Assembly: GCA_937125225.1 (NCBI GenBank)
Contig: CAKZLE010000006.1
Location: 186,001-250,000, forward strand
Origin: an uncultured Spirochaetia bacterium
Lineage (GTDB): Bacteria > Spirochaetota > Spirochaetia > CAKZLE01
Length of the DNA: 64,000 bases
Reading direction: 5' to 3'
Part shown: positions 1-64,000 of the stretch, in pieces
How positions within the stretch are numbered: position 1 is the stretch's first letter
How the letters are laid out: each line of letters begins with the position of its first letter
Notes under the pieces: generated by a model
The model's database searches: none
Told to the model about the DNA's origin: nothing
Seen by the model: the letters and a program-made list of their open reading frames with translations, nothing else
Program-made: the position numbers and the translations under genes

Positions 1-831
1 CTAGCAAGGCATGTAGACCGCCCGGGAACCCTAGAATACATCAGTATGATCTGTGATGATTTCATGCAGTTGCATGGAGATCGTTGTTATGGAGATGACC
101 CAGCTCTCATCGGGGGAATAGGTTCTATCAACGGTAGAGCGATCACCTTCATAGGAAACCAAAAGGGTTCGAACCTGAAGGAGAATATAAGACGCAACCA
201 TGGGATGGGGCATCCAGAAGGATATAGAAAAGCACTCCGTCTTGCAAAGCAGGCAGAGAAGTTCTCTAGACCGATCGTCACATTCATCGACACCTCAGGT
301 GCCTATCCTGGTCTTGAGGCTGAACAGCGAGGAATTGGAGAGGCCATAGCTAGAAATCTAAAAGAGTTCTCCGTCCTCAAAGTCCCTGTGATCTGTTTCA
401 TCATCGGTGAGGGTGGTTCTGGAGGTGCATTGGGAATCGGAGTCGGAGATAAACTCTACATGCTCGAAAATGCCGTCTACTCTGTCATCTCCCCAGAGGG
501 CTTCGCATCGATCCTGCTGAGAGATTCATCAAAGGCCGAACAGGCTGCCAACACGATGAAGATCACAGCGACAGACTTGAAGGAGTTCGGGATCATCCAT
601 GATATCGTATCAGAACCCTCAGGTGGGGCTCATAAGGATCCTCAGTTCGTTGCCTCACAGATCAAAGATATCATCAGCCGAGATTTTGACATACTCTGTA
701 CCAAACAGCCTAGCAGGCTCGTCAGATACAGGATCAAGAAGATCAGGGGAATCGGACATTTCAATGGACCGGCAGGTAGCTGGTGGGACCAACTCTTAAA
801 CATATACCCTCTCACAAGGGCATTACGCTAA
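1..831 (+). CDS. accA: Acetyl-CoA carboxylase carboxyltransferase subunit alpha, 5'-truncated by the window edge
   Basis: AccA transfers the carboxyl group from carboxybiotin to acetyl-CoA, giving malonyl-CoA for fatty acid synthesis; it works in the cytoplasm with AccD. The reading frame is open from base 1: the residues before the first ATG at 46 (LARHVDRPGTLEYIS) match the usual family run before the LHGDR segment, so the ATG at 46 is internal and the true start lies outside the window. Visible family features are LHGDRCYGDDPAL, the oxyanion-type glycine stretch GEGGSGGALGIG, and SVISPEGFASIL near the C terminus. The ending IYPLTRALR may lie beyond the usual family end. An intrinsic terminator follows at once, so this is the last gene of its operon. 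Family assignment is near certain. Confidence 0.95.
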   Translation, partial: LARHVDRPGTLEYISMICDDFMQLHGDRCYGDDPALIGGIGSINGRAITFIGNQKGSNLKENIRRNHGMGHPEGYRKALRLAKQAEKFSRPIVTFIDTSGAYPGLEAEQRGIGEAIARNLKEFSVLKVPVICFIIGEGGSGGALGIGVGDKLYMLENAVYSVISPEGFASILLRDSSKAEQAANTMKITATDLKEFGIIHDIVSEPSGGAHKDPQFVASQIKDIISRDFDILCTKQPSRLVRYRIKKIRGIGHFNGPAGSWWDQLLNIYPLTRALR

Positions 832-839
832 TCTATATA

Positions 840-875
840 GGGTAGACTTCTCAAATGAGGTCTACCTCTTTTTCT
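840..875 (+). terminator. Rho-independent terminator after accA
   Basis: An inverted repeat GGTAGACTTC / GAGGTCTACC with a short loop is followed by CTCTTTTT. It starts nine bases after the accA stop codon and separates accA from the kinase gene. Confidence 0.85.
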
Positions 876-1069
876 CATTTCTCTCAACAAAAATTTAAGT
901 ATACGCTCTTTTTCTTCTATGGTATGATGACCGAGTGTTTAGATGTCATGAGACGGGTAGTTTCATAAACTTCTATAAAGGCTTGCTAGTAGTATTACCA
1001 GCAAACTGAACTCCAATCTGTGATTGAGAGCTCTGATACGTCGATACTGGTATTATGGAGAATTGAATC

Positions 1070-1225
1070 ATGGGACTGGACAACATATTTTCCTTGAGAC
1101 ATGGCAAACCTCAGTCTCTGCCAATCGATGACTTTTAGGGGAAGATCCTTCAAGCTGCCTCCATAGGGACACTCATCTGTGACCCTTCAGGAAAGATCCT
1201 GAAGGCTAATGAGGTCTTTAGTCAC
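1070..1225 (+). pseudogene. N-terminal remnant of the hybrid kinase, cut by an in-frame TAG
   Basis: An ATG at 1070 has a good ribosome binding site (GGAG at 1057-1060, nine bases upstream) and lies in the same frame as the kinase ORF that begins at 1226. It reads 22 codons and then meets TAG at 1136-1138. After the TAG the frame continues as ILQAASIGTLICDPSG and joins the PAS domain at 1226 without a break. This stretch looks like the missing first half of that PAS domain. There is no ATG, GTG or TTG between the TAG and 1226. One base change (for example CAG to TAG) would explain it; sequencing error or amber readthrough are the alternatives. Confidence 0.75.
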
Positions 1226-3418
1226 ATGTCAGGCTATACCCTCCATGATATTCAGGACCCTGATTGGGAGAATTATGCTACTCCTGGAAATGGAGTGATG
1301 CTGACACAGTCAGAATTCAAGCAGGCAGTCGAACAGAAAGAATCAATCAAATATAAGAGAGAGTTCTCCTGTAAAGGGGGGAAGATCCTTCCTGTGATGA
1401 TCATCATCCACCCGAAACTCGATAAACGACAGAAGGTCGAAGCAGTCTATATATTCTTCTTCGATTATTCAGATCAGTATGAGAATGAGAAAGATCTCCT
1501 TGAAGCTAAAGAACTTGCAGAGCATTATCTCGATATTGCAAAAAGCATCATAGTCTCAATAGACTTGGAGGGTAAGGTAGTACTGATCAACCAGATGGGA
1601 CTTGATGTACTTGGATATACGTATGAGGAGATCATAGGGAAAGAGTGGTTCGCCCTCTGTATTCCACCTGAGATCTGTGACCATATGAGAGCTATCTTTC
1701 ATGAGATCAAAGGATCTCTCAAATCCTATGACACCTATGATAACGAGGTGATCACAAAATCGGGAGAACGCAGACTCATCTCCTGGAAGAACACCTTTAT
1801 CACGAATAGGGATAACAAGATCTCAGAGATACTCAGTTCAGGTTCAGATGTGACAGACCTCCGTGAAGCCTATACCCAACTTCAGCACAGTAGAGATCAA
1901 TTTCAAGAGGCCATGGATGCTTCCCACGACGGAATCTGGGATTGGGATATGCTCACAAATGATACCTACTATTCTCCTGGCTGGAAACGTATGCTTGGAT
2001 ACGAGGATGATGAGCTGGAAAATCTTTTTTCCGTTTGGGAAGAGTTGATCAACCCTGCAGATATGGAAAAGACCTGGTATGAACTCAATAAGACGATCAA
2101 CAAAGAGAATGAACAGTTCTATATAGTCTTTCAGATGAAACACAAGGAGGGCCACTGGGTAGAGATTCTCTCCAGAGGAAAAGCTACTTTTGACGAGCAG
2201 GGTAAGGCTATTCGACTCATTGGTACGCATACCGATATAACTCGTAGGAAGATCTATGAGAAAGAGCAGAAGGTATTACAGGAACAGTTACTCCAGATGC
2301 AGAAGATGGATTCGATCGGTCGTCTTGCAGGTGGGATCGCCCATGATTTCAATAATATGCTTAGTGTGATCATTGGACATGTTGATATCGCAATCAATAA
2401 GATCGCCCCTGATGACCCACTTCATATCCATCTCCAGGAGATCAAGAATGCCTCAGGAAGATCAGCTGATCTGACAAAACAGCTGCTTGCCTTTGCACGA
2501 AAGCAGGCGATCGATCCACAGATCATAGTTATGAACGATGAGATAGAGAGTATCCTCAGTATGCTCAAACGACTAGAGAGTGAGAGGATCAGGATAACCT
2601 GGAAGCCTACTGAAGGAATGGCTCCTCTTAAGATCGATCCCACCCAGCTAGACCAGATCCTTACCAATCTGGTAGTCAACGCAAGCCATGCTATAGACGG
2701 GAATGGCGAGATCACGATCAGTACTGAATCAATACATATCGATGATACTTCCCAGTCAGTTTTCTCTACTGAAGTACAGGGCATCTATAATATACTGTGT
2801 ATATCTGATACAGGAAAGGGGATGTCTACCACAGAACAGACCCATATCTTCGAACCTTTCTATACAACGAAACGGCTTGGGGAAGGGACGGGACTTGGCC
2901 TATCTACGGTGTATGGGATAGTGAAACAGAATGGTGGATTCATCCAGATCTTCAGTGAGATCAATAAAGGGACCACCTTCAAACTGTTCTTCCCTATAAA
3001 CAAAGGGTCGAACAGAAAAAACAGGAATACTGCCCTAAAAGAGCTTCCAAAAAAGCGTGGAGATGAGGTCATCCTCTTAGTAGAAGATGAGCCTACTATA
3101 CTGAATCTGGAAAAACACATCCTAAAGAGACTCGACCTTCAGGTACTTGAGGCCGCAAATCCTGATGAGGCACTTGCTATCGCTGAGAATCAGAGGATCG
3201 ACCTCCTGATCACAGATGTCATCTTGCCGGGGATGAACGGCAAAGAGGTCGCAGATCATGTGACAGCGAAGTACCCCGAATGTAAGGTACTGTTCCTATC
3301 GGGTTATACCTCTGATGTCATAACACATCAGGGTATAAACACCGATGGAGTAAACTTCCTACAGAAACCATTCACCGTCTCTGGATTCACACATATGGTG
3401 AACTCGATTATCGGCTGA
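1226..3418 (+). CDS. Hybrid sensor histidine kinase (PAS-PAS-PAS-HisKA-HATPase-REC), first PAS truncated by upstream amber codon
   Basis: A sensor kinase with an attached receiver. In the 730 residues readable from 1226 there is the second half of a PAS domain (1-85), two full PAS domains (about 96-215 and 225-345), a HisKA domain with the phospho-accepting His373 in AGGIAHDFNN, an HATPase domain with an N box near NLVVNASHAI and G boxes GKGM and GEGTGLGLS, and a receiver domain (about 610-728) with Asp664 in LLITDVILPGMNG and Lys in LQKPF. No transmembrane segment is seen, so it is probably cytoplasmic. The ATG at 1226 has no ribosome binding site and sits inside the first PAS domain; the natural start is probably 1070, interrupted by TAG at 1136. 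The 3' end overlaps the convergent glycerate kinase by 11 bases. Signal and target are unknown. Confidence 0.85.
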   Translation: MSGYTLHDIQDPDWENYATPGNGVMLTQSEFKQAVEQKESIKYKREFSCKGGKILPVMIIIHPKLDKRQKVEAVYIFFFDYSDQYENEKDLLEAKELAEHYLDIAKSIIVSIDLEGKVVLINQMGLDVLGYTYEEIIGKEWFALCIPPEICDHMRAIFHEIKGSLKSYDTYDNEVITKSGERRLISWKNTFITNRDNKISEILSSGSDVTDLREAYTQLQHSRDQFQEAMDASHDGIWDWDMLTNDTYYSPGWKRMLGYEDDELENLFSVWEELINPADMEKTWYELNKTINKENEQFYIVFQMKHKEGHWVEILSRGKATFDEQGKAIRLIGTHTDITRRKIYEKEQKVLQEQLLQMQKMDSIGRLAGGIAHDFNNMLSVIIGHVDIAINKIAPDDPLHIHLQEIKNASGRSADLTKQLLAFARKQAIDPQIIVMNDEIESILSMLKRLESERIRITWKPTEGMAPLKIDPTQLDQILTNLVVNASHAIDGNGEITISTESIHIDDTSQSVFSTEVQGIYNILCISDTGKGMSTTEQTHIFEPFYTTKRLGEGTGLGLSTVYGIVKQNGGFIQIFSEINKGTTFKLFFPINKGSNRKNRNTALKELPKKRGDEVILLVEDEPTILNLEKHILKRLDLQVLEAANPDEALAIAENQRIDLLITDVILPGMNGKEVADHVTAKYPECKVLFLSGYTSDVITHQGINTDGVNFLQKPFTVSGFTHMVNSIIG

Positions 3419-4553
3419 TCCTCTCACCGACCGACAATAGACGCCCTACTCTCTCGCCCGTCTCCACAAGAAGTTCTCTACTCCGATCCATAGCCTCATT
3501 CAAGGACATCGCTTTGTTCACGGTACTGATGACAACATCGATCCCTATCTCATAGACATCTTCGAAACCCTCTCCAATATCTCCAACGATTGCAATAACC
3601 GGTATATCTTTGACAGATTTCGTCCATTTTGCTACTCCTGCAGGAACCTTTCCAAAGACCGTCTGAAAATCGAGTTTCCCTTCACCGGTGATCACGAGGT
3701 CTGCATCCTTGATGAGATCATCAAATGCTACGATTGACAGGACCGCATCTATCCCAGGTTTGAGTTCTGCTCCAAGAAAACCTACAAGCCCCCCACCGAG
3801 CCCACCTGCAGCGCCACTTCCTGGTATATCAGCGATCGATACACCAAGCTGTTCTTCCACAAGCGTGGCACAGTACTTAAGAGAAGCATCAAGGGTTTCG
3901 ACCATTTCAGGTGTTGCCCCTTTTTGTGGTCCATAGGTTGCAGAGGCCCCTTGAGGACCACATAAGGGATTTGTGACATCACAGGCCACCGTTATGTGTG
4001 CATCTTTTATCCGAGGATCGAGTTTCTCAAGATCGATCGTTACGATCTTATCGATTGAATCCGCGCCTAGAGCAATCTCGCAACCCTGGTCATCAAGAAA
4101 GGAGACACCAAGGGCCTGGGCCATTCCGATACCACAATCATTGGTAGCAGAGCCTCCAATACCAATAAGAATATTGTCACAACCACAATCTAAAGCAGCT
4201 TTGATCAACTCTCCGGTACCATAGGTTGTAGTATGCATAGGATTTCTCTTATCTTCAGGGACGAGCGGCAGTCCAGAAGCTTCAGCCATCTCGATCACTG
4301 CCTTTCTATCAGGAAGGATCCCGATGACCGCATCAACAGCCCCCCCCAGAGGTCCGGTAACACGGACAGTCTTTCTCTCACCATGAGATACCTGTAGGAC
4401 CGCATCAGTGGTTCCTTCTCCACCGTCTGCAATAGGGACTATCACATACTCTGCGCTCGGATAGACCTTCTCCATGCCCTCTTCAATAGCTCTACAAACT
4501 CTCTGTGCGGTATTACTTCCCTTAAAGGAATCGGTTGCTATGATACATCTCAT
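3408..4553 (-). CDS. glxK: Glycerate kinase, GlxK/GarK family
   Basis: Phosphorylates D-glycerate with ATP (2-phosphoglycerate is the usual product in this family), feeding glycerate into lower glycolysis. The protein begins MRCIIATDSFKGS, the typical N terminus, and contains IADGGEGTTDA, GIGGSATNDCGIGMAQALG and GPQKGAT, all family signatures. Length is 381 residues. The start at 4553 is chosen because AAGGAG lies just upstream and because the family starts there; the frame stays open for 12 more codons but those lack a ribosome binding site. It is transcribed after the FCD-type GntR gene, and a palindromic operator lies just upstream of its ribosome binding site, so glycerate use is probably repressed by that regulator. 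Confidence 0.93.
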   Translation of the reverse strand: MRCIIATDSFKGSNTAQRVCRAIEEGMEKVYPSAEYVIVPIADGGEGTTDAVLQVSHGERKTVRVTGPLGGAVDAVIGILPDRKAVIEMAEASGLPLVPEDKRNPMHTTTYGTGELIKAALDCGCDNILIGIGGSATNDCGIGMAQALGVSFLDDQGCEIALGADSIDKIVTIDLEKLDPRIKDAHITVACDVTNPLCGPQGASATYGPQKGATPEMVETLDASLKYCATLVEEQLGVSIADIPGSGAAGGLGGGLVGFLGAELKPGIDAVLSIVAFDDLIKDADLVITGEGKLDFQTVFGKVPAGVAKWTKSVKDIPVIAIVGDIGEGFEDVYEIGIDVVISTVNKAMSLNEAMDRSRELLVETGERVGRLLSVGERISR

Positions 4554-4576
4554 ATTTCTCTCCTTCGCAACTTGTA

Positions 4577-4591
4577 AGTTATCTGACAAGT
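4577..4591. promoter_or_regulatory. Probable GntR/FCD operator upstream of glycerate kinase
   Basis: AGTTATCTGACAAGT matches the perfect palindrome upstream of the regulator gene (ACTTGTCTGACAAGT) at 13 of 15 positions. It lies 24-38 bases before the glxK start and is itself inside a wider inverted repeat CAACTTGT...ACAAGTTG (4568-4593). The position fits direct repression of glxK. Confidence 0.65.
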
Positions 4592-4620
4592 TGATTGTTT
4601 TTAAAAAACTTCGTTATCTT

Positions 4621-5316
4621 CTACATACCCTTCGCATAGGTTCTTATATCTTCAATCGCATTCGACAGATGGGATCTCATCACCTGTTCAGCACGACTAC
4701 TGTCATGAGAGGATATCGCATCAAGGATCTCCCGGTGTTCTATTACGGTAAGTTCTAATCTTCCAGGGGTGTTAAGACTCGCTATCCATCCCTCATTGAG
4801 GGATTCAGCCATCGTCTTCATGAGGACCGACAGGGTCCTATTATGGGTGATCTGAGCAATCGCAAGATGAAAGTCACTATCCCGTGAGATCGCTTGAGTG
4901 ATTTTCCCACTCTCCACAGCTTCACAGAATCTCTTATGGATCTCCTGCAACTGTTCGATCTCAACGCCTATGATCTTCTCAGCCACTCTCGTAGCTGCAT
5001 GGGGTTCTAGATAGAGTCGAACCTCAAAGTGCTCCTGAAGGAGTTCGAGATTATTGACTACCCATTCTGAGATAGAGGCCCCCTGGGCAGTTCGATCCTT
5101 CAAGAAGATACCCTTACCCTGATGAACCTCTACATAGCCTGTCACCTCAAGGATTCGAACCGCCTCACGGATCGAGGACCTGCTGACCTCGAGCTTCTTT
5201 GTCAGTTGATTCTCACTATAGAGTTTATCTCCAGGTTTCAACTCTTCTGTGATGATGATCTCTTTGATGGCATCAGTCACCATCTGTGAGAGTCGCTCTT
5301 TCTTCAATGATCTCAT
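4621..5316 (-). CDS. FadR/FCD-subfamily GntR transcriptional regulator
   Basis: A DNA-binding repressor. Residues 1-75 form the GntR winged helix-turn-helix (LSQMVTDAIKEIII, KPGDKLYSENQL, SRSSIREAVRILEVTGYVEV, QGKGIFL). Residues about 90-225 form the all-helical FCD ligand domain, with likely metal or ligand residues in DSDFHLAIAQITHN, EHREIL and MRSHL. Members usually bind small organic acids or sugar acids. The gene sits between the metallo-beta-lactamase-fold gene and glycerate kinase on the same strand, and near-identical palindromes lie before it and before glxK. I infer that it represses itself and glxK and responds to glycerate or a precursor; the ligand is not visible from sequence. 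Confidence 0.88.
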   Translation of the reverse strand: MRSLKKERLSQMVTDAIKEIIITEELKPGDKLYSENQLTKKLEVSRSSIREAVRILEVTGYVEVHQGKGIFLKDRTAQGASISEWVVNNLELLQEHFEVRLYLEPHAATRVAEKIIGVEIEQLQEIHKRFCEAVESGKITQAISRDSDFHLAIAQITHNRTLSVLMKTMAESLNEGWIASLNTPGRLELTVIEHREILDAISSHDSSRAEQVMRSHLSNAIEDIRTYAKGM

Positions 5317-5337
5317 AGGCTACTATAACACGACTCA

Positions 5338-5352
5338 ACTTGTCTGACAAGT
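5338..5352. promoter_or_regulatory. Perfect 15-bp palindromic operator upstream of the GntR gene
   Basis: ACTTGTCTGACAAGT is a perfect palindrome around a central T, 22 bases before the start of the regulator gene. Size and symmetry fit FCD-type GntR operators, and a 13/15 match is found before glxK. Confidence 0.75.
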
Positions 5353-5371
5353 ACCTTTCGGGTATAATCCC

Positions 5372-6208
5372 TTACTTCCACTCCAGAACCGCACCGGCAC
5401 TGCAGTCTATCAGTTTCAGACCTCTTTCTCGTGCTTCTCTCACTGCATTCTCACCTGTACAATGGGCAATACCTACGATTGATATAGTAGATTCTTCAAG
5501 ATAGGAGATCACATGATCGATACGCTGTGGATCTGCATTCACGAGATGAGTGCCTCCGATGAGCGCATAGATCGGCAGATCAAACAGACTTTTCACCCGT
5601 TCTATCATATTGATGATACCTGGATGAGAACAACCGACGATCAGAATAAGACCTTTTGCACTCTCTATGACGAGCATGATCTCATCGGTAAAGGTATCAG
5701 CGATGAGTTCTCCCTCCTCTGAATTACGTACGAATCGCGCGGGGATCGTTTCATAGGGATCCTCTCGAAGAAAATCAGATACGATCCACATCTTGGTATC
5801 ACCAGTATCAAGAGGAAATGGTGTATGAGAGATCTCATGGATCTCCCACCCGGCACACCGGAGATCCTCTAGGGAGAAATTAACCCCATTGAAACGTATA
5901 CCGGTTGCCTCATTCACATACTTCGGGTTAAAGAACCCTTTTCCAAGATAGCAGGATGGCTTCACTCCTAGCTTCACCAAAGCAGGGAGACCATTGGCAT
6001 GGTCATAATGGCCATGGCTGATGATCAGGGAGTCTATCTCCTCAAGACAGATCCCAAGGGTCTCAGCATTCTTTAAAAAGAGTTCACTCTGACCCGTATC
6101 AAAGAGGACTTTTCTCCCCTCTTCTTCAATAAAGAATGAAAGACCATGTTCACTATGAAGCCCCTTAGAACCCTTATTCTCCATCAGTACTGTCAAACGT
6201 CCAGCCAT
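5372..6208 (-). CDS. Metallo-beta-lactamase-fold hydrolase, COG1237 type
   Basis: A 278-residue MBL-fold protein. Metal ligands are visible in ISHGHYDHANG, GCSHPGIINM and IAHCTG, and GGTHLV gives a further histidine. The arrangement is that of the COG1237 group, whose members are often annotated as 7,8-dihydropterin-6-methyl-4-(beta-D-ribofuranosyl)-aminobenzene-5'-phosphate synthase; that name comes from archaeal methanopterin synthesis and is unlikely to describe this protein in a bacterium. It is transcribed ahead of the GntR regulator and glycerate kinase, with only 55 bases between it and the regulator gene, which hold the operator. Substrate unknown; hydrolysis of a phosphorylated or ester metabolite is possible but not shown. 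Confidence 0.8.
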   Translation of the reverse strand: MAGRLTVLMENKGSKGLHSEHGLSFFIEEEGRKVLFDTGQSELFLKNAETLGICLEEIDSLIISHGHYDHANGLPALVKLGVKPSCYLGKGFFNPKYVNEATGIRFNGVNFSLEDLRCAGWEIHEISHTPFPLDTGDTKMWIVSDFLREDPYETIPARFVRNSEEGELIADTFTDEIMLVIESAKGLILIVGCSHPGIINMIERVKSLFDLPIYALIGGTHLVNADPQRIDHVISYLEESTISIVGIAHCTGENAVREARERGLKLIDCSAGAVLEWK

Positions 6209-6343
6209 AGTATCCCCTCTAAAATCCTAGCCTATGCCAGTATAGTAACATAGAGCATAAAATCTGAGAAGTGAAGCATTAAAATAGGGGTGATTTTGTT
6301 CTATTTCTTGCCTCCTCTCAGGGTGTCTACTACTTAAAACGTC

Positions 6344-6371
6344 TTGACATTCTATGCTATAATCAGATAAA
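6344..6371 (+). promoter_or_regulatory. Promoter of the purine salvage operon
   Basis: TGCTATAAT at 6355-6363 is an extended -10 element with a perfect TATAAT. A perfect TTGACA at 6344-6349 is too close to serve that -10 but stands 16 bases before GATAAA (6366-6371). One of the two arrangements, or both, probably drives hpt, which starts at 6401. Confidence 0.55.
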
Positions 6372-6400
6372 GAAAGAGATACCTAAAAAAAGGATGTTAC

Positions 6401-6958
6401 ATGTCATCACTAACTATTCCTCCCTTAAAAGAAGACTTGATTCGTGTGCTCATCGATGCAGATACGATTGAGCGAAAGGTCTCAGAATTGGCACGTCAGA
6501 TCTCAGAAGATCATAATTCTGATGAAAAACTCGTCGTTGTCGGAGTATTGAAAGGTTCCTTCATCTTTGCTGCAGACCTCTGCAGACAGCTTGAAGTGGA
6601 TCATTCAGTGGATTTCATAGCATTATCTAGTTATGGATCTACAGCAAAAGCAACTGGAAATGTTCGTCTTATCATGGATGTACGAGAGAATCTTGCAGGT
6701 AAACATGTCTTGATCGTTGAAGATATTCTTGACAGCGGTTATACCCTTGATTACCTGAAGAGAAATTTTGAGACTCGTAAACCGGCATCATTGAAGACCA
6801 TCGCTCTGCTGAACAAGCAAGACCGACGAGAGGTCGATGTAACCCTTGACTATATGGGATTCGATATCCCCGATGTCTGGGTCGTAGGGTATGGGCTTGA
6901 TTACGCTGAGAAATATAGGACTCTGCCATATATCGCAGAGATGAAACCTGTCGAATAA
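6401..6958 (+). CDS. hpt: Hypoxanthine phosphoribosyltransferase
   Basis: Joins hypoxanthine (or guanine) to PRPP, making IMP or GMP in the cytoplasm. The PRPP-binding loop is HVLIVEDILDSGYTL; further family features are VGVLKGSFIFAADL, the flexible-loop region ALSSYGSTAKATG and the C-terminal VVGYGLDYAEKYR. Length of 185 residues is normal. The ribosome binding site AAGGA lies upstream of the ATG. It is the first gene of a run with a second phosphoribosyltransferase, purA and purB: IMP produced here is the substrate of PurA two genes later. Confidence 0.95.
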   Translation: MSSLTIPPLKEDLIRVLIDADTIERKVSELARQISEDHNSDEKLVVVGVLKGSFIFAADLCRQLEVDHSVDFIALSSYGSTAKATGNVRLIMDVRENLAGKHVLIVEDILDSGYTLDYLKRNFETRKPASLKTIALLNKQDRREVDVTLDYMGFDIPDVWVVGYGLDYAEKYRTLPYIAEMKPVE

Positions 6959-6974
6959 GAATAAGGAGAAATCT

Positions 6975-7508
6975 GTGTCTACCGATAAGTACTATGTCAC
7001 ATATAATTCAATTCATAAAGCAGTCAAAGATCTTTCAGTTCAGGTGATCGAATCGGGGTTTGACCCTGATGTCATCGTTGCTATCGGTTCTGGTGGCTTT
7101 ATACCTGCAAGGATCATGAAGACTTTCATCAATCGACCAATATTCGCTGTTGGTATCTCCTATTATGGAGTGGATAACCAACACATGGAGGTCCCTCAAA
7201 AGATACAATGGATCGATGAGGTAGAGCAGAAGCTCACCGGTAAGAAGATCCTACTCATAGATGAGGTGGATGATACGAGAGCGACTTTGAGCTATTGCGT
7301 CAAAGAGCTGTTAAGACACAACCCTGAAGAGGTGGCTGTCCTGGTGATCCATAATAAACTGAAAGCGAAAGATGCGGAGTTCCCTGAAGAGGTCAAGCGT
7401 TATTTCCCAGCAAGAGAGATTGATGATCGTTGGATCAAATATCCATGGGATGCCGAAGACATAGAAGCACATGATCAATGTGAAAAAGATATGAAGGAGA
7501 ATGATTAA
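6975..7508 (+). CDS. Second purine phosphoribosyltransferase (xanthine/guanine type)
   Basis: A 177-residue type I phosphoribosyltransferase with the PRPP loop ILLIDEVDDTRATL and an N-terminal IVAIGSGGFIPARIM, as in the Gpt/COG2236-like group that uses xanthine or guanine. The C terminus DRWIKYPWDAEDIE also fits that group. The start is GTG, supported by AAGGAG seven bases upstream. The stop codon is directly followed by the ATG of purA with no gap, so the two are translationally coupled. Base preference (xanthine or guanine) cannot be read from the sequence. Confidence 0.85.
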   Translation: MSTDKYYVTYNSIHKAVKDLSVQVIESGFDPDVIVAIGSGGFIPARIMKTFINRPIFAVGISYYGVDNQHMEVPQKIQWIDEVEQKLTGKKILLIDEVDDTRATLSYCVKELLRHNPEEVAVLVIHNKLKAKDAEFPEEVKRYFPAREIDDRWIKYPWDAEDIEAHDQCEKDMKEND

Positions 7509-8780
7509 ATGAGTGTAGATGCTATAGTTGGTGCTCAATGGGGTGATGAAGGAAAAGGTAGAGTTGTAGACTATCTTGCGACAAATTGCGATATGGTAAT
7601 CAGATACCAGGGTGGAGACAACGCCGGACATACCGTTATCAACGATTATGGTAAGTTTGCTCTTCATATACTGCCATCAGGAATCTTCAATCCCAAGACT
7701 CTCTGTCTTGTAGGAGCAGGTACTGTAGTCAACTTTAACACCATGGAAGAGGAACTTCAGTCAGTCGAGGCTGCAGGGGTAAATACCGATAATCTCTTCG
7801 TAGATAAACGTGCTCACCTGATCATGCCATTTCACTGTATGCTCGATGGAGCAGAAGAGGCAAAGAGAAGTAAGAAATGGTCAGTCGGAACCACAAAACG
7901 TGGAATCGGCCCAGTCTATTCAGATAAAGCTTCACGAATTGGGATCAGAGCTGTCGATATCCTGGATCCTGAACGACTTCGAGCAAGACTCGAGATGATG
8001 ATGCCAAAGAAGAACAGAGACCTCGAGTACTATGGCCTTGATACCATCACAGTCGATGAGATGATGGACCTCTGTGCTTCTTGGAGAGAGAAGTTCGGTA
8101 AGAGGATCATTGATTCAGTACCAATACTCAGAGATGCAGTACTCGGTGGGAAGAATGTCCTGTTCGAAGGACAGTTGGGGATCATGAGAGACCTAGACTG
8201 GGGAATCTATCCCTATACGACCTCTTCCAATCCAACAGCTGGAGGGACCTGTTCCGGTGCCGGGATCTCACCAAAGAGAATCGATAACATCTATGGTGTG
8301 GTAAAAGCCTACTCGACGTCAGTCGGTGGAGGACCATTCCCCGTAGAGCTCTTCGATGCGGATGGTGAGAAACTCAGAGATATCGGTGGTGAATACGGAG
8401 CTACTACAGGTCGACCTAGACGTTGTGGTTGGTTCGATGCAGTCGCAGCAGCCTATTCATGCTGGATCAATGGATTCACACACCTTGCAATGACTAAACT
8501 CGATGTACTCGATCATTTTGATACTATCAAGGTCTGTACACATTATAAGATCGGTGATGAGATCATCGATTATGTTCCTGAGACAGCTCTACAGGATATT
8601 GCCGTACCGGTATATGAAGAATGGGAAGGCTGGAAAAGTGATACCACCGGTATCAGGAAGTGGGAAGATCTTCCACAGAAGGCACAAGTATACCTGAAGA
8701 GACTTGAAGAACTCACAGGTGCTCCAATGAAATTCATCTCGGTAGGACCTGAAAGAGATCAGATCATCGTTATTGATTAA
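7509..8780 (+). CDS. purA: Adenylosuccinate synthetase
   Basis: GTP-dependent joining of IMP and aspartate to adenylosuccinate, the first committed step from IMP to AMP. Signatures: VGAQWGDEGKGRVVDYLA at the N terminus with catalytic Asp and Lys, GGDNAGHTV, GTTKRGIGPVYSDKASR, EGQLG, and ATTGRPRRCGWFD. Length 423 is normal. The ATG directly abuts the stop of the preceding phosphoribosyltransferase, and purB follows after 16 bases, so substrate supply and the next two steps are encoded together. Confidence 0.97.
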   Translation: MSVDAIVGAQWGDEGKGRVVDYLATNCDMVIRYQGGDNAGHTVINDYGKFALHILPSGIFNPKTLCLVGAGTVVNFNTMEEELQSVEAAGVNTDNLFVDKRAHLIMPFHCMLDGAEEAKRSKKWSVGTTKRGIGPVYSDKASRIGIRAVDILDPERLRARLEMMMPKKNRDLEYYGLDTITVDEMMDLCASWREKFGKRIIDSVPILRDAVLGGKNVLFEGQLGIMRDLDWGIYPYTTSSNPTAGGTCSGAGISPKRIDNIYGVVKAYSTSVGGGPFPVELFDADGEKLRDIGGEYGATTGRPRRCGWFDAVAAAYSCWINGFTHLAMTKLDVLDHFDTIKVCTHYKIGDEIIDYVPETALQDIAVPVYEEWEGWKSDTTGIRKWEDLPQKAQVYLKRLEELTGAPMKFISVGPERDQIIVID

Positions 8781-8796
8781 TTTATAAGGATTTTCA

Positions 8797-10203
8797 ATGG
8801 AACAGCATAGCTACGGACATGATACCTTCATCTCACCATTCACCTGGAGATACGGCTCTGAGCAGATGAGATCCATCTGGTCAGAGACTCATAAGCGAAC
8901 ACTACTCAGATCATTCTGGGTAGCCCTCGCAAGGGCTGAGATGAAAGCAGGTATCGTGACTGATGAACAGGTGAAAGACCTTGAATCTAAACGTGATGCA
9001 ATCGATATAGATCGAGCCTCTGAGATCGAAGCTGAGATCCACCATGATCTGATGGCTGAGATCAAGACCTTTGCTGAACAGTGTCCTGTCGGAGGCTCTG
9101 TCATCCATCTAGGAGCGACTAGTATGGACGCTCTCGATAACATGGATGCTATCCGCTTGGCAGAGGCAATGGATCTGATCATTGGAAAGACAAAAGAGCT
9201 TCTGATGATTATTGAGAGACTCATCGAAGAGAAGGCTGATACCCCCTGTATGGCCTTCACTCATATTCAACCCGCAGAGCCTACCACGATCGGTTATCGA
9301 CTTGCACAATATGGACAGGACATTCTCATGGACCTCGAGTATCTACAGCAAGTGCGACGACAGCTTCGAGGAAAGGGGCTCAAGGGAGCCGTAGGAACAA
9401 GTGCCTCCTATACTGAACTGCTCAAAGGAACCGGGCTAAGTGCTCGTGAACTCGAGACATTCGTTATGGAAGAACTCGGTATAGAACCCTTCACCGCTGC
9501 TACTCAGGTATACCCGAGAAAACAGGACTGGATCATCTCCAACGCGATCGCCGGTCTAGCAGGGTCATTATATAAAATGGCTTTTGACTTGAGACTACTG
9601 CAATCACCACCTATAGGGGAGTGGGCAGAGCCGTTCGGATCAAAGCAGGTAGGATCCTCTGCCATGCCTTTTAAACGGAATCCAATTCGATCAGAGAAGA
9701 TAGATTCCCTAGCACGCTTCATCGCACACTTGCCGAATACTCTTTGGCATAATGCTGCTCATACGCTCCTAGAGCGAACGCTTGATGATTCTGCAAACAG
9801 ACGAGAGGTGTTTCCAGCAGCATTCCTCAGCCTTGATGAGATCCTCAAGACTGCTCTGCATGTCGTAAAAGGTATCCAGTTCAGAGATGTTGCGATCGAG
9901 AGGAATCTCTCTGTATATGGTGCCTTCGCCGCAACTGAACGGTTACTCATGGAGCTTGGGCGAAGAGGAGCCGATAGACAGGAGATGCATGAAGTCATCC
10001 GAGAACATTCACTCACGGCATGGGATGACCTGCAGAGAGGGAATGAGATCAAATTATCGGCTACTTTGACTACAGATCCTAGAGTCGTAGAATTCATCTC
10101 TACACAAGATGCCCTTGCACTCCTTGATGCCTCTGCCTATGTCGGGGATGCCCCCTCTAGAGCTCTTGAAGTCGCACAACAGATTAAACTTGCTTTGTCC
10201 TGA
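8797..10203 (+). CDS. purB: Adenylosuccinate lyase
   Basis: Splits adenylosuccinate to AMP and fumarate (and SAICAR in de novo synthesis). The fumarase/aspartase superfamily signature is GSSAMPFKRNPIRSEKI; other markers are GATSMDALDN, FTHIQPAEPTTIGYR and KGAVGTSASY. Length 468 is normal for the family. Ribosome binding site AAGGA lies before the ATG. It ends the purine operon and is followed by a clear terminator. No de novo IMP genes are in the window, so the operon looks like a salvage and AMP-forming unit. Confidence 0.96.
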   Translation: MEQHSYGHDTFISPFTWRYGSEQMRSIWSETHKRTLLRSFWVALARAEMKAGIVTDEQVKDLESKRDAIDIDRASEIEAEIHHDLMAEIKTFAEQCPVGGSVIHLGATSMDALDNMDAIRLAEAMDLIIGKTKELLMIIERLIEEKADTPCMAFTHIQPAEPTTIGYRLAQYGQDILMDLEYLQQVRRQLRGKGLKGAVGTSASYTELLKGTGLSARELETFVMEELGIEPFTAATQVYPRKQDWIISNAIAGLAGSLYKMAFDLRLLQSPPIGEWAEPFGSKQVGSSAMPFKRNPIRSEKIDSLARFIAHLPNTLWHNAAHTLLERTLDDSANRREVFPAAFLSLDEILKTALHVVKGIQFRDVAIERNLSVYGAFAATERLLMELGRRGADRQEMHEVIREHSLTAWDDLQRGNEIKLSATLTTDPRVVEFISTQDALALLDASAYVGDAPSRALEVAQQIKLALS

Positions 10204-10225
10204 TCAGGCCAATATTTGAATCAAC

Positions 10226-10258
10226 ATCCCACAGGGTAGAACCTTGTGGGATTTTTTC
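10226..10258 (+). terminator. Terminator after purB
   Basis: ATCCCACAGG pairs with CCTTGTGGGAT (one bulged base) and is followed by a run of six T. It closes the hpt-purB operon. Confidence 0.85.
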
Positions 10259-10313
10259 TGTTTTCACTTAGTATCATATCGTATATACTTGTAGCATAAG
10301 AGGTACTTTGTAT

Positions 10314-13300
10314 ATGGTAAAACGGTATATGGCGATCTGCCTGCTCATCATGATAGTATTATTCAACTCATGTACTACACTCAGTAAGACCAACGCCCTA
10401 GAAGAGCCTGAAGCCACGGTCGTCGATGATGTCACATCAAGTACAGAAACAGCATCAGAGTTCGATCAGGAAAGAATAGAAGTCGTCACTGAAGAGGAAC
10501 CTAAAGTCATAGAGCCAGTCGAAGAACCGGCAATTACAGAACCTGTAGAAGAACCTACCCCTGAATTGGTTATAGAAGAGCAACCTGAGGAGGAAATTCT
10601 ACCAGTCGAACCTATCCTCGAAATCCCTGTCTTACCACCTCAGAATATCATAGAAGCCATTGAAGCCAATGATCTCCTCCTTGCTGAGAAGTTCATCCTT
10701 CTCGATTCTTCCGTAACAACTCTCACAGATGAACAGGGCAACACCCCTCTTCACTTAGCAGCATCCTTAGCTCAACCCAATATGATCCAACTCCTACTCA
10801 AACATGGTGCTGAACTTTCAACTCAGAATTCTTATGGTAGACTACCAATACATACCGCAGCGGCCCTATCTTTCGAGCTAGCCCACCTCCTGCTGGGGAA
10901 CGGATCACTTCTCTATATCCCGGATGATACCGGTGTGACTGTCCTCGATATGGCATTCTCAAGTGGACCAACTGCAGTCAGCGCCCTTCTAGGAGAGCAG
11001 TTCGTTAACTCACTGGATATGAAAGGGAACTCTCCTCTCCATTTTGCAGCTCAGAGAGGTGAGCTGAACATTGTACGAGAACTCATCGAGTACGGTGCAG
11101 ATATCAACATAACCAATTCAGACCAGATGAGTCCTCTCGATGTAGCTTTTTCTTTCATCGATAGTGATATTCATGTCCAGATAGCTCGCCTACTTATCGA
11201 GAACTATTCCCAGATACCTCAAGACACGAACTTCTATTATGCATATCAGACACTCTCAAGTGATGTGAACATTCGATTCGAGGGAGGGACTACCCCCCTA
11301 CACTTTGCAGCACTATATCATCATCCCGCATTATTACGAACCTTCATCGCAGAACATGCCTATCTTGAGGCACGAGATGAGCAAGAGGACACTCCACTTC
11401 ATATCGCAGTGATCCATAACTATTTCGATATCATGAGACTACTCGTAGATGCAGGTGCTGATGTGGATGCTCGAGATACGAGAAACAATACCCCGTTACA
11501 TCTTGCCGTGACGAATAATACCGATCAACTCATAGCAGACTATCTCCTCAAGAAAGGTGCTGAAGTCGATAGCAAGAACAGTTTTGGAGAGACCCCGTTA
11601 CATAGTGCCATGCCGGCTACTATCGATACAGGATTCGTCTCACTACTGCTCTCCTATGGTGCAGATCCTGACAGCCGGAACACCTCTGGGAATATACCCA
11701 TCATGGCTGCCCTAGCCCAAGATAATAAAACTGCAGTAGACCTTCTCCTTGATAAAGGTACCGATATCTATGCGAGTAACTATCACAGTATCAACCCTCT
11801 GATCAGAGCTCTCATAAAAGGGACTGAGACCATCTCATGGTTCTATCGCCCCTATATGAATCAGACCTCTGATGGAGAGGGGAATTCCCCCCTCCATATA
11901 GCCGTGATGGTAGATGCTACCACTGAGGTCATCGAACAGATCATAACAGCTGAGGCATCATTGGATGAGCGAAATCTCCAAGGAGAGACTCCTCTCCATC
12001 TAGCTGTAGGATATGATTACCCTGAAGCTGCCGGACTCTTGACTGTATCCGGGGCAAATCCTTTCATTAACAATAACAGAGGGAAGTCACCTATCGTTCT
12101 AGCCTTCGATAAGGGAATCGAGTTCACAAGCTTCATCATCAACGAGGCGAACCTGCAGGGCAATGATTCAGAGGGAAACTCTCCTCTCCATCTAGCAGCC
12201 CTCTGGGATTTTCCTGAAATAACCTCATTTCTCATCTCTTCGGGAGCTGCAGTCAACGCCCGAAACACTCAGGGACTCACCCCTATGCATTATGCGGTGA
12301 AGAATAATAGTGTCGCAGTCTGCAGGATCCTTCATGAACATGGGGCAGGGATAGATGCCCGTGACAACTATGGGAACACTCCTCTCCATACCGCAATCTC
12401 CTGGGGTTCATCACAGAGTGCTAAATTACTACTACTCTTGGGGGCGAATGTCGAATTACGGAACCTCAGCGGGAATACTCCTCTCCATACCGCAGCCCTT
12501 CATCAGGATAGTCTTGGAATCAATATGCTCCATGAATACGGTGCATCACTCGAGACTCGAGATAATACCGGAATGACTCCGCTCCTTCTTTCCTCGAGAA
12601 AGAACTACTGGACCATATCACAACTTTTGATCGAACTCGGAGCCGATTACAACACGAGAGATGATAGAGGGAACACCCCTCTTCATGAGGCGGTAAGAAA
12701 CAAGAATAAGAAGACCTGTCAGTTATTGTCTGATAAGGGAGCAGATATCTATGCTGAGAACAGCTATGGGGACACACCCCTGATGATCGCTTTTAAATCC
12801 GGTGTCGAGATCGTGGACTGGTTCATCACCGGACCTATGGTATTCGATAGAGATGATGAGGGGAACACCCCATTACATACCGCTATCAGACTCAACACCT
12901 CTGCAGATGTCATCCTTAGTCTGATTGAGAAAGGAGCTGATATAAACAGCAGGAATAACAAGATCAATACCCCTCTCCATAATGCCTTCCTAGCGAATAA
13001 TAAGAGTGCTGTCATGGTCTTGGTAGAAGCTGGAGCGGATCTGTTCAGTCGAAACGGAGATAGTGAGACTCCTCTTACCATGGCATTCACCCAAGGGCTA
13101 GACGCCCTCTCATGGGTCATCAACAGTGAGAATGTGAATACTACGGATCAATACGGTAATACGGCTCTCCATGCTGCAGCCACTTTTGGCTCCCTTGAGG
13201 CAATAGAGTTCATGCTGAACCTTGGGGCCGACCCTAATCTTACCAACCTCTCCGGCGACTCACCTGCAGAGGTTGCACTCAAGAATGGCCAACTTGAGAT

Positions 13301-13334
13301 CATGAATCGTCTACGAGTGTTCGAGTTAGATTGA
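10314..13334 (+). CDS. Large ankyrin-repeat lipoprotein
   Basis: A 1006-residue protein. The N terminus is a lipoprotein signal (MVKRYMAICLLIMIVL) with lipobox LFNSC, so it should be exported and lipidated. Next is a low-complexity region of about 90 residues rich in Glu, Pro and Val, then about 26 ankyrin repeats (GNTPLHLAA...LL..GAD...RN) that fill the rest. Five repeats are a short degenerate variant with the pattern AF..G......F or SW, each followed by a strong GNSPLH or GNTPLH repeat, giving a higher-order periodicity. The start at 10314 is preferred over an upstream TTG because AGAGG lies nine bases before it. No catalytic domain is seen; a binding or scaffolding role at the cell envelope is an inference. 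Its stop overlaps the HAD gene start. Confidence 0.88.
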   Translation: MVKRYMAICLLIMIVLFNSCTTLSKTNALEEPEATVVDDVTSSTETASEFDQERIEVVTEEEPKVIEPVEEPAITEPVEEPTPELVIEEQPEEEILPVEPILEIPVLPPQNIIEAIEANDLLLAEKFILLDSSVTTLTDEQGNTPLHLAASLAQPNMIQLLLKHGAELSTQNSYGRLPIHTAAALSFELAHLLLGNGSLLYIPDDTGVTVLDMAFSSGPTAVSALLGEQFVNSLDMKGNSPLHFAAQRGELNIVRELIEYGADINITNSDQMSPLDVAFSFIDSDIHVQIARLLIENYSQIPQDTNFYYAYQTLSSDVNIRFEGGTTPLHFAALYHHPALLRTFIAEHAYLEARDEQEDTPLHIAVIHNYFDIMRLLVDAGADVDARDTRNNTPLHLAVTNNTDQLIADYLLKKGAEVDSKNSFGETPLHSAMPATIDTGFVSLLLSYGADPDSRNTSGNIPIMAALAQDNKTAVDLLLDKGTDIYASNYHSINPLIRALIKGTETISWFYRPYMNQTSDGEGNSPLHIAVMVDATTEVIEQIITAEASLDERNLQGETPLHLAVGYDYPEAAGLLTVSGANPFINNNRGKSPIVLAFDKGIEFTSFIINEANLQGNDSEGNSPLHLAALWDFPEITSFLISSGAAVNARNTQGLTPMHYAVKNNSVAVCRILHEHGAGIDARDNYGNTPLHTAISWGSSQSAKLLLLLGANVELRNLSGNTPLHTAALHQDSLGINMLHEYGASLETRDNTGMTPLLLSSRKNYWTISQLLIELGADYNTRDDRGNTPLHEAVRNKNKKTCQLLSDKGADIYAENSYGDTPLMIAFKSGVEIVDWFITGPMVFDRDDEGNTPLHTAIRLNTSADVILSLIEKGADINSRNNKINTPLHNAFLANNKSAVMVLVEAGADLFSRNGDSETPLTMAFTQGLDALSWVINSENVNTTDQYGNTALHAAATFGSLEAIEFMLNLGADPNLTNLSGDSPAEVALKNGQLEIMNRLRVFELD

Positions 13335-13993
13335 TGTATACAGGCTTGATCTTTGATTTTGACGGCACTCTTTATGATGCTAGGAACTTTGGGAAACGAC
13401 TGATCCTTCAGAACCTTAAGATGTACGAGTATGTCAAAGTCCTAAAGAGTATCAGTCGACCACTGGAGACTAAAGTATTTGCTAGTGGTTCTGCATATAA
13501 GATGTTCCTCTTCGAAGCTATGGCGGATGCTCTTAACAAAGCACATCCTGATAAACCTCCGATCAATGCGACCACCATGGGTCACTGGTATCATCATGAA
13601 TACTATCCAGCGATCATTCGATTACTGGAAAAGAGTTATCAGAGTGAACCACAATGTCAGAATATACTTCTTACCTTATCAAGAAGATATCCCCTATCTC
13701 TCTATGCTGATATCGGGGTGATCGATGAGAGACTCCGAGCAGTGGGTCTTCAACCCACCATCTTTGCAAACAGGATGTCGACAGATGAGACCGGGACGGT
13801 AAGACCTGCACCTAAATCATATAAGTCGCTGGCAAAACTCATGAGATCCCCAACCTCCTCAACTTTGGTAATCGGAGATTCTCCGCTAATCGATGGTGAG
13901 AGTGCAAAGGGTGCAGGGATGGAATTCTTCCATATCGATCCCAATGATTTCTCTGGAAGCTGGTCTCGTTTGAAGAAGCTGTTACTGCATTAG
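13334..13993 (+). CDS. HAD-superfamily hydrolase
   Basis: A 219-residue HAD phosphatase. Motif I is FDFDGTLYD with the nucleophile and acid/base aspartates; the C-terminal motif IV region is LVIGDSPLIDGESAKGAGM. The segment between is a helical cap of the HAD_2 type. The start ATG shares one base with the stop of the ankyrin gene (TGATG), so translation is coupled. The stop overlaps the convergent VTT membrane protein gene by four bases. Substrate is unknown; small phosphometabolites are usual. Confidence 0.85.
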   Translation: MYTGLIFDFDGTLYDARNFGKRLILQNLKMYEYVKVLKSISRPLETKVFASGSAYKMFLFEAMADALNKAHPDKPPINATTMGHWYHHEYYPAIIRLLEKSYQSEPQCQNILLTLSRRYPLSLYADIGVIDERLRAVGLQPTIFANRMSTDETGTVRPAPKSYKSLAKLMRSPTSSTLVIGDSPLIDGESAKGAGMEFFHIDPNDFSGSWSRLKKLLLH

Positions 13994-14595
13994 AACGGTA
14001 GCATACCGAACAGACTCACTCCACCTTTGATCAGATAATAATAGATCACCATTCTAGGTATTCGTGCTAAGCATCCGATGAGTACCTCATACCAGGGAAC
14101 TTCAAGAAGCCCAGCGATCCAACATATTGTTGAGAAAGGAACCGGAGTGAATCCTGCTATTGCTACGGCCCAACCACCATAATGATGTATCAGAGCCTGA
14201 CCTTGGTTGTGATAATTCTTTGTAAGATTGTGTACAAAGGATACTTTATCGATCCTACTTGCAATCAGGTAACCACAGAACCCCCCAGCCATAGAAGTCA
14301 GGGACATCGTCAAAAGCACCTGGAGCACCGGTAACTGCTGAGCAAGAGGATAGATGATATCGACTGTTGCAGGAATGATGAGCATATCAACAAAGAAGCA
14401 GTAAATCCCAATACCATAGATGCCATGGTTCTCACTGAGAAATACTCCTAGGGCATATAACTGATCCCGCAAGAGATAGGAGAGTACCCCATAGAGAATG
14501 AGGGCGAACACCGCAAAGAGCAGAGTTCGGATAATGATTGGTTTGAGCCTCGGTCTCTCATGTTCTGTCTCAGGAGGTTGTTCAGATCTTCCCAT
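13990..14595 (-). CDS. VTT-domain (YqaA/DedA-like) inner-membrane protein
   Basis: A 201-residue membrane protein with about five hydrophobic segments and the VTT (SNARE-associated) pattern: PATVDIIYPLAQ, SMAGGFCGYLIASRID and the re-entrant FTPVPFSTICWIAGLLEVPW. The family includes DedA-like lipid transport or homeostasis proteins; the YqaA subgroup has no settled function. It overlaps the preceding alkD-like gene by 14 bases and the convergent HAD gene by 4 bases, placing it last in a four-gene minus-strand set. Function in lipid or ion movement is an inference from the family. Confidence 0.8.
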   Translation of the reverse strand: MGRSEQPPETEHERPRLKPIIIRTLLFAVFALILYGVLSYLLRDQLYALGVFLSENHGIYGIGIYCFFVDMLIIPATVDIIYPLAQQLPVLQVLLTMSLTSMAGGFCGYLIASRIDKVSFVHNLTKNYHNQGQALIHHYGGWAVAIAGFTPVPFSTICWIAGLLEVPWYEVLIGCLARIPRMVIYYYLIKGGVSLFGMLPF

Positions 14596-15289
14596 GAAGA
14601 TAGGCTCTCCTCTCAGTCTCGGGAAATTTCTCTATCGCATAACGAAGCATCGTCCTCGGCATTCGTTCATATCTTGTAGCTAGAAAACTTCTCTCAGTCT
14701 TCGGGTCACGATTCCCAACCTCTCTTAACATCCATCCTACTGCCTTATGAATCAGATCATGGGGATGTTCCAGCAATATATCTGAAAGTCTGAGGGTGTC
14801 TGTATAGTCATGTTCTCTTATGAAAAACATCGTAGTGATCATCGCTATTCTCTGACTCCACAGATGATCAGTCTTAGCAAGTTCATAGAGAACCGTGCGA
14901 TCTCGGGTATAGAGCCAGGGACCGAGGATCTTATAGCAGGTGACATCTACGAGGTCCCAGTTATCTATATACTTCACATGATCGAGATAATATGAGACAT
15001 AGTTCTCCTTCTCATTCTTATCTACGGTTTTCTCAAATTTGTTCACTAGAAGAATAAGAGCTGTCATTCGATATTCATGTACACCACTTCGCAGCAACTG
15101 CTCGATATCCTCAAGAGTACTCTCACGAGTATACCGTTTTGAAACTTTCCTGATATTGGGCATCGTCACTCCGATGAAGGTATCACCCTCACCATACTCT
15201 CCGGGTCCAGTCTTGAAGAACCTTTGGAGAATCACCTTCTTTCCGGGAACAATGAGGTCTTTGAGATCTTCAGTGATCTTTGTATACAT
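14582..15289 (-). CDS. DNA alkylation repair protein, AlkD-like HEAT-repeat family
   Basis: About 235 residues, all helical, matching the AlkD/DNA_alkylation family: an N-terminal helix, GVTMPNIRKVSKRY, LLRSGVHEYRMTALILLV, WDLVDVTC, and the C-terminal AVGWMLREVG and MPRTMLRYAIEKFPE. AlkD glycosylases remove positively charged alkylated bases such as 7-methylguanine. The ATG at 15289 overlaps the stop of the alaX-like gene by one base (TGATG) with AGAGG upstream; a GTG one codon earlier is less likely. Enzyme activity depends on a Trp/Asp/Arg set in the concave surface; WD in WDLVDVT and the Arg-rich C terminus are compatible with activity. Confidence 0.87.
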   Translation of the reverse strand: MYTKITEDLKDLIVPGKKVILQRFFKTGPGEYGEGDTFIGVTMPNIRKVSKRYTRESTLEDIEQLLRSGVHEYRMTALILLVNKFEKTVDKNEKENYVSYYLDHVKYIDNWDLVDVTCYKILGPWLYTRDRTVLYELAKTDHLWSQRIAMITTMFFIREHDYTDTLRLSDILLEHPHDLIHKAVGWMLREVGNRDPKTERSFLATRYERMPRTMLRYAIEKFPETERRAYLHGKI

Positions 15290-16494
15290 CACGACCTCTT
15301 CTGTATCTCAGTGAATGCAGCAAGAAAACTCTCTTTACCCTCTACCTTTGTCCCAACCCCCTGCCAGAGTGGAGGTCGTCCCCCACCTTTAGCACCAATC
15401 AGGGAGAAAAGCTCTGATCTAACGGTATTGAAATCGATCGAAGCGGATCCTCCTGAAGCGATGAGCCACTGTACAGTACTAGGACTATTTTCCTGAAGGA
15501 GACAGATAACGAATGATACACCTTCAGGCAGAGTCTTTGAAATGATCTTCAACAGACCAGAAGGCTCCCCCGTCAGATCCAAGACAACTAGTTTCACTCC
15601 CTGAACCTCATCTGCAGAAGCCAATGCACTGTTGATCAATTTTTGAGCATAGTGTTTTTCGATCATTGAGATCTGGCATTGCAACTCCTTGATCTGTTCA
15701 ACTTTCTGCTGCGCTTGAGTGACTATCTCATGCTGCTTGGCCGAGTAGAGATTGGTCAGTTCAGAGATGATCAGGTTCTTCTCTCGATAATCCCTATAGG
15801 CCCTTTTTCCGATCATGAAGACCAGTCGCACTCGGCCCCTGATAGGTTCAACCCCAATACAGGAGATCAAACCAACCTCACCGGTCCGCTGAGTATGAAT
15901 ACCACCACATGCGACGATATCACAATCATCGATGGTCACCAGTCGTATCATCCCCTTCACCTTCGGAGCCCTTCTCAGAGTCCCCGCATCAAACTCTTCG
16001 TCACTCTTCTCATCACACCAGATTTCAAGATTCCTGGTGATCATCGAATTTGCATGGTGCTCTATGAGTTCGATCTCTGCTCCACTCACCTCATCTCGAT
16101 CTACCTCGATTGTCGTGTAGGTCTCTCCCTGATGTACCGATACCGTATCGATCCCTAGTTCGCGATACATGACACCTGATAGGATATGCTGCCCAGTATG
16201 TTGTTGCATGTAATCAAAACGAAAATCCCAATCAAGCGTACAGGAGACCTTTTCTCCAACCTTCAGTTTCGGCTTGTCAGCGAAGAGATGAAGTACCTCG
16301 TCTCCCCCCTTGATCGTATCGATAATGGTATAGGAGCCGCAGACACCTCTATCTCCAGGTTGTCCTCCACCTTCAGGATAGCACAAGGTAGAATCCAGAG
16401 TGACTGCCCACAATTTCTTATGCGGGAGGACTGCAGTGACAACTGCCTCCCAGTTCTTCTCATATGGTTTTTGATAATAGGTTCTTTCTGTCAT
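15289..16494 (-). CDS. Alanyl-tRNA editing protein, AlaX long form with DHHA1 domain
   Basis: Hydrolyses mischarged Ser-tRNA(Ala) or Gly-tRNA(Ala) in trans. Residues about 1-240 are the AlaRS second additional domain with zinc ligands in QQHTGQHILS and VACGGIHTQRTGEVG; PEGGGQPGD is the family glycine loop. After a coiled-coil stretch (about 245-285) the C terminus is a DHHA1 domain ending in GAKGGGRPPLWQG. Size of 401 residues fits AlaX-L. The start at 16494 is preferred to the ATG at 16506 because GAGG lies six bases before it. It overlaps the mobA-like gene by 35 bases and alkD by one base. Confidence 0.88.
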   Translation of the reverse strand: MTERTYYQKPYEKNWEAVVTAVLPHKKLWAVTLDSTLCYPEGGGQPGDRGVCGSYTIIDTIKGGDEVLHLFADKPKLKVGEKVSCTLDWDFRFDYMQQHTGQHILSGVMYRELGIDTVSVHQGETYTTIEVDRDEVSGAEIELIEHHANSMITRNLEIWCDEKSDEEFDAGTLRRAPKVKGMIRLVTIDDCDIVACGGIHTQRTGEVGLISCIGVEPIRGRVRLVFMIGKRAYRDYREKNLIISELTNLYSAKQHEIVTQAQQKVEQIKELQCQISMIEKHYAQKLINSALASADEVQGVKLVVLDLTGEPSGLLKIISKTLPEGVSFVICLLQENSPSTVQWLIASGGSASIDFNTVRSELFSLIGAKGGGRPPLWQGVGTKVEGKESFLAAFTEIQKRS

Positions 16495-17053
16495 GGTTTG
16501 CCTCATCTAGATCTTCTTTATTATTGATATTCTTCATCCACCAACCCTCAGCTGAAAGAGAAGAATAGTCCATCTGTTCTATGATCCTCAATATCCGAAA
16601 CTGTCTCTTTTCCATTGCATTCTGAAAATAGGAAAGACAACTTCGGTTATAACGTCCCGGAAAGGGATGAACAGCCCCGTCATGAGATACGAGAAGTGCC
16701 TCCCCATATTCAGCTGGTTCAGCTATGAGTTTCTGGAGAAGATCATCCGGATACCAGAGGGTATCACAGGAGAGGATGATCAGCTCTTGGGATTCGATCT
16801 CCTGCATAGCGGTGATGATCCCTACAATAGGTGTTGATACCTCACTGAAATCTTCGATCGTCCGAACTCCAGAGAACTGGTATTGCTCAGGACTCTTGGT
16901 CACTATCACGATCGTATCGGTCACCTCTTTAGCAGAAGAAATAATATGATCGATGATACGTTTTGTACCGTATGGGGCAAAAGCCTTATTCGAGCCAAAT
17001 CTTCTACTACCACCTCCAGTCAATATGACTACAGGGATCCTCTGTTCTCTCAT
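16460..17053 (-). CDS. MobA-like nucleotidyltransferase
   Basis: A 197-residue protein of the MobA/IspD nucleotidyltransferase superfamily. The nucleotide loop is ILTGGGSRRFGSNKAFAPYG; LSCDTLW is the metal-binding Asp region, HPFPGRYNRSC matches the MobA substrate region, and NINNKEDLDEA corresponds to the family C-terminal NINTPEDL. MobA attaches GMP to molybdopterin. No molybdoenzyme or other cofactor gene is in the window, so the assignment to molybdenum cofactor rests on motifs alone; a different CTP/GTP transferase role is possible. It is first in the overlapping mobA-alaX-alkD-VTT set. Confidence 0.72.
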   Translation of the reverse strand: MREQRIPVVILTGGGSRRFGSNKAFAPYGTKRIIDHIISSAKEVTDTIVIVTKSPEQYQFSGVRTIEDFSEVSTPIVGIITAMQEIESQELIILSCDTLWYPDDLLQKLIAEPAEYGEALLVSHDGAVHPFPGRYNRSCLSYFQNAMEKRQFRILRIIEQMDYSSLSAEGWWMKNINNKEDLDEANHDRKNLLSKTI

Positions 17054-17176
17054 AGGGTCATTGTACGCATAACCTTGTTATACGACAAGAGCTCTAAGGC
17101 ATATCTAATATAGACGTTAGGGCTAAAAACAGCTATCTTATAGACGGAAACATCCCCAAAGGAGATATATAAGCAG

Positions 17177-17767
17177 ATGGCACGAATCAAGTCAGCCTTA
17201 GAACTCGCTATGGAGCGAATCGAAGATATAGAAATAGATCCAGAACTGATTAGAAAGAATAAGGTCACTCAGACCGGAAAACGGATAGCAGGAACCTTTC
17301 TCATATCTATCGATAAGACTATCGAAGATGTTCAGACAGAGATAGATGACCTTGATGCGGAGGAGCTAGAACAGGTCCGAAAGATCATGATCGATACAGC
17401 TTTGAACAATATATCGCTTCCACAGGATGATCGGTATGTACAGCATATCGGGAAGGTGAAGACCCTCCTGACCTTGTTAGCAGGCAAGGATGACGGACTC
17501 ATGGAGGTCTTCGTTCAGATAGATAACCTCTATAACCAGTATCTTGAGATGCGGCAGCAGACCTATGACCAACTTGTACAGCAGTTCACACCAAGACTTC
17601 AACAGAAACAACAGATGCTCCAGCAGCAGACAGGACAATCTATCGATATCCAGCCTGAGATGGACAAAGAGTTCATGGAGATGCTCAATCAGACCTATGG
17701 TAGACTTGATGATCAGGTCACACAGGTCCTTCAGCAAATCAAAGACGCAATTCGAGAACTGATGTAG
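17177..17767 (+). CDS. Conserved protein of unknown function, helical and glutamine-rich
   Basis: 196 residues, no signal peptide or membrane segment, no catalytic motif. The N terminus MARIKSALELAMERIEDIE and a middle rich in charged helices resemble a family that I recall from spirochaete genomes, but I cannot name it with certainty. The C-terminal third is rich in Gln (QQFTPRLQQKQQMLQQQ) and ends in a heptad-like helix, suggesting a coiled coil. The ATG has GGAG 11 bases upstream, a rather long spacing. It stands alone: divergent from mobA and followed by its own terminator. Confidence 0.7.
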   Translation: MARIKSALELAMERIEDIEIDPELIRKNKVTQTGKRIAGTFLISIDKTIEDVQTEIDDLDAEELEQVRKIMIDTALNNISLPQDDRYVQHIGKVKTLLTLLAGKDDGLMEVFVQIDNLYNQYLEMRQQTYDQLVQQFTPRLQQKQQMLQQQTGQSIDIQPEMDKEFMEMLNQTYGRLDDQVTQVLQQIKDAIRELM

Positions 17768-17790
17768 ACCAAACTATTGATCTAACATAG

Positions 17791-17828
17791 AGGTGATATC
17801 TAAAAAAGATATCACCTTTTTTATTTTA
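17791..17828 (+). terminator. Terminator after the 17177-17767 gene
   Basis: AGGTGATATC and GATATCACCT form a perfect 10-bp stem with an A-rich loop, followed by TTTTTTATTTT. Confidence 0.9.
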
Positions 17829-17832
17829 CTTC

Positions 17833-17861
17833 TTGACATATCTGTGATTCTGACTTACAGT
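17833..17861 (+). promoter_or_regulatory. Sigma-70 promoter of the ABC exporter operon
   Basis: TTGACA (17833-17838), 17-base spacer, TACAGT (17856-17861). The operator palindrome follows directly downstream, where it would cover the transcription start. Confidence 0.75.
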
Positions 17862-17863
17862 AT

Positions 17864-17889
17864 TAGTGTACTACTTAGATAGTACACTA
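17864..17889. promoter_or_regulatory. YtrA-type operator (10-bp inverted repeat)
   Basis: TAGTGTACTA and TAGTACACTA are exact inverted copies separated by six bases. YtrA-subfamily GntR repressors are known to bind inverted repeats containing GTGTACTA/TAGTACAC, and such a gene lies at the end of this operon. Confidence 0.82.
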
Positions 17890-17910
17890 GACCACAAAAG
17901 GAGTGATGAC

Positions 17911-18744
17911 ATGATCACACTTAACAACCTTCATTTTTCTTATGGCAAGAAACCATTATTCACTGATCTGAAGCTTGACGTCCCTTCAGGGAACATATAT
18001 GGACTACTCGGTATGAACGGTGCAGGAAAGACGACACTGCTCAAGCTTATAGCAGGTCAATTGTTTCGAAAATCGGGAGAGGCTCAAGTACTTGGCTTCG
18101 ATCCGGTAAAGCGCCATCCTGCAATGTTATCTGACATATTCTATCTACCAGAAGAATTCTACCTTCCCAATATGTCAATCGCCACCTATCTGAAACTGAA
18201 TGTACCCTTCTACCCCAAGTTCGACCAAAATGCGTTCGACAGATATATCTCGGAATTCGCTTTGGATACGAGCCAAAAGATCAGCGATTTCTCATATGGG
18301 CAGAAGAAGAAGTTCTTACTATCTTTTGGGCTTGCCTCAAACACCTCATTACTGATTCTTGATGAACCTACGAATGGGCTAGATATACCCTCGAAGACTC
18401 AGTTCAGAAGAACGGTCGCTTCAGCACTTACCGAAGAGAGAACCTTTATAATCTCTACCCACCAGGTACGTGATATGGAGAATCTCATTGATCCGATCAT
18501 CATTCTCCATGATGGAGTGATCATCTTCAATGCATCCCTCGAAGATGTGTCCGAGTCTATCGCAACTACCCTAGAACTCGATGAACCGCAAGGAGCAGAT
18601 GTGATCTATTCAGAGAAGGTCCCCGGTGGATACTCAGTGGTAAGAAAGGATCCTGACGGCACATTTGATTCAGGAGTCGATCTAGAGACCTTGTTCAATG
18701 CTGTGATCGCATCACCTAACTCATTCAAAGGAGGAGTCAAATGA
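17911..18744 (+). CDS. ABC transporter ATP-binding protein (YtrA-operon type)
   Basis: Cytoplasmic ATPase subunit of an exporter. Walker A is GLLGMNGAGKTTLLKL, the signature is the degenerate FSYGQKKKF, Walker B is LLILDEPTNGLD, and the switch His is in FIISTHQVRDME. Length 277. The start at 17911 is supported by AAAAGGAG ten bases upstream; the longer open frame runs into the operator and is not used. The stop overlaps the permease ATG (ATGA). Operons of this form (ATPase, permease, YtrA regulator) often respond to cell-wall-active peptides or antibiotics; that role is inferred. Confidence 0.9.
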   Translation: MITLNNLHFSYGKKPLFTDLKLDVPSGNIYGLLGMNGAGKTTLLKLIAGQLFRKSGEAQVLGFDPVKRHPAMLSDIFYLPEEFYLPNMSIATYLKLNVPFYPKFDQNAFDRYISEFALDTSQKISDFSYGQKKKFLLSFGLASNTSLLILDEPTNGLDIPSKTQFRRTVASALTEERTFIISTHQVRDMENLIDPIIILHDGVIIFNASLEDVSESIATTLELDEPQGADVIYSEKVPGGYSVVRKDPDGTFDSGVDLETLFNAVIASPNSFKGGVK

Positions 18745-19526
18745 GAAACATACTACTCTTATTAAAGAAACAGGTCTATGAAGACAAGAAAGGATTGATC
18801 ATCTATGCCTCTGTTGTGTTTGGACTCATACTCATCCCTAACCTTGTCATGGGATTCTTCGGAAAACTCCCAAGCAGCCAAGATGATATGGGTTATTTAG
18901 GACTATTCGGAAACCTGTTATTCGCAGGTGGATTCATCATGGTAAGCATCACCTATGCACAGGAGATGTACAGTAAGGTGAAACAACATGCTTGGTTAAT
19001 GTTACCGGTCCATGCCCATGAGAAACTTATTGCAAAGGTGATCTACCATGCGATCATATACCCATTAGTACTATTGATCTTTATATTTGCATCCTCAGTC
19101 ATCATTGAAGGACTCAATGCAGTACTATTTAGCTCTTCAACACCTTTTCTTGATATGACAGACCTAGCGGTTTGGAAGATGATCCTAAATTATCTGATCT
19201 TACAATCAGTATTCCTCCTTGGCGCCACCTATTTCAAGAGTGCAAACTTCGTTAAGACTGTCCTATCGGTTATGGTTGTATCTATTGTCTTGAGTATCAT
19301 CCTTGCACTCATAGCACGAGTGGTCTATGCCCCCTATGCACAGGTCATGTTCCATGGTGGAATCTCCATCGATGAAACTACATTCATCATGAATACAAAT
19401 GCAATGAATCTTCTAGAAACATATGAAGTGATCGGTAAGACGATCTATTGGGCCCTGCTAGCTCCATTCTGCCTGGTCGTCTCTTATTTCAGGATCAGGG
19501 AAGTAGAGGCAAAAGATGCAGTTTAA
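18741..19526 (+). CDS. ABC transporter permease, YtrA-operon type
   Basis: 261 residues with about six hydrophobic segments (for example IIYASVVFGLILIPNLVM, FGNLLFAGGFIMVS, YPLVLLIFIFASSVII, LSVMVVSIVLSIILALIA, IYWALLAPFCLVVSYF). No conserved motif identifies the cargo. Starts four bases inside the ATPase gene (ATGA) and ends 11 bases inside the regulator gene, so the three proteins are translationally coupled and most likely form one exporter plus its repressor. Confidence 0.82.
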   Translation: MRNILLLLKKQVYEDKKGLIIYASVVFGLILIPNLVMGFFGKLPSSQDDMGYLGLFGNLLFAGGFIMVSITYAQEMYSKVKQHAWLMLPVHAHEKLIAKVIYHAIIYPLVLLIFIFASSVIIEGLNAVLFSSSTPFLDMTDLAVWKMILNYLILQSVFLLGATYFKSANFVKTVLSVMVVSIVLSIILALIARVVYAPYAQVMFHGGISIDETTFIMNTNAMNLLETYEVIGKTIYWALLAPFCLVVSYFRIREVEAKDAV

Positions 19527-19893
19527 AGAGAAACGTTCAATATACAGACAAATAGCTGATCATATCTATGACCAGATTCTGACGGGACGATGGATTGATG
19601 AGGGGAGGATTCCCTCCATCCGAGACATGTCTATTCAGATGGAGGTAAATCCTAATACCATGACTAGAGCCTATGGACTATTACAGGACCAAGGAGTTAT
19701 CTATAACCGTAGAGGTATCGGGTATTTCACCTCCAAAGATGCTTCAATCATCACATTGGCGCTGAAGAAAAAAGAGTTCATCACAAGTGTATTACCTGAG
19801 GTGTTTTCGAATATGACTAGCTTGAAGATGACCATAGAAGAACTTCAAGCTCTCTATACTGAGTTCAAGGAGAAAAATCATGAAGATGAGTAA
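19516..19893 (+). CDS. GntR-family regulator, YtrA subfamily
   Basis: 125 residues. Residues 1-75 are a GntR winged helix (RQIADHIYDQILTGRW, RIPSIRDMSIQMEVNPNTMTRAYGLLQDQGVIY, RRGIGYF); the remaining 50 residues are too short for a ligand domain, as is typical of the YtrA subfamily, which dimerises through this tail. It is encoded last of the regulated genes and its probable operator is the 26-bp palindrome before the ATPase gene, giving autorepression of the whole operon. Confidence 0.9.
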   Translation: MQFKEKRSIYRQIADHIYDQILTGRWIDEGRIPSIRDMSIQMEVNPNTMTRAYGLLQDQGVIYNRRGIGYFTSKDASIITLALKKKEFITSVLPEVFSNMTSLKMTIEELQALYTEFKEKNHEDE

Positions 19894-20044
19894 CAGACTC
19901 TTGCTGATTGCTTTTATCGTTCTGGTAGTACTGATGTTAGTATTCACCATTGCAAGCAGACCTATCGTAGATGAAGTGATGAAAGGGACTATCAGACAGG
20001 CATCCTGTCTATTAGAATCTAAACCGCTATTCCTACCTAGCTAA
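19880..20044 (+). CDS. Small single-span membrane protein, 54 residues
   Basis: A short ORF beginning 14 bases before the end of the regulator gene, with AAGGAG upstream of its ATG (aaggagaaaaatc). It encodes a basic N terminus, one hydrophobic helix (LLLIAFIVLVVLMLVFTI) and a 25-residue tail containing one Cys. A terminator follows eight bases after the stop, so it is the last gene of the exporter operon. I do not recognise it; it may be an accessory subunit of the transporter. Confidence 0.65.
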   Translation: MKMSNRLLLIAFIVLVVLMLVFTIASRPIVDEVMKGTIRQASCLLESKPLFLPS

Positions 20045-20051
20045 TACTATT

Positions 20052-20084
20052 AAGCATCGCTTTTCAAGCGATGCTTTCTTTTTA
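20052..20084 (+). terminator. Terminator of the ABC exporter operon
   Basis: AAGCATCGCTT and AAGCGATGCTT form a perfect 11-bp stem with a three-base loop, then TCTTTTT. Confidence 0.92.
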
Positions 20085-20136
20085 CCATCTTCACCCCTAT
20101 AATAGATAGGAAATGATGTTCATAGGAGGGGATGAT

Positions 20137-21174
20137 ATGCAGCATGAAGTTACGATGGTACAGAGATTACTTGACTCGCAGGGGCTCATCAGCGAACCAG
20201 GCTGGGCACGCTCCCCTCTTTGGGAATACGATAGAGATGATATAAAAGCGAACTGGCTGAGGATCAAAGAGTGGGATTATTACTACATCCTATCTCATGA
20301 TAAGAACATAGGCCTTTCAGTGACCATCAGTGATCTTGGGTATATCGGATTGATGGCTGTCTGTTTCCTCGATTTCAACACTGGGACCTCAGTTCAGGAA
20401 GATTCTCTGATAATCCTGCCAAAAGGGGCTGTGGGCCTACCACCCAATTCTAAAGACAGTATCGTTGAGTTCCATAATAAGAAATTAAATATTCGTATTG
20501 AGACTTCAGGTGATAACCGGACCCTAGATATAACAGTTCCAAGCATGGAATTCCCAAATGGAGAACAGGGCCTTACGGCATCATTGACACTCACAAGAAT
20601 CGTCAATGATGAGAGTATCAATATTGCGACCTCTTGGAAGGAGTTGAGAACAGCCTTCTATCTCAATGAGAAGATCACCTGCATGGGTGCTTCTGGAATG
20701 ATATCAACAGGTAGAAAAGTCTATGAACTTTCCCCACAGACCGATTTTGGTGGTCTTGATTGGGGACGGGGACGATGGACCTATAAGAATAGGTGGTTCT
20801 GGGGTGCTACCTCTGCGATGATAGATTCGATCCCTTTTGGTCTGAACTTAGGCTATGGTTTCTCAGATAGATCACCTGCAAGTGAGAATGTGATCTTCTA
20901 CGATAACAAGGTCCATAAGCTCGAAGAGATTCGTTTCCAATTTGATGCTGAAGATTATATGAAGCCCTGGAAGGTCACGAGTTCTGATGGTCGTTGTGAA
21001 TTATCATTCACCCCGGTAGTAGATCGGAGTTCTCAGACGAAGGTCCTGTTCCTCAAATCCAAACAACATCAGGTATTTGGACATTTTGATGGATTCGTCA
21101 TTCTCGATGATAAGAGAAAGATACAGATCGATCATCTTTTAGGATTTGCAGAGGATGTTTTCAATCAATGGTAA
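20137..21174 (+). CDS. DUF2804 family protein
   Basis: 345 residues without signal peptide or membrane segments. The order LLDSQGLISEPGWARSPLWEYDR, WDYYYIL, GLDWGRGRWTY, RWFWGATSAM and ENVIFYDNKVHKLEEIRF matches the DUF2804 family as I know it. No catalytic function has been established. The ATG at 20137 has GGAGG seven bases upstream; the open frame begins eight codons earlier without such a site. It is monocistronic, convergent with the lone receiver gene (8-base gap). Confidence 0.82.
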   Translation: MQHEVTMVQRLLDSQGLISEPGWARSPLWEYDRDDIKANWLRIKEWDYYYILSHDKNIGLSVTISDLGYIGLMAVCFLDFNTGTSVQEDSLIILPKGAVGLPPNSKDSIVEFHNKKLNIRIETSGDNRTLDITVPSMEFPNGEQGLTASLTLTRIVNDESINIATSWKELRTAFYLNEKITCMGASGMISTGRKVYELSPQTDFGGLDWGRGRWTYKNRWFWGATSAMIDSIPFGLNLGYGFSDRSPASENVIFYDNKVHKLEEIRFQFDAEDYMKPWKVTSSDGRCELSFTPVVDRSSQTKVLFLKSKQHQVFGHFDGFVILDDKRKIQIDHLLGFAEDVFNQW

Positions 21175-21182
21175 TTTGGCAA

Positions 21183-21557
21183 TTATTGATTAGCGATCTC
21201 CAAGACTGTATCAAGCAAGATCTGTCGTGATACCGGTTTCTGTAGATATTGGCAGACTCCAAGATCAAGAGCTTCCTTGAGGTCAGTGTTCTTTCCAAAT
21301 CCACTGAGCAGGATCGCCTTGATCCCAGGATTCATTGCTTTAAGTTCGACAAACAACTCTTTCCCAGTCATCTCAGGCATGAGCATATCGAGGACTACCA
21401 CATCAAAAGAGTCTTGATGCTCTTTATAGATCTCTATTGCCTCTGAGGGTAAAGATGCTGTGGTGACTTCATACCCACCACTCTTCAATAGATGAGCTGC
21501 GACTTCTCGACTGATTCGTTCATCATCAACTAACAGTATTCTGATTGGTTGACCCAT
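21183..21557 (-). CDS. Stand-alone response regulator receiver domain
   Basis: 124 residues, one CheY-like receiver and nothing else: acidic pair LLVDDERISR, phosphorylation Asp in VVVLDMLMPEMTG, Thr/Ser position LLSGFGK, and Lys in YLQKPVSRQ. No output domain follows. Such proteins act as phosphotransfer intermediates or bind a partner directly. No kinase gene is adjacent; the hybrid kinase at 1.2-3.4 kb is the only other two-component protein in the window. Partner unknown. Confidence 0.9.
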   Translation of the reverse strand: MGQPIRILLVDDERISREVAAHLLKSGGYEVTTASLPSEAIEIYKEHQDSFDVVVLDMLMPEMTGKELFVELKAMNPGIKAILLSGFGKNTDLKEALDLGVCQYLQKPVSRQILLDTVLEIANQ

Positions 21558-21600
21558 TGCTCCACTCCATGATGTTCAATAATTTCATTCAAGGCATTAT

Positions 21601-21641
21601 ACAACAAGAAGCTGTTCTTTCATAGCAGAAAGAACAGCTTC
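21601..21641 (-). terminator. Terminator of the malic enzyme gene
   Basis: GAAGCTGTTCTTTC and GAAAGAACAGCTTC form a perfect 14-bp stem; on the minus strand it is followed by TTGTTGT, 50 bases after the malic enzyme stop. Confidence 0.75.
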
Positions 21642-21691
21642 AATTAAGGAACTCAATTCAAAACATAGTAATCAACTGGAAATAACCCCGA

Positions 21692-22978
21692 TTAATCCCA
21701 GTATTTTGCCATTCTCTTTTTCAAAGATTCTCTATAAGCATCCCAATCTTCGATAGGGTACTTAGCAAGACCTTCATCACATGCAGCTTTTGCTACAGCA
21801 ACAGCTTCATATTCAATAACTCTTGGGTCGAATGGTTTTGGAACGATATAATTTCTACCGAAGGAGAACTTCTTTCCACCATAAGCTTCAGAAACTGATT
21901 CAGGTACTGGTTCTTTTGCGAGTTCAGCGAGAGCCTTTGATGCTGCAAGCTTCATTCCTTCAGAGATCTTTGAGGCTCGAACATCGAGAGCACCTCGGAA
22001 GATGAAAGGGAAACCAAGAACATTATTGATCTGGTTTGGATAGTCTGATCGTCCTGTCGCCATAATGAGGTCATCACGAGTAGCTACGGCTAGCTCATAA
22101 TCGATCTCCGGATCAGGATTACTCATCGCGAGTACGATAGGATCTTTTGCCATGGAGAGAAGCATCTCAGGTGTTACACAATTTGCAACTGATAGTCCCA
22201 TGAATACATCTGCATCAACCATAGCTTCAGCAAGAGTTCTTGCATCAGTAGCGTTAGCCATGTCGATCTTCTCTGGAGTCATCCTTTCAGTTCTTCCTTT
22301 GAAGATAACACCCTTACTATCACACATGATCAGATTTTCCTGTCTCACACCGCAAGCGATAAGCATCTTTGCACAAGACATTCCTGCAGAACCTGCACCG
22401 TTGAATACGACTTTGAGGTCTTCCATCTTCTTTTCAATGATCTCAACAGCATTAAGGATACCTGCTGTAGAAACGATTGCAGTACCGTGCTGGTCATCAT
22501 GGAATATTGGGATATCACATGCTTCGATGAGGGTCTGTTCGATCTTGAAACATTCAGGAGCCTTGATGTCTTCGAGGTTCACACCACCGAAAGTAGGTTC
22601 AAGCAACTTTACGAATTCAATGATCTTGTCTGGGTCTTTTGTATCTATCTCAAGGTCAAATACATCTACATCGGCGAATCTCTTGAAAAGAACACCCTTT
22701 CCTTCCATTACAGGCTTTGAAGCCAGTGGCCCCTGGTCTCCCAATCCTAGAATAGCTGTACCATTTGAGATTACTGCTACAAGGTTACCTTTTGAGGTAT
22801 ACTTGTAAGCATTCTCAGGATCAGCAGCGATCTCCATAACAGGTTTAGCTACACCAGGTGTATATGCTAGTGAGAGATCATCAGCAGTAGCACATGGTTT
22901 TGTAGGTACGACTGATACCTTTCCTGGGTTTCCGTCCATCTCATGGTACGCAAGTGCCCTCTTTTTCAATTCATCCAT
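21692..22978 (-). CDS. NAD(P)-dependent malic enzyme
   Basis: Converts malate to pyruvate and CO2 with reduction of NAD(P). The 428-residue short form has LAYTPGVAKPV (with Tyr), NGTAILGLGDQGP, EDIKAPECF, FHDDQHGTAIV (metal and substrate residues), the dinucleotide loop VFNGAGSAGMS and AMSNPDPEI. The start at 22978 is set by GGAGGG upstream and by the family N terminus. It lies directly downstream of a type-2 malate dehydrogenase gene on the same strand; together they could shift electrons between NADH and NADPH while making pyruvate for PFOR. Cofactor preference cannot be read with certainty. Confidence 0.94.
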   Translation of the reverse strand: MDELKKRALAYHEMDGNPGKVSVVPTKPCATADDLSLAYTPGVAKPVMEIAADPENAYKYTSKGNLVAVISNGTAILGLGDQGPLASKPVMEGKGVLFKRFADVDVFDLEIDTKDPDKIIEFVKLLEPTFGGVNLEDIKAPECFKIEQTLIEACDIPIFHDDQHGTAIVSTAGILNAVEIIEKKMEDLKVVFNGAGSAGMSCAKMLIACGVRQENLIMCDSKGVIFKGRTERMTPEKIDMANATDARTLAEAMVDADVFMGLSVANCVTPEMLLSMAKDPIVLAMSNPDPEIDYELAVATRDDLIMATGRSDYPNQINNVLGFPFIFRGALDVRASKISEGMKLAASKALAELAKEPVPESVSEAYGGKKFSFGRNYIVPKPFDPRVIEYEAVAVAKAACDEGLAKYPIEDWDAYRESLKKRMAKYWD

Positions 22979-23035
22979 TAGAACCCTCCATAAAAACATC
23001 CGCTCATTCGCGAAAAATTAAAACTCTATATTTAT

Positions 23036-23054
23036 CCCCATGGAATCCATGGGG
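23036..23054. other. Perfect hairpin between malate dehydrogenase and malic enzyme genes
   Basis: CCCCATGG and CCATGGGG form an 8-bp stem with a 3-base loop (AAT on the plus strand). In the minus-strand transcript it follows the dehydrogenase stop by 14 bases and is followed by a loosely T-rich stretch. It could be a weak terminator or an mRNA-stabilising element that uncouples the two genes. Confidence 0.55.
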
Positions 23055-23067
23055 ACATTAACAAAAT

Positions 23068-24192
23068 CTATTCAAAGTCGAACTTGTAGTCGAGATCATA
23101 TCGGTCTCGAAGTTCTACCATGACTTTCTGCAGTGATGCAGGAACAGGACATCCATGTTCTTTTCTGTATTCCCAAGCTACATGTTCTTTCTCACCAGCT
23201 GTGTAGATTCTCTCCTCACCTGGAGCTACTTGAGAGTTTCTTACTCCACGACAGATATTACCAGCAATCTTCTTGAGTGTATCGAGTCCCATGAATCTTT
23301 CTGGGTCGATAGCGATGAAGAAGTGTCCCAGTGGAAATGGGATCTTATTACCATCAGCATCAAAACCATTCAGATCTTTGAGGTATGAACCATCCTGAAG
23401 AGCTGAAGAGAGGATCTCTACGACCATAGAATAACCATAGCCCTTATATCCTCCGGTGCTGTCTCCGATCCCACCAAGTGGTGCCAGAGCAGCTTTACCT
23501 TTGGTAAGGTCAACAAGGATCTGGTTTGTATCAGTCCTTGTCTTCCCATCATTTCCAATTACCCAGCCTGGAGGAAGTTCTTTCCCGGCTCGGCCATATA
23601 CTTCAATCTTCCCTCTCTGTGAAACTGATGTAGCACAGTCGAGGATAAAGGGGAATTCTTCATCTGTTGGGATACCGAAGGTCAAAGGGTTCGTACCAAG
23701 CATGTTCTCTACACCGAATGTAGGAGCGATAGATGGTCGAGCATTTGTTCCCGTCACACCGATCATTCCAGCGTCAGTTGCCATGAGGTTATAATAACCG
23801 GCGATACCATAATGAGTAGAGTTTCTAACTGCTACCATACCCATACCATATTCTTTAGCCTTCTCAATAGCCATCTCCATTGCCTTCTTAGCAACGACAT
23901 GACCCATTCCGTTGTTTCCATCGAGAACAGCTGCTGTCTTATCATCTTTGATCACATCGATCTTGGTTGTAGGATTCAGGATACCTGCATCGATTCTATC
24001 GATATAAATCGGTTTCAATCTTCCGATACCATGAGAATCGATTCCTCTTCTATCTGAAGTAATCAATATCTCACATACTACTTTTGCATCCTCTTCAGGG
24101 AGTCCTGCACTCTTGAGAGAATCAAGCATAAAACCTTCTAATACTTCGAAATCAACCCATACACATTCTTTATATGCATCTTCATAAGCCAT
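23068..24192 (-). CDS. Malate/L-lactate dehydrogenase, Ldh_2 (type-2) family
   Basis: 374 residues of the Ldh_2 superfamily, which lacks a classical Rossmann fold and oxidises 2-hydroxy acids such as malate, lactate or ureidoglycolate with NAD(P). Markers: SDRRGIDSHGIGRL with catalytic His, GMVAVRNSTHYGIAGYY, TNARPSIAPTFG, NPLTFGIP and GYGYSMVVEIL. The neighbouring malic enzyme favours malate as the substrate. GGAGG stands before the ATG. It follows the DeoR-family gene by 48 bases on the same strand. Confidence 0.88.
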   Translation of the reverse strand: MAYEDAYKECVWVDFEVLEGFMLDSLKSAGLPEEDAKVVCEILITSDRRGIDSHGIGRLKPIYIDRIDAGILNPTTKIDVIKDDKTAAVLDGNNGMGHVVAKKAMEMAIEKAKEYGMGMVAVRNSTHYGIAGYYNLMATDAGMIGVTGTNARPSIAPTFGVENMLGTNPLTFGIPTDEEFPFILDCATSVSQRGKIEVYGRAGKELPPGWVIGNDGKTRTDTNQILVDLTKGKAALAPLGGIGDSTGGYKGYGYSMVVEILSSALQDGSYLKDLNGFDADGNKIPFPLGHFFIAIDPERFMGLDTLKKIAGNICRGVRNSQVAPGEERIYTAGEKEHVAWEYRKEHGCPVPASLQKVMVELRDRYDLDYKFDFE

Positions 24193-24240
24193 AAACCGCC
24201 TCCTAGACCTTTTTTTTACCCATATCTTACATAACTGTTG

Positions 24241-25014
24241 TTATGCTATTACTAAATCAATCCCAGCTTTCTGCAGTTCCAACTCAGTAAGAAAATCGTT
24301 AGCGGCCCCATCAGTCACTAAGGTATCTATCTTCTCCACCGGAGCGGTCTTGAAGTTAGAGACGATTCCCATCTTGCTACTAGCAGCAACAACGATTACC
24401 TTCCCGACAGTCTTATCTATCATTGCTCGAGTGATCTCAGCCTCAAGCATGACCGGAGTGGTGAGCCCATGAGTAAAACTGAATCCGTCTACACCTATGA
24501 TCACCTTATTCGCATAGACTCTATCCAAAGCTAACTGTGCAAAATTCCCTGCTACTGAATTAGATTGTGTTCGGTAGTTTCCACCAAGGAATACAATATC
24601 GAAAGCTGCCTCTTCAGCGACCTGCGCTGCTGCAATGTTATTCGTTATGATCGTGATTTTCTTATCTTTCAGAGCTTTGATCACCTGAAGGGTCGTAGAG
24701 CCACTATTGACGAGAACCATATCTCCCTCATCTATCATCTGTGCTGCTGCGAAACCGATCCGTTCCTTCTCTTCCCTCTGTTGTCGTTCTTTCTGTGTGA
24801 ATAGAGGTTCAACTGACATGTTCTGTCTGAGGACAGCTCCACCATGAGACCTTTCAAGGATACCGACCTCTTCTAGAGCATCAAGATCTCTTCTGATCGT
24901 GAGGACTGAGACTTGAAACAGGTCACTTAATTCATTGACCTTCACAACACCGTGTGCGGTGATCATCTCTTTAATCTTATGCTGTCGATCTGCTGGAATG
25001 AGTCCAGTTGACAT
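24241..25014 (-). CDS. DeoR/GlpR-family transcriptional regulator
   Basis: 257 residues: an N-terminal DeoR helix-turn-helix (RQHKIKEMITAHGVVKVNELSDLF, SVLTIRRDLDALEEVGILERSHGGAVL) and a C-terminal sugar-phosphate sensor domain (VLVNSGSTTLQVIKAL, ITNNIAAAQV, FLGGNYR, GVDGFSFTHGLTTP, VVAASSKMG). It is divergent from a glycerol-3-phosphate oxidation operon, so a GlpR-like role with glycerol-3-phosphate as inducer is the simplest reading. Multiple GAAC-containing repeats lie in the shared 155-base intergenic region. It may also read through into the malate dehydrogenase gene downstream. Confidence 0.88.
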   Translation of the reverse strand: MSTGLIPADRQHKIKEMITAHGVVKVNELSDLFQVSVLTIRRDLDALEEVGILERSHGGAVLRQNMSVEPLFTQKERQQREEKERIGFAAAQMIDEGDMVLVNSGSTTLQVIKALKDKKITIITNNIAAAQVAEEAAFDIVFLGGNYRTQSNSVAGNFAQLALDRVYANKVIIGVDGFSFTHGLTTPVMLEAEITRAMIDKTVGKVIVVAASSKMGIVSNFKTAPVEKIDTLVTDGAANDFLTELELQKAGIDLVIA

Positions 25015-25023
25015 ACAAGCCCC

Positions 25024-25153
25024 TTTTGAACCTTTACTGTTCTTTTATGAACGTTTATGATTGTATGCGTATTTTACTATCCAATATTCTGTATGTCAAC
25101 ATCTCTTTTTGAACTTTTATGAACTTTTAACAGCTTTTCTTTTTCAAACGAAC
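25024..25153. promoter_or_regulatory. Divergent regulatory region with repeated GAAC operators
   Basis: The element TTTTATGAAC occurs exactly twice (25043-25052 and 25115-25124), and TTTTGAAC variants at 25024-25031 and 25107-25114. Five GAAC cores start at 25028, 25049, 25111, 25121 and 25150, giving gaps of 21, 62, 10 and 29 bases, mostly close to whole turns of the helix. Direct-repeat operators of about 10-11 bases are usual for DeoR-family proteins. A TATTAT -10 element lies near 25155, just before the oxidase gene. Confidence 0.6.
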
Positions 25154-25169
25154 ATATTATAGTATAGGT

Positions 25170-26633
25170 ATGGAACAATATGATGTACTGATCATCGGAG
25201 CCGGGGTCATAGGTACCTCTATAGCACGAGAACTCTCTGCATACGACCTCAAAACAGCAGTTATTGAGAAAGAGGCAGACGTATGCTTCGGCATCAGCAG
25301 CAGGAACAGTGGAGTGGTACATTCTGGAATTCATTATGCTCCAGGTTCACTGCGGGCACTGCATGCTGTACGAGGAAATGAACTGTTCGAAGAGCTCTGC
25401 TCTCAACTGACAGTACCCTATGAGAGAATCGGTAAACTCACCGTAGCCTTTGAGGAATCTCAATTCCCCACTCTCGAGAAGCTCTATACTCAAGGAGTAG
25501 AGAACGGGGTCCCTGATCTTCAGATCATCGATGCAAAGAGGATGCAGGAACTCCAACCCGGAGTGGGAGGAGCGCGAGCACTCTACTCACCCTCTACAGG
25601 TATCGTAGGGCCCTATGAACTGACAATAGCACTCGCAGAACATGCACATGCTCATGGAGTCGACTTCATCTTCACCGAAGAGGTAGTCTCCATAAAGAAT
25701 AGATCAGATCTATATGAGATACAGACAAAAAAAGGATCACAAATCTCAGCGAAGATCATCATCGATGCGGCAGGCCTTTACTCAGATTCGATCGCTCATC
25801 TAGCAGGGATCGATTCACCTAGGATTTATCCCTGTCGTGGAGAGTACTATGTTCTCGATAAGAGATTGGAGGATGAACTGCAGTTGCTGATCTATCCGGT
25901 TCCCGGAAACCATAGTAGCGGCTTGGGGATCCATCTGACCAATACGGTAGAAGGGAATATTCTCATTGGTCCGAGTAATGACTATATAGAGAATAAGGAG
26001 GATCTGAGTACAACAGTCCAGATTCTTGCGAGATTACGGGAAGAGGGACATGAGTTACTCCCCTCTCTGACCTCTTCTGATTTTATCAGGTCCTTTGCTG
26101 GGTTGAGACCAAAACTCACCCCCCCAGAAGTCGGTGGATTCGGAGATTTCATCATCGAAGATCATGACCGATTCATCCTTCTCATAGGTATTGAGAGCCC
26201 TGGACTCACGGCATCTCCATCTATAGCTATTAGCATTCGAGAGATGATCGCTAACCATATACCCCTTGCCTTGAAGAAAGATTGGGACCCCTCTCTTACG
26301 AGAGAAGAGCGTTTCCTCGAGCTTCCAGAGGACAGACAAGAACAACTCATTGCTGAAGATCCCGATTATGGATCTGTCGTATGCAGGTGTGAGGGGATAA
26401 CCAAAGCCGAGGTCCTTCAGGCTGTAGATAGGATCATGGGACCTGTCACCTATATAGGCATCAAATTACGTTGCAGAGCAATGATGGGAAGATGCCAAGG
26501 AGGCTTCTGTGCACCTAGGATCGCAGAGATCTTAAAGACTGAGAGAGATATCACCATTGATGAACAGTTCTATAAAGGGATCGAGTCCCCTATGTTTGAA
26601 GGACTCCTTCGCGAGGAGAGCCCTCATGAATGA
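25170..26633 (+). CDS. FAD-dependent glycerol-3-phosphate dehydrogenase (GlpA-like) with C-terminal 2Fe-2S domain
   Basis: Oxidises glycerol-3-phosphate to dihydroxyacetone phosphate with FAD. The N-terminal dinucleotide loop is VLIIGAGVIGTSIAREL; RNSGVVHSGIHYAPGS is the DAO-family active-site region. Residues about 405-470 form a BFD-like 2Fe-2S domain with cysteines in VVCRCEGITKAEV and RCQGGFCAPRI. Length 487. The start is clear by family; the ribosome binding site is weak (AGG three to five bases before ATG), and the leader is very short. It is the first of three overlapping genes that resemble anaerobic oxidases with a second flavin subunit and DUF1667. L-2-hydroxyglutarate oxidase is an alternative for the FAD domain alone. 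Confidence 0.83.
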   Translation: MEQYDVLIIGAGVIGTSIARELSAYDLKTAVIEKEADVCFGISSRNSGVVHSGIHYAPGSLRALHAVRGNELFEELCSQLTVPYERIGKLTVAFEESQFPTLEKLYTQGVENGVPDLQIIDAKRMQELQPGVGGARALYSPSTGIVGPYELTIALAEHAHAHGVDFIFTEEVVSIKNRSDLYEIQTKKGSQISAKIIIDAAGLYSDSIAHLAGIDSPRIYPCRGEYYVLDKRLEDELQLLIYPVPGNHSSGLGIHLTNTVEGNILIGPSNDYIENKEDLSTTVQILARLREEGHELLPSLTSSDFIRSFAGLRPKLTPPEVGGFGDFIIEDHDRFILLIGIESPGLTASPSIAISIREMIANHIPLALKKDWDPSLTREERFLELPEDRQEQLIAEDPDYGSVVCRCEGITKAEVLQAVDRIMGPVTYIGIKLRCRAMMGRCQGGFCAPRIAEILKTERDITIDEQFYKGIESPMFEGLLREESPHE

Positions 26634-27876
26634 GAAGATCAACGTCTCGATCCTCATCATAGGAGCTGGTCCAGCTGGTACTGCAGCGGCACTAGGAGCC
26701 AAAGAGGCTGGTGAGGATTCAATCCTCATCATCGATAGAGATACGAGAGCCGGTGGGATTCTCAACCAATGTATTCATGATGGTTTCGGCCTTATGAGAT
26801 ACAAGAGAGCCCTTTCAGGACCTGAATATGCCCAATTGGATATAGACTCCTGTCATAAGAAGAATATTCCCATACTGACTGACACCTATGTTCATACCAT
26901 TATCAAAGGGGATGATCATTTTACGATAAAGGCGATCGCTACAGGTAGACTCTACTCTATCAAAGCCAAAGCGGTCATTCTCGCTATGGGCTGCAGAGAA
27001 AGAACAGCAGGAGCTATCAGCCTGCCGGGGAGTCGTCCTGCAGGAATCTACACTGCTGGTACGGCACAGAGACTTCTCAATATGCAGAATACTCTTGTCG
27101 GAAGAAGTTGTGTCATCGTCGGTTCCGGTGATATCGGACTGATCATGGCAAGAAGAATGACTTTGGAGGGGGCGAAAGTCCAAGCTGTCACAGAACTCCA
27201 GAGTTATCCTGGGGGACTCGATAGGAATATCAGGCAATGCCTTGATGACTTTGACATCCCTCTCTATCTTGAGACCGGCATCGTCTCAGTCCATGGGAAC
27301 GATAGAGTTTGTGGAATCACCATAGCACCCTTGAGATCAGACAGAACACTTGATATGAAGAATTCCCAGTATATCACCTGCGATACGATTCTACTGTCAG
27401 TGGGACTCATTCCTGAGAACGAGCTCTCTCGCTCTCTTGATATAGCTATAGATCCCATCACGCAGGGACCAATCGTAACAGGAGACCTCATGACCTCCTG
27501 TCCTGGGGTCTTTGCCTGTGGGAATGTCCTACAGGTCCATGATATCGTGGATCTTGTATCAGAAGAGGCAAAGAGAGCAGGAAGAACCGCAGTCTCTTTT
27601 GTTTCCGGCGCCTATGCTGATACAAAAGAACTCTTCAGTATCTATGCAGGAGAGAAGATACGCTACTGTGTCCCACAGGTCATTACCCCGAGTTCTACCA
27701 CAACCCTCTCACTAAGGGTAACTGAGCCAATTACCGATGCGACGATATCCATCACAAATGATGCTACTTTGATCAAGAAACGACGCTACTCCTTCACGCA
27801 ACCATCAGAGATGATTCAGATCGAAATATCAGTCCCAGAAAACCTAGTAGGATCGTTGGAGGTCAATTGTGAATAA
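26626..27876 (+). CDS. NAD(P)/FAD-dependent disulfide-oxidoreductase-like subunit of the glycerol-3-phosphate oxidase
   Basis: 416 residues with two dinucleotide folds: ILIIGAGPAGTAAALGAKEAG at the N terminus and CVIVGSGDIGLIMARRM in the middle, plus GVFACGNVLQVHD near the C-terminal FAD contact. ILNQCIHDGFG carries one Cys near the position of a redox-active site. Start at 26626 is set by GAGGAGAG upstream; it overlaps the preceding gene by 8 bases, and DUF1667 overlaps its end. In related operons the trio oxidises glycerol-3-phosphate and passes electrons to NAD or ferredoxin. Confidence 0.83.
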   Translation: MNEKINVSILIIGAGPAGTAAALGAKEAGEDSILIIDRDTRAGGILNQCIHDGFGLMRYKRALSGPEYAQLDIDSCHKKNIPILTDTYVHTIIKGDDHFTIKAIATGRLYSIKAKAVILAMGCRERTAGAISLPGSRPAGIYTAGTAQRLLNMQNTLVGRSCVIVGSGDIGLIMARRMTLEGAKVQAVTELQSYPGGLDRNIRQCLDDFDIPLYLETGIVSVHGNDRVCGITIAPLRSDRTLDMKNSQYITCDTILLSVGLIPENELSRSLDIAIDPITQGPIVTGDLMTSCPGVFACGNVLQVHDIVDLVSEEAKRAGRTAVSFVSGAYADTKELFSIYAGEKIRYCVPQVITPSSTTTLSLRVTEPITDATISITNDATLIKKRRYSFTQPSEMIQIEISVPENLVGSLEVNCE

Positions 27877-28252
27877 TGATTCTACCACCAAGATACTGAC
27901 CTGTATCATATGTCCCAACAGTTGCAGGATATCCCTCACATATGATCCTGATACTCAAGAGATCACCTCGATACATGGAGCTCTCTGTAAAAAAGGGAAG
28001 GATTGGGTAGAGCAGGAGCTCTTTAAACCTATGAGAACCCTCTGTTCTTCCATACGAATAACAGGGGGAAGAGAACCCCTCGCGAGTATACGAACGACAA
28101 AAGCTGTCTCTCTCTCAAGCATCAAAGAGCTCATGGAGCTGATCAAAGCATCCTCGATCAAAGCTCCAGTCGAGATTGGACAGGTAGTCCTTTCAGAACC
28201 TCTTGGTCTCGATTGCGATGTTATCATCACCCGAGGTGTAGATAGACTCTAG
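27869..28252 (+). CDS. DUF1667 family protein, small cysteine subunit of the oxidase operon
   Basis: 127 residues starting at GTG with GGAGG seven bases upstream. The N terminus carries LTCIICPNSCRISL and later GALCKKG, a C-x2-C-x3-C...C set that may bind an iron-sulfur cluster or zinc. DUF1667 proteins are usually encoded exactly here, after the two flavin subunits of glycerol-3-phosphate oxidation systems. It overlaps the previous gene by 8 bases. Function in electron transfer is inferred. Confidence 0.82.
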   Translation: MNNDSTTKILTCIICPNSCRISLTYDPDTQEITSIHGALCKKGKDWVEQELFKPMRTLCSSIRITGGREPLASIRTTKAVSLSSIKELMELIKASSIKAPVEIGQVVLSEPLGLDCDVIITRGVDRL

Positions 28253-28311
28253 TCAGTTTACAAAATCAGGGCTATGGTCTACACTAGGTTCAAGAAATTC
28301 GAGGAGTAAAT

Positions 28312-28761
28312 ATGCCAAGACCTAGAAAGAATCGTAAAATCATAGGAGAGCCACCACATAAACTCTTCAAACCAGCAGGCATCCCAAGTGCTGAACTTGA
28401 AACGATCATTCTTACTCTTGATGAACTAGAAGCTCTTCGCCTTGCTGATTTCGAGGCTCTCTACCAGGAAGAGGCTGCAAAGCTTATGGAAGTATCTCGC
28501 CAGACCTTTGGGAATATCGTGACAAAAGCGCGACAGAAGTGTGCTGAAGCACTCTTACAGGGGAAAATGATCCTTATCGAAGGTGGGGATTTCGAGATCG
28601 ACCCAGAAAGAAAGATCATCTGTGACGGTTGTGGAAGAAGCTGGAGATCCATTTTAGAAGAGGGTAAAGGTGACGGTTGTCCTATCGCTGGTCATCGAGG
28701 CCAAGGAAACCGAAGGAAGAGACAAGGTCGAGGCGGGAATAACTCTACCGAGTCGCTCTAG
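28312..28761 (+). CDS. DUF134 family predicted DNA-binding protein
   Basis: 149 residues. MPRPRKNRKI at the N terminus, a helix-turn-helix (LTLDELEALRLADFEALYQEEAAKLMEVSRQTFGNI) and a Cys pair in CDGCGRSW define DUF134, a small predicted regulator often found with nitrogenase-cofactor-like or ParA/Mrp proteins. The C terminus is basic and glycine-rich. The start is preceded by GGAG. Its stop overlaps the convergent radical SAM gene by 17 bases. Target genes are unknown. Confidence 0.88.
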   Translation: MPRPRKNRKIIGEPPHKLFKPAGIPSAELETIILTLDELEALRLADFEALYQEEAAKLMEVSRQTFGNIVTKARQKCAEALLQGKMILIEGGDFEIDPERKIICDGCGRSWRSILEEGKGDGCPIAGHRGQGNRRKRQGRGGNNSTESL

Positions 28762-30070
28762 CTGCCAATTTCAACTCTTGCATATCATCTCTAGTCAATC
28801 CATCCCATTGAGTGATGTGAAGACTGTTATTGTGTAATAACGGCTCTTCTTCAAGAGGATATCCACAAGAAGCTATAGTCTCATCCCAAGATGAGGTACC
28901 CGGGATCGGTGAATATTCTGCTATGGATACTGCTACTCCAGCCTTTGATGCCATCTCTATCGAATGAGCGACCTCCGACCTATGCTGACCGGGAAGGCCA
29001 GCTAGAACATAGACGGGTAACTGTCTCTTAGTGAATCCTGCAGAGTACAGAGCCTCAACAGCTCCACCGAAGTCATCAGTAGTGAACTTATGATCATGTT
29101 CGTCATGAAAAACAGAAGAAGCAGATTCATACCCCATTCGAATCTCCTGAAACCCCGACCGATACAGAAGAGAGGCGATTCTCTTATCGATAAGTCGAAC
29201 ATGTACTGCATTCGGAGTATAGAATTTCCAGTCCTGTTCAGAGGCAAGAATCCTTTCTAGGAAGGGAATAAGAACCTCCTCCTTCCGCATCAGGAGGGCA
29301 TCATCATAGAATCCGATATGAGTTATTCCGAATCTTTCTCGTAGAGTAGAGAGGAACCCAAAACTTGATTCCGCATTCCCCTGGATGAAATTCGGAGATA
29401 TCTGATCTGAAGCACAATAGTCACAATGAAGGGGACACCCGGTGTTGAGCCGTATTGCACCTGCGATTCCCTTCCAAGCAGCGGGGATCAGTATTGGCCA
29501 ATGAGGGATACTCGACTCTGGAGTCGTTAGGGAGAATGATTCAAGAACCCCACGTAATTGATCCTCTCCATCGCCAGTGACAACAGCATCAGCTCCTGTC
29601 ACATTCAGAGCATGTTCAGGCATCAATGAAGCATAGATACCACCAAGGACTATCTTGGCCGTTGGAGCATGAGTTCTGACTGCAGCTACCGCTTCTACTA
29701 CACCTTCATACCAATAGGTCATTCCTGTTGTGATCATGACGATATGGGGATCAGCAACCTTTATAGACTCAGCGATACTCTCTACACAGATGCCATAGCG
29801 TGAATACTGTTTAGGGATCTGTGGTACTCCAGAGGGCAGCTTCGCAGGTTTTCTAAAAAACTTCCCCGTCCCATTGGCCCGCCTCTTTACCGGACCTTGT
29901 GCCGCTATTGTGGCAGGATCAGTCCAATCCATCGCATTAAGATAGGAAATCTCATAACCTGTATCAGCGAACCACCTGCCTAAGCGTAATAATCCATAAG
30001 GTTTGAAAAAGAGGTCGAATAGACCAAAATCATATATGGGAGGTTGAAATAGCAGTACTCTCGGTTTCAT
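28745..30070 (-). CDS. B12-binding-domain radical SAM protein
   Basis: 441 residues. The N terminus (MKPRVLLFQPPIYDFG to about 200) is a cobalamin-binding-like domain with IVMITTGMTYW, KIVLGGIYASLMPEHAL and GADAVVTGDGEDQL; the radical SAM core carries the cluster motif NTGCPLHCDYCASD at about 245 and GFYDDALLMRKEE. It resembles the hopanoid/lipid-modifying and methyltransferase-like class, but the substrate is not visible. Start at 30070 fits the family; the open frame continues upstream to 30151 and would run antisense into the tRNA-Cys gene, so the longer start is rejected. Confidence 0.82.
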   Translation of the reverse strand: MKPRVLLFQPPIYDFGLFDLFFKPYGLLRLGRWFADTGYEISYLNAMDWTDPATIAAQGPVKRRANGTGKFFRKPAKLPSGVPQIPKQYSRYGICVESIAESIKVADPHIVMITTGMTYWYEGVVEAVAAVRTHAPTAKIVLGGIYASLMPEHALNVTGADAVVTGDGEDQLRGVLESFSLTTPESSIPHWPILIPAAWKGIAGAIRLNTGCPLHCDYCASDQISPNFIQGNAESSFGFLSTLRERFGITHIGFYDDALLMRKEEVLIPFLERILASEQDWKFYTPNAVHVRLIDKRIASLLYRSGFQEIRMGYESASSVFHDEHDHKFTTDDFGGAVEALYSAGFTKRQLPVYVLAGLPGQHRSEVAHSIEMASKAGVAVSIAEYSPIPGTSSWDETIASCGYPLEEEPLLHNNSLHITQWDGLTRDDMQELKLAARATR

Positions 30071-30137
30071 ATACCCAGAAACATAGCATAATATCTTGAT
30101 ATAAAAAAGCTTTTCTGATAATGTAGGAACCCGATAT

Positions 30138-30209
30138 GGCGCCGTACCCAAGTGGTAAGGGAGTGGTCTGCAAAACCTCGATGCACCGGTTCGAATCCGG
30201 TCGGCGCCT
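30138..30209 (+). tRNA. tRNA-Cys (anticodon GCA)
   Basis: Acceptor arms GGCGCCG and CGGCGCC pair fully, the T arm is CCGGTTCGAATCCGG, and the anticodon loop CTGCAAA holds GCA at 30170-30172. The discriminator is T (U), usual for tRNA-Cys. The 3' CCA is not encoded. A terminator follows at once, so it is transcribed alone. Confidence 0.97.
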
Positions 30210-30212
30210 TAT

Positions 30213-30245
30213 AAAGCCGTTATTCAAATGAATAACGGCTTTTCT
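30213..30245 (+). terminator. Terminator after tRNA-Cys
   Basis: AAAGCCGTTATT and GAATAACGGCTTTT form a long stem with a short loop, ending in TTTTCT. Confidence 0.9.
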
Positions 30246-30324
30246 ACGTTCAGAGACTTTCACAATTCAGATTAACATTGAATTCATACCCGATTCTGAC
30301 TATCTTTGTAGCACGGAGTATTAT

Positions 30325-30870
30325 ATGAGTAAATTAGTAATATTATTTAGTATCCTCATCTTACTATTCACAGTGGTTACTGTGTCAGCAAAAGGTACGG
30401 TAGAAGAGACAGAGGTCCAAATCAAGCCTCAAGTTGAGATGGACCCTAGAGAGGCACAACTAAGAGAGCAGCTGACAGATCTCCAATACCGTGTGACACA
30501 GGAAGCTGCAACAGAGCAGGCCTTCAAAAATGCCTACTGGGATAATAAGAGATTAGGAATCTATGTTGATATCGTATCGGGAGAACCGTTATTCAGCTCA
30601 AACGATAAGTTCCAATCAGGATCGGGATGGCCGAGTTTCACGAAGCCATTGGATGAAGAGAATATGTTTGAGATCCAGGACAACTCACATGGGATGAGGA
30701 GGACCGAGGTACGTAGTGCAGAGGCTGACAGTCATCTCGGGCATCTTTTCAATGATGGTCCAACAGATTCAGGTCTAAGATACTGTATAAATTCAGCATC
30801 GCTGAGGTTCATTGCAGTTGAAGATCTAGAAAGTGAGGGGTATGAAGAATACCGTCACCTGTTCAACTAG
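30325..30870 (+). CDS. msrB: Exported peptide-methionine (R)-S-oxide reductase
   Basis: Reduces methionine-R-sulfoxide in proteins. Residues 1-22 are a signal peptide ([19 protein letters not shown]), so the enzyme works outside the cytoplasm. The MsrB domain (about 50-180) is complete: [45 protein letters not shown] and the catalytic Cys in [12 protein letters not shown]. The two CxxC zinc pairs of other MsrB forms are absent, and no resolving Cys is evident. It must be re-reduced by an exported thioredoxin-like partner, which is not in the window. Monocistronic. Confidence 0.94.
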
Positions 30871-30922
30871 TCTGGTGCCAACTCTTATCACCCAATAATA
30901 ATTCTTGGATGAGGATTCTTAT

Positions 30923-31041
30923 AGGCATGATGAGCTGTTATGAGTATTATCTACTTATAGTAATAGATACTTTTGACTAATAGCCACCCTACAGGTCTTA
31001 CCATTAAAAGATATTAATAGAATCAGAGCAGCTCATAGCCT
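30923..31041 (+). ncRNA. Possible structured 5' leader of the iron alcohol dehydrogenase gene
   Basis: ATGAGCTG (30930-30937) pairs with CAGCTCAT (31029-31036), extended by AGGC/GCCT (30923-30926 with 31038-31041). The stem encloses about 90 bases that hold smaller pairings such as TCTA/TAGA near 30950-30968. The closing stem ends 12 bases before the AAGGAG of the dehydrogenase. No known riboswitch consensus is recognised; the leader could be a new regulatory RNA or chance pairing. Confidence 0.35.
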
Positions 31042-31066
31042 GCACGAGAATACAAGGAGTCATACA

Positions 31067-32230
31067 TTGAATAATTTTTCCCATTTCATCCCAACACGAA
31101 TGTTCTTCGGACCAGGTTCACTCAAAGAACTCAGTACTGCATCTCTTCCTGGCAAGAGGGCCCTCATCGTAATATCTTCTGGAAAATCCACTAGAGCCAA
31201 TGGATACCTCGATAGAGTCCAGAACCTCCTCACCGACAATGGAGTCTCTTCTATAGTCTTTGATAAGATCTGTCCGAACCCAATACATAAACATGTGATG
31301 GAAGGAGCCCAACTCGCAAGAGAGGAGTCCTGTGATTTTATCTTAGGTCTCGGAGGGGGAAGCAGTATCGACTCTGCAAAGAGTATTGCGATCATGGTCA
31401 ATAATCCTGGTGATTATTGGGACTATATCCATGGAGGCTCCGGTAAGGGTATGGAGATTCCAGAACCGGTACTTCCGATAGTCGCGATAACAACTACCGC
31501 AGGAACCGGGACTGAAGCTGATCCTTGGACAGTAATCACCCATGAGGAGAGACAAGAGAAGATCGGCTTCGGTAATGATGACACCTTCCCCACCCTATCG
31601 TTCATCGACCCAGAACTCATGTTGAGCGTCCCGAAAGATCTCACGGCATACCAGGGATTCGATGCCTTCTTTCATGCGGCCGAAGGATATATCGCTAATA
31701 TAGCAACACCTGTCAGTGATGCTTATGCTCTTAAGAGTATCGAATTATTGGCTGAGTATCTTCCAATAGCGGTTGCAGATGGACAGAATCTTGAAGCTCG
31801 TTCTCAGGTTGCTCTTGCCAATACCCTGTCCGGTATGGTCGAGTCAACCTCTTCCTGCACCTCAGAACACTCCCTCGAACATGCACTGAGCGCCTATCAT
31901 CCGTCCCTACCACATGGTGCAGGACTCATTATGCTCTCAAAGGCATATTTCGAATACTTTGCAGAAGTATCCTCTCAGAGGCTCATGGATATGGCTAGAG
32001 TGATGGGAGAGGCGGGAAGTTCACCAGATGATTTCATCACCGCTCTTATGAAGATGCAAGAAAGATGTGCTGTTGCAGATCTTAAGATGTCAGATTACGG
32101 TATTACTGAAGCTGAGATCCCGAGTATCGCTGAGAATGCAAGGAGAACTATGGGAGGTCTCTTTGGGGTAGATCCTGCTCCAATGAGTGATGCAGAAGCA
32201 ATCAAGATCTTAGAAAGATCCTATAGATAG
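31067..32230 (+). CDS. Iron-containing alcohol dehydrogenase
   Basis: 387 residues of the Fe-ADH family (NAD(P)-linked alcohol or aldehyde interconversion). GLGGGSSIDSAKSIA binds the nucleotide, TTTAGTGTEA follows, and the metal site uses Asp in YQGFDAFFHAAEGY and His residues in TSEHSLEHALSAYHPSLPHGAG. The start is TTG, supported by AAGGAG eight bases upstream; no ATG in the correct region has a ribosome binding site. Physiological substrate is uncertain: ethanol or butanol formation and propanediol metabolism are all possible. A terminator follows. Confidence 0.9.
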   Translation: MNNFSHFIPTRMFFGPGSLKELSTASLPGKRALIVISSGKSTRANGYLDRVQNLLTDNGVSSIVFDKICPNPIHKHVMEGAQLAREESCDFILGLGGGSSIDSAKSIAIMVNNPGDYWDYIHGGSGKGMEIPEPVLPIVAITTTAGTGTEADPWTVITHEERQEKIGFGNDDTFPTLSFIDPELMLSVPKDLTAYQGFDAFFHAAEGYIANIATPVSDAYALKSIELLAEYLPIAVADGQNLEARSQVALANTLSGMVESTSSCTSEHSLEHALSAYHPSLPHGAGLIMLSKAYFEYFAEVSSQRLMDMARVMGEAGSSPDDFITALMKMQERCAVADLKMSDYGITEAEIPSIAENARRTMGGLFGVDPAPMSDAEAIKILERSYR

Positions 32231-32243
32231 GCCAAATAAAGAG

Positions 32244-32283
32244 AAAGGCTGGAATAGATCAATGATCTTACCAGCCTTCTTTA
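32244..32283. terminator. Terminator shared by the alcohol dehydrogenase and ABC-F genes
   Basis: AAGGCTGG and CCAGCCTT pair around a 18-base loop that itself contains GATC...GATC. It is followed by TCTTT on the plus strand and by TCTCTTTATTT on the minus strand, so it may end both convergent transcripts. Confidence 0.7.
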
Positions 32284-32284
32284 A

Positions 32285-34150
32285 CTATATATCTCGTTCA
32301 GCGAGGTATTCCCATCGCTCGATCTTCGATTCCAACTCGATCTCGACCTCTTGATAGCGCTGATGGAGGGCCCTCATCTTATCAGGATCAATATCGGGGA
32401 GACAGAAGCTTGCTTCTATCTCTGATTTCTCAGTTTCTAACGTATCAATGAAGGTTTCTATAGACTCATACTCTTTCTTTTCTTTGAAAGAAAGCCTCTT
32501 CTTAACTTCTCTCTGAACCCTCTTCTGTTTCTTGATGACAGGTTCTTTCTTCTGCTCTTCTAGAGCCTTCTGATACAACTGGTAGTCACTATAACTCCCA
32601 GATACCCCGAGTACGGCACCTGTCCCATCGAAGACAAAAAGATAATCTGTCACACGATCAAGAAAAGCTCTATCATGAGAGACGACTAATAAACATCCAT
32701 CAAACTCCTCAACATAGTCTTCTAAAGCTCTTAGTGTATCTATATCGAGATCATTGGTGGGTTCGTCTAGTACAAGAAAATTTGGGTGTTGCATAAGAAG
32801 ACTTATCAGATAGAGTCTTCTTTTCTCCCCTCCAGAAAGTCTCCCGATCTGGATCCTGTGTGAAGAAGAGGGAAAGTTGAATCGCTCTAGGAACTGAGAG
32901 ACTGATATCCTGACACCGGGTTGTACTGTGACCATCTCGGCAAGCTCTTCCATATATTCCAGGACAGTAAGATTCTCTTTGAGCGGCCGACTCAATTGGT
33001 CATAATAGGCAATATGGGTATTGATCCCCATCTCCACCTCTCCTGAAGTTATTTCAGCTCGACCCGTGATCATATCAAGGAAGGTGGTCTTTCCCGAACC
33101 ATTCGGTCCGAGGATCCCAATACGTTCTCCTCTTTTAAAGCTATAACTGAAGGGAGCTACCACATGATGAGCCCCATACCATTTCTCTATCTTCTTAAGC
33201 TCAAGGACTTTTTTTCCTAGACGTCTATGGGTAGAGGAGAACTCCATGTCCTTCTGTACTACCTCGGTCTTCTGATCCATCAAGTCATATACTTTCTGTA
33301 TACGAGATTTATTCTTAGTAGTTCGTGCTTTAGCTCCTCTTAATAGCCACTCACGTTCTTTTCGCAGGATATTGGTAATCTTATCCTGATATCGGTTCTG
33401 CTCCTGGATTCGCTGGGCCCTTCTTTCTAAGAAGACTGAGTAGTTCCCTTCATAGGTATATATTGTCTCATCATCGATCTCTAAGATCTTTGAGCAGACT
33501 GCATCAAGGATGTAACGGTCATGTGTGACCATGATACATCCCATCTGACTAGAAATAAGGTACTCCTCAAGCCATTCGATCGTTTTGATGTCAAGATGGT
33601 TCGTCGGCTCATCAAGAATGATCAAATTCGGTCCGGTAGCAACAGCACGAGCAAGTGCAACCTTCTTGATCATTCCTCCCGAGAGTTCTTTCATAGGTCT
33701 ATCTATTTCTGTGATGCCCAACTCGGTGAGGCGAGAAAGGTATTCATGTTCTATTTCCCAGCAAGCCTCTTCGTCCATGAGCTCTGTAAGCTCTGCGAGA
33801 GCACGTTCTTTTGACTGGTCATGTTCATAGGCCTCAACACAAGCTCTATAATCATTGAGGACAGTTATCTTATAGGATTTATCTTCATACAGGAAGCTTG
33901 AAATTGTACTACCTTCAACCACTTTAGGAACCTGTTCGAGCATACTCAACCGAAGTTCTCTATTCTTGGCAATCGTACCGGAGTCACTTTCAAGATCCCC
34001 GAAGAGCACACGAAGAAAGGTAGATTTCCCCGTACCGTTCTTACCGATAAGCCCTATACGCTCACCGGCATGGATACCAAGGGTGATCTCTGAGAAGAGT
34101 GGTTGATCTTTTACTGTCTTAGATACGTTTTCGATTGAGATTAGATTCAT
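32285..34150 (-). CDS. ABC-F family ATPase, Uup-like
   Basis: 621 residues with two ABC domains and no membrane segments. Walker A motifs are GKNGTGKSTFLR and GPNGSGKTTFLD; signatures LSGGMIKKVALARA and LSGGEKRRLYLI; Walker B motifs LIILDEPTNHLD and FLVLDEPTNDLD. The linker is basic and helical (RKEREWLLRGAKARTTKNKSR in part) and a C-terminal coiled coil of about 90 residues follows, as in Uup. ABC-F proteins act on ribosomes (translation or antibiotic protection) and Uup also affects replication intermediates. The start at 34150 fits the family N terminus MNLISIENVS; the extra 32 upstream codons are not family-like. Monocistronic. Confidence 0.9.
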   Translation of the reverse strand: MNLISIENVSKTVKDQPLFSEITLGIHAGERIGLIGKNGTGKSTFLRVLFGDLESDSGTIAKNRELRLSMLEQVPKVVEGSTISSFLYEDKSYKITVLNDYRACVEAYEHDQSKERALAELTELMDEEACWEIEHEYLSRLTELGITEIDRPMKELSGGMIKKVALARAVATGPNLIILDEPTNHLDIKTIEWLEEYLISSQMGCIMVTHDRYILDAVCSKILEIDDETIYTYEGNYSVFLERRAQRIQEQNRYQDKITNILRKEREWLLRGAKARTTKNKSRIQKVYDLMDQKTEVVQKDMEFSSTHRRLGKKVLELKKIEKWYGAHHVVAPFSYSFKRGERIGILGPNGSGKTTFLDMITGRAEITSGEVEMGINTHIAYYDQLSRPLKENLTVLEYMEELAEMVTVQPGVRISVSQFLERFNFPSSSHRIQIGRLSGGEKRRLYLISLLMQHPNFLVLDEPTNDLDIDTLRALEDYVEEFDGCLLVVSHDRAFLDRVTDYLFVFDGTGAVLGVSGSYSDYQLYQKALEEQKKEPVIKKQKRVQREVKKRLSFKEKKEYESIETFIDTLETEKSEIEASFCLPDIDPDKMRALHQRYQEVEIELESKIERWEYLAERDI

Positions 34151-34506
34151 GTGTTGAGTATAGTACCGAAATAGAGGAGTTTGAGCAATAAAGCTATTCT
34201 GTTTTGTCATCACTATTATGGAATAGAGAGAACTCTTCGAGCTCATTCAAACGACCTAAGAACTTTTCATATCAAAATCGGTCTAACGATGATCAAACCA
34301 AGAAGTAATACTAGAATGAGAGCAACCTAACCCAAAGCCCGTTCAAAAGAGAACTGTTTATAAGAAGCTCAACATAATACTCCTTCAAAAAATAGATTAT
34401 TATACCCAATCAAGTAAGTACCTAGAATATGCTACCACTGTTCTTAGTAGAATGAACTTTCAGATTTCTATTCTCTCAACCAAATATGATATGATATACT
34501 CTTCTT
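34151..34506. other. Intergenic region with little recognisable content
   Basis: This 356-base A+T-rich gap separates the divergent ABC-F and CxxC-peptide genes. I see no ORF with a ribosome binding site, no strong hairpin and no RNA family. The end near 34480-34500 holds repeated TATGATATGATATACT, a likely -10 region for the CxxC-peptide gene. Confidence 0.4.
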
Positions 34507-34656
34507 ATGGTCAGAGGAACAAGTTATAAACTCATCGTGGTATCTGTACTCATCTTATCTGCTGCAGCTATGATCTTCGGGATTGCTCGAGGTGAGGCCG
34601 TGGAGATCTTTCATAAAGGGATCACGATCTGCCTCTCCTGCATAGGGATAGGATAG
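34507..34656 (+). CDS. Small CxxC membrane peptide, CD1871A-like
   Basis: 49 residues: a short basic N terminus, one hydrophobic helix (LIVVSVLILSAAAMIFGIA), then RGEAVEIFHKGITICLSCIGIG ending in Cys42-x2-Cys45. This layout (one membrane span, RGEA, terminal ICLxCIGIG) matches the CD1871A family of CxxC small proteins, known from anaerobes next to polyferredoxin membrane proteins. Its stop codon directly abuts the ATG of such a gene here, so the two are surely co-translated. The Cys pair may dock or reduce a partner at the membrane; that is an inference. Confidence 0.82.
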   Translation: MVRGTSYKLIVVSVLILSAAAMIFGIARGEAVEIFHKGITICLSCIGIG

Positions 34657-35544
34657 ATGAAAAGAATCAAAAGGCTCTATGTCCAGCTGCTATTCACTCT
34701 GGTTACAAACAGCTACCTTGTTGGATTCTTCAAGGGTAAGATCTATCGCGGAGGGGCTAAGCACATATGTGTTCCAGGCCTCAACTGCTACTCATGTCCT
34801 GGAGCACTCGGCTCCTGTCCCATGGGAGCAATCCAGACAACATTAGCCGGTTACCAGCAGAGAGTCTCTTTCTATGTCCTGGGTTTCCTTGCTATGTTGA
34901 CTACAGCAACCGGGAGATTGACCTGTGGGTGGCTCTGTCCCTTTGGACTGATCCAAGAAAGCCTGTATAGGATTCCCACAAAGAAGTTCACCCATACCAA
35001 AACCCCTTCAGGGACTCCCACTAAGAAATCGGTCTTCCGTTATACGAAATATCTGATACTGTTACTGACAGTATTCATCCTACCCGCATTCATTCGTAAT
35101 GATGTGGGACTCGGAAATACCTGGTTCTGCGCCTACGTCTGTCCTGCAGGCACAGTAGAGGCGGCGATCCCACTTCTTCTAGCGAATTCTGGTCTTAGAT
35201 CGATCATCGGCTGGCAGTTTCTCTGGAAAGCAATCATTGCCTCTCTGGTCATAACCTTCTCTGTCTTTGAGAACCGTCCCTTCTGTAAATATGGCTGCCC
35301 TTTAGGAGCTGTCTATAGTCTTGGTAATAAAGCCTCGCTATTCTATCTGGAGGCAGATCATACGATCTGTATCAGCTGTGGTAAATGTCAGACGGTGTGT
35401 CCTATGAATCTGGACCCAGTAAGCGAACTCAAGAGTATAGAGTGTATTAGGTGCGGCAACTGTAAGGAAATATGTCCTGTGACTGCGATATCATGGCAAT
35501 ATTCACTCAGTAAGACGAAAATATCAGAGCAAAAAACTCAGTGA
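34657..35544 (+). CDS. Polyferredoxin membrane protein, NapH/YccM-like 4Fe-4S protein
   Basis: 295 residues with about four membrane segments. Before and between them are cysteine groups CVPGLNCYSCPGALGSCP, CGWLCPFGLIQ, CAYVCPAG and CKYGCPLGAVY, typical of the NapH/RdxA-type membrane domain; the C-terminal 60 residues carry two 4Fe-4S motifs CISCGKCQTVCP and CIRCGNCKEICP. It should pass electrons across or along the membrane, but no terminal oxidoreductase gene is adjacent. It pairs with the 49-residue CxxC peptide with zero spacing. Electron donor and acceptor are unknown. Confidence 0.87.
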   Translation: MKRIKRLYVQLLFTLVTNSYLVGFFKGKIYRGGAKHICVPGLNCYSCPGALGSCPMGAIQTTLAGYQQRVSFYVLGFLAMLTTATGRLTCGWLCPFGLIQESLYRIPTKKFTHTKTPSGTPTKKSVFRYTKYLILLLTVFILPAFIRNDVGLGNTWFCAYVCPAGTVEAAIPLLLANSGLRSIIGWQFLWKAIIASLVITFSVFENRPFCKYGCPLGAVYSLGNKASLFYLEADHTICISCGKCQTVCPMNLDPVSELKSIECIRCGNCKEICPVTAISWQYSLSKTKISEQKTQ

Positions 35545-35613
35545 TTTTTCTTTTTACTCCATTTATCGACCTAAGAATGATTTACCTGATCGCCTCAGCA
35601 AATTAGAAAAAAA

Positions 35614-35659
35614 ACACTACATTTAGATTGACTTCAGACATATACACAATATATAGTGT
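35614..35659. promoter_or_regulatory. Tandem NrdR boxes
   Basis: Box 2, ACACAATATATAGTGT (35644-35659), matches the known NrdR consensus ACACWATATATWGTGT at every position. Box 1, ACACTACATTTAGATT (35614-35629), matches at about 12 of 16. Their starts are 30 bases apart, near three helical turns, the usual arrangement for cooperative NrdR binding. They cover the promoter of the class III ribonucleotide reductase operon. Confidence 0.9.
35628..35657 (+). promoter_or_regulatory. Promoter of the nrdD operon
   Basis: TTGACT (35628-35633), 18-base spacer, TATAGT (35652-35657). The -10 lies inside NrdR box 2, so bound NrdR would block RNA polymerase. Transcription would begin near 35664, giving a leader of about 170 bases before nrdD. 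Confidence 0.7.
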
Positions 35660-35781
35660 ATATAGTTTGGTTCACAGCATGAATTAGTACAGCTGATTGA
35701 AGCATAATGATGGGTATCTGGGGAGATAAGTCTCTTCTGGTAGAAAACTTAACAATACAAACATCACGCATCTCAGACAGA

Positions 35782-35829
35782 CCGGCAGCACTCATTATTG
35801 CCGGGGTATTAATGTGTGCTTAGGGAGAG
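35782..35829 (+). promoter_or_regulatory. Leader with two competing stems next to the nrdD ribosome binding site
   Basis: Stem A pairs CCGGCA (35782-35787) with TGCCGG (35799-35804). Stem B pairs GCACTCATTA (35788-35797) with TAATGTGTGC (35810-35819), nine of ten positions. The pairings interlock; with no base between the two 5' strands they are unlikely to form fully together. Stem B ends one base before the ribosome binding site TAGGGAGAG (35820-35829 region), so its formation could limit translation. Confidence 0.45.
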
Positions 35830-35833
35830 AGCA

Positions 35834-38530
35834 ATGATTGATCAGAGTCTTCAATTTGATGGCTTCAAGAAGCGAAGTGGCGATATAGTCCCCTTCAGCA
35901 GAAAGAAGATCGAACAGGCAATACTCAATGCAGCAGCAGCTGTAAAGAGATCTGGTACAGACCCTGGAGTCGATCCAAGTAGAGCCTCATCATTGACAGA
36001 CAAGGTCTTGAATCAGCTCAACACCCCTAGCTCAGAATACTATGTTCGCGAAGAGGCTCATAAAAGAACTCCCCTCATCGAAGATGTTCAAGACCTTGTC
36101 GAGATCGTCCTAGCAGAAGAGAGCCTTCCACTAGTATTCACCGCCTACAAACGATACAGAAAACAGCGAGACCTTGCAAGAAAAGAGATTCGTATCCGCT
36201 CAGATGAATCTGACACACCAATGGATGTGACTGATGCAGGACTTCTCCTTGTGGAGTCGACCTCTGGGAATATCACTACACCCTGGGACAGAAAAGAGAT
36301 AGTAAGACAGATCATCGATGAGACAGACCTATCTGTCACCTTCGCTCAGAGTGTAGCGAAAGAGGTCGAGAATATGGTCATCAAGAGTTCTATCAAGACT
36401 CTTAACACTGCTCTGATCAGGGAGCTTGTCAACAATGTCCTATCAGACAGGAATCATAACGAACAATTGCAGGACCTTTCGATCTACAGGATTCCAAAGA
36501 AGTTCGTTGAACAGTTGATGTTCACCAAACCTACAGAGAATAGTAATATCGTGAACAACAATCCTGAAGCAGTCAATCTAGGATTAGCAGAGCTAGTCCT
36601 GAAACAATGGGGACTCGAGACCATCTTCTCTCCAGAGGTCAAACGGGCTCATGACACAGGTGCTATACACCTTCATGATCTCGGGTATCCTCATAGAGTC
36701 TACTGTTCTTCTCATTCAATCGAATATATCAAGAAATATGGTCTTCAGGGACTAAGCAATCTGAATACAGAATCGAGTCCTGCAAGATCTGCGAGTGTCC
36801 TCACCGGCCATTTGAATACATTCCTCGCTAGCATGCAGGCAAACTATGCAGGGGCCCTTGGGATCGCCTATATCAATATACTCTATGCTCCATTCCTAGA
36901 GGGTCTTGATAAGACCCGTCTCAAACAGATCGCGCAAGAAATGATCTTCAACGGTTCTCAGAATGCCTTCTCGAGAGGAGGACAGACACTGTTCCTTGAT
37001 TTCAATATTCATACCGGTGTACCAAACTATATGAAGGCCGTCCCTGCTATTGGACCTGGTGGATCCTATCTGATGTGGATCGGTGACGAGAAAGTAGATG
37101 TCAAAGAGATACTCAGAGATGATCTAGACCCGGCAGGAAACAAACTCATGGATCTTGTCTATACTGATACAACAGGTATAGAACATGTCGTATTACGAGA
37201 ACTTGCAGATACTGAGAACGGGATAGTCTATGATGAAGAGATCGAAAAGCAAACAGAAGAGAATGGATGGAAGATCGTCACTTATGGGGATTATACCAAG
37301 GAGACTCGTGACTTTGCTTCTGCACTCCTTGAAGTCTGGGGTGATGGAGACAGGAATGGTAGGATCTTTGAGTTCCCAAAATGTGATTTCCATATCAGCG
37401 ATGAGACTTTCACTGACCCGGCTCAGTATGCGATCTACATGGAAGCCTGTGAACTCGCCAGCAAGAACGGTTCTACCTATTTCATCTTTGACCGAGATGA
37501 GGTTACCCTTTCAGCCTGCTGCAGACTCAGAACGACGATACAGGACAATCGAATGCTCAAACATCCGGAATCTATGAGATTCTGTGGTTTTCAGAATGTG
37601 ACCATCAATATCCCACAAGCGGCCTATAGAGCAGCTAGAACGGGAGACAAGAATATAGAAGGGCTTTACAGAGAACTGGATGCTACCATGGAACTTGCAG
37701 TTCAGGCTCACTTGGAGAAGAAAGGTAAGATCGCAGACATGATCAAAGAACCCGGTCGTCCATTGTATCAGATCGGAAAGACTGCCTGCGACGGTAGGCC
37801 CTATGTGGAATTGGAGAAGTGTACCTATATCCTTGGATTGATCGGAGTAAACGATACGGTGAACTTCCTCATGGGAGAAGAGTTACATGAATCAAAGACC
37901 GCTATGGATCTTGGTTTGCAGATCGTTGCCCATATGTACCTGAAAGCAAAGAAACTTGCTGCAAAGCATAACCTTAAATTCAGTCTTGAAGAATCACCTG
38001 CAGAGAGTGCCGCAAGAAGACTCGCAAAGACCGACCTGATCTACTTCGAGAAAGAAGCTGATGGTATCGTGAAAGGAGATGAGGATAGTGCCTACTATAC
38101 GAACTCCATCCATCTTACAGCAGATGCTCCGGTATCACTCGTAGAAAGGATCGCTCAGCAAAGCAAGTTTCATAGCATGATCGAATCGGGGGCAATCACC
38201 CATGCCTTCGTAGGCGAAGAACAACCATCGGCTGATTCTATAGCCCTTCTCATGAAAGAGGTCTTCTTCAGGACGCAGAGTGCTCAGGTGACGATCTCAC
38301 CAGAGTTCACCTACTGTAACACCTGTAACCATAGCTTCAGAGGATTGAACGAACGTTGTGAAAGATGTGGTTCTACTGATGTATTTGGTGAGACTCGAGT
38401 TGTCGGCTACTTCAGTAGGGTACAGAATTGGAATAAATCAAAACGCTACGGTGAACTAAAAGCTCGTCAGGCAGGAAACTATGCGATAGAGACTGCTGAC
38501 GAAGAAGTCGTGACCATCAAAGGAGCCTAG
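35834..38530 (+). CDS. nrdD: Anaerobic (class III) ribonucleoside triphosphate reductase
   Basis: Makes deoxyribonucleotides without oxygen using a glycyl radical. About residues 10-100 form an ATP-cone regulatory domain; the catalytic barrel follows, with cysteines in ACCRLRTTIQ and RFCGFQN. The C terminus carries a four-Cys zinc site (YCNTCNHSF and CERCGS) and the radical loop TRVVGYFSRVQNWN. The start at 35834 has AGGGAGAG upstream; a GTG six codons earlier overlaps the ribosome binding site. It is followed by a redoxin and by the activase gene within 11 and 2 bases, under NrdR control. Length 898 is on the long side for the family. Confidence 0.95.
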   Translation: MIDQSLQFDGFKKRSGDIVPFSRKKIEQAILNAAAAVKRSGTDPGVDPSRASSLTDKVLNQLNTPSSEYYVREEAHKRTPLIEDVQDLVEIVLAEESLPLVFTAYKRYRKQRDLARKEIRIRSDESDTPMDVTDAGLLLVESTSGNITTPWDRKEIVRQIIDETDLSVTFAQSVAKEVENMVIKSSIKTLNTALIRELVNNVLSDRNHNEQLQDLSIYRIPKKFVEQLMFTKPTENSNIVNNNPEAVNLGLAELVLKQWGLETIFSPEVKRAHDTGAIHLHDLGYPHRVYCSSHSIEYIKKYGLQGLSNLNTESSPARSASVLTGHLNTFLASMQANYAGALGIAYINILYAPFLEGLDKTRLKQIAQEMIFNGSQNAFSRGGQTLFLDFNIHTGVPNYMKAVPAIGPGGSYLMWIGDEKVDVKEILRDDLDPAGNKLMDLVYTDTTGIEHVVLRELADTENGIVYDEEIEKQTEENGWKIVTYGDYTKETRDFASALLEVWGDGDRNGRIFEFPKCDFHISDETFTDPAQYAIYMEACELASKNGSTYFIFDRDEVTLSACCRLRTTIQDNRMLKHPESMRFCGFQNVTINIPQAAYRAARTGDKNIEGLYRELDATMELAVQAHLEKKGKIADMIKEPGRPLYQIGKTACDGRPYVELEKCTYILGLIGVNDTVNFLMGEELHESKTAMDLGLQIVAHMYLKAKKLAAKHNLKFSLEESPAESAARRLAKTDLIYFEKEADGIVKGDEDSAYYTNSIHLTADAPVSLVERIAQQSKFHSMIESGAITHAFVGEEQPSADSIALLMKEVFFRTQSAQVTISPEFTYCNTCNHSFRGLNERCERCGSTDVFGETRVVGYFSRVQNWNKSKRYGELKARQAGNYAIETADEEVVTIKGA

Positions 38531-38540
38531 GAGAGACAAC

Positions 38541-38936
38541 ATGATCAAACAACCATACAAGATAGTCGTATTTGGAAAAGAGGGATGTCAGAAGTGTCAT
38601 ACCCTGAATCAGAGAATAGATAAGATGCTCACGAGAGATGAATGGAAGGACTTCTCAAAAGCCTACGTCGACGTCCTCACAGAACAGGGTCTCATCGAAT
38701 TCTGTAATACCGAGTGCATCAATCCTCAGAGGATTCCAGCGATGACGGTTCAGAGACTCAACAAGGAAACTAACACCTATGAGTATATTCCGAACCCACA
38801 TCACAACTCTGTAGATGAGGCTTGTGGATCTTTTAAGCTCTATACCTATCTAGGTGTTCAGACAGATTATACCACTACCGGGACAATCACCCCAAAGATG
38901 ATCAAGAGCATTCTTACGAGCGCACAAACGAACTGA
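38541..38936 (+). CDS. Thioredoxin-fold redoxin of the nrdD operon
   Basis: 131 residues. The N terminus IVVFGKEGCQKCHTLNQRI is a beta strand, redox-active CQKC (Cys16, Cys19) and helix as in glutaredoxin/NrdH; PQRIPAMTV supplies the cis-Pro. Unlike NrdH it has an extra Cys pair CNTEC (Cys55, Cys59) and a longer C terminus. Lying between nrdD and nrdG, it is the likely electron donor to NrdD. Some class III reductases are known to use thioredoxin or NrdH-like proteins instead of formate. GGAG stands upstream of the ATG. Confidence 0.78.
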   Translation: MIKQPYKIVVFGKEGCQKCHTLNQRIDKMLTRDEWKDFSKAYVDVLTEQGLIEFCNTECINPQRIPAMTVQRLNKETNTYEYIPNPHHNSVDEACGSFKLYTYLGVQTDYTTTGTITPKMIKSILTSAQTN

Positions 38937-38937
38937 T

Positions 38938-39654
38938 ATGGAGAGATTACCAGAACGGACTGGAGTCTACGGGTATCTACAAAGACCATCACTCGTAGAT
39001 TATCCCGGTCATATTGCAGCCGTGTACTTTACTTCAGGATGTAATTTTACCTGTGGCTATTGCCATAACGCCCCTTTATTAGGAGAGAGAACTGCAGGAC
39101 TCTCCCTTGGTGAACTCAAAGAGACTGTAGAGAGATTCAAAGTCAGAGACTGGATCAATGGGGTCACGATAACAGGTGGGGAGCCCAGCCTATTACCACA
39201 CCTCCCCGCTCTGGTTAGCTGGTTCAAGGAACAGAACCTTGATGTGAAACTTGATACCAATGGTTCGAATCCTCGACTATTGAAGCGAATGCTCCCCTAT
39301 CTTGATTATGTGGCAATGGATATCAAGTGTGCTCTCTCCTCATATCCTACATTCGTCTCCTACAACAAAACAGAGAACATCCAAGCTTCAGTCGATATTC
39401 TCAAAGAGTGGAACGGTATATCTGAGTTCCGTACTACCATTCTTGAAGAGTTTCATTCTGAAGAGCAGATGAGACAGATCATCGAGCTCATCGATGGGGT
39501 GGCTCTCTATACTCTGCAGCCCTTTGTCCCCAGAGACAATCTACCTGATGTCTCAATGAGAACCATGAATAGAACCTCTCCCGACCTATTGAAGAGCTAT
39601 GCACAGATGTTAGCTCCTCATGCTGGACAGGTAACCATTAAAGGGAACAGCTAG
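38938..39654 (+). CDS. nrdG: Anaerobic ribonucleotide reductase activating protein (radical SAM)
   Basis: Generates the glycyl radical on NrdD by cleaving S-adenosylmethionine. The cluster motif is SGCNFTCGYCHNAPLLG near residue 32, with TGGEPSL and KLDTNGSNP following, as in the NrdG/activase group. Length 238 is longer than the shortest NrdG forms and fits those paired with redoxin-containing operons. It begins one base after the redoxin stop codon. No terminator is seen before the next gene. Confidence 0.92.
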   Translation: MERLPERTGVYGYLQRPSLVDYPGHIAAVYFTSGCNFTCGYCHNAPLLGERTAGLSLGELKETVERFKVRDWINGVTITGGEPSLLPHLPALVSWFKEQNLDVKLDTNGSNPRLLKRMLPYLDYVAMDIKCALSSYPTFVSYNKTENIQASVDILKEWNGISEFRTTILEEFHSEEQMRQIIELIDGVALYTLQPFVPRDNLPDVSMRTMNRTSPDLLKSYAQMLAPHAGQVTIKGNS

Positions 39655-39702
39655 CTAAGGCACCGTCTTGCTCACAAAGAATCTTACCGTTATAATCTCC
39701 TC

Positions 39703-40647
39703 ATGGACTTCAACTTAAGAAAAGCTACCCTCTCAGATATCGATGCGATAATGAGGATCATCAATGATCTGCGAAACAGAGGACTCGAGTCATGGGATGA
39801 GGAATACCCCAATAAGACGATCATTCATGATGATATCTGTACCGGGTCGGTAATACTGGCATACATCTCTCGTAAGACTGAACAAATAATCGGGACAGTC
39901 ACCCTCACCTCACAGATGTATGAAAGGGCCCTCCATGAGATCAAATGGCTCAAAGAGACTGACGAACATATTGAGATCGCTCGGCTTGCGGTAGATCCCC
40001 TGTTCCAGGAACAGGGTCTAGGACGAATACTTTTCGATCATGCTTTCCGTTCTGCGATTAGACAAGGAGCTAGATCGGTACGGCTCGAGGTACTATACAG
40101 CGAAAAAAGTCTTATCGCCATGTATGAGAGACGTGGCTTCTTACAGAGAGGATCAATTTGGGAAAACCATAAGGAGTTCCTTGCAATGGAATATGTGACT
40201 CCCGACATAGCTATGCTCTACTCGACAAAAGAACAACCGAATCATGAGAAAATCATAGCAGCTTGTCACACAATTAGAGAAGAGGTCTTCATCGTAGGTC
40301 AGAATGTACCAGAGGAGATTGATCTTGATGGGAAAGATATTGACTTCGATCATATCCTCCTGAAGTTCGGAGATATCATTGCAGGATGTGTTCGTCTCAA
40401 CACATCACAACCTGATACCGTAAAGCTCGAACGATTGGCCGTGATTGAAAGATTCCGTGGATATGGCTTCGGGAAACTCCTACTTGAGAGAGGCATAGAG
40501 CTCTGTGAAGACAAAAAGATCTCAAAGATCACCATGCATGCACAATACTATCTCAAAGAGTACTACGAAGCTTCTGGCTTCTCTGCTGTCGGAGAACCCT
40601 TTTATGAAGCGGACATCAAACATATTGAGATGGTCCATACCGAATAG
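39703..40647 (+). CDS. Tandem GNAT acetyltransferase (two fused domains)
   Basis: 314 residues with two GNAT domains. Domain 1 (1-165): RKATLSDIDAIMRII, IARLAVDPLFQEQGLGRILFDHA (acetyl-CoA loop) and YERRGF. Domain 2 (about 170-312) resembles the YjcF/ElaA type: CHTIREEVFIVGQNVPEEID, KLERLAVIERFRGYGFGKLLLE and YYEASGFSAVGEPFYEADIKH. Both acetyl-CoA loops look intact, so both halves may be active. Substrates are unknown. It lies 48 bases after nrdG and may be read through from that operon. Confidence 0.85.
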   Translation: MDFNLRKATLSDIDAIMRIINDLRNRGLESWDEEYPNKTIIHDDICTGSVILAYISRKTEQIIGTVTLTSQMYERALHEIKWLKETDEHIEIARLAVDPLFQEQGLGRILFDHAFRSAIRQGARSVRLEVLYSEKSLIAMYERRGFLQRGSIWENHKEFLAMEYVTPDIAMLYSTKEQPNHEKIIAACHTIREEVFIVGQNVPEEIDLDGKDIDFDHILLKFGDIIAGCVRLNTSQPDTVKLERLAVIERFRGYGFGKLLLERGIELCEDKKISKITMHAQYYLKEYYEASGFSAVGEPFYEADIKHIEMVHTE

Positions 40648-40678
40648 GATCTGAATAGTTCTTATCCTGACTCTTATT

Positions 40679-40707
40679 TTGACATTTTTACCATTTTTGT
40701 ATATTAT
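40679..40707 (+). promoter_or_regulatory. Promoter of gpsA
   Basis: TTGACA (40679-40684), 17-base spacer, TATTAT (40702-40707), 31 bases before the gpsA start. Consensus quality is high. Confidence 0.8.
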
Positions 40708-40737
40708 ACTCATTAACTACTTGTGGAGGACTACCCA

Positions 40738-41691
40738 ATGAATAGAATCATCATGGCAGGGGCCGGCGTGTTCGGGACGGCATTAGCTGACCGACTTGCC
40801 ACTAACCCAGATAATATATTGACCTTGTATACCATAGAGAAAGATGTCATCGAGGACATCAACACTCATCACCAGAACTCAGCCTACTTCCCAGGAAGAC
40901 ATCTGAGAAAGGAGATCACCGCCACAGGGGATATCGCATGCTGCAGAGATGCAGATTTTCTCTTCCTTGCTATCCCATCAAAAGTCATCGAGAGTTTCTG
41001 CCACTCGATCAAGGATATGATCAAACCCTCATGCATTGTCATAAACCTTGCCAAAGGGTTCTCTAATGATGGAAGATTTCTCCCTGAAGTGATCCCCTTC
41101 GATCATGTCGGTTCCATGAAAGGCCCGACCTTCGCAGTCGAGGTCTTCAATGGGGTCCCATCAGCTCTTACCTATGGTGGAGACTTTGAAGACTATAAGA
41201 GATTGACGACAGAAGTCCTAAAAGAGACTGGTATCATCTCCGATTATACTGAAGACATGAGAGGGGCTGAACTCTTGAGTATCCTGAAGAACATGTATGC
41301 TATCGCGATCGGTATCATCTCAGGAAAGTACAACTCACCAAACGTCGATTTCATCATGATGACAAAATCAGTGAATGAGATGAAGGCGATCCTTGAACTA
41401 TACGGTTGTGACAGTGACACGATCTTCTCATTCTGCGGTATCGGGGACCTTGGACTAACAGCCCTCAACGACCTCAGTCGAAATAGGACCTTAGGACTTC
41501 TCATAGGAAAGGGCTTTGCAAATGATCCAAAGAGTGGAGTCGTACTAGAGGGGATGAAGACCATCAGAATTATGGGGGAACTAATCAGAGAAAAGGGTCT
41601 CCTAGATAAGTTCCCAGTCCTCGAAGCCCTTTATGAGTTGATCTATGAAGAGAAAGACCTCAACCATTATATGGTCAAGGTCCTTTCCTGA
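40738..41691 (+). CDS. gpsA: NAD(P)-dependent glycerol-3-phosphate dehydrogenase
   Basis: Reduces dihydroxyacetone phosphate to glycerol-3-phosphate for phospholipid synthesis. N-terminal loop IIMAGAGVFGTALADRLA, then AIPSKV, VINLAKGFSNDG, GSMKGPTFAVEV, AELLSILKNMYAIAIGI (catalytic Lys) and GIGDLGLTALNDLSRNRTLG. Length 317 is slightly short. The start is set by GGAGGA eight bases upstream; the GTG 15 bases earlier lies in the ribosome binding site. It runs opposite in direction to the catabolic FAD-dependent enzyme at 25 kb, so the window encodes both synthesis and oxidation of glycerol-3-phosphate. Confidence 0.94.
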   Translation: MNRIIMAGAGVFGTALADRLATNPDNILTLYTIEKDVIEDINTHHQNSAYFPGRHLRKEITATGDIACCRDADFLFLAIPSKVIESFCHSIKDMIKPSCIVINLAKGFSNDGRFLPEVIPFDHVGSMKGPTFAVEVFNGVPSALTYGGDFEDYKRLTTEVLKETGIISDYTEDMRGAELLSILKNMYAIAIGIISGKYNSPNVDFIMMTKSVNEMKAILELYGCDSDTIFSFCGIGDLGLTALNDLSRNRTLGLLIGKGFANDPKSGVVLEGMKTIRIMGELIREKGLLDKFPVLEALYELIYEEKDLNHYMVKVLS

Positions 41692-41694
41692 CTC

Positions 41695-42444
41695 CTAATC
41701 GATAAGGAATTCGACACTAACCGTCACAGAGACGCTATATGATCCGGTTGGGACCTGAGATGGGGAATAATCGGCCATTGCAGCCTCCATCTTCATAGCT
41801 CTTCCATACGTATCTGCTATAGCGTTATCTGAGGAGTATTCTGAGATGGAACGGGGAGTACCAAGAGAGACATCCCCAAGTGCGGCATATTCTTGTGCCT
41901 TCTGTCTAGCTTTTGTGAAGGCGAGTTCTCTCGCCTGCTCATAGAGTTGTTCAGTATCTTTGACATAGAAGTTCAAAGAGGAGATCTCTATCCCAGATAT
42001 AGTCCCAAGACCATCAAGGAGCGATGCAAGATTCCCCTTCGCTTCGTCGATCCCTGAGATTGTTATCGAAAGGGTCTGTCGTACTCTCTGACCTTTGAGG
42101 ACTCTACCGTTATCAGTCCAATCATATTCTGAATTGAACGATATCGAGGATGTGTGTATTTCATCTTCTCCGATTCCTGCTTCATAGCTTACGGTTAGGA
42201 CCTCTGCAATCTTCTTGTTCACAGTACTCTGGGCAGCCGAGGTAGTTTCTCGCAGTTCAGATATTGTGATCATCAACCGTGCGGTATCCGGTGCAGCTTC
42301 AACGACTCCTACACCATTGACCGCTATCGTATGTTCTTCAGAAGAATAGGGGTTCATCCTCGATGGGGTCATACAGCTTACAAACAGAAAGCTACCTAAG
42401 GATATACCTAAGATGAGAGTGATAAGAGATCTTCGAGATTTCAC
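41695..42444 (-). CDS. SIMPL-domain (DUF541) lipoprotein
   Basis: 249 residues. N-terminal lipoprotein signal SLITLILGISLGSFLF with lipobox FVSC; the rest is a SIMPL domain (VNGVGVVEAAPDTARLMITI, QSTVNKKIAEVLTVS, LSITISGIDEAKGNLASLLDGLG, ARELAFTKARQKAQEYA, SVSVTVSVEF). SIMPL proteins are exported or envelope-bound with roles in stress protection that are poorly defined. The start GTG at 42444 is chosen because AAAGGAG lies seven bases upstream and it begins the signal peptide; an ATG 11 codons earlier has only a weak site and overlaps the Nudix gene. Convergent with gpsA, gap three bases. Confidence 0.83.
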   Translation of the reverse strand: MKSRRSLITLILGISLGSFLFVSCMTPSRMNPYSSEEHTIAVNGVGVVEAAPDTARLMITISELRETTSAAQSTVNKKIAEVLTVSYEAGIGEDEIHTSSISFNSEYDWTDNGRVLKGQRVRQTLSITISGIDEAKGNLASLLDGLGTISGIEISSLNFYVKDTEQLYEQARELAFTKARQKAQEYAALGDVSLGTPRSISEYSSDNAIADTYGRAMKMEAAMADYSPSQVPTGSYSVSVTVSVEFLID

Positions 42445-42463
42445 GTGTAAACTCCTTTGGAAT

Positions 42464-43036
42464 CTACTCTTTGACATCCCTCACTAGACCTCGCCAACGT
42501 AAATAGAAGGCAAGAGCTGACATCATGATGCCGTTGTTGTAGTATCCCGTACCCATTGAATGGATAATTTCATTGATCGGCACCAGCTCGATATCGATCA
42601 TCTCATGTTCATCAAGCTGCTGCTGTTGTATATATTCCAACCCTTCAGCAACATAATAGGTTACAGTATTCGTTAAAAAAGCCGGGTTTGGTGAAACAGA
42701 CCCGATCTTGATCAATCGGGAAGGCCGGCAACCGGTCTCCTCAAGGAGTTCACGATATGCCGCGACTTTTGGTAGTTCACCCTTCTCTACAGTCCCTGCA
42801 GGGAACTCTAGAGTCAGGGTCTCACTACCATGTCGGTATTGACGAACCATCAGAAAACATAGGTGACCTAACTGATCTCTGAGGATCGGTAGGACAGTGA
42901 TCCAATCAGGAGCCTCTATCTGGATGAAAGAACCTTTCTTCCCATCTTGAGTCACGCTTTTGGTCTCATAAATATCAAAGATCCTACAATCCTTGATCTT
43001 CTCTCTTTCAAGGGTCTCCCATGTCAGATGTTTCAT
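42464..43036 (-). CDS. Nudix hydrolase, ADP-ribose pyrophosphatase type
   Basis: 190 residues. The Nudix box is GTVEKGELPKVAAYRELLEETG (key residues G, E, REL.EE.G); VRQYRHGSETLTLEFPAG before it is the ADP-sugar hydrolase pattern. It splits ADP-ribose or similar nucleotide sugars to AMP and a sugar phosphate. ATG is 12 bases after the Mrp-type gene stop with AGGAAG upstream. The SIMPL lipoprotein ribosome binding site lies just past its stop, so the three genes Mrp-Nudix-SIMPL form one transcript. Confidence 0.9.
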   Translation of the reverse strand: MKHLTWETLEREKIKDCRIFDIYETKSVTQDGKKGSFIQIEAPDWITVLPILRDQLGHLCFLMVRQYRHGSETLTLEFPAGTVEKGELPKVAAYRELLEETGCRPSRLIKIGSVSPNPAFLTNTVTYYVAEGLEYIQQQQLDEHEMIDIELVPINEIIHSMGTGYYNNGIMMSALAFYLRWRGLVRDVKE

Positions 43037-43048
43037 GTCTTCTTCCTA

Positions 43049-43882
43049 TTATTTACTGCTGGCAAGGGTATTATCAATTTTATCTACAATAGCACTGATC
43101 GCCTTAGAACAAGCACTATCAGGTGCAGTAGTGACATATGAGACACCCTTGTCTTCAGCCTGCATGAGACCTGGATCTATTGGGATTCTGCCCAAGAAAG
43201 GTGCATCCATATCTTTTGCGGCAGCTTCACCACCACCTTTACCAAAGATATCTACTGTCTCACCACAATGAGGACAGACATATCCACTCATATTCTCAAT
43301 GACTCCGAGAAGCGCTACTTTAATCTGTCGAGAGAAATTGATACTCTTTCGTGAATCCAGGATCGACACCTCTTGTGGTGTTGTCACTACAACACTACCA
43401 GTCAACTCCGGGATCATCTGACATACAGTCAGAGGCTCATCACCAGTCCCTGGAGGTGAGTCTATGATAAGGTAATCCAGTTTTCCCCAGTTCACATCAG
43501 CTAGAAACTGTTTGATAACACTGATCTTAAGAGGCCCTCTCCAAATGATCGGTGTATCATCACCGTTCCCTGTGAATGCAAGGCTGACAGCTTTGAGATT
43601 AGGTGTCACTTCGAAAGGTTCGATAGTATTCTCATCATGAGAGTACATCTTCTCACCCTGTACTCCGAGCATTTTAGCGACATTAGGCCCGTGGATATCT
43701 GTATCAAGAATACCGACCTTATAGCCTTTGTTTGCCAGTGACATGGCAAGATTGACAGATACAGTAGTCTTTCCTACTCCACCTTTTCCACTCATGACGA
43801 GTATCTTGTATTTGATCTCCGACATCCTTTCCTGTAATCGTTTATTCTGAGCCTCTAACTCTTCACCTTGTAGACTGTGCAT
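43049..43882 (-). CDS. Mrp/NBP35-family iron-sulfur carrier ATPase
   Basis: 277 residues. The deviant Walker A is ILVMSGKGGVGKTTVSVNLA; ILDTDIHGPNVAKMLG and IIDSPPGTGDEPLTVCQ follow. The C-terminal CPHC (in YVCPHCGETVDIFGKGGGE) is the bridging 4Fe-4S site shared by two subunits, so it should carry clusters to apoproteins. It lacks the N-terminal DUF59 domain of some Mrp forms. Clients could include the many iron-sulfur proteins here (PFOR, NrdG, Nqr, polyferredoxin). First gene of a three-gene operon. Confidence 0.92.
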   Translation of the reverse strand: MHSLQGEELEAQNKRLQERMSEIKYKILVMSGKGGVGKTTVSVNLAMSLANKGYKVGILDTDIHGPNVAKMLGVQGEKMYSHDENTIEPFEVTPNLKAVSLAFTGNGDDTPIIWRGPLKISVIKQFLADVNWGKLDYLIIDSPPGTGDEPLTVCQMIPELTGSVVVTTPQEVSILDSRKSINFSRQIKVALLGVIENMSGYVCPHCGETVDIFGKGGGEAAAKDMDAPFLGRIPIDPGLMQAEDKGVSYVTTAPDSACSKAISAIVDKIDNTLASSK

Positions 43883-44104
43883 GAACTATTCTCCTACTAC
43901 GTTGAACTGTATTGTTCCAACGAGTTTAAACTTATTTTTTAGCATCCGCTAATTAATTTCTCTTTTCTCTTCATAAGATAGTAAATAGGAGGACAATGCT
44001 CAATACTTAGTTATTGAATCTCTCAATATTTATCGATTTGTTCTAAAACAAGATTCTTAATAAGGTAACATAACTTTTTCTACATACCTCTATAATGGTT
44101 TTTG

Positions 44105-44113
44105 TGTTATAAT
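44105..44113 (+). promoter_or_regulatory. Extended -10 promoter of the WYL regulator gene
   Basis: TGTTATAAT (TG-n-TATAAT) at 44105-44113, 56 bases before the ATG. No good -35 hexamer stands 17 bases upstream, as is usual for extended -10 promoters. Confidence 0.6.
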
Positions 44114-44168
44114 CGAGTGAACTAGTGCAATTTGTTGCAGAATTAATTGAAGCAGGGAACGTGAAGAT

Positions 44169-45131
44169 ATGAAAGGTGAACGATTGATGCAGTTAGAGCT
44201 TCTACTACTCTCCCATCCTGAAGGAATGAGAAGAGCAGAGATCGCTCGTAGGCTAGGTGTACACAGATCTACCATTGGACGTTATATCGAGGAGCTTAAG
44301 AAACATACAGATGTTTATGAAGATAAGTTCCTCATCAAGATCGAAACTAAAGAAGAGATCGACGTGATGAAACTCAGTGTGTATGAATCACTTGCGCTCA
44401 ATCTCTCTGCTGAGATGCTCGCAAAGTATGAACCGATGCAGACTCCTCACCTTGCCTCAGGGCTGAGGAAGATAGCCGGGAATATGAGGACCTATGCTCC
44501 CCATGTCAGTAATAATATTGATGCGGTCGCTGAGCAGATAGAGACCAATACCGAAAAACCTCATCCTAGTTTTACCGATACTCTAGAAGTGATCATAGAT
44601 TCATGGGTTTCTGGAAAGATGCTCAGGATCAGACATAGTGTCAATGAGAATGAGGTTCATGAGACTGAGTTCGCACCCTATTTCATCGGATATCGTGAAA
44701 GCAACTCTGGAAGAAGGCCTATCAGTGTCACTGGTCGATTAAGGCATACATCAGAGATCGAGACCATCGATATTCATAATATTGAAGTTGCCGAGATCCT
44801 GGATGAGACCTATACGATCCCTGACAACCTGAGACCATTCAGGAAGCCCATCACGGGCGAACGTTATAGTGGAATTGACATGATTCCTTTGAAATTGAGA
44901 CTGAAGGAACGATCAGCCCTCAATTCATTCTCCTCTATCTATTATGACCGATTAGAGACCTATACGGATTCTGACGGGGTTCTCTATTGTGAAGTGAATG
45001 CTGAAAATTCTATCGAGCTCATACTACGTCTTGTACAGTGTGGTAACTCAGTAGAGATTGTAGAACCGGCTACATTCAGAAATTACTTCATATCCTATCT
45101 ACATGATATTTTAGACATTTACACTGAATAA
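44169..45131 (+). CDS. WYL-domain transcriptional regulator
   Basis: 320 residues. Residues about 1-60 are a helix-turn-helix (MQLELLLLSHPEGMRRAEIARRLGVHRSTIGRYIEELK); the remainder is a WYL-type ligand-binding region (MLRIRHSVNENEVHETEFAPYFIGYRESNSGRRPISV, then TYTIPDNLRPF). WYL proteins sense nucleotides or stress ligands. It lies 75 bases upstream of the rubrerythrin operon in the same direction, so it may control that operon; equally it may be independent. Ligand unknown. Confidence 0.85.
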   Translation: MKGERLMQLELLLLSHPEGMRRAEIARRLGVHRSTIGRYIEELKKHTDVYEDKFLIKIETKEEIDVMKLSVYESLALNLSAEMLAKYEPMQTPHLASGLRKIAGNMRTYAPHVSNNIDAVAEQIETNTEKPHPSFTDTLEVIIDSWVSGKMLRIRHSVNENEVHETEFAPYFIGYRESNSGRRPISVTGRLRHTSEIETIDIHNIEVAEILDETYTIPDNLRPFRKPITGERYSGIDMIPLKLRLKERSALNSFSSIYYDRLETYTDSDGVLYCEVNAENSIELILRLVQCGNSVEIVEPATFRNYFISYLHDILDIYTE

Positions 45132-45132
45132 A

Positions 45133-45173
45133 TTGATTTTTGAAATCGAAGATAGTATCATTGAATATATAAT
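45133..45173 (+). promoter_or_regulatory. Candidate promoter region of the oxygen-defence operon
   Basis: TTGATT (45133-45138), 17-base spacer, TATCAT (45156-45161). A perfect TATAAT at 45168-45173 lacks a well-placed -35. Either could start the rubrerythrin transcript. No PerR-type palindrome is seen. Confidence 0.4.
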
Positions 45174-45205
45174 AGTAATCTCATTTTATAAGGAGAAACA
45201 GATAA

Positions 45206-45781
45206 GTGAAAAGTATTAAAGGAACTAAGACAGAACAGAATCTTCTTAAATCGTTCGCTGGTGAATCACAAGCTAGAAACAGATATACATATTTTTCTAG
45301 TGTAGCCAAGAAAGAGGGGTATATCCAAATTTCTCAGATCTTTGCAGAAACTGCTGACCAAGAAAAAGAGCATGCAAAACGTTTCTTTAAATTCCTTGAA
45401 GGGGGACCTCTTGAGATCACGGCAACCTATCCTGCAGGAATGATCGGTACCACAGAAGAGAATCTAGCAGAATCAGCTGCTGGAGAGAATGAGGAATGGA
45501 CAGAACTCTATCCGGAATTCGCTAAGACCGCAGAAGAGGAAGGTTTCCCCATTATTGCAGCAGTGTATAGGGCCGTCTGTGTAGCAGAGAAACGACACGA
45601 AGAAAGATATAAGAATCTTCTAAGAAAGGTAAAAGATGGTTCTTCTTTTAAACAGGGACAACCAGTTGTATGGAGATGTCTCAATTGTGGATACATCTAT
45701 GAAGGTGCAGAAGCTCCAAAAAAATGTCCTGCTTGTGATCATCCACAGTCCTATTTTGAAGTTTTTCACGAAGTCGTATAA
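45206..45781 (+). CDS. rbr: Rubrerythrin
   Basis: Reduces hydrogen peroxide to water with electrons from rubredoxin. Residues 1-145 are the diiron four-helix bundle ([63 protein letters not shown]) and 155-191 the rubredoxin-like Fe(Cys)4 domain ([20 protein letters not shown]). The start is GTG, with AAGGAG upstream, and the family N terminus [13 protein letters not shown] fits. First of five cluster genes for oxygen and peroxide removal. Confidence 0.96.
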
Positions 45782-45846
45782 AAAACTGGATGATTTAAGA
45801 ATCTTTCAGTATCTTAAGATGTATACCTAGTATACGGAGGTAGTTT

Positions 45847-46233
45847 ATGGCAATTGCAGTAAAAGAAGGAATCTATATCTGTTCTTTATGTGGGAATATG
45901 GTGGAGATGATCAAAGTTGGCGGAGGGGAGTTGGTTTGCTGCGGGCAACCAATGGAACTTCTTGAAGAAAAGAGCGCAGATTCTTCTACAGAGAAGCATG
46001 TACCGGTGATAGAGAAAGTCGAAGGTGGATTTAGAGTATACGTAGGATCCACTCTTCACCCTATGACAGATGCACACTTTATCCAGTGGATAGAACTGCT
46101 TGTCGGAGATGTCTCATATAAAGCATTCTTGAAACCAGGAGATGTTCCAGAAGCATTCTTCTGTATAGATGCAGATATAAAAGACGTTTCTGCCCGTGAA
46201 TATTGTAATTTACACGGTTTATGGAAGGGATAA
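45847..46233 (+). CDS. dfx: Desulfoferrodoxin, superoxide reductase (2Fe-SOR)
   Basis: Reduces superoxide to hydrogen peroxide without making oxygen. 128 residues: the desulforedoxin-like centre I ligands are YICSLCGN and VCCGQP; centre II ligands are [24 protein letters not shown] and YCNLHGLW. All cysteines and histidines are present. GGAGG lies upstream. Its product peroxide is the substrate of the rubrerythrin encoded just before. Confidence 0.96.
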
Positions 46234-46236
46234 TTA

Positions 46237-46746
46237 ATGAAGATTAAACAAGAGATGCTAGATGCTTTGAATGAACAGTTCGCTAAAGAACGGAACTCTG
46301 CCTATCTATATGAAGCTATGGCATCAGATTCTATTTTCAAAAACAGAAAAGGGATCGGAGCTTGGTTCACCAGGCAAGCACAAGAAGAATTGATCCATGC
46401 AGAGAAGATCTATGGCTTTATCCTTGAAAGAGGTGGTAAACCAGTCTTCTCTCAACTTGATAAGCCCCAAGCAAGTTGGGACTCATTACGAGAAGTCTTC
46501 GAAGCCACTCTAGAACATGAACGGTTCATCTCAGATTCGATCATCACTCTAGTGAAAAAAGCAAAAGAACTTGATGATACACCAACAGAGTTATTCTTAA
46601 GTTGGTTTGTGACAGAACAGGTCGAAGAAGAATCTTCTGTTGAAGAGATCTTGGTCAAGCTTGACCAGATAGGTGATGATAATCGTGGTATCTATATGTT
46701 AGATAAAGAGCTTGGAGCTCAAAATAATACAACTGAAGGAGAATAA
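46237..46746 (+). CDS. ftn: Ferritin
   Basis: Stores iron and removes free Fe(II). 169 residues, non-haem ferritin: [38 protein letters not shown] and [17 protein letters not shown] hold the diiron ferroxidase Glu/His ligands ([19 protein letters not shown]). It starts three bases after the superoxide reductase stop, so iron storage and superoxide removal are coupled, limiting Fenton chemistry. Confidence 0.94.
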
Positions 46747-46748
46747 AA

Positions 46749-46910
46749 ATGAAAAAATATGTTTGTGATTTATGTGGTTATATCTATGATCCTGCTGAGG
46801 GAGACCCTGATAATGATGTTGCAGCAGGAACAGCCTTTGCTGATGTACCTGAAGATTGGACCTGTCCACTCTGTGGGGCTTCAAAAGATGATTTCTCATT
46901 AGAAGACTAA
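46749..46910 (+). CDS. Rubredoxin
   Basis: 53 residues with both Fe(Cys)4 loops, [12 protein letters not shown] and [14 protein letters not shown], and the usual PxxD and aromatic core. It begins two bases after the ferritin stop. It is the likely electron carrier for the superoxide reductase and rubrerythrin in the same operon; the reductase that feeds it from NADH is not in the window. A terminator follows. Confidence 0.97.
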
Positions 46911-46932
46911 TCAGATATCTGATTATTAATAC

Positions 46933-46961
46933 AAAGGCCTGTCAATCAGGCCTTTTTTTTA
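46933..46961 (+). terminator. Terminator after rubredoxin
   Basis: AAAGGCCTG and CAGGCCTTT around a five-base loop, then eight T. The nitroreductase gene beyond it may be read through or have its own start. Confidence 0.9.
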
Positions 46962-46977
46962 TGTAAGGAGGATAAAC

Positions 46978-47766
46978 ATGGATTACCCAAATGATACTAT
47001 ACAGGTTCTGATGGAACGAAGATCGCTCAGAGCCTACAAAAAGGAACCAATAGCGACTGAACATAAACAGATCATATCGGAGGCTACACGAAGAGCAGCA
47101 ACTGCAGGTAATATGATGCTTTATTCTGTTTTAGATATTCAGGACCAGGTATTGAAAGACCGTCTTGCTATCCTTTGTGATGATCAGCCAATGATAGCAA
47201 AAGCTCCTATGGTCTGGCTCTTCTTGGCAGATTACCAGAAGTGGGAAGACTATTTCGTAAGTTCGGGAGCTGTAAAAAAGGGAGAAAAAGAAGGAATACC
47301 TCATCGAGAACTCGGCAAAGGAGATGCTCTACTCTCAGTATGTGATGCACTCATTGCTGCGCAAAGTGCTGTGACGGCGGCAGACTCTCTGCATATAGGG
47401 TCCTGTTACATTGGAGATATTCTAGAGAACTATGAAGAGGTTCAGAAGTTGTTATCTCTACCTGATCATGTTCTCCCGATCACTATGTTATGCTTTGGCT
47501 ATCCGGTTGGAGAATGGAAGACAGGTATCTCAAAGATCTTACGTCATTCACATGAGGATATCTTTCATGTAGATACCTATCAAAGAAAGAACGGTTCTCA
47601 GCTTGAAAAGATGTTCGAAGAACACAACAACTCCTATAAAAAGAGTGGAAGACTCTCAGAAGAGACTCCTGATGCGGCTCATTTCTACTATTTCAAGAAA
47701 CACACCAGTGATTTCATGGCAGAGATGAACAGATCAGCTACTGAGATGCTCAAGAACTGGAAATAA
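46978..47766 (+). CDS. Nitroreductase-family flavoprotein, NfsA-like
   Basis: 262 residues of the FMN nitroreductase family: ERRSLRAYKKEPI (FMN phosphate contact), RRAATAGNMMLYSV, ADSLHIGSCYIGDILEN and MLCFGYPVGEW. The long C-terminal region after residue 190 fits the NfsA/FRase I subgroup. It reduces quinones, nitro compounds or flavins with NAD(P)H. It has GGAGG upstream and lies 67 bases after rubredoxin, past a terminator, so it may be transcribed separately or as a low-level extension of the oxygen-defence operon. Substrate unknown. Confidence 0.87.
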   Translation: MDYPNDTIQVLMERRSLRAYKKEPIATEHKQIISEATRRAATAGNMMLYSVLDIQDQVLKDRLAILCDDQPMIAKAPMVWLFLADYQKWEDYFVSSGAVKKGEKEGIPHRELGKGDALLSVCDALIAAQSAVTAADSLHIGSCYIGDILENYEEVQKLLSLPDHVLPITMLCFGYPVGEWKTGISKILRHSHEDIFHVDTYQRKNGSQLEKMFEEHNNSYKKSGRLSEETPDAAHFYYFKKHTSDFMAEMNRSATEMLKNWK

Positions 47767-47803
47767 AAAAGAATCCCCTGTCCGGTAATCCGAACAGGGG
47801 ATG
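47764..47803 (-). terminator. Terminator of nifJ
   Basis: AATCCCCTGTCCGG and CCGAACAGGGGATG form a long GC-rich stem; on the minus strand it is followed by TTCTTTTTTATTT. It lies 30 bases beyond the nifJ stop and also blocks the convergent nitroreductase. Confidence 0.88.
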
Positions 47804-47832
47804 ATATCTTCACATCATAATGATGCGATCAA

Positions 47833-50800
47833 TTACATAATTTCGCCCATCTCTTTGTAGAACTTCATTCTCTTCTTAGCGTCATCTTCAGCCTTCTGGA
47901 ATAGTTCCTCAGCATGTTCTGGGTTTGTCTTGTAGAGAGCTGTATATCGTCTCTCACCCTTGATGAATTCCTGGTAATCAGCTGTTGGGTCTTTTGTGTC
48001 CCAAGAGAATTTCTTACCATCTTCAAGTTCTGGGTTGAATCTATATAGTGGCCAGTAACCAGCTTCTACGGCTCTCTTCATCTCAACCTGTGAGTATCTC
48101 ATATCGATACCGTGGTTGATACATGGAGCATAACAGAAGATAATTGAAGGTCCCTTATAGTTCACTGCTTCCATAAGTGCTTTCTGTGCATGGTTTCTAT
48201 TAGCACCGAGAGCGATCGAAGCAACATATACATGACCATAGCTCATACACATGAATCCCATGTTCTTCTTACCAAGCTGCTTACCAGCATTAGCGAATTT
48301 AGCTACAGCACCGATTGGAGTAGCTTTTGAAGCCTGTCCACCAGTGTTTGAATATACTTCTGTATCTACAACGAGGATGTTCACATCTCGACCTGAAGCA
48401 ACAACATGGTCAACACCGGAGTATCCGATATCATATGCCCATCCGTCACCACCGAAGATCCAGACTTTCTTATCTACGAAGTAGTCTTTTAGTTCGTTGA
48501 TCTTAGCAACAATCTCTTTTGCTTCACCTTCCGCACTGATAAGTGCAGTATCGATGACTTCAGCTACAGCTTTCTGTGCTGTGATAGCCTCTTCAGTAAC
48601 TTCGTCCCAAAGTTCTAATGAAGCTTTGAGAGCTGCTGTCAACTCTTCGGTAGTTCCCATCTCTAGGATAGTCTCTACCTTTTTCTTCAACAATACTCTG
48701 TTACTGTCTACTGCAAGTCTCATTCCGAATCCATATTCAGCGTTATCTTCGAATAGTGAGTTCCCCCAAGCAGGTCCTCTACCATCGTCTCGTTTACAAT
48801 ATGGAATTGTTGGGAAAGTTCCACCGTAGATCGATGAACAACCAGTCGCATTAGCAACGATCATGTTCTCTCCACAGATCTGTGATACCAGTTTGACATA
48901 TGGTGTCTCACCACAACCCGCACAAGCTCCTGAGAACTCGAAGAGAGGTGTCTTGAACTGCATTCCCTTGACGGTAGATTCTTTTATACCATCAAGAACA
49001 TTATGAGGTAGAGCGTCAAAGAATGTCGCATTCTCGATCTCACCCTTTTCTTTCTCAACTTCTAATGTACTGAACTGTAGTGATTTGACCTTAGTAGGAC
49101 AGGTCTCAATACAAACTCCACAACCCTGACAGTCTTCAGTATAAACCTGAATCTTGAACAGAAGGCCTTTGTCATTCTTAGTCTTGGATACTAAAGTATT
49201 GAAAGATTCTGGTGCATCATTCTCAAGCTCTTTTGGATCGATCTGTTTAGCTCGAATAGCAGCATGAGGACAAGACTGTACACACTGGTTACACTGGATA
49301 CAGGTATCAGCGATCCAGAATGGTACTCTTGATGCAACACCACGTTTCTCGAGTTTGGTGGTTCCCAAAGGAAGTGTTCCATCATAAGACATCTTAGAAA
49401 CTGGGATGTCATCACCCTTAAGGTGCATGATTGGTTGGATGATATCCTGTGCAAAGGCCTCAGCGTCATCCTTGATCAGTTTGACAGGTACATATGCTGC
49501 ACCGACTTCACTAGGTACTACAACCTCTTCTAAGGCAGCAGCAGCTGAATCAACAGCAGCCCAATTCATCTTGATAATATCTTCACCCTTCTTCTCGAAG
49601 GTCTTCTTGATCGCGTCTTTGATCAACTGAATAGCTTCTACTTCAGGAAGAACACCTGAGATCTTGAAGAAAGCAGCCTGCATGACTGTGTTGATCCTTG
49701 TTCCAAGTCCAACAGCTTCAGCGATCTTAAGGGCATTGATGTTGTAGAATTTAATCTTTCGATCGATTATGATCTGCTGATCTTCCGCTGTCAGGTGAGT
49801 GAATACCTCATCTGTAGGGATCTCAGAGTTAAGGAGGAATACCCCATTCTCTTTGAGAGGTCCAAGCATATCATATCGGCCAAGGTAGGCTGAGTTGTGA
49901 CAAGCTACAAAATCAGCACTTGTGATATTCCAGGGCATATTCACTGAACTCTTTCCGAATCGGAGGTGAGAAGTGGTGATACCACCAGATTTCTTCGAGT
50001 CATATACGAAGTAAGCCTGAGCATTAAGATCTGTGTTTCCACCTATGATCTTAATAGAGTTCTTGTTAGCACCTACAGTACCATCTGAACCGAGACCCCA
50101 GAACATGCATGCTTTGACATCTGCTGGAGCTACATTGATCTCTTCGTTCAATGTGATTGACTTGAAAGTCACGTCATCATTGATTCCGACTGTGAAGCCA
50201 TGGAAAGCTTCGCCTTCCATATGATCATAAACAGCCTTAACATGTGAAGGAGTGAATTCCTTACTTGATAATCCGTATCTACCACCGATGACTTTGATAT
50301 CACTTCTTCCGACGGATGCAAGAGCTGCAACAACATCAAGGAAGAGTGGTTCACCGATTGAACCAGGTTCTTTTGTTCTATCGAGTACAGCGATCTGTTT
50401 AACAGTTGCAGGAATCGCATCAACAAAGTCCTTAACAGAGAAGGGTCGGTATAATCTGATCTTGATAGCTCCGACTTTCTCGCCTCTTTCTGTGAGGTAT
50501 CGAACAGTCTGATCGATCGTATCACATGAAGAACCCATAGAGATGAGAATCTTCTCAGCTTTAGGATCTCCAACATAATCGAACAGGTGGTACTGTCGAC
50601 CTGTGATCTCAGCAACCTTGTTCATATAATCCTGTACGATTGCAGGTACTGCATCATAGTACTTGTTGACTGTCTCTCGACCCTGGAAGTATACATCTGG
50701 GTTCTGGGCAGCGACTTTGACGATTGGCTTCTCTGGTCTCATTCCTCGATCTCTGAATCTTTCGATGTATTCAGGTTCGATCAATGACTTCATATCAGCA

Positions 50801-51366
50801 TAACCGATCTCTTCAACTTTCTGAATCTCATGTGAGGTTCTAAAACCATCAAAGAAACTCAAGAAAGGAACTTGTGTCTTCAAAGTAGCAAGGTGTGCTA
50901 CAAGTGCCATATCCATTGTTTCCTGAATTGATGATGCTGCTGTCATTGCGAAACCTGTGTTTCGAGTAGACATAACATCTGAGTGGTCACCGAAAATAGA
51001 AAGTGATTGTGCTGCTAATGATCTAGCCGACACGTGAAAAACTGTTGGGATCATCTCACCAGCAATCTTATGCATGTTAGGAATCATCAATAATAATCCC
51101 TGAGATGCAGTGAATGTAGTAGTTAAAGCACCACCACTCAACGCTCCGTGAACTGCACCAGCCGCTCCTGCTTCTGATTGCATCTCAATTACATCGACAG
51201 TCTTTCCGAATACATTCTCTCGTCCTGTACTTGACCAAGAGTCAGTATACTCACCCATAGGGGAGGAAGGTGTGATTGGATAAATAGCCGCTACTTCACT
51301 GAATGCATATGCAACGTGCGCAGCCGCGGTATTTCCATCGATGGTAACCATTTTTTTATTACCCAT
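47833..51366 (-). CDS. nifJ: Pyruvate:ferredoxin oxidoreductase
   Basis: Converts pyruvate and CoA to acetyl-CoA, CO2 and reduced ferredoxin. The single-chain 1177-residue form has the N-terminal pyrimidine-binding domain (AFSEVAAIYPITPSSPMGEY), the gamma domain, two 4Fe-4S motifs (CIQCNQCVQSCPHAAIR, CQGCGVCIETCP), the proximal cluster Cys (GACAGCGETPY) and the thiamine pyrophosphate domain (GDGWAYDIGYSGVDHV, VYSNTGGQASKATP). GGAG precedes the ATG. Monocistronic. Central enzyme of an anaerobic fermentation. Confidence 0.97.
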   Translation of the reverse strand: MGNKKMVTIDGNTAAAHVAYAFSEVAAIYPITPSSPMGEYTDSWSSTGRENVFGKTVDVIEMQSEAGAAGAVHGALSGGALTTTFTASQGLLLMIPNMHKIAGEMIPTVFHVSARSLAAQSLSIFGDHSDVMSTRNTGFAMTAASSIQETMDMALVAHLATLKTQVPFLSFFDGFRTSHEIQKVEEIGYADMKSLIEPEYIERFRDRGMRPEKPIVKVAAQNPDVYFQGRETVNKYYDAVPAIVQDYMNKVAEITGRQYHLFDYVGDPKAEKILISMGSSCDTIDQTVRYLTERGEKVGAIKIRLYRPFSVKDFVDAIPATVKQIAVLDRTKEPGSIGEPLFLDVVAALASVGRSDIKVIGGRYGLSSKEFTPSHVKAVYDHMEGEAFHGFTVGINDDVTFKSITLNEEINVAPADVKACMFWGLGSDGTVGANKNSIKIIGGNTDLNAQAYFVYDSKKSGGITTSHLRFGKSSVNMPWNITSADFVACHNSAYLGRYDMLGPLKENGVFLLNSEIPTDEVFTHLTAEDQQIIIDRKIKFYNINALKIAEAVGLGTRINTVMQAAFFKISGVLPEVEAIQLIKDAIKKTFEKKGEDIIKMNWAAVDSAAAALEEVVVPSEVGAAYVPVKLIKDDAEAFAQDIIQPIMHLKGDDIPVSKMSYDGTLPLGTTKLEKRGVASRVPFWIADTCIQCNQCVQSCPHAAIRAKQIDPKELENDAPESFNTLVSKTKNDKGLLFKIQVYTEDCQGCGVCIETCPTKVKSLQFSTLEVEKEKGEIENATFFDALPHNVLDGIKESTVKGMQFKTPLFEFSGACAGCGETPYVKLVSQICGENMIVANATGCSSIYGGTFPTIPYCKRDDGRGPAWGNSLFEDNAEYGFGMRLAVDSNRVLLKKKVETILEMGTTEELTAALKASLELWDEVTEEAITAQKAVAEVIDTALISAEGEAKEIVAKINELKDYFVDKKVWIFGGDGWAYDIGYSGVDHVVASGRDVNILVVDTEVYSNTGGQASKATPIGAVAKFANAGKQLGKKNMGFMCMSYGHVYVASIALGANRNHAQKALMEAVNYKGPSIIFCYAPCINHGIDMRYSQVEMKRAVEAGYWPLYRFNPELEDGKKFSWDTKDPTADYQEFIKGERRYTALYKTNPEHAEELFQKAEDDAKKRMKFYKEMGEIM

Positions 51367-51539
51367 AATGAAACTCCATAGATTTTAGTATATGTGCTGA
51401 AGATATATAGTACAGATCCTTTTTTACCCACTAACCAGAATCTGTCCCAATCAGTTCAGCATGACAAGTATATCGAAACATGAGGCTCTTTACAACCGTC
51501 GGATTTGCAAATTGCCCTATTCTCTTGTATAGTTCTCAT

Positions 51540-52460
51540 ATGAAAGCCGTATTTCCCACGCTCCTTAAAATCATTCTATCTCTTGTACTGGTTCTTCTCA
51601 TTCTTACCGCGCCCTCCCTTTTTGTGAATGAGGGAGAGACAAGATATATGAACCTTCATGCGCCAATCGAGGTCTTAGAGGATTTTTTCACTGAACTGGG
51701 ATCAGAGGATTTCTTCATAGTCATGTTCGGGAAGACTCCAAGAGATCTTCGTAGCTTCATTTTTGAATATACTCTTGTATCTCTGAAACATCTCCTGACG
51801 GGGACAATTATCAGTCTACTGATGGGAATCTCTCTTGGTATCTTGATTGGAGTCAATAAGGGAAGCAGAAGTCTCGGAGGATTATCTCTCATTAGTGCAA
51901 TCCCTGATTTTATTCTGGTAATGCTACTCCAACTGATCTCTGTAATGCTCTTCAGTACCTTCGGTATCCGGATCGGATATATCAACTACTCATCTCAGGA
52001 GGGAATCGCTGTCCTTCCAGTCATTATCATAGTGATCATCTCCATTTCCTACGTGATACGGACCATCTCACTGAAGATGGTAACCATCGCTACTGAAGAC
52101 TACATTCAATATGCAAGAGCAAAAGGATTATCACGTAGGGTGATCATTTTCAGACATATGCTCGTAGCTGTCCTCGACCAGTTCAGGGGTGATGTTATAA
52201 AACTGGTATCCATCAGTATAGGATCCCTGTTCATCGTAGAGAGAATGTTCAATATCCCAGGACTGACTCGGCTCCTTTTCAGCTTTGGTTTTAATCTTCA
52301 ATTCACCTATTCAAGCGGAGTATCTGCCTATTCAGTCAATTTCAGGATCGCTGCAATAGCTATAATCCTGATTGCTTGTGTCTCGAGCTTGACCTATATC
52401 GTCTGTTATTCGATAATTCTTCTCTTGAAAAGGATGTGTGCACATGAAGCTATATTCTAG
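51540..52460 (+). CDS. Peptide-type ABC transporter permease, DppB-like
   Basis: 306 residues with about six membrane segments and the binding-protein-dependent loop YIQYARAKGLSRRVIIFRHML. IFEYTLVSLKHLLTGTIISLLMGISLGI and IPGLTRLLFSF are DppB-like. It differs from the second DppB in the window (56.2 kb). The start at 51540 is a guess by the first plausible signal-anchor; the ribosome binding site is weak. No ATPase or binding protein gene accompanies it, only the next permease; it is convergent with the complete peptide operon. Confidence 0.82.
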   Translation: MKAVFPTLLKIILSLVLVLLILTAPSLFVNEGETRYMNLHAPIEVLEDFFTELGSEDFFIVMFGKTPRDLRSFIFEYTLVSLKHLLTGTIISLLMGISLGILIGVNKGSRSLGGLSLISAIPDFILVMLLQLISVMLFSTFGIRIGYINYSSQEGIAVLPVIIIVIISISYVIRTISLKMVTIATEDYIQYARAKGLSRRVIIFRHMLVAVLDQFRGDVIKLVSISIGSLFIVERMFNIPGLTRLLFSFGFNLQFTYSSGVSAYSVNFRIAAIAIILIACVSSLTYIVCYSIILLLKRMCAHEAIF

Positions 52461-53364
52461 AGATAACTATCTGACGATCATTGCTATCATCGTAGCATTC
52501 TGGTTCTTCATAGCATTTATCGCACCCTTGTTCGCACCATTTGACTTTGATGAATCAGAGAATATGATTATAACTAACACAGAGGAGGGAACCATGAGGC
52601 TCTACGCTCCTCATGCTCCAACCTCCCGCCACCTCTTCGGGACAGATCTATATGGATATGATATCTTCTCTTCTCTGTTGTATGGCGCTAAATATACGAT
52701 CCTTACGATTATAATCACGGCAGGCGTGCGAGTTATCGGAGGATTCATCATTGGTTATTACCAAGCCCTTCGATCCTCTACGAGAAGGAGAAAGTCCTTT
52801 TCTGTAGTTCAGGGCCTTCCTGTTTTCATCATCATCTACTTCATCCTATTCGGATTTGTATTCAACCCGATATTCTCACCCTTGTTCATTTCGATCTTTC
52901 AGATCATATTATTCTCTCTATTTGGACTACCAGCAACGATACCTATCTTCAGAGAGAAGCTAATAGTTCAACTAAGAACACCTTTTATCGAGGCTGCGAA
53001 AAGCTGTGGTGGTAGTGACCGATGGATACTCATTCATCACCTACTCCCCCATAGTGCGGAAGATCTCTTGATCCAATTCACTCAGGAAATGGTCGCGACC
53101 TTAACCCTGATCGGACAATTAGGTGTCTTTTCAATATTCATTGGAGGAACAATAGTGACTTCTCATCCTCTGGAGTTCACCTCGATCACACGGGAGTGGG
53201 GAGGACTTATTGGAGCGAATATGGGAAGGATAGGGTCACCGAACTGGTGGCTTATCGTCTATCCTCTCGCAGCTTACCTGCTTCTTTTCTTCTCATCCTT
53301 CACCGTAAGCTTTCTGATAGAAAAAAAGAGCAGGAAGACCTATTTCAAAGCTTCAAACCTATGA
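52444..53364 (+). CDS. Peptide-type ABC transporter permease, DppC-like
   Basis: 306 residues. An N-terminal span (IIAIIVAFWFFIAFIAPLFAPF), the DppC-type periplasmic segment APTSRHLFGTDLYGYDIFSSLLYG, and the EAA-like loop FIEAAKSCGGSDRWILIHHLL are clear, with about six spans. It overlaps the preceding permease gene by 17 bases (a GTG two codons earlier would also be possible). The two form a membrane pair without visible ATPase or binding protein. They may use the OppD/OppF ATPases encoded on the opposite strand, whose gene end overlaps this stop by six bases. Confidence 0.82.
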   Translation: MKLYSRDNYLTIIAIIVAFWFFIAFIAPLFAPFDFDESENMIITNTEEGTMRLYAPHAPTSRHLFGTDLYGYDIFSSLLYGAKYTILTIIITAGVRVIGGFIIGYYQALRSSTRRRKSFSVVQGLPVFIIIYFILFGFVFNPIFSPLFISIFQIILFSLFGLPATIPIFREKLIVQLRTPFIEAAKSCGGSDRWILIHHLLPHSAEDLLIQFTQEMVATLTLIGQLGVFSIFIGGTIVTSHPLEFTSITREWGGLIGANMGRIGSPNWWLIVYPLAAYLLLFFSSFTVSFLIEKKSRKTYFKASNL

Positions 53365-54336
53365 TCCGAATTCCCAGCAGGCTACAGAATGACCAGGAGA
53401 GACCTCTTTTAGAGGAGGATACTCCATCCGACACTTATCTGTAGCAAATGGACATCTAGGATGAAAGTGACATCCTGAAGGAGGATATATAGGTGATGGC
53501 ACATCCCCCATCACGACCCTCTTCTTTCCTATCCTTGAACGCGGATCAGTTGTGGGAAAAGCCTCAAAGAGCGCCTTTGTATATGGATGCAAGTGTTTCT
53601 GAACAAGCTCCTTCTTATCTGCGATCTCTACGACCCTTCCAAGGTACATGACGAGGATTCTTGTCGAGATGAATTCGACAACAGCTAAGTCATGCGATAT
53701 GAACATATAGGTGAACTGATGTTTTGACTGCAGATCGAGTAATAGGTTCAGGATCTGAGCCTGTACCGAGACATCTAATGCAGATACAGCCTCATCACAT
53801 ACAATGAACTCGGGATCAAGAGCAAGGGCTCGTGCAATCCCTATTCTCTGACGCTGCCCACCGGAGAACTGATGGGGGTAACGTCGTTTGAATTTGGGAT
53901 TCAGACCGACTTCCTCCATAAGAGCCTCTACTCTATCACTCTGTTCGGAGGAACTCCCGACAGAATGGATCCTCAAGGGTTGTCCAATCACCTGAGAGAC
54001 TTTTTTCCTAGGATTCAGGGAGGAATAGGGATCCTGGAAGATCATTTGCATATGTGTACTGATATCTTTCATCTGGTCTCTCTTCATACCGAAAAGATCT
54101 TCTCCCCGGTACAGGACTTCACCTGAGGTCTTGTCATGCAATCTCATGACAGTCTTTCCCAAGGTAGATTTTCCACATCCAGATTCACCGACTATTCCTA
54201 GTATCTCTCCCTCCTTGATATCAAGGGAGACACCATCAACTGCTCGTACAACCTGTTTCTGTTCACTAGCGCCCTGAGCGGTAACCGTGAAATGTTTTAC
54301 GAGATTCTTGACTTCTAGTATCTTTGTATCTTTCAC
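53359..54336 (-). CDS. oppF: Oligopeptide ABC transporter ATP-binding protein OppF-like
   Basis: 325 residues. Walker A is GIVGESGCGKSTLGKT, signature FSGGQRQRIGIARALAL, Walker B FIVCDEAVSALD. The C-terminal oligopeptide/dipeptide extension is present (GCHFHPRCPFATDKCRMEYPP) with its cysteine cluster. Cytoplasmic ATPase of the importer encoded upstream. It starts three bases after the OppD stop and is last in the operon. Overlaps the convergent permease gene by six bases. Confidence 0.9.
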   Translation of the reverse strand: MKDTKILEVKNLVKHFTVTAQGASEQKQVVRAVDGVSLDIKEGEILGIVGESGCGKSTLGKTVMRLHDKTSGEVLYRGEDLFGMKRDQMKDISTHMQMIFQDPYSSLNPRKKVSQVIGQPLRIHSVGSSSEQSDRVEALMEEVGLNPKFKRRYPHQFSGGQRQRIGIARALALDPEFIVCDEAVSALDVSVQAQILNLLLDLQSKHQFTYMFISHDLAVVEFISTRILVMYLGRVVEIADKKELVQKHLHPYTKALFEAFPTTDPRSRIGKKRVVMGDVPSPIYPPSGCHFHPRCPFATDKCRMEYPPLKEVSPGHSVACWEFGS

Positions 54337-54339
54337 CTG

Positions 54340-55356
54340 TTACACTCTCCCCTCTTGCTGCTGAAGATGATGGCACCAAACGAAATGGTCATCACTGATT
54401 TTTGTCTCTTCAGGGAACTCTTTAAGACACTTGTCTTTAACGAAGCCGCACCTATTGGCAAAAGGACAGCCCTCTCCAATCGTTAGAAGATCAGGGACTG
54501 TACCATCGATCGCCTCCAATCTTTTAGCACCACGGTATTTCGGGTTAGATGGCAGCGAATTCAGGAGTCCAAGAGTATAGGGATGCTTGGGTTCTTCAAA
54601 TAGTGAGAACACATCAGCTTCTTCGACCTTCCTTCCCGCATACATGACAACAACCCGATCAGCCATCTCAGAGACGACTCCCATATCATGGGTGATCAGT
54701 AGGATCGACATCCCCACTGTCTTCTTGAGATCATTCAATAGATCTAGGATCTGTGCCTGTATCGTCACATCTAGGGCTGTAGTAGGTTCATCAGCGATCA
54801 TAAGTCCTGGTTCAGGGGAAGCGAGAGCCATAGCGATCATCGCCCGCTGTCTCATCCCTCCTGAGAGTTGATGAGGATAGTTGTGTATCCTCTCATCTGG
54901 TGAGGGTATCTTCACGAGATCGAGTAGTTCAACAGCTTTCGCTAAAGCCTCTTTCTTTGAGATCCTCTGATGAGTCCTATAGACATCAGCAATCTGAGAA
55001 CCGATAGTGAATACCGGATTCAATGCCGTCATAGGCTCCTGGAAGATCATCGAGATCTGCGTTCCTCGCAAAGCCTCTATTTGACTCTTTGGTAATGTGA
55101 GGAGGTCTTTATCTCTAAAATAGATCTTCCCACTCTCAACGACCCCCGGGGGCATGGGATTCAACTGATTGATGGCATGTGCCGTAACCGATTTTCCGCA
55201 GCCTGACTCACCTACAAGAGTAAGAGTCTCTCCCTTCTTGATAGTCACAGACAGATCACGTACGGCTTTGACGATACCTCGCTGTATATTAAAATTGAAG
55301 TTCAGATTCTCGATTGATACAAGAACATCGTCTCCAGTATGTTTTCCTTCACTCAT
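54340..55356 (-). CDS. oppD: Oligopeptide ABC transporter ATP-binding protein OppD-like
   Basis: 338 residues. Walker A TLVGESGCGKSVTAHA, Q loop MIFQEPMTALNPVFTIG, signature LSGGMRQRAMIAMALA, Walker B LMIADEPTTALD, and the C-terminal oligopeptide extension with GCPFANRCGFVKDKC. Partner ATPase of OppF. The ATG is one base past the stop of the DppC-like permease gene, consistent with coupled translation in the operon. Confidence 0.9.
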   Translation of the reverse strand: MSEGKHTGDDVLVSIENLNFNFNIQRGIVKAVRDLSVTIKKGETLTLVGESGCGKSVTAHAINQLNPMPPGVVESGKIYFRDKDLLTLPKSQIEALRGTQISMIFQEPMTALNPVFTIGSQIADVYRTHQRISKKEALAKAVELLDLVKIPSPDERIHNYPHQLSGGMRQRAMIAMALASPEPGLMIADEPTTALDVTIQAQILDLLNDLKKTVGMSILLITHDMGVVSEMADRVVVMYAGRKVEEADVFSLFEEPKHPYTLGLLNSLPSNPKYRGAKRLEAIDGTVPDLLTIGEGCPFANRCGFVKDKCLKEFPEETKISDDHFVWCHHLQQQEGRV

Positions 55357-55357
55357 T

Positions 55358-56230
55358 TCAGCTCCTCATCTTCGGGTCTAGGATATCACGAAGGCCATCA
55401 CCTAACAGGTTGAATCCCAATACTGCCAAAAGTATCGCGATACCTGGGAGTGTGACGATCCACCATGCATTGGTGATGAACTCTTTGGAACTTGCAATCA
55501 TAAGACCCCATTCTGGAGTTGGGGGCTGTGCACCAAGCCCAAGGAACGAGAGGCCTGCAGAACTTAGAATCGCTTCACCAACACCTAATGTCGACTGTAC
55601 GATTGTCGCAGAGAGACAGTTTGGCAGGATAGTCTTGAACATCAGCTCCATATTGCCAGCTCCGAGAGCTCGCTCTGCAAGGACATAGTCATTCTCTTTC
55701 TCTGCTAATACGGAAGCTCTCACAAGACGAGCATACCGTGGTACCTGTGAAATACCGATAGCGACCATCGCATTCACAAGAGATGGTCCCAAAATCGCAA
55801 CGATGACTATCGTCAGCAGAATATAGGGAAAAGCCAACATGATATCGATGATTCGCATAATGATCTTATCGAGGATCCCACCAAAATAGGCAGATACCAC
55901 ACCGATGATCAATCCAAGTACTAAAGAGATACCTACTGATACGACACCGATACTCATAGAGATCCTTGCACCGTAGATCAGACGTGATAACATATCTCGT
56001 CCAAGATCGTCGGTCCCAAGTATATAGCCTCCAGTAAAAGGAGGAGTCTTTCTCAATTCGATCACCTGCTCTACCGGATCATGGGGAGCAAGGAGGGGGG
56101 CGAATATAGCCATCAGAACGAAGAGGACGATGATGACAAGACCTGTCATGGCCCCTTTGTTCTTCTTTAAGTTATACCAAGTCTCCTGCAAAGGGGTCGG
56201 TTCTTTTATCTCAAGTAATTCCTGTTCCAT
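55358..56230 (-). CDS. Oligopeptide ABC transporter permease DppC-like
   Basis: 290 residues with an N-terminal membrane span (GLVIIVLFVLMAIFAPLLAPH), the DppC marker ILGTDDLGRDMLSRLIYGARISM, five further spans and the ATPase-contact loop AERALGAGNMELMFKTILPN. It is the second membrane subunit of the importer, 10 bases after the DppB-like gene. Substrate likely peptides, possibly with other binding proteins. Confidence 0.9.
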   Translation of the reverse strand: MEQELLEIKEPTPLQETWYNLKKNKGAMTGLVIIVLFVLMAIFAPLLAPHDPVEQVIELRKTPPFTGGYILGTDDLGRDMLSRLIYGARISMSIGVVSVGISLVLGLIIGVVSAYFGGILDKIIMRIIDIMLAFPYILLTIVIVAILGPSLVNAMVAIGISQVPRYARLVRASVLAEKENDYVLAERALGAGNMELMFKTILPNCLSATIVQSTLGVGEAILSSAGLSFLGLGAQPPTPEWGLMIASSKEFITNAWWIVTLPGIAILLAVLGFNLLGDGLRDILDPKMRS

Positions 56231-56240
56231 ATAAACCCCT

Positions 56241-57257
56241 TTATTGCATTCTGATCTTTGGATTGATCACTGAGTAGAGAATATCCACTACGAGATTGAT
56301 CAAGACAAAGAAAACCGAGATGAAGATTATCCCCCCCTGTACGGCGGGATAGTCACGAGCACCGATGGCTACATAGATCCATTTACCGATTCCAGGCCAA
56401 GAGAAGACTGTCTCAGTCAGGATCGCTCCAGAAAGAAGAAGGCCGAACTGAAGGCCTATGATCGTGATGACGGGAAGAAGTGCATTCTTTAGAGCATATC
56501 GAAAGACTACCCGTCGCTCTTTGATGCCTGCTGATCTTGCAGTCTTGATATAATCCTGTTGAAGGACCTCTAGCATGCTGCTTCTTGTAGTCCTTGCTAT
56601 AATAGCAAGAGGAATTGTCCCCAAGGCTATAGTAGGAAGGATCAGATGCTGGAATGCCGATACGAGATATTGAGAATTGCCCTCTCGTATCCACAGAATG
56701 ATACCATCTAAAATATAAAAATTCGTTATCGGTTGGAAATAATATCGTACGTTCATCCTACCACCTGTAGGTAGAAGGTCCAGCCACACCGAGAAAATCA
56801 TGATAAGTACGAGACCAAGCCAGAAGACCGGCATGGAGACACCAACAAGGGAGCCTCCCATCGCAGTATAGTCTATCCACGAGTTACGCTTACGCGCTGA
56901 GGTGACACCGACAATGATCCCTATAGTCGATGCGAATATCATAGCCCAGATCGCAAGTTCGATCGTTGCAGGAAATCGTTCAGATATCTCATCTTTTATC
57001 TGTTGCCCGGAAGTTATGGATTTTCCAAGATCTAAACGTACGATCCTTGAAAGGTATAGTCCATACTGCTGGATAAGGGGTTTATCCAATCCTAACTCTT
57101 CTCTCAGCTGTTCTAGCTGCTGAGCATTAGCTCGTTCCCCTAACATGACCCGGGCAGGGTCTCCTGGAGCTAAGGCGATCATGAAGAATACGAGAGTGAT
57201 AACACCGAAAAGTGTTGGTATCAGTAGCAGTAGTCGTTTGAAAATATGTTTAAGCAT
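56241..57257 (-). CDS. Oligopeptide ABC transporter permease DppB-like
   Basis: 338 residues with six membrane segments. N terminus LKHIFKRLLLLIPTLFGVITLVFFMI, APGDPARVMLGE, and the coupling loop DYIKTARSAGIKERRVVFRYALKNALLP are typical DppB. First permease gene of the importer. It follows the binding-protein gene after an 82-base gap that holds a strong hairpin. Confidence 0.9.
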   Translation of the reverse strand: MLKHIFKRLLLLIPTLFGVITLVFFMIALAPGDPARVMLGERANAQQLEQLREELGLDKPLIQQYGLYLSRIVRLDLGKSITSGQQIKDEISERFPATIELAIWAMIFASTIGIIVGVTSARKRNSWIDYTAMGGSLVGVSMPVFWLGLVLIMIFSVWLDLLPTGGRMNVRYYFQPITNFYILDGIILWIREGNSQYLVSAFQHLILPTIALGTIPLAIIARTTRSSMLEVLQQDYIKTARSAGIKERRVVFRYALKNALLPVITIIGLQFGLLLSGAILTETVFSWPGIGKWIYVAIGARDYPAVQGGIIFISVFFVLINLVVDILYSVINPKIRMQ

Positions 57258-57285
57258 ATGTGTTCCTGTATGAACTTGAATATAG

Positions 57286-57317
57286 TACAGCCACTTTTAT
57301 TAAAAAGTGGCTGTACA
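57286..57317. other. Stem-loop between the binding-protein and permease genes
   Basis: GTACAGCCACTTTT and AAAAGTGGCTGTAC form a perfect 14-bp stem with a 4-base loop. There is no T run after it on the minus strand, so it is more likely an mRNA-stability element that lets the binding protein be made in excess over the permeases than a strong terminator. Confidence 0.65.
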
Positions 57318-57339
57318 TCTAGATTTACTGATTAATTGA

Positions 57340-58950
57340 CTATTTCTCTAACCATACATGTTTGAAAACACGTTTTCCAGTAGGATAGATAACAAAGTCT
57401 TTCACATTTGTCTTAGCAGGGACTGTTACTACTGAGTGAGCTATAGGAACCCAAGGAGCCTCTTCATGGAAGATTTCCTGAGCTTCTCGATATAGTGCCT
57501 CTCTAGCATCCTGATCAGCTACCTCTTTTGCCTGTCGACAAAGATCTGTGAATTCTGAGTTCTTCCACATAGCGATGTTTCCAGCTGGTGGAATAGCTGC
57601 TGGTTCTGATAAGAGAACCCATAGGAAGTTATCAGGGTCACCGTTATCTCCGGTCCATCCTAACATAGCTGCCTGATGTTCACCTTGGTCAGTCTTTCCA
57701 AGATAAGTTCCCCATTCATATGAGATGATCTCTGCAGTGACACCAACTTTTGAAAGCTGAGCCTGCATGATCTCTGCGATCTTTCTTGCATTAGGGTTAT
57801 ATGGTCTAGCTACAGGCATTGCCCAGAGTTCCATATCGAAACCATCTGCAAGCCCTGCTTCAGCTAAGAGTTCTTTAGCCTTTGCTGGATCGTAAGGATA
57901 TGCCATGATGTCATCATTGTATGACCACATGGTAGGAGGCAGTGGATTCTTAGCTTCCTGTCCTGCTTCTCCATATACACCCTCGATGATCTCACTCTTA
58001 TCGATAGCATAGTTGATTGCCTGTCGAACGAGTTTGTTGTCAAAAGGAGCTTTTTGTGTATTCAATGCAAGGTATCCTACATTGAGTCCAGCCTGCTGGA
58101 TGACCTGGATATCTGATGCAGCTCTCATGTCTGCAATATCTTCTGTTGAAGGGAAGTCGATCAAGTCTACTTCACCCTTCTGTAATGCCAACCATCGTGC
58201 TGTTGCATCTGGGATGACTTTGAGGATAAGTCTGTCTAGGTATACAGGACCATCCCAATAATCTGCGTTTCTCTCAAATACGATCTCAGAATCCTTGTTC
58301 CATGATACGAACTTGAATGCACCGGTTCCAACTGGATTGTTCTTGAAGTCTTCTCCATATTTTGCAACTGCTGTTGGAGATACGATCGAAGCAAAATCCA
58401 TTGCAAGGTTCGCAAGGAAAGGAGCTTCTACGTGCTGTAGATTGAACTGTACAGTAAGATCATCGACTGCTACTACAGAATCAACGATATTACTCATGTC
58501 CATATATCCCCAGTATTTCCAAGGTCCTAGATCATAATAGGCGTGAGTCTCAACGAACTGTCTCTCAAAGGAGAATACAACCGCTTCAGCATTGAAAGGA
58601 GTCCCATCATGGAACTTGACACCTGATCGAAGGTTGAACGTATAGGTCAGACCATCATCAGAAACTTTCCAGCTTTCAGCAAGAGCAGGTTTTACAGCTG
58701 TCTCACCAGGAATGAATTCAACGAGAGTATCGAATACTGCAGTTGAACCATAGAAAGATTCTCCATCAGTCTCACGACCTGGATCCAATCCTACAGAATC
58801 TCCAGATCTACCAAAGACCAAGACTCCCCCCATCTTTGAATCTTCAGGATTTGCCGCTACTACAGGAGCACTCTCTTGAGCACCTCCAGCAAACAAAGCA
58901 AATGGTGCAATAAGTACAAGCATACATACTAATGCTAATGTTCTTTTCAT
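57340..58950 (-). CDS. oppA: Peptide/nickel-type ABC transporter substrate-binding protein
   Basis: 536 residues. Signal peptide MKRTLALVCMLVLIAPFALFAGGA ends in a Gly/Ala-rich region rather than a clear lipobox Cys. The SBP_bac_5 family pattern follows: DGLTYTFNLRSGVKFHDGTPFNAEAVVFSFER (in part), VGTGAFKFVSW, RQAINYAIDKSEII and QEIFHEEAPWVPI. Binds peptides outside the membrane and hands them to the permeases. The start at 58950 fits the signal peptide and has AAGGTGG upstream. First gene of the five-gene importer operon. Confidence 0.92.
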   Translation of the reverse strand: MKRTLALVCMLVLIAPFALFAGGAQESAPVVAANPEDSKMGGVLVFGRSGDSVGLDPGRETDGESFYGSTAVFDTLVEFIPGETAVKPALAESWKVSDDGLTYTFNLRSGVKFHDGTPFNAEAVVFSFERQFVETHAYYDLGPWKYWGYMDMSNIVDSVVAVDDLTVQFNLQHVEAPFLANLAMDFASIVSPTAVAKYGEDFKNNPVGTGAFKFVSWNKDSEIVFERNADYWDGPVYLDRLILKVIPDATARWLALQKGEVDLIDFPSTEDIADMRAASDIQVIQQAGLNVGYLALNTQKAPFDNKLVRQAINYAIDKSEIIEGVYGEAGQEAKNPLPPTMWSYNDDIMAYPYDPAKAKELLAEAGLADGFDMELWAMPVARPYNPNARKIAEIMQAQLSKVGVTAEIISYEWGTYLGKTDQGEHQAAMLGWTGDNGDPDNFLWVLLSEPAAIPPAGNIAMWKNSEFTDLCRQAKEVADQDAREALYREAQEIFHEEAPWVPIAHSVVTVPAKTNVKDFVIYPTGKRVFKHVWLEK

Positions 58951-58986
58951 CTCTACCACCTTTTTTAAAATAAAATATTGCCTTTT

Positions 58987-59015
58987 ATTATGATACAAAA
59001 TGTATAGATATACAA
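58987..59015 (-). promoter_or_regulatory. Promoter of the oligopeptide transporter operon
   Basis: On the minus strand TTGTAT (59015-59010), 17-base spacer, CATAAT (58992-58987), about 37 bases before the oppA start. Confidence 0.6.
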
Positions 59016-59082
59016 GGATTTTACAATAATATGTATATCAATACCGGGCCAAACTGTGTTGTCGACATTTTTCCCAAACTAG

Positions 59083-59544
59083 TTAAAGTACTACCTCTAA
59101 TACAGTTATGAGAGTTTCTGGGTCTAATCTAAAGATAGATCCCTTCCCTTCATAAAAACCATGATCTTTCACAAAGTGAATATGAAGGTCTGTAAATACG
59201 ACCTCTTGACCAACTTTAAGGTTTCTGACAGTAGTATTTACCTTCTCATACATACCAGGACCACCGAATGGAGAGGGTAATTTACCTCTTACAGAATCTA
59301 CCCTGACCTCAAAATGATCATCAATCGAGAGGAATTCACCAAGGCCATCTAAGCCCTTATCTCTGAAATATTGCATTCGAACAGCGACCTTTTCATGAGT
59401 CAGACCGTTCCGTCTTACTATTCCATCATCCTCTATGAGGATATCTATGAGGTTCCTCTCATCTGTACCGAGAAACCCTTCGAGTGTTAATACACCCGGT
59501 CTCATCTGTTCTTGTATTCGTGTGAACTGGGGCGACTGTTTCAT
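59083..59544 (-). CDS. Conserved hypothetical protein at the end of the nqr operon
   Basis: 153 residues, no signal peptide, no membrane span, no catalytic motif I can name. Sequence is regular and looks conserved: VLTLEGFLGTDERNL, EDDGIVRRNGLTHEKVA, LPSPFGGPGMYEKVNTTVRN, FTDLHIHFVKDHGFYEGKGS and FRLDPETLI. GGAGG sits just upstream of the ATG, nine bases after the nqrF stop, so it belongs to the nqr operon. The HIHF/DHGFYEGKGS histidines and acidic residues could bind a ligand or metal. I recall similar proteins in spirochaetes but cannot name a family. Confidence 0.65.
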   Translation of the reverse strand: MKQSPQFTRIQEQMRPGVLTLEGFLGTDERNLIDILIEDDGIVRRNGLTHEKVAVRMQYFRDKGLDGLGEFLSIDDHFEVRVDSVRGKLPSPFGGPGMYEKVNTTVRNLKVGQEVVFTDLHIHFVKDHGFYEGKGSIFRLDPETLITVLEVVL

Positions 59545-59553
59545 CTATACCTC

Positions 59554-60657
59554 CTAAGCGAACTTATCATAGTAGATTCTCTCTTCCGGCAATCCTAGAC
59601 TTGTGAGAACTTTCACACAGGCATCTATCATCCCCGGAGATCCACATAGATAGGCCTCTGCCTCTGCACCATCTTCACCAAGTCTGGCTACTACATCGGT
59701 GATCAGACCGATCTCCCCTTTCCATTGATCCTCTTCTAAGGGTTCACTCAAAGCTGGGAGAAAAGAGAATCCAGGAAGCTGTTTCTCTAATTCCTGCATC
59801 TCTTCAAGAAGAAACAGGTCCTTCTTCGTTCTAGCACCAAAGAAGTATTGGGCCTTTCTCTTACTCCCTTTTGAGGCAAGGTCAAGAAGAATCGATTTTA
59901 TCGGAGCCATACCTGAACCACCTGCGATACAGATTATAGGTCGATCAGTATCACGAAGATAGAAATCTCCATAGGGCCCATTGAGTTCAACAGTATCACC
60001 TTCTTTGAGATACTTATGGACATAGGTAGTACAGACCCCATTTGGGACTAGCCGAATCTCAAGTTCTACATGTTTGGTATCACTTGGGACAGACGCCATC
60101 GAATAGGCTCTATATACCGGTTCATCCGTCAATTCATATTCTGGCACCTGGAACTGGATGAACTGACCTGCAGTCATCTCTATCTCAGGTGGGTCAATAA
60201 GCGCTAGACGAACCTCTTTGATATCATGAGTGAGATCTTTCAGACTCTCGACCTTCGCTCTGAACTGTTTTACCTTGAAGAGTTCTTCAGGTATCTCTAT
60301 GGAGATATCGTTCTTCACCTTGAACTGACAGGAGAGACGTACATGCTCCTTCTTCTCCTCTTCAGAGATCCAAGGAAGCTCTGTGGGAAGATACTGACCA
60401 CCACCCTCTGTGACTTTGACCTTACAAAGCCCGCAAGAACCTCTACCACCACAGGCTGAAGGGATGAATACCCCTTCTCCATTCAGAGCCTTCAGTAGTG
60501 GCTGCCCACCTCTGACGGTCAACTCTTTATCATCATTGATTGTGATATTCACGTCTCCGTAATTACCTATTGTCGCATCAGCGATCACCATGAGCAGAGC
60601 CAACACCAAGGAGATCGCAGACATGATGCCTAAACTGATAAGAAATGTCGTTACCAT
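59554..60657 (-). CDS. nqrF: Na+-translocating NADH:quinone reductase subunit F
   Basis: The NADH entry subunit. One N-terminal membrane anchor (LISLGIMSAISLVLALLMVIA), a 2Fe-2S ferredoxin domain with Cys69, Cys75, Cys78 and Cys110, an FAD domain (YRAYSMASVPS) and a NAD domain (IICIAGGSGMAPIKSIL, YLCGSPGMIDA). Length 367 is shorter than the usual 405-410. It is the marker that separates Nqr from Rnf complexes. Four upstream genes encode subunits B-E in the Nqr order. Confidence 0.93.
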   Translation of the reverse strand: MVTTFLISLGIMSAISLVLALLMVIADATIGNYGDVNITINDDKELTVRGGQPLLKALNGEGVFIPSACGGRGSCGLCKVKVTEGGGQYLPTELPWISEEEKKEHVRLSCQFKVKNDISIEIPEELFKVKQFRAKVESLKDLTHDIKEVRLALIDPPEIEMTAGQFIQFQVPEYELTDEPVYRAYSMASVPSDTKHVELEIRLVPNGVCTTYVHKYLKEGDTVELNGPYGDFYLRDTDRPIICIAGGSGMAPIKSILLDLASKGSKRKAQYFFGARTKKDLFLLEEMQELEKQLPGFSFLPALSEPLEEDQWKGEIGLITDVVARLGEDGAEAEAYLCGSPGMIDACVKVLTSLGLPEERIYYDKFA

Positions 60658-60667
60658 GTTTCCCCCC

Positions 60668-61261
60668 TTATGAGATTGTGATCATTCCGGAAAAGCCCAT
60701 GAATGCCAATGCCATGATACCAGCTATCACTAAAGTGATACCTGCTCCCTCTAACCCTGGTGGGACCTTAGCACGAGCCAGCTTGACTCGAATCCCTGCC
60801 ATCGCAAGTATTGCCAGAAACCAGCCGAGTCCACTTCCTAGTCCATAGAAGAAGGAAGTGATCAGTGTATACTCACGGATTACCATGAAGAGACTGACTC
60901 CGAGAATCGCACAATTCACCGTTATTAGCGGAAGGAAGATTCCTAATGCCGCATATAAACCTTCACTCGTCCTCTCTATGATCATCTCCACTAATTGCAC
61001 GAATGCCGCGATCACGATGATGAATACGATATATCGCAGATAGGTGAGTTCAAATGGTAGGAGAATATAGGTATAGACCATCCAATTGAGTACGGTAGTA
61101 GAAGCCATGACGAAAGTCACCGCTATTCCCAGACCAACCGAAGTCTTGAGCTCTCTAGATACTGAGAGAAATGAACACATCCCGAGATAGTTCGTCAGAA
61201 GGATGTTATTGGTGAATATCGCTGCAAAGAAAACTGCTATTGGATACATACTGCTGTCCAT
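60668..61261 (-). CDS. nqrE: Na+-translocating NADH:quinone reductase subunit E
   Basis: 197 residues with six membrane spans; FTNNILLTNYLGMCSFL near the N terminus and NCAILGVSLFM in the middle carry the conserved cysteines that hold an iron-sulfur centre between NqrD and NqrE in the membrane. Paralogue of RnfA; identified as NqrE by its position before nqrF. ATG directly follows the nqrD stop with no gap. Confidence 0.9.
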   Translation of the reverse strand: MDSSMYPIAVFFAAIFTNNILLTNYLGMCSFLSVSRELKTSVGLGIAVTFVMASTTVLNWMVYTYILLPFELTYLRYIVFIIVIAAFVQLVEMIIERTSEGLYAALGIFLPLITVNCAILGVSLFMVIREYTLITSFFYGLGSGLGWFLAILAMAGIRVKLARAKVPPGLEGAGITLVIAGIMALAFMGFSGMITIS

Positions 61262-61873
61262 CTAATCCTCCTTCTTCTCTTTCATGAAACTCTCACGAAC
61301 GACCCAGATAAAGATCGCTAACATAAAGAATGCCCCTGGAGGCATGATCATGATCGTCCAGTTCGTCCACCAGTCACCCAAGACCTGAATACCCCATATG
61401 GATCCTGTACCAAGCAATTCACGAATGAAAGCGATGATCAGGAGCACATAGGCATAACCCATACCAGAGGCCAATCCATCGATGAGGGATAGTCCAGGTT
61501 TGTTATTCAGAGCAAAAGCCTCGGCTCTTCCCATGATGATACAGTTCGTGATGATAAGTCCAACATAGGGTCCCAGCTGCTTCCAGATATCTGGAAGATA
61601 GGCTTTCAATACGATATCGACGATGATAACGAAAGTTGCGATGATCATAGTCTCGACCATCATTCGTATCCTTGCAGGAATATGCTTTCTGATCAGCGAA
61701 AGGGTAAAACTCGATAACATAGTAGTGAACATGACTCCTAATGTCATGACAACCGTATTCTCGAGTTTATTCGTCACTGCCAAGGTGGAACAGATACCGA
61801 GAACCTGTACGAATACAGGATTATCTTTCCCTAAAGGGGTCAAGAAGGTCTTCTTCAATTTTGAGTTTGCCAT
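61262..61873 (-). CDS. nqrD: Na+-translocating NADH:quinone reductase subunit D
   Basis: 203 residues with about six membrane spans; NPVFVQVLGICSTLAVTNKL and IITNCIIMGRAEAFAL hold the conserved Cys residues of the D subunit, which with NqrE forms the membrane iron centre and the ion path. RnfE is the paralogue. One base separates its start from the NqrC stop. Confidence 0.9.
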   Translation of the reverse strand: MANSKLKKTFLTPLGKDNPVFVQVLGICSTLAVTNKLENTVVMTLGVMFTTMLSSFTLSLIRKHIPARIRMMVETMIIATFVIIVDIVLKAYLPDIWKQLGPYVGLIITNCIIMGRAEAFALNNKPGLSLIDGLASGMGYAYVLLIIAFIRELLGTGSIWGIQVLGDWWTNWTIMIMPPGAFFMLAIFIWVVRESFMKEKKED

Positions 61874-61874
61874 A

Positions 61875-62468
61875 TTATTCCCCCCTCACTACAGCAGGTC
61901 CTGAAACGAACACATCATTGAGTATTGAGAGCATCGCTCGAGATGTCCTAGTCGCTCCGGTAATTGCATCGATCTCATCAGGTGAATCACCAGCGCCCTC
62001 ATCAACGAGAACGAAAGGGCCTTGCTTACCGCTGAACTGGGTTCGATACCATTCCTCTTCGATTCGAGCGCCGAGACCGGGTGTCTCATTCTGTGCGAAG
62101 ATACCGATTCCAGTCAACTCTTCCAACTCTTCATCGAAGCCAACCATCAACTTGATCAATCCCCAGAGTCCTGCTCCTTCAGTTGGGACGACAAAAGAGA
62201 TAGAGCCATCAGCTCTTGATACCTTATAAAAGGAATCCTCTTCAGAGACAATCGATTCGAACAGGGTATTCACTTCACGAAAGTCTTCAGGGACTGCTAC
62301 ATCAGCAGCCTGCAGAACGGTAGTCCTCAAGAACAGGTTCTCATTGGCATCTACTCTACTCTTGGTAGAGAGGTGGAGTCCTGTGACGATCGAGATACAA
62401 ATGAGTGTCACGATCAGCATGAACACGAGAGGATATACTCTGAGAAAATAGAATCCATCTTTCTTCAT
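61875..62468 (-). CDS. nqrC: Na+-translocating NADH:quinone reductase subunit C (FMN-binding)
   Basis: 197 residues: one N-terminal membrane anchor (VYPLVFMLIVTLICISIVTGL) and an outer FMN domain. The flavinylation motif DAITGATRTSRAM near residue 165 carries the Thr that takes FMN, added by an ApbE transferase (not in the window). Shorter than typical NqrC (about 255). Overlaps the nqrB stop by four bases. Confidence 0.88.
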   Translation of the reverse strand: MKKDGFYFLRVYPLVFMLIVTLICISIVTGLHLSTKSRVDANENLFLRTTVLQAADVAVPEDFREVNTLFESIVSEEDSFYKVSRADGSISFVVPTEGAGLWGLIKLMVGFDEELEELTGIGIFAQNETPGLGARIEEEWYRTQFSGKQGPFVLVDEGAGDSPDEIDAITGATRTSRAMLSILNDVFVSGPAVVRGE

Positions 62469-63409
62469 GAGTTTGCCCCCTTCACTTTTAGTCTCTCCTT
62501 CGCCCGTCTCTTCTGTTCTTTAAGCAGATAGTCTATCAGAGGGGCAAACATGTTCGCCAACAGGATAGCGAAAGTGACACCCTCCGGCCAGCTTGCGAAT
62601 ATCCTGATCAGGACAGTCAAAACTCCGAATAGAGCTCCATATATATATCGGCCAATATCAGTAGTCTGAGATGACGAGACAGGATCAGTGATCATGAAGA
62701 ATGCTGCAAAGAGGAACGATCCACTCAATAGTGCATACAGAGGATCTACACTCTCTTTGATTCCAGCCATCCAGAAGATAGTCTGGAACACGAGAAACGC
62801 GACTATAGAGGATACCGTGAGTTTCCAGTTTGCTGCCTTCTTATAGATGATATAGATACCACCGATGAGGATCAATAATGCTGAAGTCTCACCGAAGCTC
62901 CCCGGAACGTTCCCGAGAAACACTGAAACGAGCTCTGAACCTTTGGTCACAAGAGGAGTCGCATTCGAGACGGCATCCGCATTGGTGATCCAATGAGTCA
63001 ATCCTCCCGGAAACCTTCCTACAGGATTGATGAACTGAGCCGTCATCGGGACTCCAAAACTCACATAGACGAAGGCTCTCGCAGTGATAGCCGGATTGAA
63101 TATATTCCTTCCGAATCCACCGAAGACCATCTTTCCGAACACAATACCGAATGCCATACCTAAAGAGGCCATCCATAGGGGCATTCCCGGTGGTAATGAT
63201 AGGGAAAAGAGCATGGCTGTAACAAATAACGATTCCGTTATCTTGAGCTCATATCTCCTTGCCATAAGAATTTCACATATCACTCCTGTTGCCGTAACAA
63301 CAGATAATATCGCTAGAAAACGCCAGCCAAAAAAATAGATAGCTGCTAGAGCTAAAGGTAGCAAACCTTTTAGGACTTCACGCATCATTTGCTGTTTCTG
63401 TATTTTCAC
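62465..63409 (-). CDS. nqrB: Na+-translocating NADH:quinone reductase subunit B (short form)
   Basis: 314 residues from the GTG at 63409, with about nine membrane spans. The covalent-FMN motif is DAVSNATPLVT; FGGFGRNIFNPAITARAFVYVSF and PVSSSQTTDIGRYIYGALFG are family landmarks. It is about 90 residues shorter than typical NqrB, close to RnfD in length, lacking the soluble N-terminal extension. GTG with a G-rich site upstream is chosen; the open frame begins four codons earlier at TTG. It is the first gene of the operon; the nqrA gene that normally precedes it is absent. Confidence 0.85.
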   Translation of the reverse strand: MKIQKQQMMREVLKGLLPLALAAIYFFGWRFLAILSVVTATGVICEILMARRYELKITESLFVTAMLFSLSLPPGMPLWMASLGMAFGIVFGKMVFGGFGRNIFNPAITARAFVYVSFGVPMTAQFINPVGRFPGGLTHWITNADAVSNATPLVTKGSELVSVFLGNVPGSFGETSALLILIGGIYIIYKKAANWKLTVSSIVAFLVFQTIFWMAGIKESVDPLYALLSGSFLFAAFFMITDPVSSSQTTDIGRYIYGALFGVLTVLIRIFASWPEGVTFAILLANMFAPLIDYLLKEQKRRAKERLKVKGANS

Positions 63410-63448
63410 CCTACCCCCCAATGAAGTTGTTTATCTTGTATCTCATAT

Positions 63449-63477
63449 AGTATCATACCATACATTACCGGTTTCAA
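63449..63477 (-). promoter_or_regulatory. Promoter of the nqr operon
   Basis: On the minus strand TTGAAA (63477-63472), 17-base spacer, GATACT (63454-63449), about 40 bases before nqrB. It shows that transcription can begin at nqrB without nqrA. Confidence 0.55.
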
Positions 63478-63511
63478 AAGTCCTCATCTTCCAAAAAAAA
63501 TGAAATCTCCT

Positions 63512-64000
63512 CTATTCGATATCTTCTATTCCAGCGTCAGAGGGCTCTCTCCTCTTCAGTACTGACCAGAGAATCAGATAGAGAATCGTAGCAATGACCC
63601 CCACGATACCAACTACTTTCCAAAGATAGGAGAAGCTTGTTCTCTCTAACAGCATTCCCGATATCCAAGGGCATAAAGCATAGCCTGCTCCATGGACAAG
63701 GCTGATGATACTGTTGAATCGCCCTCTATGCGTTATCGGAGTATGTCGTGATATGAACACATTCGAGTTCGTCACATTCAAGACCTCTGCTATCGTCCAG
63801 ATGAAGGTTGAAAGAAGATAGAACCACATCGTTGTCACACCGAATAGCATCCCATAACCAACAGTGAACAAGACTGATGAGATAGCTATATTGGCGATCG
63901 GTCTATTCTTCTTCGTCATGTGAGTGATCAACGCGGTGAACACCAACACGACGACAGCATTGAATGTCATGATAAGTCCGAAGCGACTAGGGCCGTCAGC
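63512..64000 (-). CDS. Major facilitator superfamily transporter, 5'-truncated by the window edge
   Basis: The last 162 residues of an MFS protein; the frame is open through the window end (ADGPSRFGLI before the internal ATG at 63970). About five membrane spans are visible, with KKNRPI after the first as a cytoplasmic loop and THRGRFNSIISLVHGAGYALCPWISG, an MdtG/drug-exporter-like segment. The cytoplasmic C-terminal tail is KRREPSDAGIEDIE. Cargo unknown. It is upstream of, and on the same strand as, the nqr operon, separated by about 90 bases with a promoter. Confidence 0.85.
   Translation of the reverse strand, partial: ADGPSRFGLIMTFNAVVVLVFTALITHMTKKNRPIANIAISSVLFTVGYGMLFGVTTMWFYLLSTFIWTIAEVLNVTNSNVFISRHTPITHRGRFNSIISLVHGAGYALCPWISGMLLERTSFSYLWKVVGIVGVIATILYLILWSVLKRREPSDAGIEDIE

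Follow-up and report, generated by a model that had tools for sequence, protein, structure and literature searches.

What might a spirochaete be doing with a predicted lipoprotein that consists mostly of ankyrin repeats, and does the arrangement of those repeats belong to one genome or to many? The question arises from a 64,000-nucleotide stretch of DNA from an uncultured Spirochaetia bacterium, i.e., positions 186,001 to 250,000 of contig CAKZLE010000006.1, which as a whole is described here as the window. An earlier reading made from the letters alone (the sequence-only reading) saw in one of its genes a surface-anchored ankyrin scaffold, with short and long units forming a higher-order repeat. 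The explanation that we prefer, and to which we would give about an even chance, is of a lipid-tethered ankyrin scaffold with hinges that most likely faces the periplasm, its gene served by a predicted flagellar promoter in relatives and kept in a lineage that is without flagella.

The gene, its product and its surroundings

The ankyrin gene lies on the forward strand, as do all of the features given below by window position, and runs from an ATG at 10314 to 13334, encoding 1006 amino acids. A TTG at 10308 is an in-frame alternative start. The product opens with a signal peptide and lipobox (10314..10373; IVLFNSC), that is, with what defines a bacterial lipoprotein, Cys20 being predicted from sequence to be lipidated. 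There follow an acidic Pro/Glu stalk of 90 residues as measured by rule (10374..10643; 30% D/E, 14% P) and then 27 ankyrin units, U0 through U26 (10644..13331; Pfam plus unit parsing). The sequence-only reading had the same coordinates and frame, the same lipobox and the same stalk, and its estimate of about 26 units over 900 residues is close to the 27 units in 896 residues (111-1006) found here (Pfam Ank_2, E=9.5e-130). Membership among ankyrin-repeat proteins consists of several 33-residue helix-turn-helix-hairpin units above the Pfam cut-off, and these are present.

Five of the units are short, as had been claimed, at 31 residues each: U3 (10932..11024; residues 207-237), U11 (11787..11879; residues 492-522), U14 (12081..12173; residues 590-620), U21 (12768..12860; residues 819-849) and U24 (13062..13154; residues 917-947). 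The SWF/SFI-like core ascribed to them is seen in four (SWFY in U11, SFII in U14, DWFI in U21, SWVI in U24) and not in U3. Likewise, the GNSPLH or GNTPLH said to follow each short unit does follow the first four (GNSPLH three times, then GNTPLH), the fifth being instead GNTALH. Inter-anchor spacings of 30-31 residues make up 165 of 854 (19%) in 66 family sequences versus 16 of 472 (3.4%) in 55 unrelated bacterial ankyrin ORFs, so the five short units exceed what would be expected by chance. A short-module profile run against 86 unrelated ankyrin ORFs gave top matches of at most 35 bits, the six shown being ordinary 32-33-residue units.

The gene's neighbours are purB upstream (Pfam), preceded in turn by hpt-like, phosphoribosyltransferase-like and purA-like genes (named by eye from sequence), a HAD-family hydrolase (13334..13993) whose start codon overlaps the ankyrin stop codon (TGATG), and a VTT-domain protein. 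Between purB and the ankyrin gene is an intrinsic terminator with a 12-bp stem (10226..10252), by far the longest stem among the 3 terminator-like sites of the region, where 2.4 are expected. A sigma-70-like promoter, TTTTCA-17-TATACT (10261..10289), is a weak call given that promoter-like matches in the region number 3 versus a mean of 6.2 in shuffles. The sequence ATCGTATATACTTG around its second hexamer is common to the window and a sister orthologue (L002), and TCGTATATACT, also from the window's promoter region, is found as well in orthologue L011.

An orthologue family with unit lengths fixed by position

Some match at E <= 0.001, mostly to generic ankyrin, is found in 89 of 98 related genomes, with 23 full or partial orthologues beyond the window's own standing out at E <= 4e-94. 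A profile search (E <= 1e-90) places orthologues in 78 of 297 Spirochaetia genomes, as a single match in 76 of these and as split matches in the other two. The comparison with other spirochaetes that the sequence-only reading had proposed thereby finds a mostly single-copy orthologous family, one for which 'rare in free-living bacteria' does not hold within its class. Within the family of genome G024, termed here Treponemataceae-type as its clade includes the named Treponemataceae loci L040 and L082, 157 of 195 genomes covering 20 of 20 genera match at E <= 1e-60. The remaining 38 have no match at that threshold, several being single-contig assemblies. The named locus nearest to the window protein (62% identical) is of the MAG Spirochaetia bacterium Tobar13m-G40. 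A tree of 64 orthologues tracks taxonomy, and orthology together with that tree shows the window gene, as judged from sequence, to be a copy of a vertically inherited ankyrin family of spirochaetes, predicted to be exported.

A mobile or phage origin was considered and rejected: tblastn against phage gave matches in 23 records, none of which reaches 60% identity and which look like generic ankyrin, with the five displayed being 26-32% identical and all from Wolbachia phage.

The family's architecture is fixed to a considerable depth. Partial orthologues L017 and L024 were dropped from the 66, leaving 64 in a table of unit lengths, and within that table lengths are locked by position: U1 is 33 residues in all 64, U12 is 34 in 59 and U22 is 34 in 63, while the long unit U5 (11127..11285), 53 residues in the window, is 53-54 in 62. 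Among the short units, 31 residues are found in 54 of 64 for U3, in 58 for U11 and in 54 for U14, with 30-31 residues in all 64 for U21 and in 44 for U24, 17 orthologues being without the latter region. The family may be delimited by a full-length profile match, 31-residue U11, U14 and U21, and a U5 of 53-54 residues, all of which the window protein possesses. A second regularity accompanies the first. At one hairpin position, which is usually N, D or some other polar residue, F/Y/W/H occupies 256 of 303 cells where the next unit is a short one, versus 25 of 877 in the other units. Ahead of U21, 34 of 64 orthologues have F/Y/W/H there and the remainder Leu or Met. These alignments show the short-unit-plus-aromatic pattern at the level of sequence, and it supplies a concrete rule by which hinges might be placed in ankyrin solenoids.

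The gene is retained even in a genome of 1.14 Mb (G076; 1,139,633 bp), where the full-length orthologue, which we take to be T. pallidum ankyrin protein TP0835, occupies positions 903,903-906,506. It is like the window protein in its U11 and U14 (31 residues), U5 (53) and U12 and U22 (34), and unlike it in its U3 (29), U21 and U24 (30), U17 (38) and short stalk. Searches of the literature, judged by title or abstract opening, found no paper on this ankyrin family, nor any under the name TP0835. Of what such searches did return, PMC5956850 mentions ankyrin-like models in T. pallidum, PMC2650404 counts 57 ankyrin genes in Brachyspira, and PMC5473847 is about a human gene.

Features ahead of the solenoid vary more. 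A lipobox is present in 53 of 61 orthologues with readable N-termini and absent from 8, which fall in three tree groups; the 53 is a hand-adjusted count, with the ambiguous L157 taken as positive and with L009, L014, L023, L161 and L003 (complete as L032) having been missed by the automatic rule. L004 through L006 have cut N-termini. Where the stalk was measured by rule, in 48 orthologues, it has 7-45 residues in 46 and, in the two from f1, 85 and 90. Clade f3 has more: about 735 residues as computed for L032, 586 before U0 in L003, which is a partly cut copy of L032, and about 400 readable in L005, rich in RLAEEA repeats. The long stalk is seen only in the window's own clade. As both lipid anchor and long stalk vary among orthologues, conservation does not imply a surface role.

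What, then, of a repeat above the level of the single unit? The sequence-only reading had short units recurring at regular intervals, but those intervals are 8, 3, 7 and 3 units. A periodicity nevertheless does exist, at a lag of 10 units, with U10-U14 (11688..12173) resembling U20-U24 (12669..13154), even as mean similarity by lag is not significant, whether for the window protein (2833 of 5000 shuffles) or for the family (406 of 5000). The test used instead, of the block's diagonal, replaced that global lag test and was chosen after the top pairs were known. When unit order is shuffled in a profile built from 21 family members, the observed value is reached in 0 of 1000 cases, and again in 0 of 1000 if short units are kept where they are. 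The six closest members give 1 of 1000 (47 with short units fixed) and the window protein alone gives 17 of 1000 (73 with short units fixed). For a few small subsets of distant members the result is weak: 20 of 1000 for a Treponema-like trio (78 with short units fixed), 23 for L014-16 (22 with short units fixed) and 221 for L022 alone (409 with short units fixed), for which the best diagonal begins one unit later. The true higher-order repeat is a five-unit block, U10-U14, that is echoed at U20-U24.

This pattern might instead be a recent tandem amplification in the window genome, or an artefact of how it was read, which could fit with the lack of significance of the mean-by-lag test on the window protein alone. 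Both are hardly credible, as 64 orthologues keep the same unit lengths at the same positions and those in alignment A1 extend down to 30% identity with the window protein. That positional locking is what refutes recent amplification in particular.

Predicted hinges and a candidate groove

An AlphaFold model of window residues 105-1006 has a mean pLDDT of 92.7 and a pTM of 0.61, such that the long-range shape of the solenoid is uncertain. Within it, the two helices of a short unit span 8 and 7 residues (in U3, 8 and 8) and are joined by a one-residue turn, versus 7/3/9 in ordinary units. The same compact form is seen at U3 and U11 in the second of two models, that of a Treponemataceae orthologue (pLDDT 91.1, pTM 0.61), where U14 (helices of 8 and 6 residues with a gap of two), U21 and U24 differ in shape from the window's. 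Residues of about 614-847, between U14 and U21, can be superposed at 1.4-2.6 A on structures of gankyrin, Notch and DARPins. Where alignments continue across short units, most do so at 4-35 A, a comparison that is confounded in that longer solenoid alignments drift anyway, and four alignments beginning inside U14 still fit at 1.9-2.4 A while omitting about 25-32 residues of the range. The block of the second model that fits best, 504-669, begins directly after U14, its far end being set by the length of the matched DARPins. The idea that short units break the superhelix is supported by the models but falls short of proof. A mechanical role as hinges is what we infer from the models.

Positions facing the concave side are more conserved than those of the back (mean 0.365 versus 0.259; 22 of 24 units; Wilcoxon p 2e-6), though one of the positions counted as concave is a structural Thr, which works in that side's favour. 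The reverse is seen in U6 and U14. Concave conservation is highest in U15, U17, U25 and U19, with Trp631 and Trp697 prominent, and the regular block U15-U20 (12174..12767), which carries both of these tryptophans on its concave face, is a candidate ligand groove.

The 24-repeat membrane-binding domain of ankyrin-R and ankyrin-B (8cs9, 4rlv, 7v0x) is likewise a long, unbroken ankyrin solenoid. Model segment 379-743 matches 7v0x (Z 32.0, rmsd 4.7 over 353 residues), while superposition over the whole length on ankyrin-1 (8cs9) is poor (TM 0.34/0.38, rmsd 34.3). Unlike those proteins, that of the window has a lipobox, by which it would be exported, and fixed 31-residue units.

Promoters, flagella and competing roles

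Genes of sigma-28 (flagellar class III) are marked by a TTAA/TAAA-N15/16-CCGATAA promoter. In Treponemataceae-type loci with a PerR-like gene, a CGATAA motif was seen repeatedly in the stretch from that gene to the orthologue, and it was noticed before it was tested. In the form T[ATC]AA-N14..16-N[CT]CGATA[ATG], within 130 bases upstream, it is found for 22 of 30 Treponemataceae-type orthologues and 5 of 30 others, compared with 2 of 504 control upstreams (these being of mechanical ORFs) and with shuffles averaging 0.18 per 30, at most 2. Tighter T[TA]AA forms are found for 18, 11 and 7 of the 30, each versus 1 of 504 controls. L003, L005 and L006, which lack a readable start, were dropped from this test, as was the truncated L004. 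Beyond the Treponemataceae-type family the motif is seen in only 5 of 26 flagellated orthologues, and in 0 of 4 readable ones of the window's flagella-less clade. It agrees with the mapped T. denticola flaB2 promoter, PflaB2, as given in passages of PMC9481697 (-35 TTAA, -10 CCGATAA) that make no mention of ankyrin; the FliA consensus was checked against that source. PMC11607428 belongs as well to the sigma-28 literature.

Scanned across six whole genomes, the strict pattern gives 40, 14, 25, 16, 15 and 0 matches versus 17, 4, 10, 6, 8 and 2 for its reverse, and since the latter too is common, many of the former are chance. The genome with 0 is G076, where the motif is also not found upstream of the orthologue. 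Of 110 sites in the other five genomes, 20 were picked by eye and examined: 3 precede flagellin (G270, G167, G209), 4 precede no ORF, and other genes scanned after such sites include those for HD_5, OmpA, SPOR and NlpC/P60 proteins. A site precedes flaB in G024 as well. Among the flagellin upstreams listed, 7 of 34 have the pattern, some being counted twice and many being the second of a pair. In G024, FlhF and FliA genes begin about 4 and about 7 kb from the ankyrin gene, the interval holding pyrG, an aminotransferase gene and two small ORFs.

FliF and flagellin were found in 54 of 62 genomes and are absent from the same 8, i.e., those of the window's clade, two of which are less than 75% complete, the window's own being 97%. 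That clade retains the ankyrin gene, and its lack of flagella makes it a natural test of the protein's role apart from motility. Retention there suggests that the protein serves the periplasmic compartment or the envelope rather than just the flagellum, and a role in periplasm or envelope is favoured by that retention taken together with the predicted flagellar-type promoter of Treponemataceae-type loci.

With our preferred explanation, a lipid anchor, predicted in most members, would tether a 900-residue solenoid to a membrane, most probably on the periplasmic side. The short units, which keep their positions and mostly follow a unit with the hairpin aromatic, would be hinges separating rigid blocks, of which U15-U20 may present its conserved concave groove to a protein partner. 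In flagellated, Treponemataceae-type bacteria the gene would, as predicted from sequence, have a sigma-28 promoter and be expressed alongside late flagellar genes, while the flagella-less lineage has retained it, with an apparent housekeeping promoter in the window and its sister. As many spirochaetes share it as a single gene, one that in swimming relatives seemingly is activated along with the flagellum, the protein is probably an envelope scaffold and not a species-specific oddity. A gene that is mostly single-copy, whose architecture is so deeply fixed and for which a flagellar promoter is predicted in many relatives, suggests that the spirochaete envelope has a component yet to be studied. 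More speculatively, and in our estimation improbably, this could be an undescribed, sigma-28-controlled scaffold of the periplasm whose aromatic-lock and short-unit hinges wrap or space parts of the flagellar compartment that lies between the cell cylinder and the outer membrane, with lineages that lost flagella having re-wired the promoter while keeping the envelope skeleton.

Other roles may be envisaged. A lipoprotein displayed at the surface, where it would bind host molecules or other cells with the acidic stalk as its spacer, would suit the window protein's lipobox and 90 residues of stalk, and also the much longer stalks of f3. It is nonetheless unlikely, as stalks are short in nearly all of the rule-measured orthologues, as the lipobox is missing from three tree groups, and as the concave face is conserved rather than hypervariable. 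Somewhat less likely still is a peroxide-defence ankyrin in the manner of periplasmic AnkB (Pseudomonas), Cj1386 (Campylobacter) or LIC12033 (Leptospira). These too are bacterial ankyrin proteins, but they are short, far shorter than that of the window, and are found beside catalase, which does not adjoin the window gene nor appear among scanned neighbours. In favour of such a role, a Fur-family gene from one sequence cluster immediately precedes the ankyrin gene, in the same orientation, in L040 and in 10 of the 28 f24 loci fetched; the gene beyond it varies among those loci, and the 11 rows are scattered over a 23-row clade. Two of the 11 Fur-family genes were scanned, and these are most like PerR, though below the cut-off (108 and 111 of 180 bits). 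Three loci, L144, L175 and L040, have rubrerythrin-like genes upstream (the one scanned being below cut-off), L147 has a desulfoferrodoxin-like gene there (144.0 of 146.9 bits), and there is a Leptospira precedent in the PerR-regulated ank-katE operon, as described in PMC7567364. No such neighbours are found in the window, with its purB and HAD genes, or in the other fetched clades, and 9 of the 11 Fur-neighbour loci have the sigma-28-like motif upstream of the ankyrin gene. For the family, PerR-like adjacency would be compatible with a stress-defence role.

Partnership with nucleotide salvage, to which we assign very little probability, would draw on the presence of purine or pyrimidine genes beside the gene in several unrelated arrangements: purB and what precedes it in the window's clade; a purB-like gene plus guaB downstream in L149; adenosine deaminase, TK-like, deoB-type and uridine kinase genes, with deoC by eye, in f26 and f12; pyrG in g25; and pyrE in L082. 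The category, though, was picked after the data had been seen, many loci are without such a neighbour, a strong terminator separates purB from the ankyrin gene in the window, and salvage enzymes are cytosolic whereas the ankyrin product would be exported. Lastly, Dot/Icm ankyrin effectors (NCBIfam AnkY, AnkH, AnkG and others) have ankyrin repeats too, and the window protein scores 305.9 bits to AnkY, this being far below the equivalog cut-offs of those effectors (600 for AnkY); in contrast to them, it has a signal peptide.

Genes adjoining the ankyrin gene

Downstream of the ankyrin gene is a HAD hydrolase gene (window 13334-13993), the start codon of which overlaps the ankyrin-gene stop codon (i.e., TGATG). 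Its product displays a remote likeness to YjjG-type nucleotidases, with a score under the cut-off. At 11 loci (among L137-L176, plus L040) a PerR-like regulator gene is found immediately upstream of the ankyrin gene, with outer neighbours differing.

Flagella and flagellar-type promoters

Neither flagellin nor FliF was matched in any of the 8 genomes, from families f1, f3, and f17, that make up the window's clade (the window's own genome included). This clade is apparently, as judged from sequence, a spirochaete lineage lacking flagella. In Treponemataceae-type genomes, genes for HD_5, OmpA, SPOR, and NlpC/P60 proteins also are found downstream of sigma-28-type sites, i.e., flagellar-type promoter patterns (promoter-site loci L214, L219, L221, L225, and L210).

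RLAEEA-rich stalks

RLAEEA repeats are abundant in the stalks of ankyrin orthologues L005 and L035, with approximately 400 residues readable, and such a stalk possibly forms one long single helix. The related L006 contig starts within an RLAEEA-type repeat.

Follow-up and report, generated by a model that had tools for sequence, protein, structure and literature searches.

A 49-residue membrane peptide ending in CxxC and the membrane polyferredoxin encoded directly after it probably form the membrane-embedded core of a system that exports electrons to extracytoplasmic thiols, passing them from ferredoxin to a TlpA-type thioredoxin as an alternative to CcdA/DsbD; this reading is drawn from comparison of protein sequences and gene neighbourhoods. 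The two genes lie in a stretch of 64,000 nucleotides from an uncultured Spirochaetia bacterium, here called the window (Table 1). Comparison across loci shows the peptide, the polyferredoxin and TlpA to behave, as far as gene content and order can tell, as one functional module.

Table 1 Coordinates of the pair, its surroundings and related loci (positions are those of the window unless a contig or locus is given)
Feature	Position	Strand	Description
Probable promoter −10 region	34485–34506	+	TGATATGATATACT; directly before the peptide start codon; from alignment with sister genus G198
CxxC peptide gene	34507–34656	+	49 codons; coding 34507–34653; stop TAG 34654–34656
Polyferredoxin gene	34657–35544	+	295 aa; ATG at 34657; coding to 35541, stop to 35544
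NrdR box	35644–35659		ACACAATATATAGTGT; upstream of nrdD
Glutaredoxin-like protein	38541–38936		131 aa; nrdD on one side, nrdG2 on the other; below cut-off for every NCBIfam family
MsrB	30325–30867		Next door to the pair
Pyruvate:ferredoxin oxidoreductase	47833–51366	−	TIGR02176, 1720.8 bits; context, outside the unit
Three-gene run	25170–28252		GlpO/LhgO-like FAD oxidase with C-terminal cysteine motif; thioredoxin-reductase-like FAD protein; small CxxC protein
Oxidative-stress cluster of an anaerobe	45206–46746		Rubrerythrin, desulfoferrodoxin and ferritin in a row
Ankyrin-repeat lipoprotein-like protein	10308–13334		1008 aa
Orphan TlpA lipoprotein of the window genome	G000 contig C14, 48478–49074	−	Linked type
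CcdA–TlpA fusion, MsrA/B fusion and a thioredoxin together	L148:4807–8293		Window genome
~275-aa CxxC-ended proteins	L193:6225–7043, L194:5631–6515	−	Multi-span; no Pfam match

The original prediction described a one-span peptide abutting a polyferredoxin with zero spacing and nothing else at the locus, and the gene layout agrees with this description. Both open reading frames are present, and by their coordinates the ATG of the polyferredoxin is the next base after the peptide stop codon. Upstream is a divergent ABC-F gene, and downstream is nrdD, behind an exact consensus match to the NrdR box with zero mismatches (with up to three mismatches allowed, 0.8 matches per window are expected by chance). 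nrdD and nrdG were rejected as members of the unit, having this box of their own and not being among the recurrent neighbours at other loci; the nrdD operon is a separate unit. The position of the glutaredoxin-like protein encoded between nrdD and nrdG2 suggests that it may be a reductant for the anaerobic ribonucleotide reductase. Elsewhere, the window holds a three-gene run that looks like a redox unit of its own, as well as an oxidative-stress cluster and a long ankyrin-repeat protein (Table 1).

Alignment with the sister genus (G198) revealed a conserved TATACT-like element about 10 nt upstream of the peptide ATG, in what is probably the −10 region of a promoter. A consensus scan found no full sigma-70 site before the peptide gene, and no classical ribosome site or Shine–Dalgarno sequence was seen before its ATG. 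Because the element lies so close to the ATG and no Shine–Dalgarno sequence intervenes, the message of the pair may be nearly leaderless.

The peptide (MVRGTSYKLIVVSVLILSAAAMIFGIARGEAVEIFHKGITICLSCIGIG, with the C terminus CLSCIGIG), encoded once in the window genome, has a single hydrophobic span at about residues 10–26 and a CxxC at residues 42–45, followed by IGIG. It belongs to NCBIfam NF040920, 'CD1871A family CXXC motif-containing protein' (a match of 44.1 bits where the cut-off is 32, with residues 13–49 aligned to positions 2–38 of the 38-position profile), which is a named family without an assigned function; our literature search found no paper using the CD1871A family name. A chance open reading frame was ruled out by this match, by conservation (55% identity to the counterpart in a related genus) and by codon-position bias, the differences between the two genes numbering 15, 9 and 23 at the first, second and third codon positions and so falling mostly at the third. 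Across 60 homologues the C-terminal end C-x-x-C-I-G-x-G, with both of its cysteines, is invariant. The N terminus carries a charge of +3.0 and the C-terminal 21 residues −0.8, and the N terminus is predicted to lie inside and the C-terminal ICLSCIGIG outside. Because of this charge bias, we place the CxxC on the outer side of the membrane, together with six cysteines of the polyferredoxin and the TlpA lipoprotein.

The expectation that the two proteins act together was upheld by a survey of their co-occurrence. We searched 198 Spirochaetota genomes with the NF040920 family model and, separately, with the polyferredoxin. The peptide was present in 23 genomes, and every polyferredoxin match of at least 120 bits fell in a peptide-bearing genome; matches below 120 bits were to other Fer4_5 families, giving a clean split. 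The two genes share genomes almost one to one in this phylum, where the only peptide match without an adjoining polyferredoxin was one below the cut-off (30.8 bits, in G010). A scan of 85,000 species then supplied 80 named loci, mostly from Clostridia but also from Selenomonadaceae, Coriobacteriia, Erysipelotrichaceae, Treponema, Deltaproteobacteria and Thermodesulfobacteriaceae; linked loci occur in Bacillota, Coriobacteriia, Spirochaetota, Desulfobacterota and Thermodesulfobacteria. In 78 of the 80 the two genes are neighbours in the same orientation, the polyferredoxin usually overlapping the peptide by a few bases or lying within tens of bases of it, and one of the two exceptions carries a broken remnant. 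The two genes are thus not commonly found apart, the outcome that the original prediction had named as speaking against it. Among 243 Clostridia genomes, 36 had a peptide over the cut-off, with the polyferredoxin at all 38 such loci; two matches below the cut-off (G388 and G457) had no polyferredoxin alongside. In one treponeme genome (L008/L131, G165) the polyferredoxin frame is in two pieces and the peptide is intact.

Clustering the neighbouring genes of the 80 named loci yielded one strongly recurrent further partner, a TlpA/ResA-type thioredoxin that is usually a lipoprotein and whose gene immediately precedes that of the peptide or immediately follows that of the polyferredoxin. It is adjacent on the same strand in 70 loci, with none adjacent in the other 10, and it is found at 34 of the 38 Clostridia loci and at most spirochaete loci. 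The other recurrent neighbours were scattered ABC-type genes and a two-component system, the latter chiefly in Coriobacteriia. In Collinsella and relatives (L063, L079, L080, L084, L085, L089 and L091), a divergent histidine kinase and response regulator lie directly upstream and are candidates for redox or envelope-stress control of the unit. The same clustering bears on the alternative that general thiol repair is not what the unit is for, and that together with TlpA as its dedicated partner it serves some other reductive purpose, for example the reduction of metals or peroxide or the maturation of cytochromes. The roles of TlpA family members are varied, and polyferredoxin-type membrane proteins such as CcoG, which acts on copper, have been described as cupric reductases. 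No metal transporter, oxidase or cytochrome gene was recurrent beside the unit in the 80 named loci, however, and no FMN domain was found in or next to the polyferredoxin; we regard such a task as unlikely.

The link to TlpA is also seen in natural fusions. Two Clostridia genomes encode a single protein of 581 or 730 aa with the order polyferredoxin–linker–span–TlpA, in which Pfam recognizes Redoxin/AhpC-TSA as well as Fer4_5 domains. In these genomes the CxxC peptide forms the extreme C terminus of a multi-span membrane protein of about 275 aa that still ends ICTECIGLG. Because the fusions place a span between the two domains, they support a topology in which the polyferredoxin C terminus would be inside and TlpA outside.

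No TlpA lies at the locus in the window genome or in sister genus G198, and TlpA is not a member of the same operon there. Each genome has an orphan TlpA lipoprotein at another site, and the two orphans are 55% identical. In a tree whose deep branches are poorly resolved, both group among the operon-linked TlpAs and apart from CcdA-adjacent TlpAs and the window genome's own CcdA-fused one. As judged by this comparison, the window's family carries a split version of the TlpA/peptide/polyferredoxin unit, with TlpA elsewhere in the genome. The original prediction that neither donor nor acceptor is encoded nearby is accordingly right of the locus itself but not of the genome, where the orphan TlpA on another contig is a candidate acceptor and a pyruvate:ferredoxin oxidoreductase is encoded 12 kb away from the pair. 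One might instead take the window copy for a decaying remnant, from which TlpA moved away as CcdA took over. TlpA is indeed outside the operon and the genome does encode a CcdA–TlpA fusion, but all 20 cysteines of the pair are intact, and the sister genus keeps both the same locus, with a polyferredoxin 65% identical, and the same orphan TlpA, which makes decay very improbable.

If the unit does bring reducing power to TlpA, redundancy with CcdA is to be expected. Indeed, carriers of the unit tend to be without CcdA/DsbD, which is absent from 18 of 22 named carriers. Within Spirochaetota, a DsbD_TM domain was found in 4 of 23 carriers compared with 150 of 175 non-carriers (Fisher 5e-11; CcdA/DsbD absent from 19 and 25, respectively), in the family richest in carriers CcdA/DsbD occurred in 0 of 15 carriers and 3 of 6 non-carriers (p = 0.015), and in Clostridia it occurred in 12 of 38 carriers and 114 of 205 non-carriers (p = 0.008), all of these depletion statistics being inflated by shared ancestry and not fully corrected for kinship. 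The window genome is an exception, with a CcdA–TlpA fusion beside MsrA/B; because of this fusion, the unit is not the only route in that genome. The cluster that holds the fusion (L148; Table 1) is a second, conventional extracytoplasmic repair system. The MsrB encoded next door to the pair, which had been put forward as an exported client, was not supported in that role, as MsrB is not a recurrent neighbour of the unit; the CcdA–TlpA fusion could serve MsrB instead.

The polyferredoxin has four predicted spans and matches Pfam Fer4_5 (PF12801; 56.8 bits against a gathering score of 22) and Fer4_7 over their cut-offs. All 18 of its cysteines are 100% conserved among 78 non-redundant homologues. 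Eight lie in two C-terminal [4Fe-4S] ferredoxin motifs, and C90, C94, C210 and C214 form two CX3CP motifs that loop charge predicts to be on the inner side. The remaining six, C38, C44, C47, C54, C158 and C162, are predicted by the same measure to be on the outer side, the C38–C54 loop being the less clear case with a net charge of +3.6 over 44 residues. In related proteins the CX3CP motifs may either hold clusters or form disulphides (PMC5928378). An identity as NapH was ruled out by score, the protein falling far under both curated cut-offs (TIGR02163, 64.3 against 213 bits; NF007013, 56.5 against 234 bits). FMN_bind had no match in the polyferredoxin and no gene for an FMN-binding domain adjoins it, and the DsbD_TM domain (PF02683) had no match in either member of the pair. 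Also absent from the polyferredoxin sequence is CPC-CPC-CHC, which we take to be the cysteine pattern of the catalytic subunit of ferredoxin:thioredoxin reductase.

We used AlphaFold2 to model locus L034, in which the peptide and polyferredoxin read through in frame as 372 aa. The model had a pLDDT of 85.4 and a pTM of 0.83, and the peptide span was better ordered with the polyferredoxin present (pLDDT 93–97) than when the same residues were folded alone (81–89); the C-terminal CxxC end was the less certain part of the co-fold, with block pLDDT values of 77 and 68. A sequence search of the PDB for a solved structural relative matched ferredoxin parts only, and a fold search with the whole model returned zero matches at E ≤ 0.001. 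The ordering of the span would also suit a structural subunit, whose cysteine pair would fill out a metal or Fe-S site on the external side of the polyferredoxin; TlpA would then receive its electrons straight from the cluster, as in ferredoxin:thioredoxin reductase, with no dithiol relay. This possibility, which is doubtful in our estimate, is a variant of the electron-export reading and our confidence in the two overlaps. It would fit the six invariant outer cysteines of the partner and a CxxC that stays at the very C terminus even on a 275-aa scaffold, but CxxC is the common spacing of redox dithiols, and the six outer cysteines, which we guess are enough for one cluster plus one disulphide, would already suffice without those of the peptide.

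In the electron-export mechanism that we favour, electrons from reduced cytosolic ferredoxin would enter the polyferredoxin at its two C-terminal [4Fe-4S] clusters, with the pyruvate:ferredoxin oxidoreductase as the presumed source of reduced ferredoxin. From there they would move to the inner CX3CP cysteines (C90/C94 paired with C210/C214) and on to the six invariant outer cysteines; the outer centre would then reduce the CxxC of the one-span peptide, at its outer end, and the peptide CxxC would reduce the TlpA-type thioredoxin, whose gene adjoins the pair in most species but lies elsewhere in the window genome. The unit would thereby do the job of CcdA/DsbD while drawing on ferredoxin-type carriers and not on cytosolic thioredoxin. 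Because clusters carry one electron and a disulphide takes up two, a setup resembling that of ferredoxin:thioredoxin reductase would be required. We infer the donor, the direction of flow, the assignment of clusters, the redox-thiol role of the CxxC and the eventual clients. The original idea that reducing power is carried from ferredoxin to extracytoplasmic thiols gains support from the comparisons, namely the adjacency of TlpA, the polyferredoxin–TlpA fusions and the lack of CcdA/DsbD in most carriers. A quinol donor is argued against because many carriers, Lachnospiraceae for example, are not known as quinone producers.

Topology and gene linkage alone do not set the direction of flow, and electrons could in principle run inward, with TlpA and the peptide taking them from exported dithiols and the polyferredoxin handing them to the cell, as an oxidase for disulphide formation. 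The linkage is to TlpA-type reductases, however, and not to DsbA, and many carriers are without the reductive transporter CcdA. Ferredoxins are at low potential against thioredoxins, which favours outward flow, and an inward system seems to us highly unlikely.

The pair had been called undescribed, which is only partly so. NCBI has given the peptide family a name, and a preprint (bioRxiv, November 2025; PMC12637426) reports, from a search for stool biomarkers, a three-gene 4Fe-4S/TlpA/CxxC operon in six Clostridia and one other Firmicute; as that operon encodes the same three protein types, the unit itself is not new. The passages of the preprint that concern the operon suggest a redox role and raise the reduction of extracellular targets as a possibility. 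They treat it as a patient biomarker in a handful of gut Firmicutes and give no wider distribution, link to the absence of CcdA, fusions or mechanism; the window copy differs from that operon in its unlinked TlpA and its spirochaete host. In the literature searched we did not find the wide distribution, the near one-to-one coupling, the TlpA fusions, the complementarity with CcdA, the 18+2 cysteine pattern or the split form of the window's family described. New in this analysis are the breadth of the unit, its fusions, its association with missing CcdA, its topology and its split form.

Several known systems resemble the unit in part. The transmembrane thiol transporters CcdA/DsbD (PF02683) bring reducing power to extracytoplasmic TlpA/ResA-type thioredoxins, the job proposed for the unit, but the unit has no DsbD_TM domain, has Fe-S clusters instead of a membrane dithiol pair, has ferredoxin and not thioredoxin as its presumed donor and is distributed in a largely exclusive manner. 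In the Etrx/TlpA–CcdA–MsrAB system of Streptococcus pneumoniae (PMC3914529), surface TlpA-type lipoproteins are also fed electrons through the membrane, although the carrier there is CcdA, with no polyferredoxin or CxxC peptide. The NapH-like proteins (NapH, NosR and RdhC/PceC), whose FMN-linked systems (PMC8238504) are the nearest studied relatives, share the polyferredoxin's Fer4_5 membrane domain, CX3CP motifs and C-terminal 2[4Fe-4S]; the polyferredoxin differs in scoring far below the NapH cut-off, in having no FMN-binding domain, in its extra invariant outer cysteines and in its partners, a thioredoxin and a CxxC peptide. Finally, ferredoxin:thioredoxin reductase uses an Fe-S centre to transfer electrons from ferredoxin to the disulphide of a thioredoxin, as proposed for the unit, but it is soluble and cytosolic, unrelated in sequence and different in its cysteine pattern.

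Proteins that have been exported still require reduced thiols and repair of their methionines, and many anaerobes are without both textbook routes, CcdA and DsbD. For the outside of such cells the unit is a concrete and widespread candidate for thiol reduction, tied to ferredoxin, their main low-potential carrier, and it offers a testable function for the motif-named family NF040920 and for an operon reported as a gut biomarker. We lean slightly towards a broader conclusion, that thioredoxins are reduced across the membrane by a second, unrelated solution, in which a transmembrane chain of Fe-S clusters ends in a separate one-span CxxC peptide; this would be in effect a membrane ferredoxin:thioredoxin reductase, and in large groups of anaerobes, many gut Clostridia and treponemes among them, it would have taken the place of CcdA/DsbD. 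Should an Fe-S chain indeed reduce a disulphide on the outer side of the membrane, the arrangement would be new to biochemistry.
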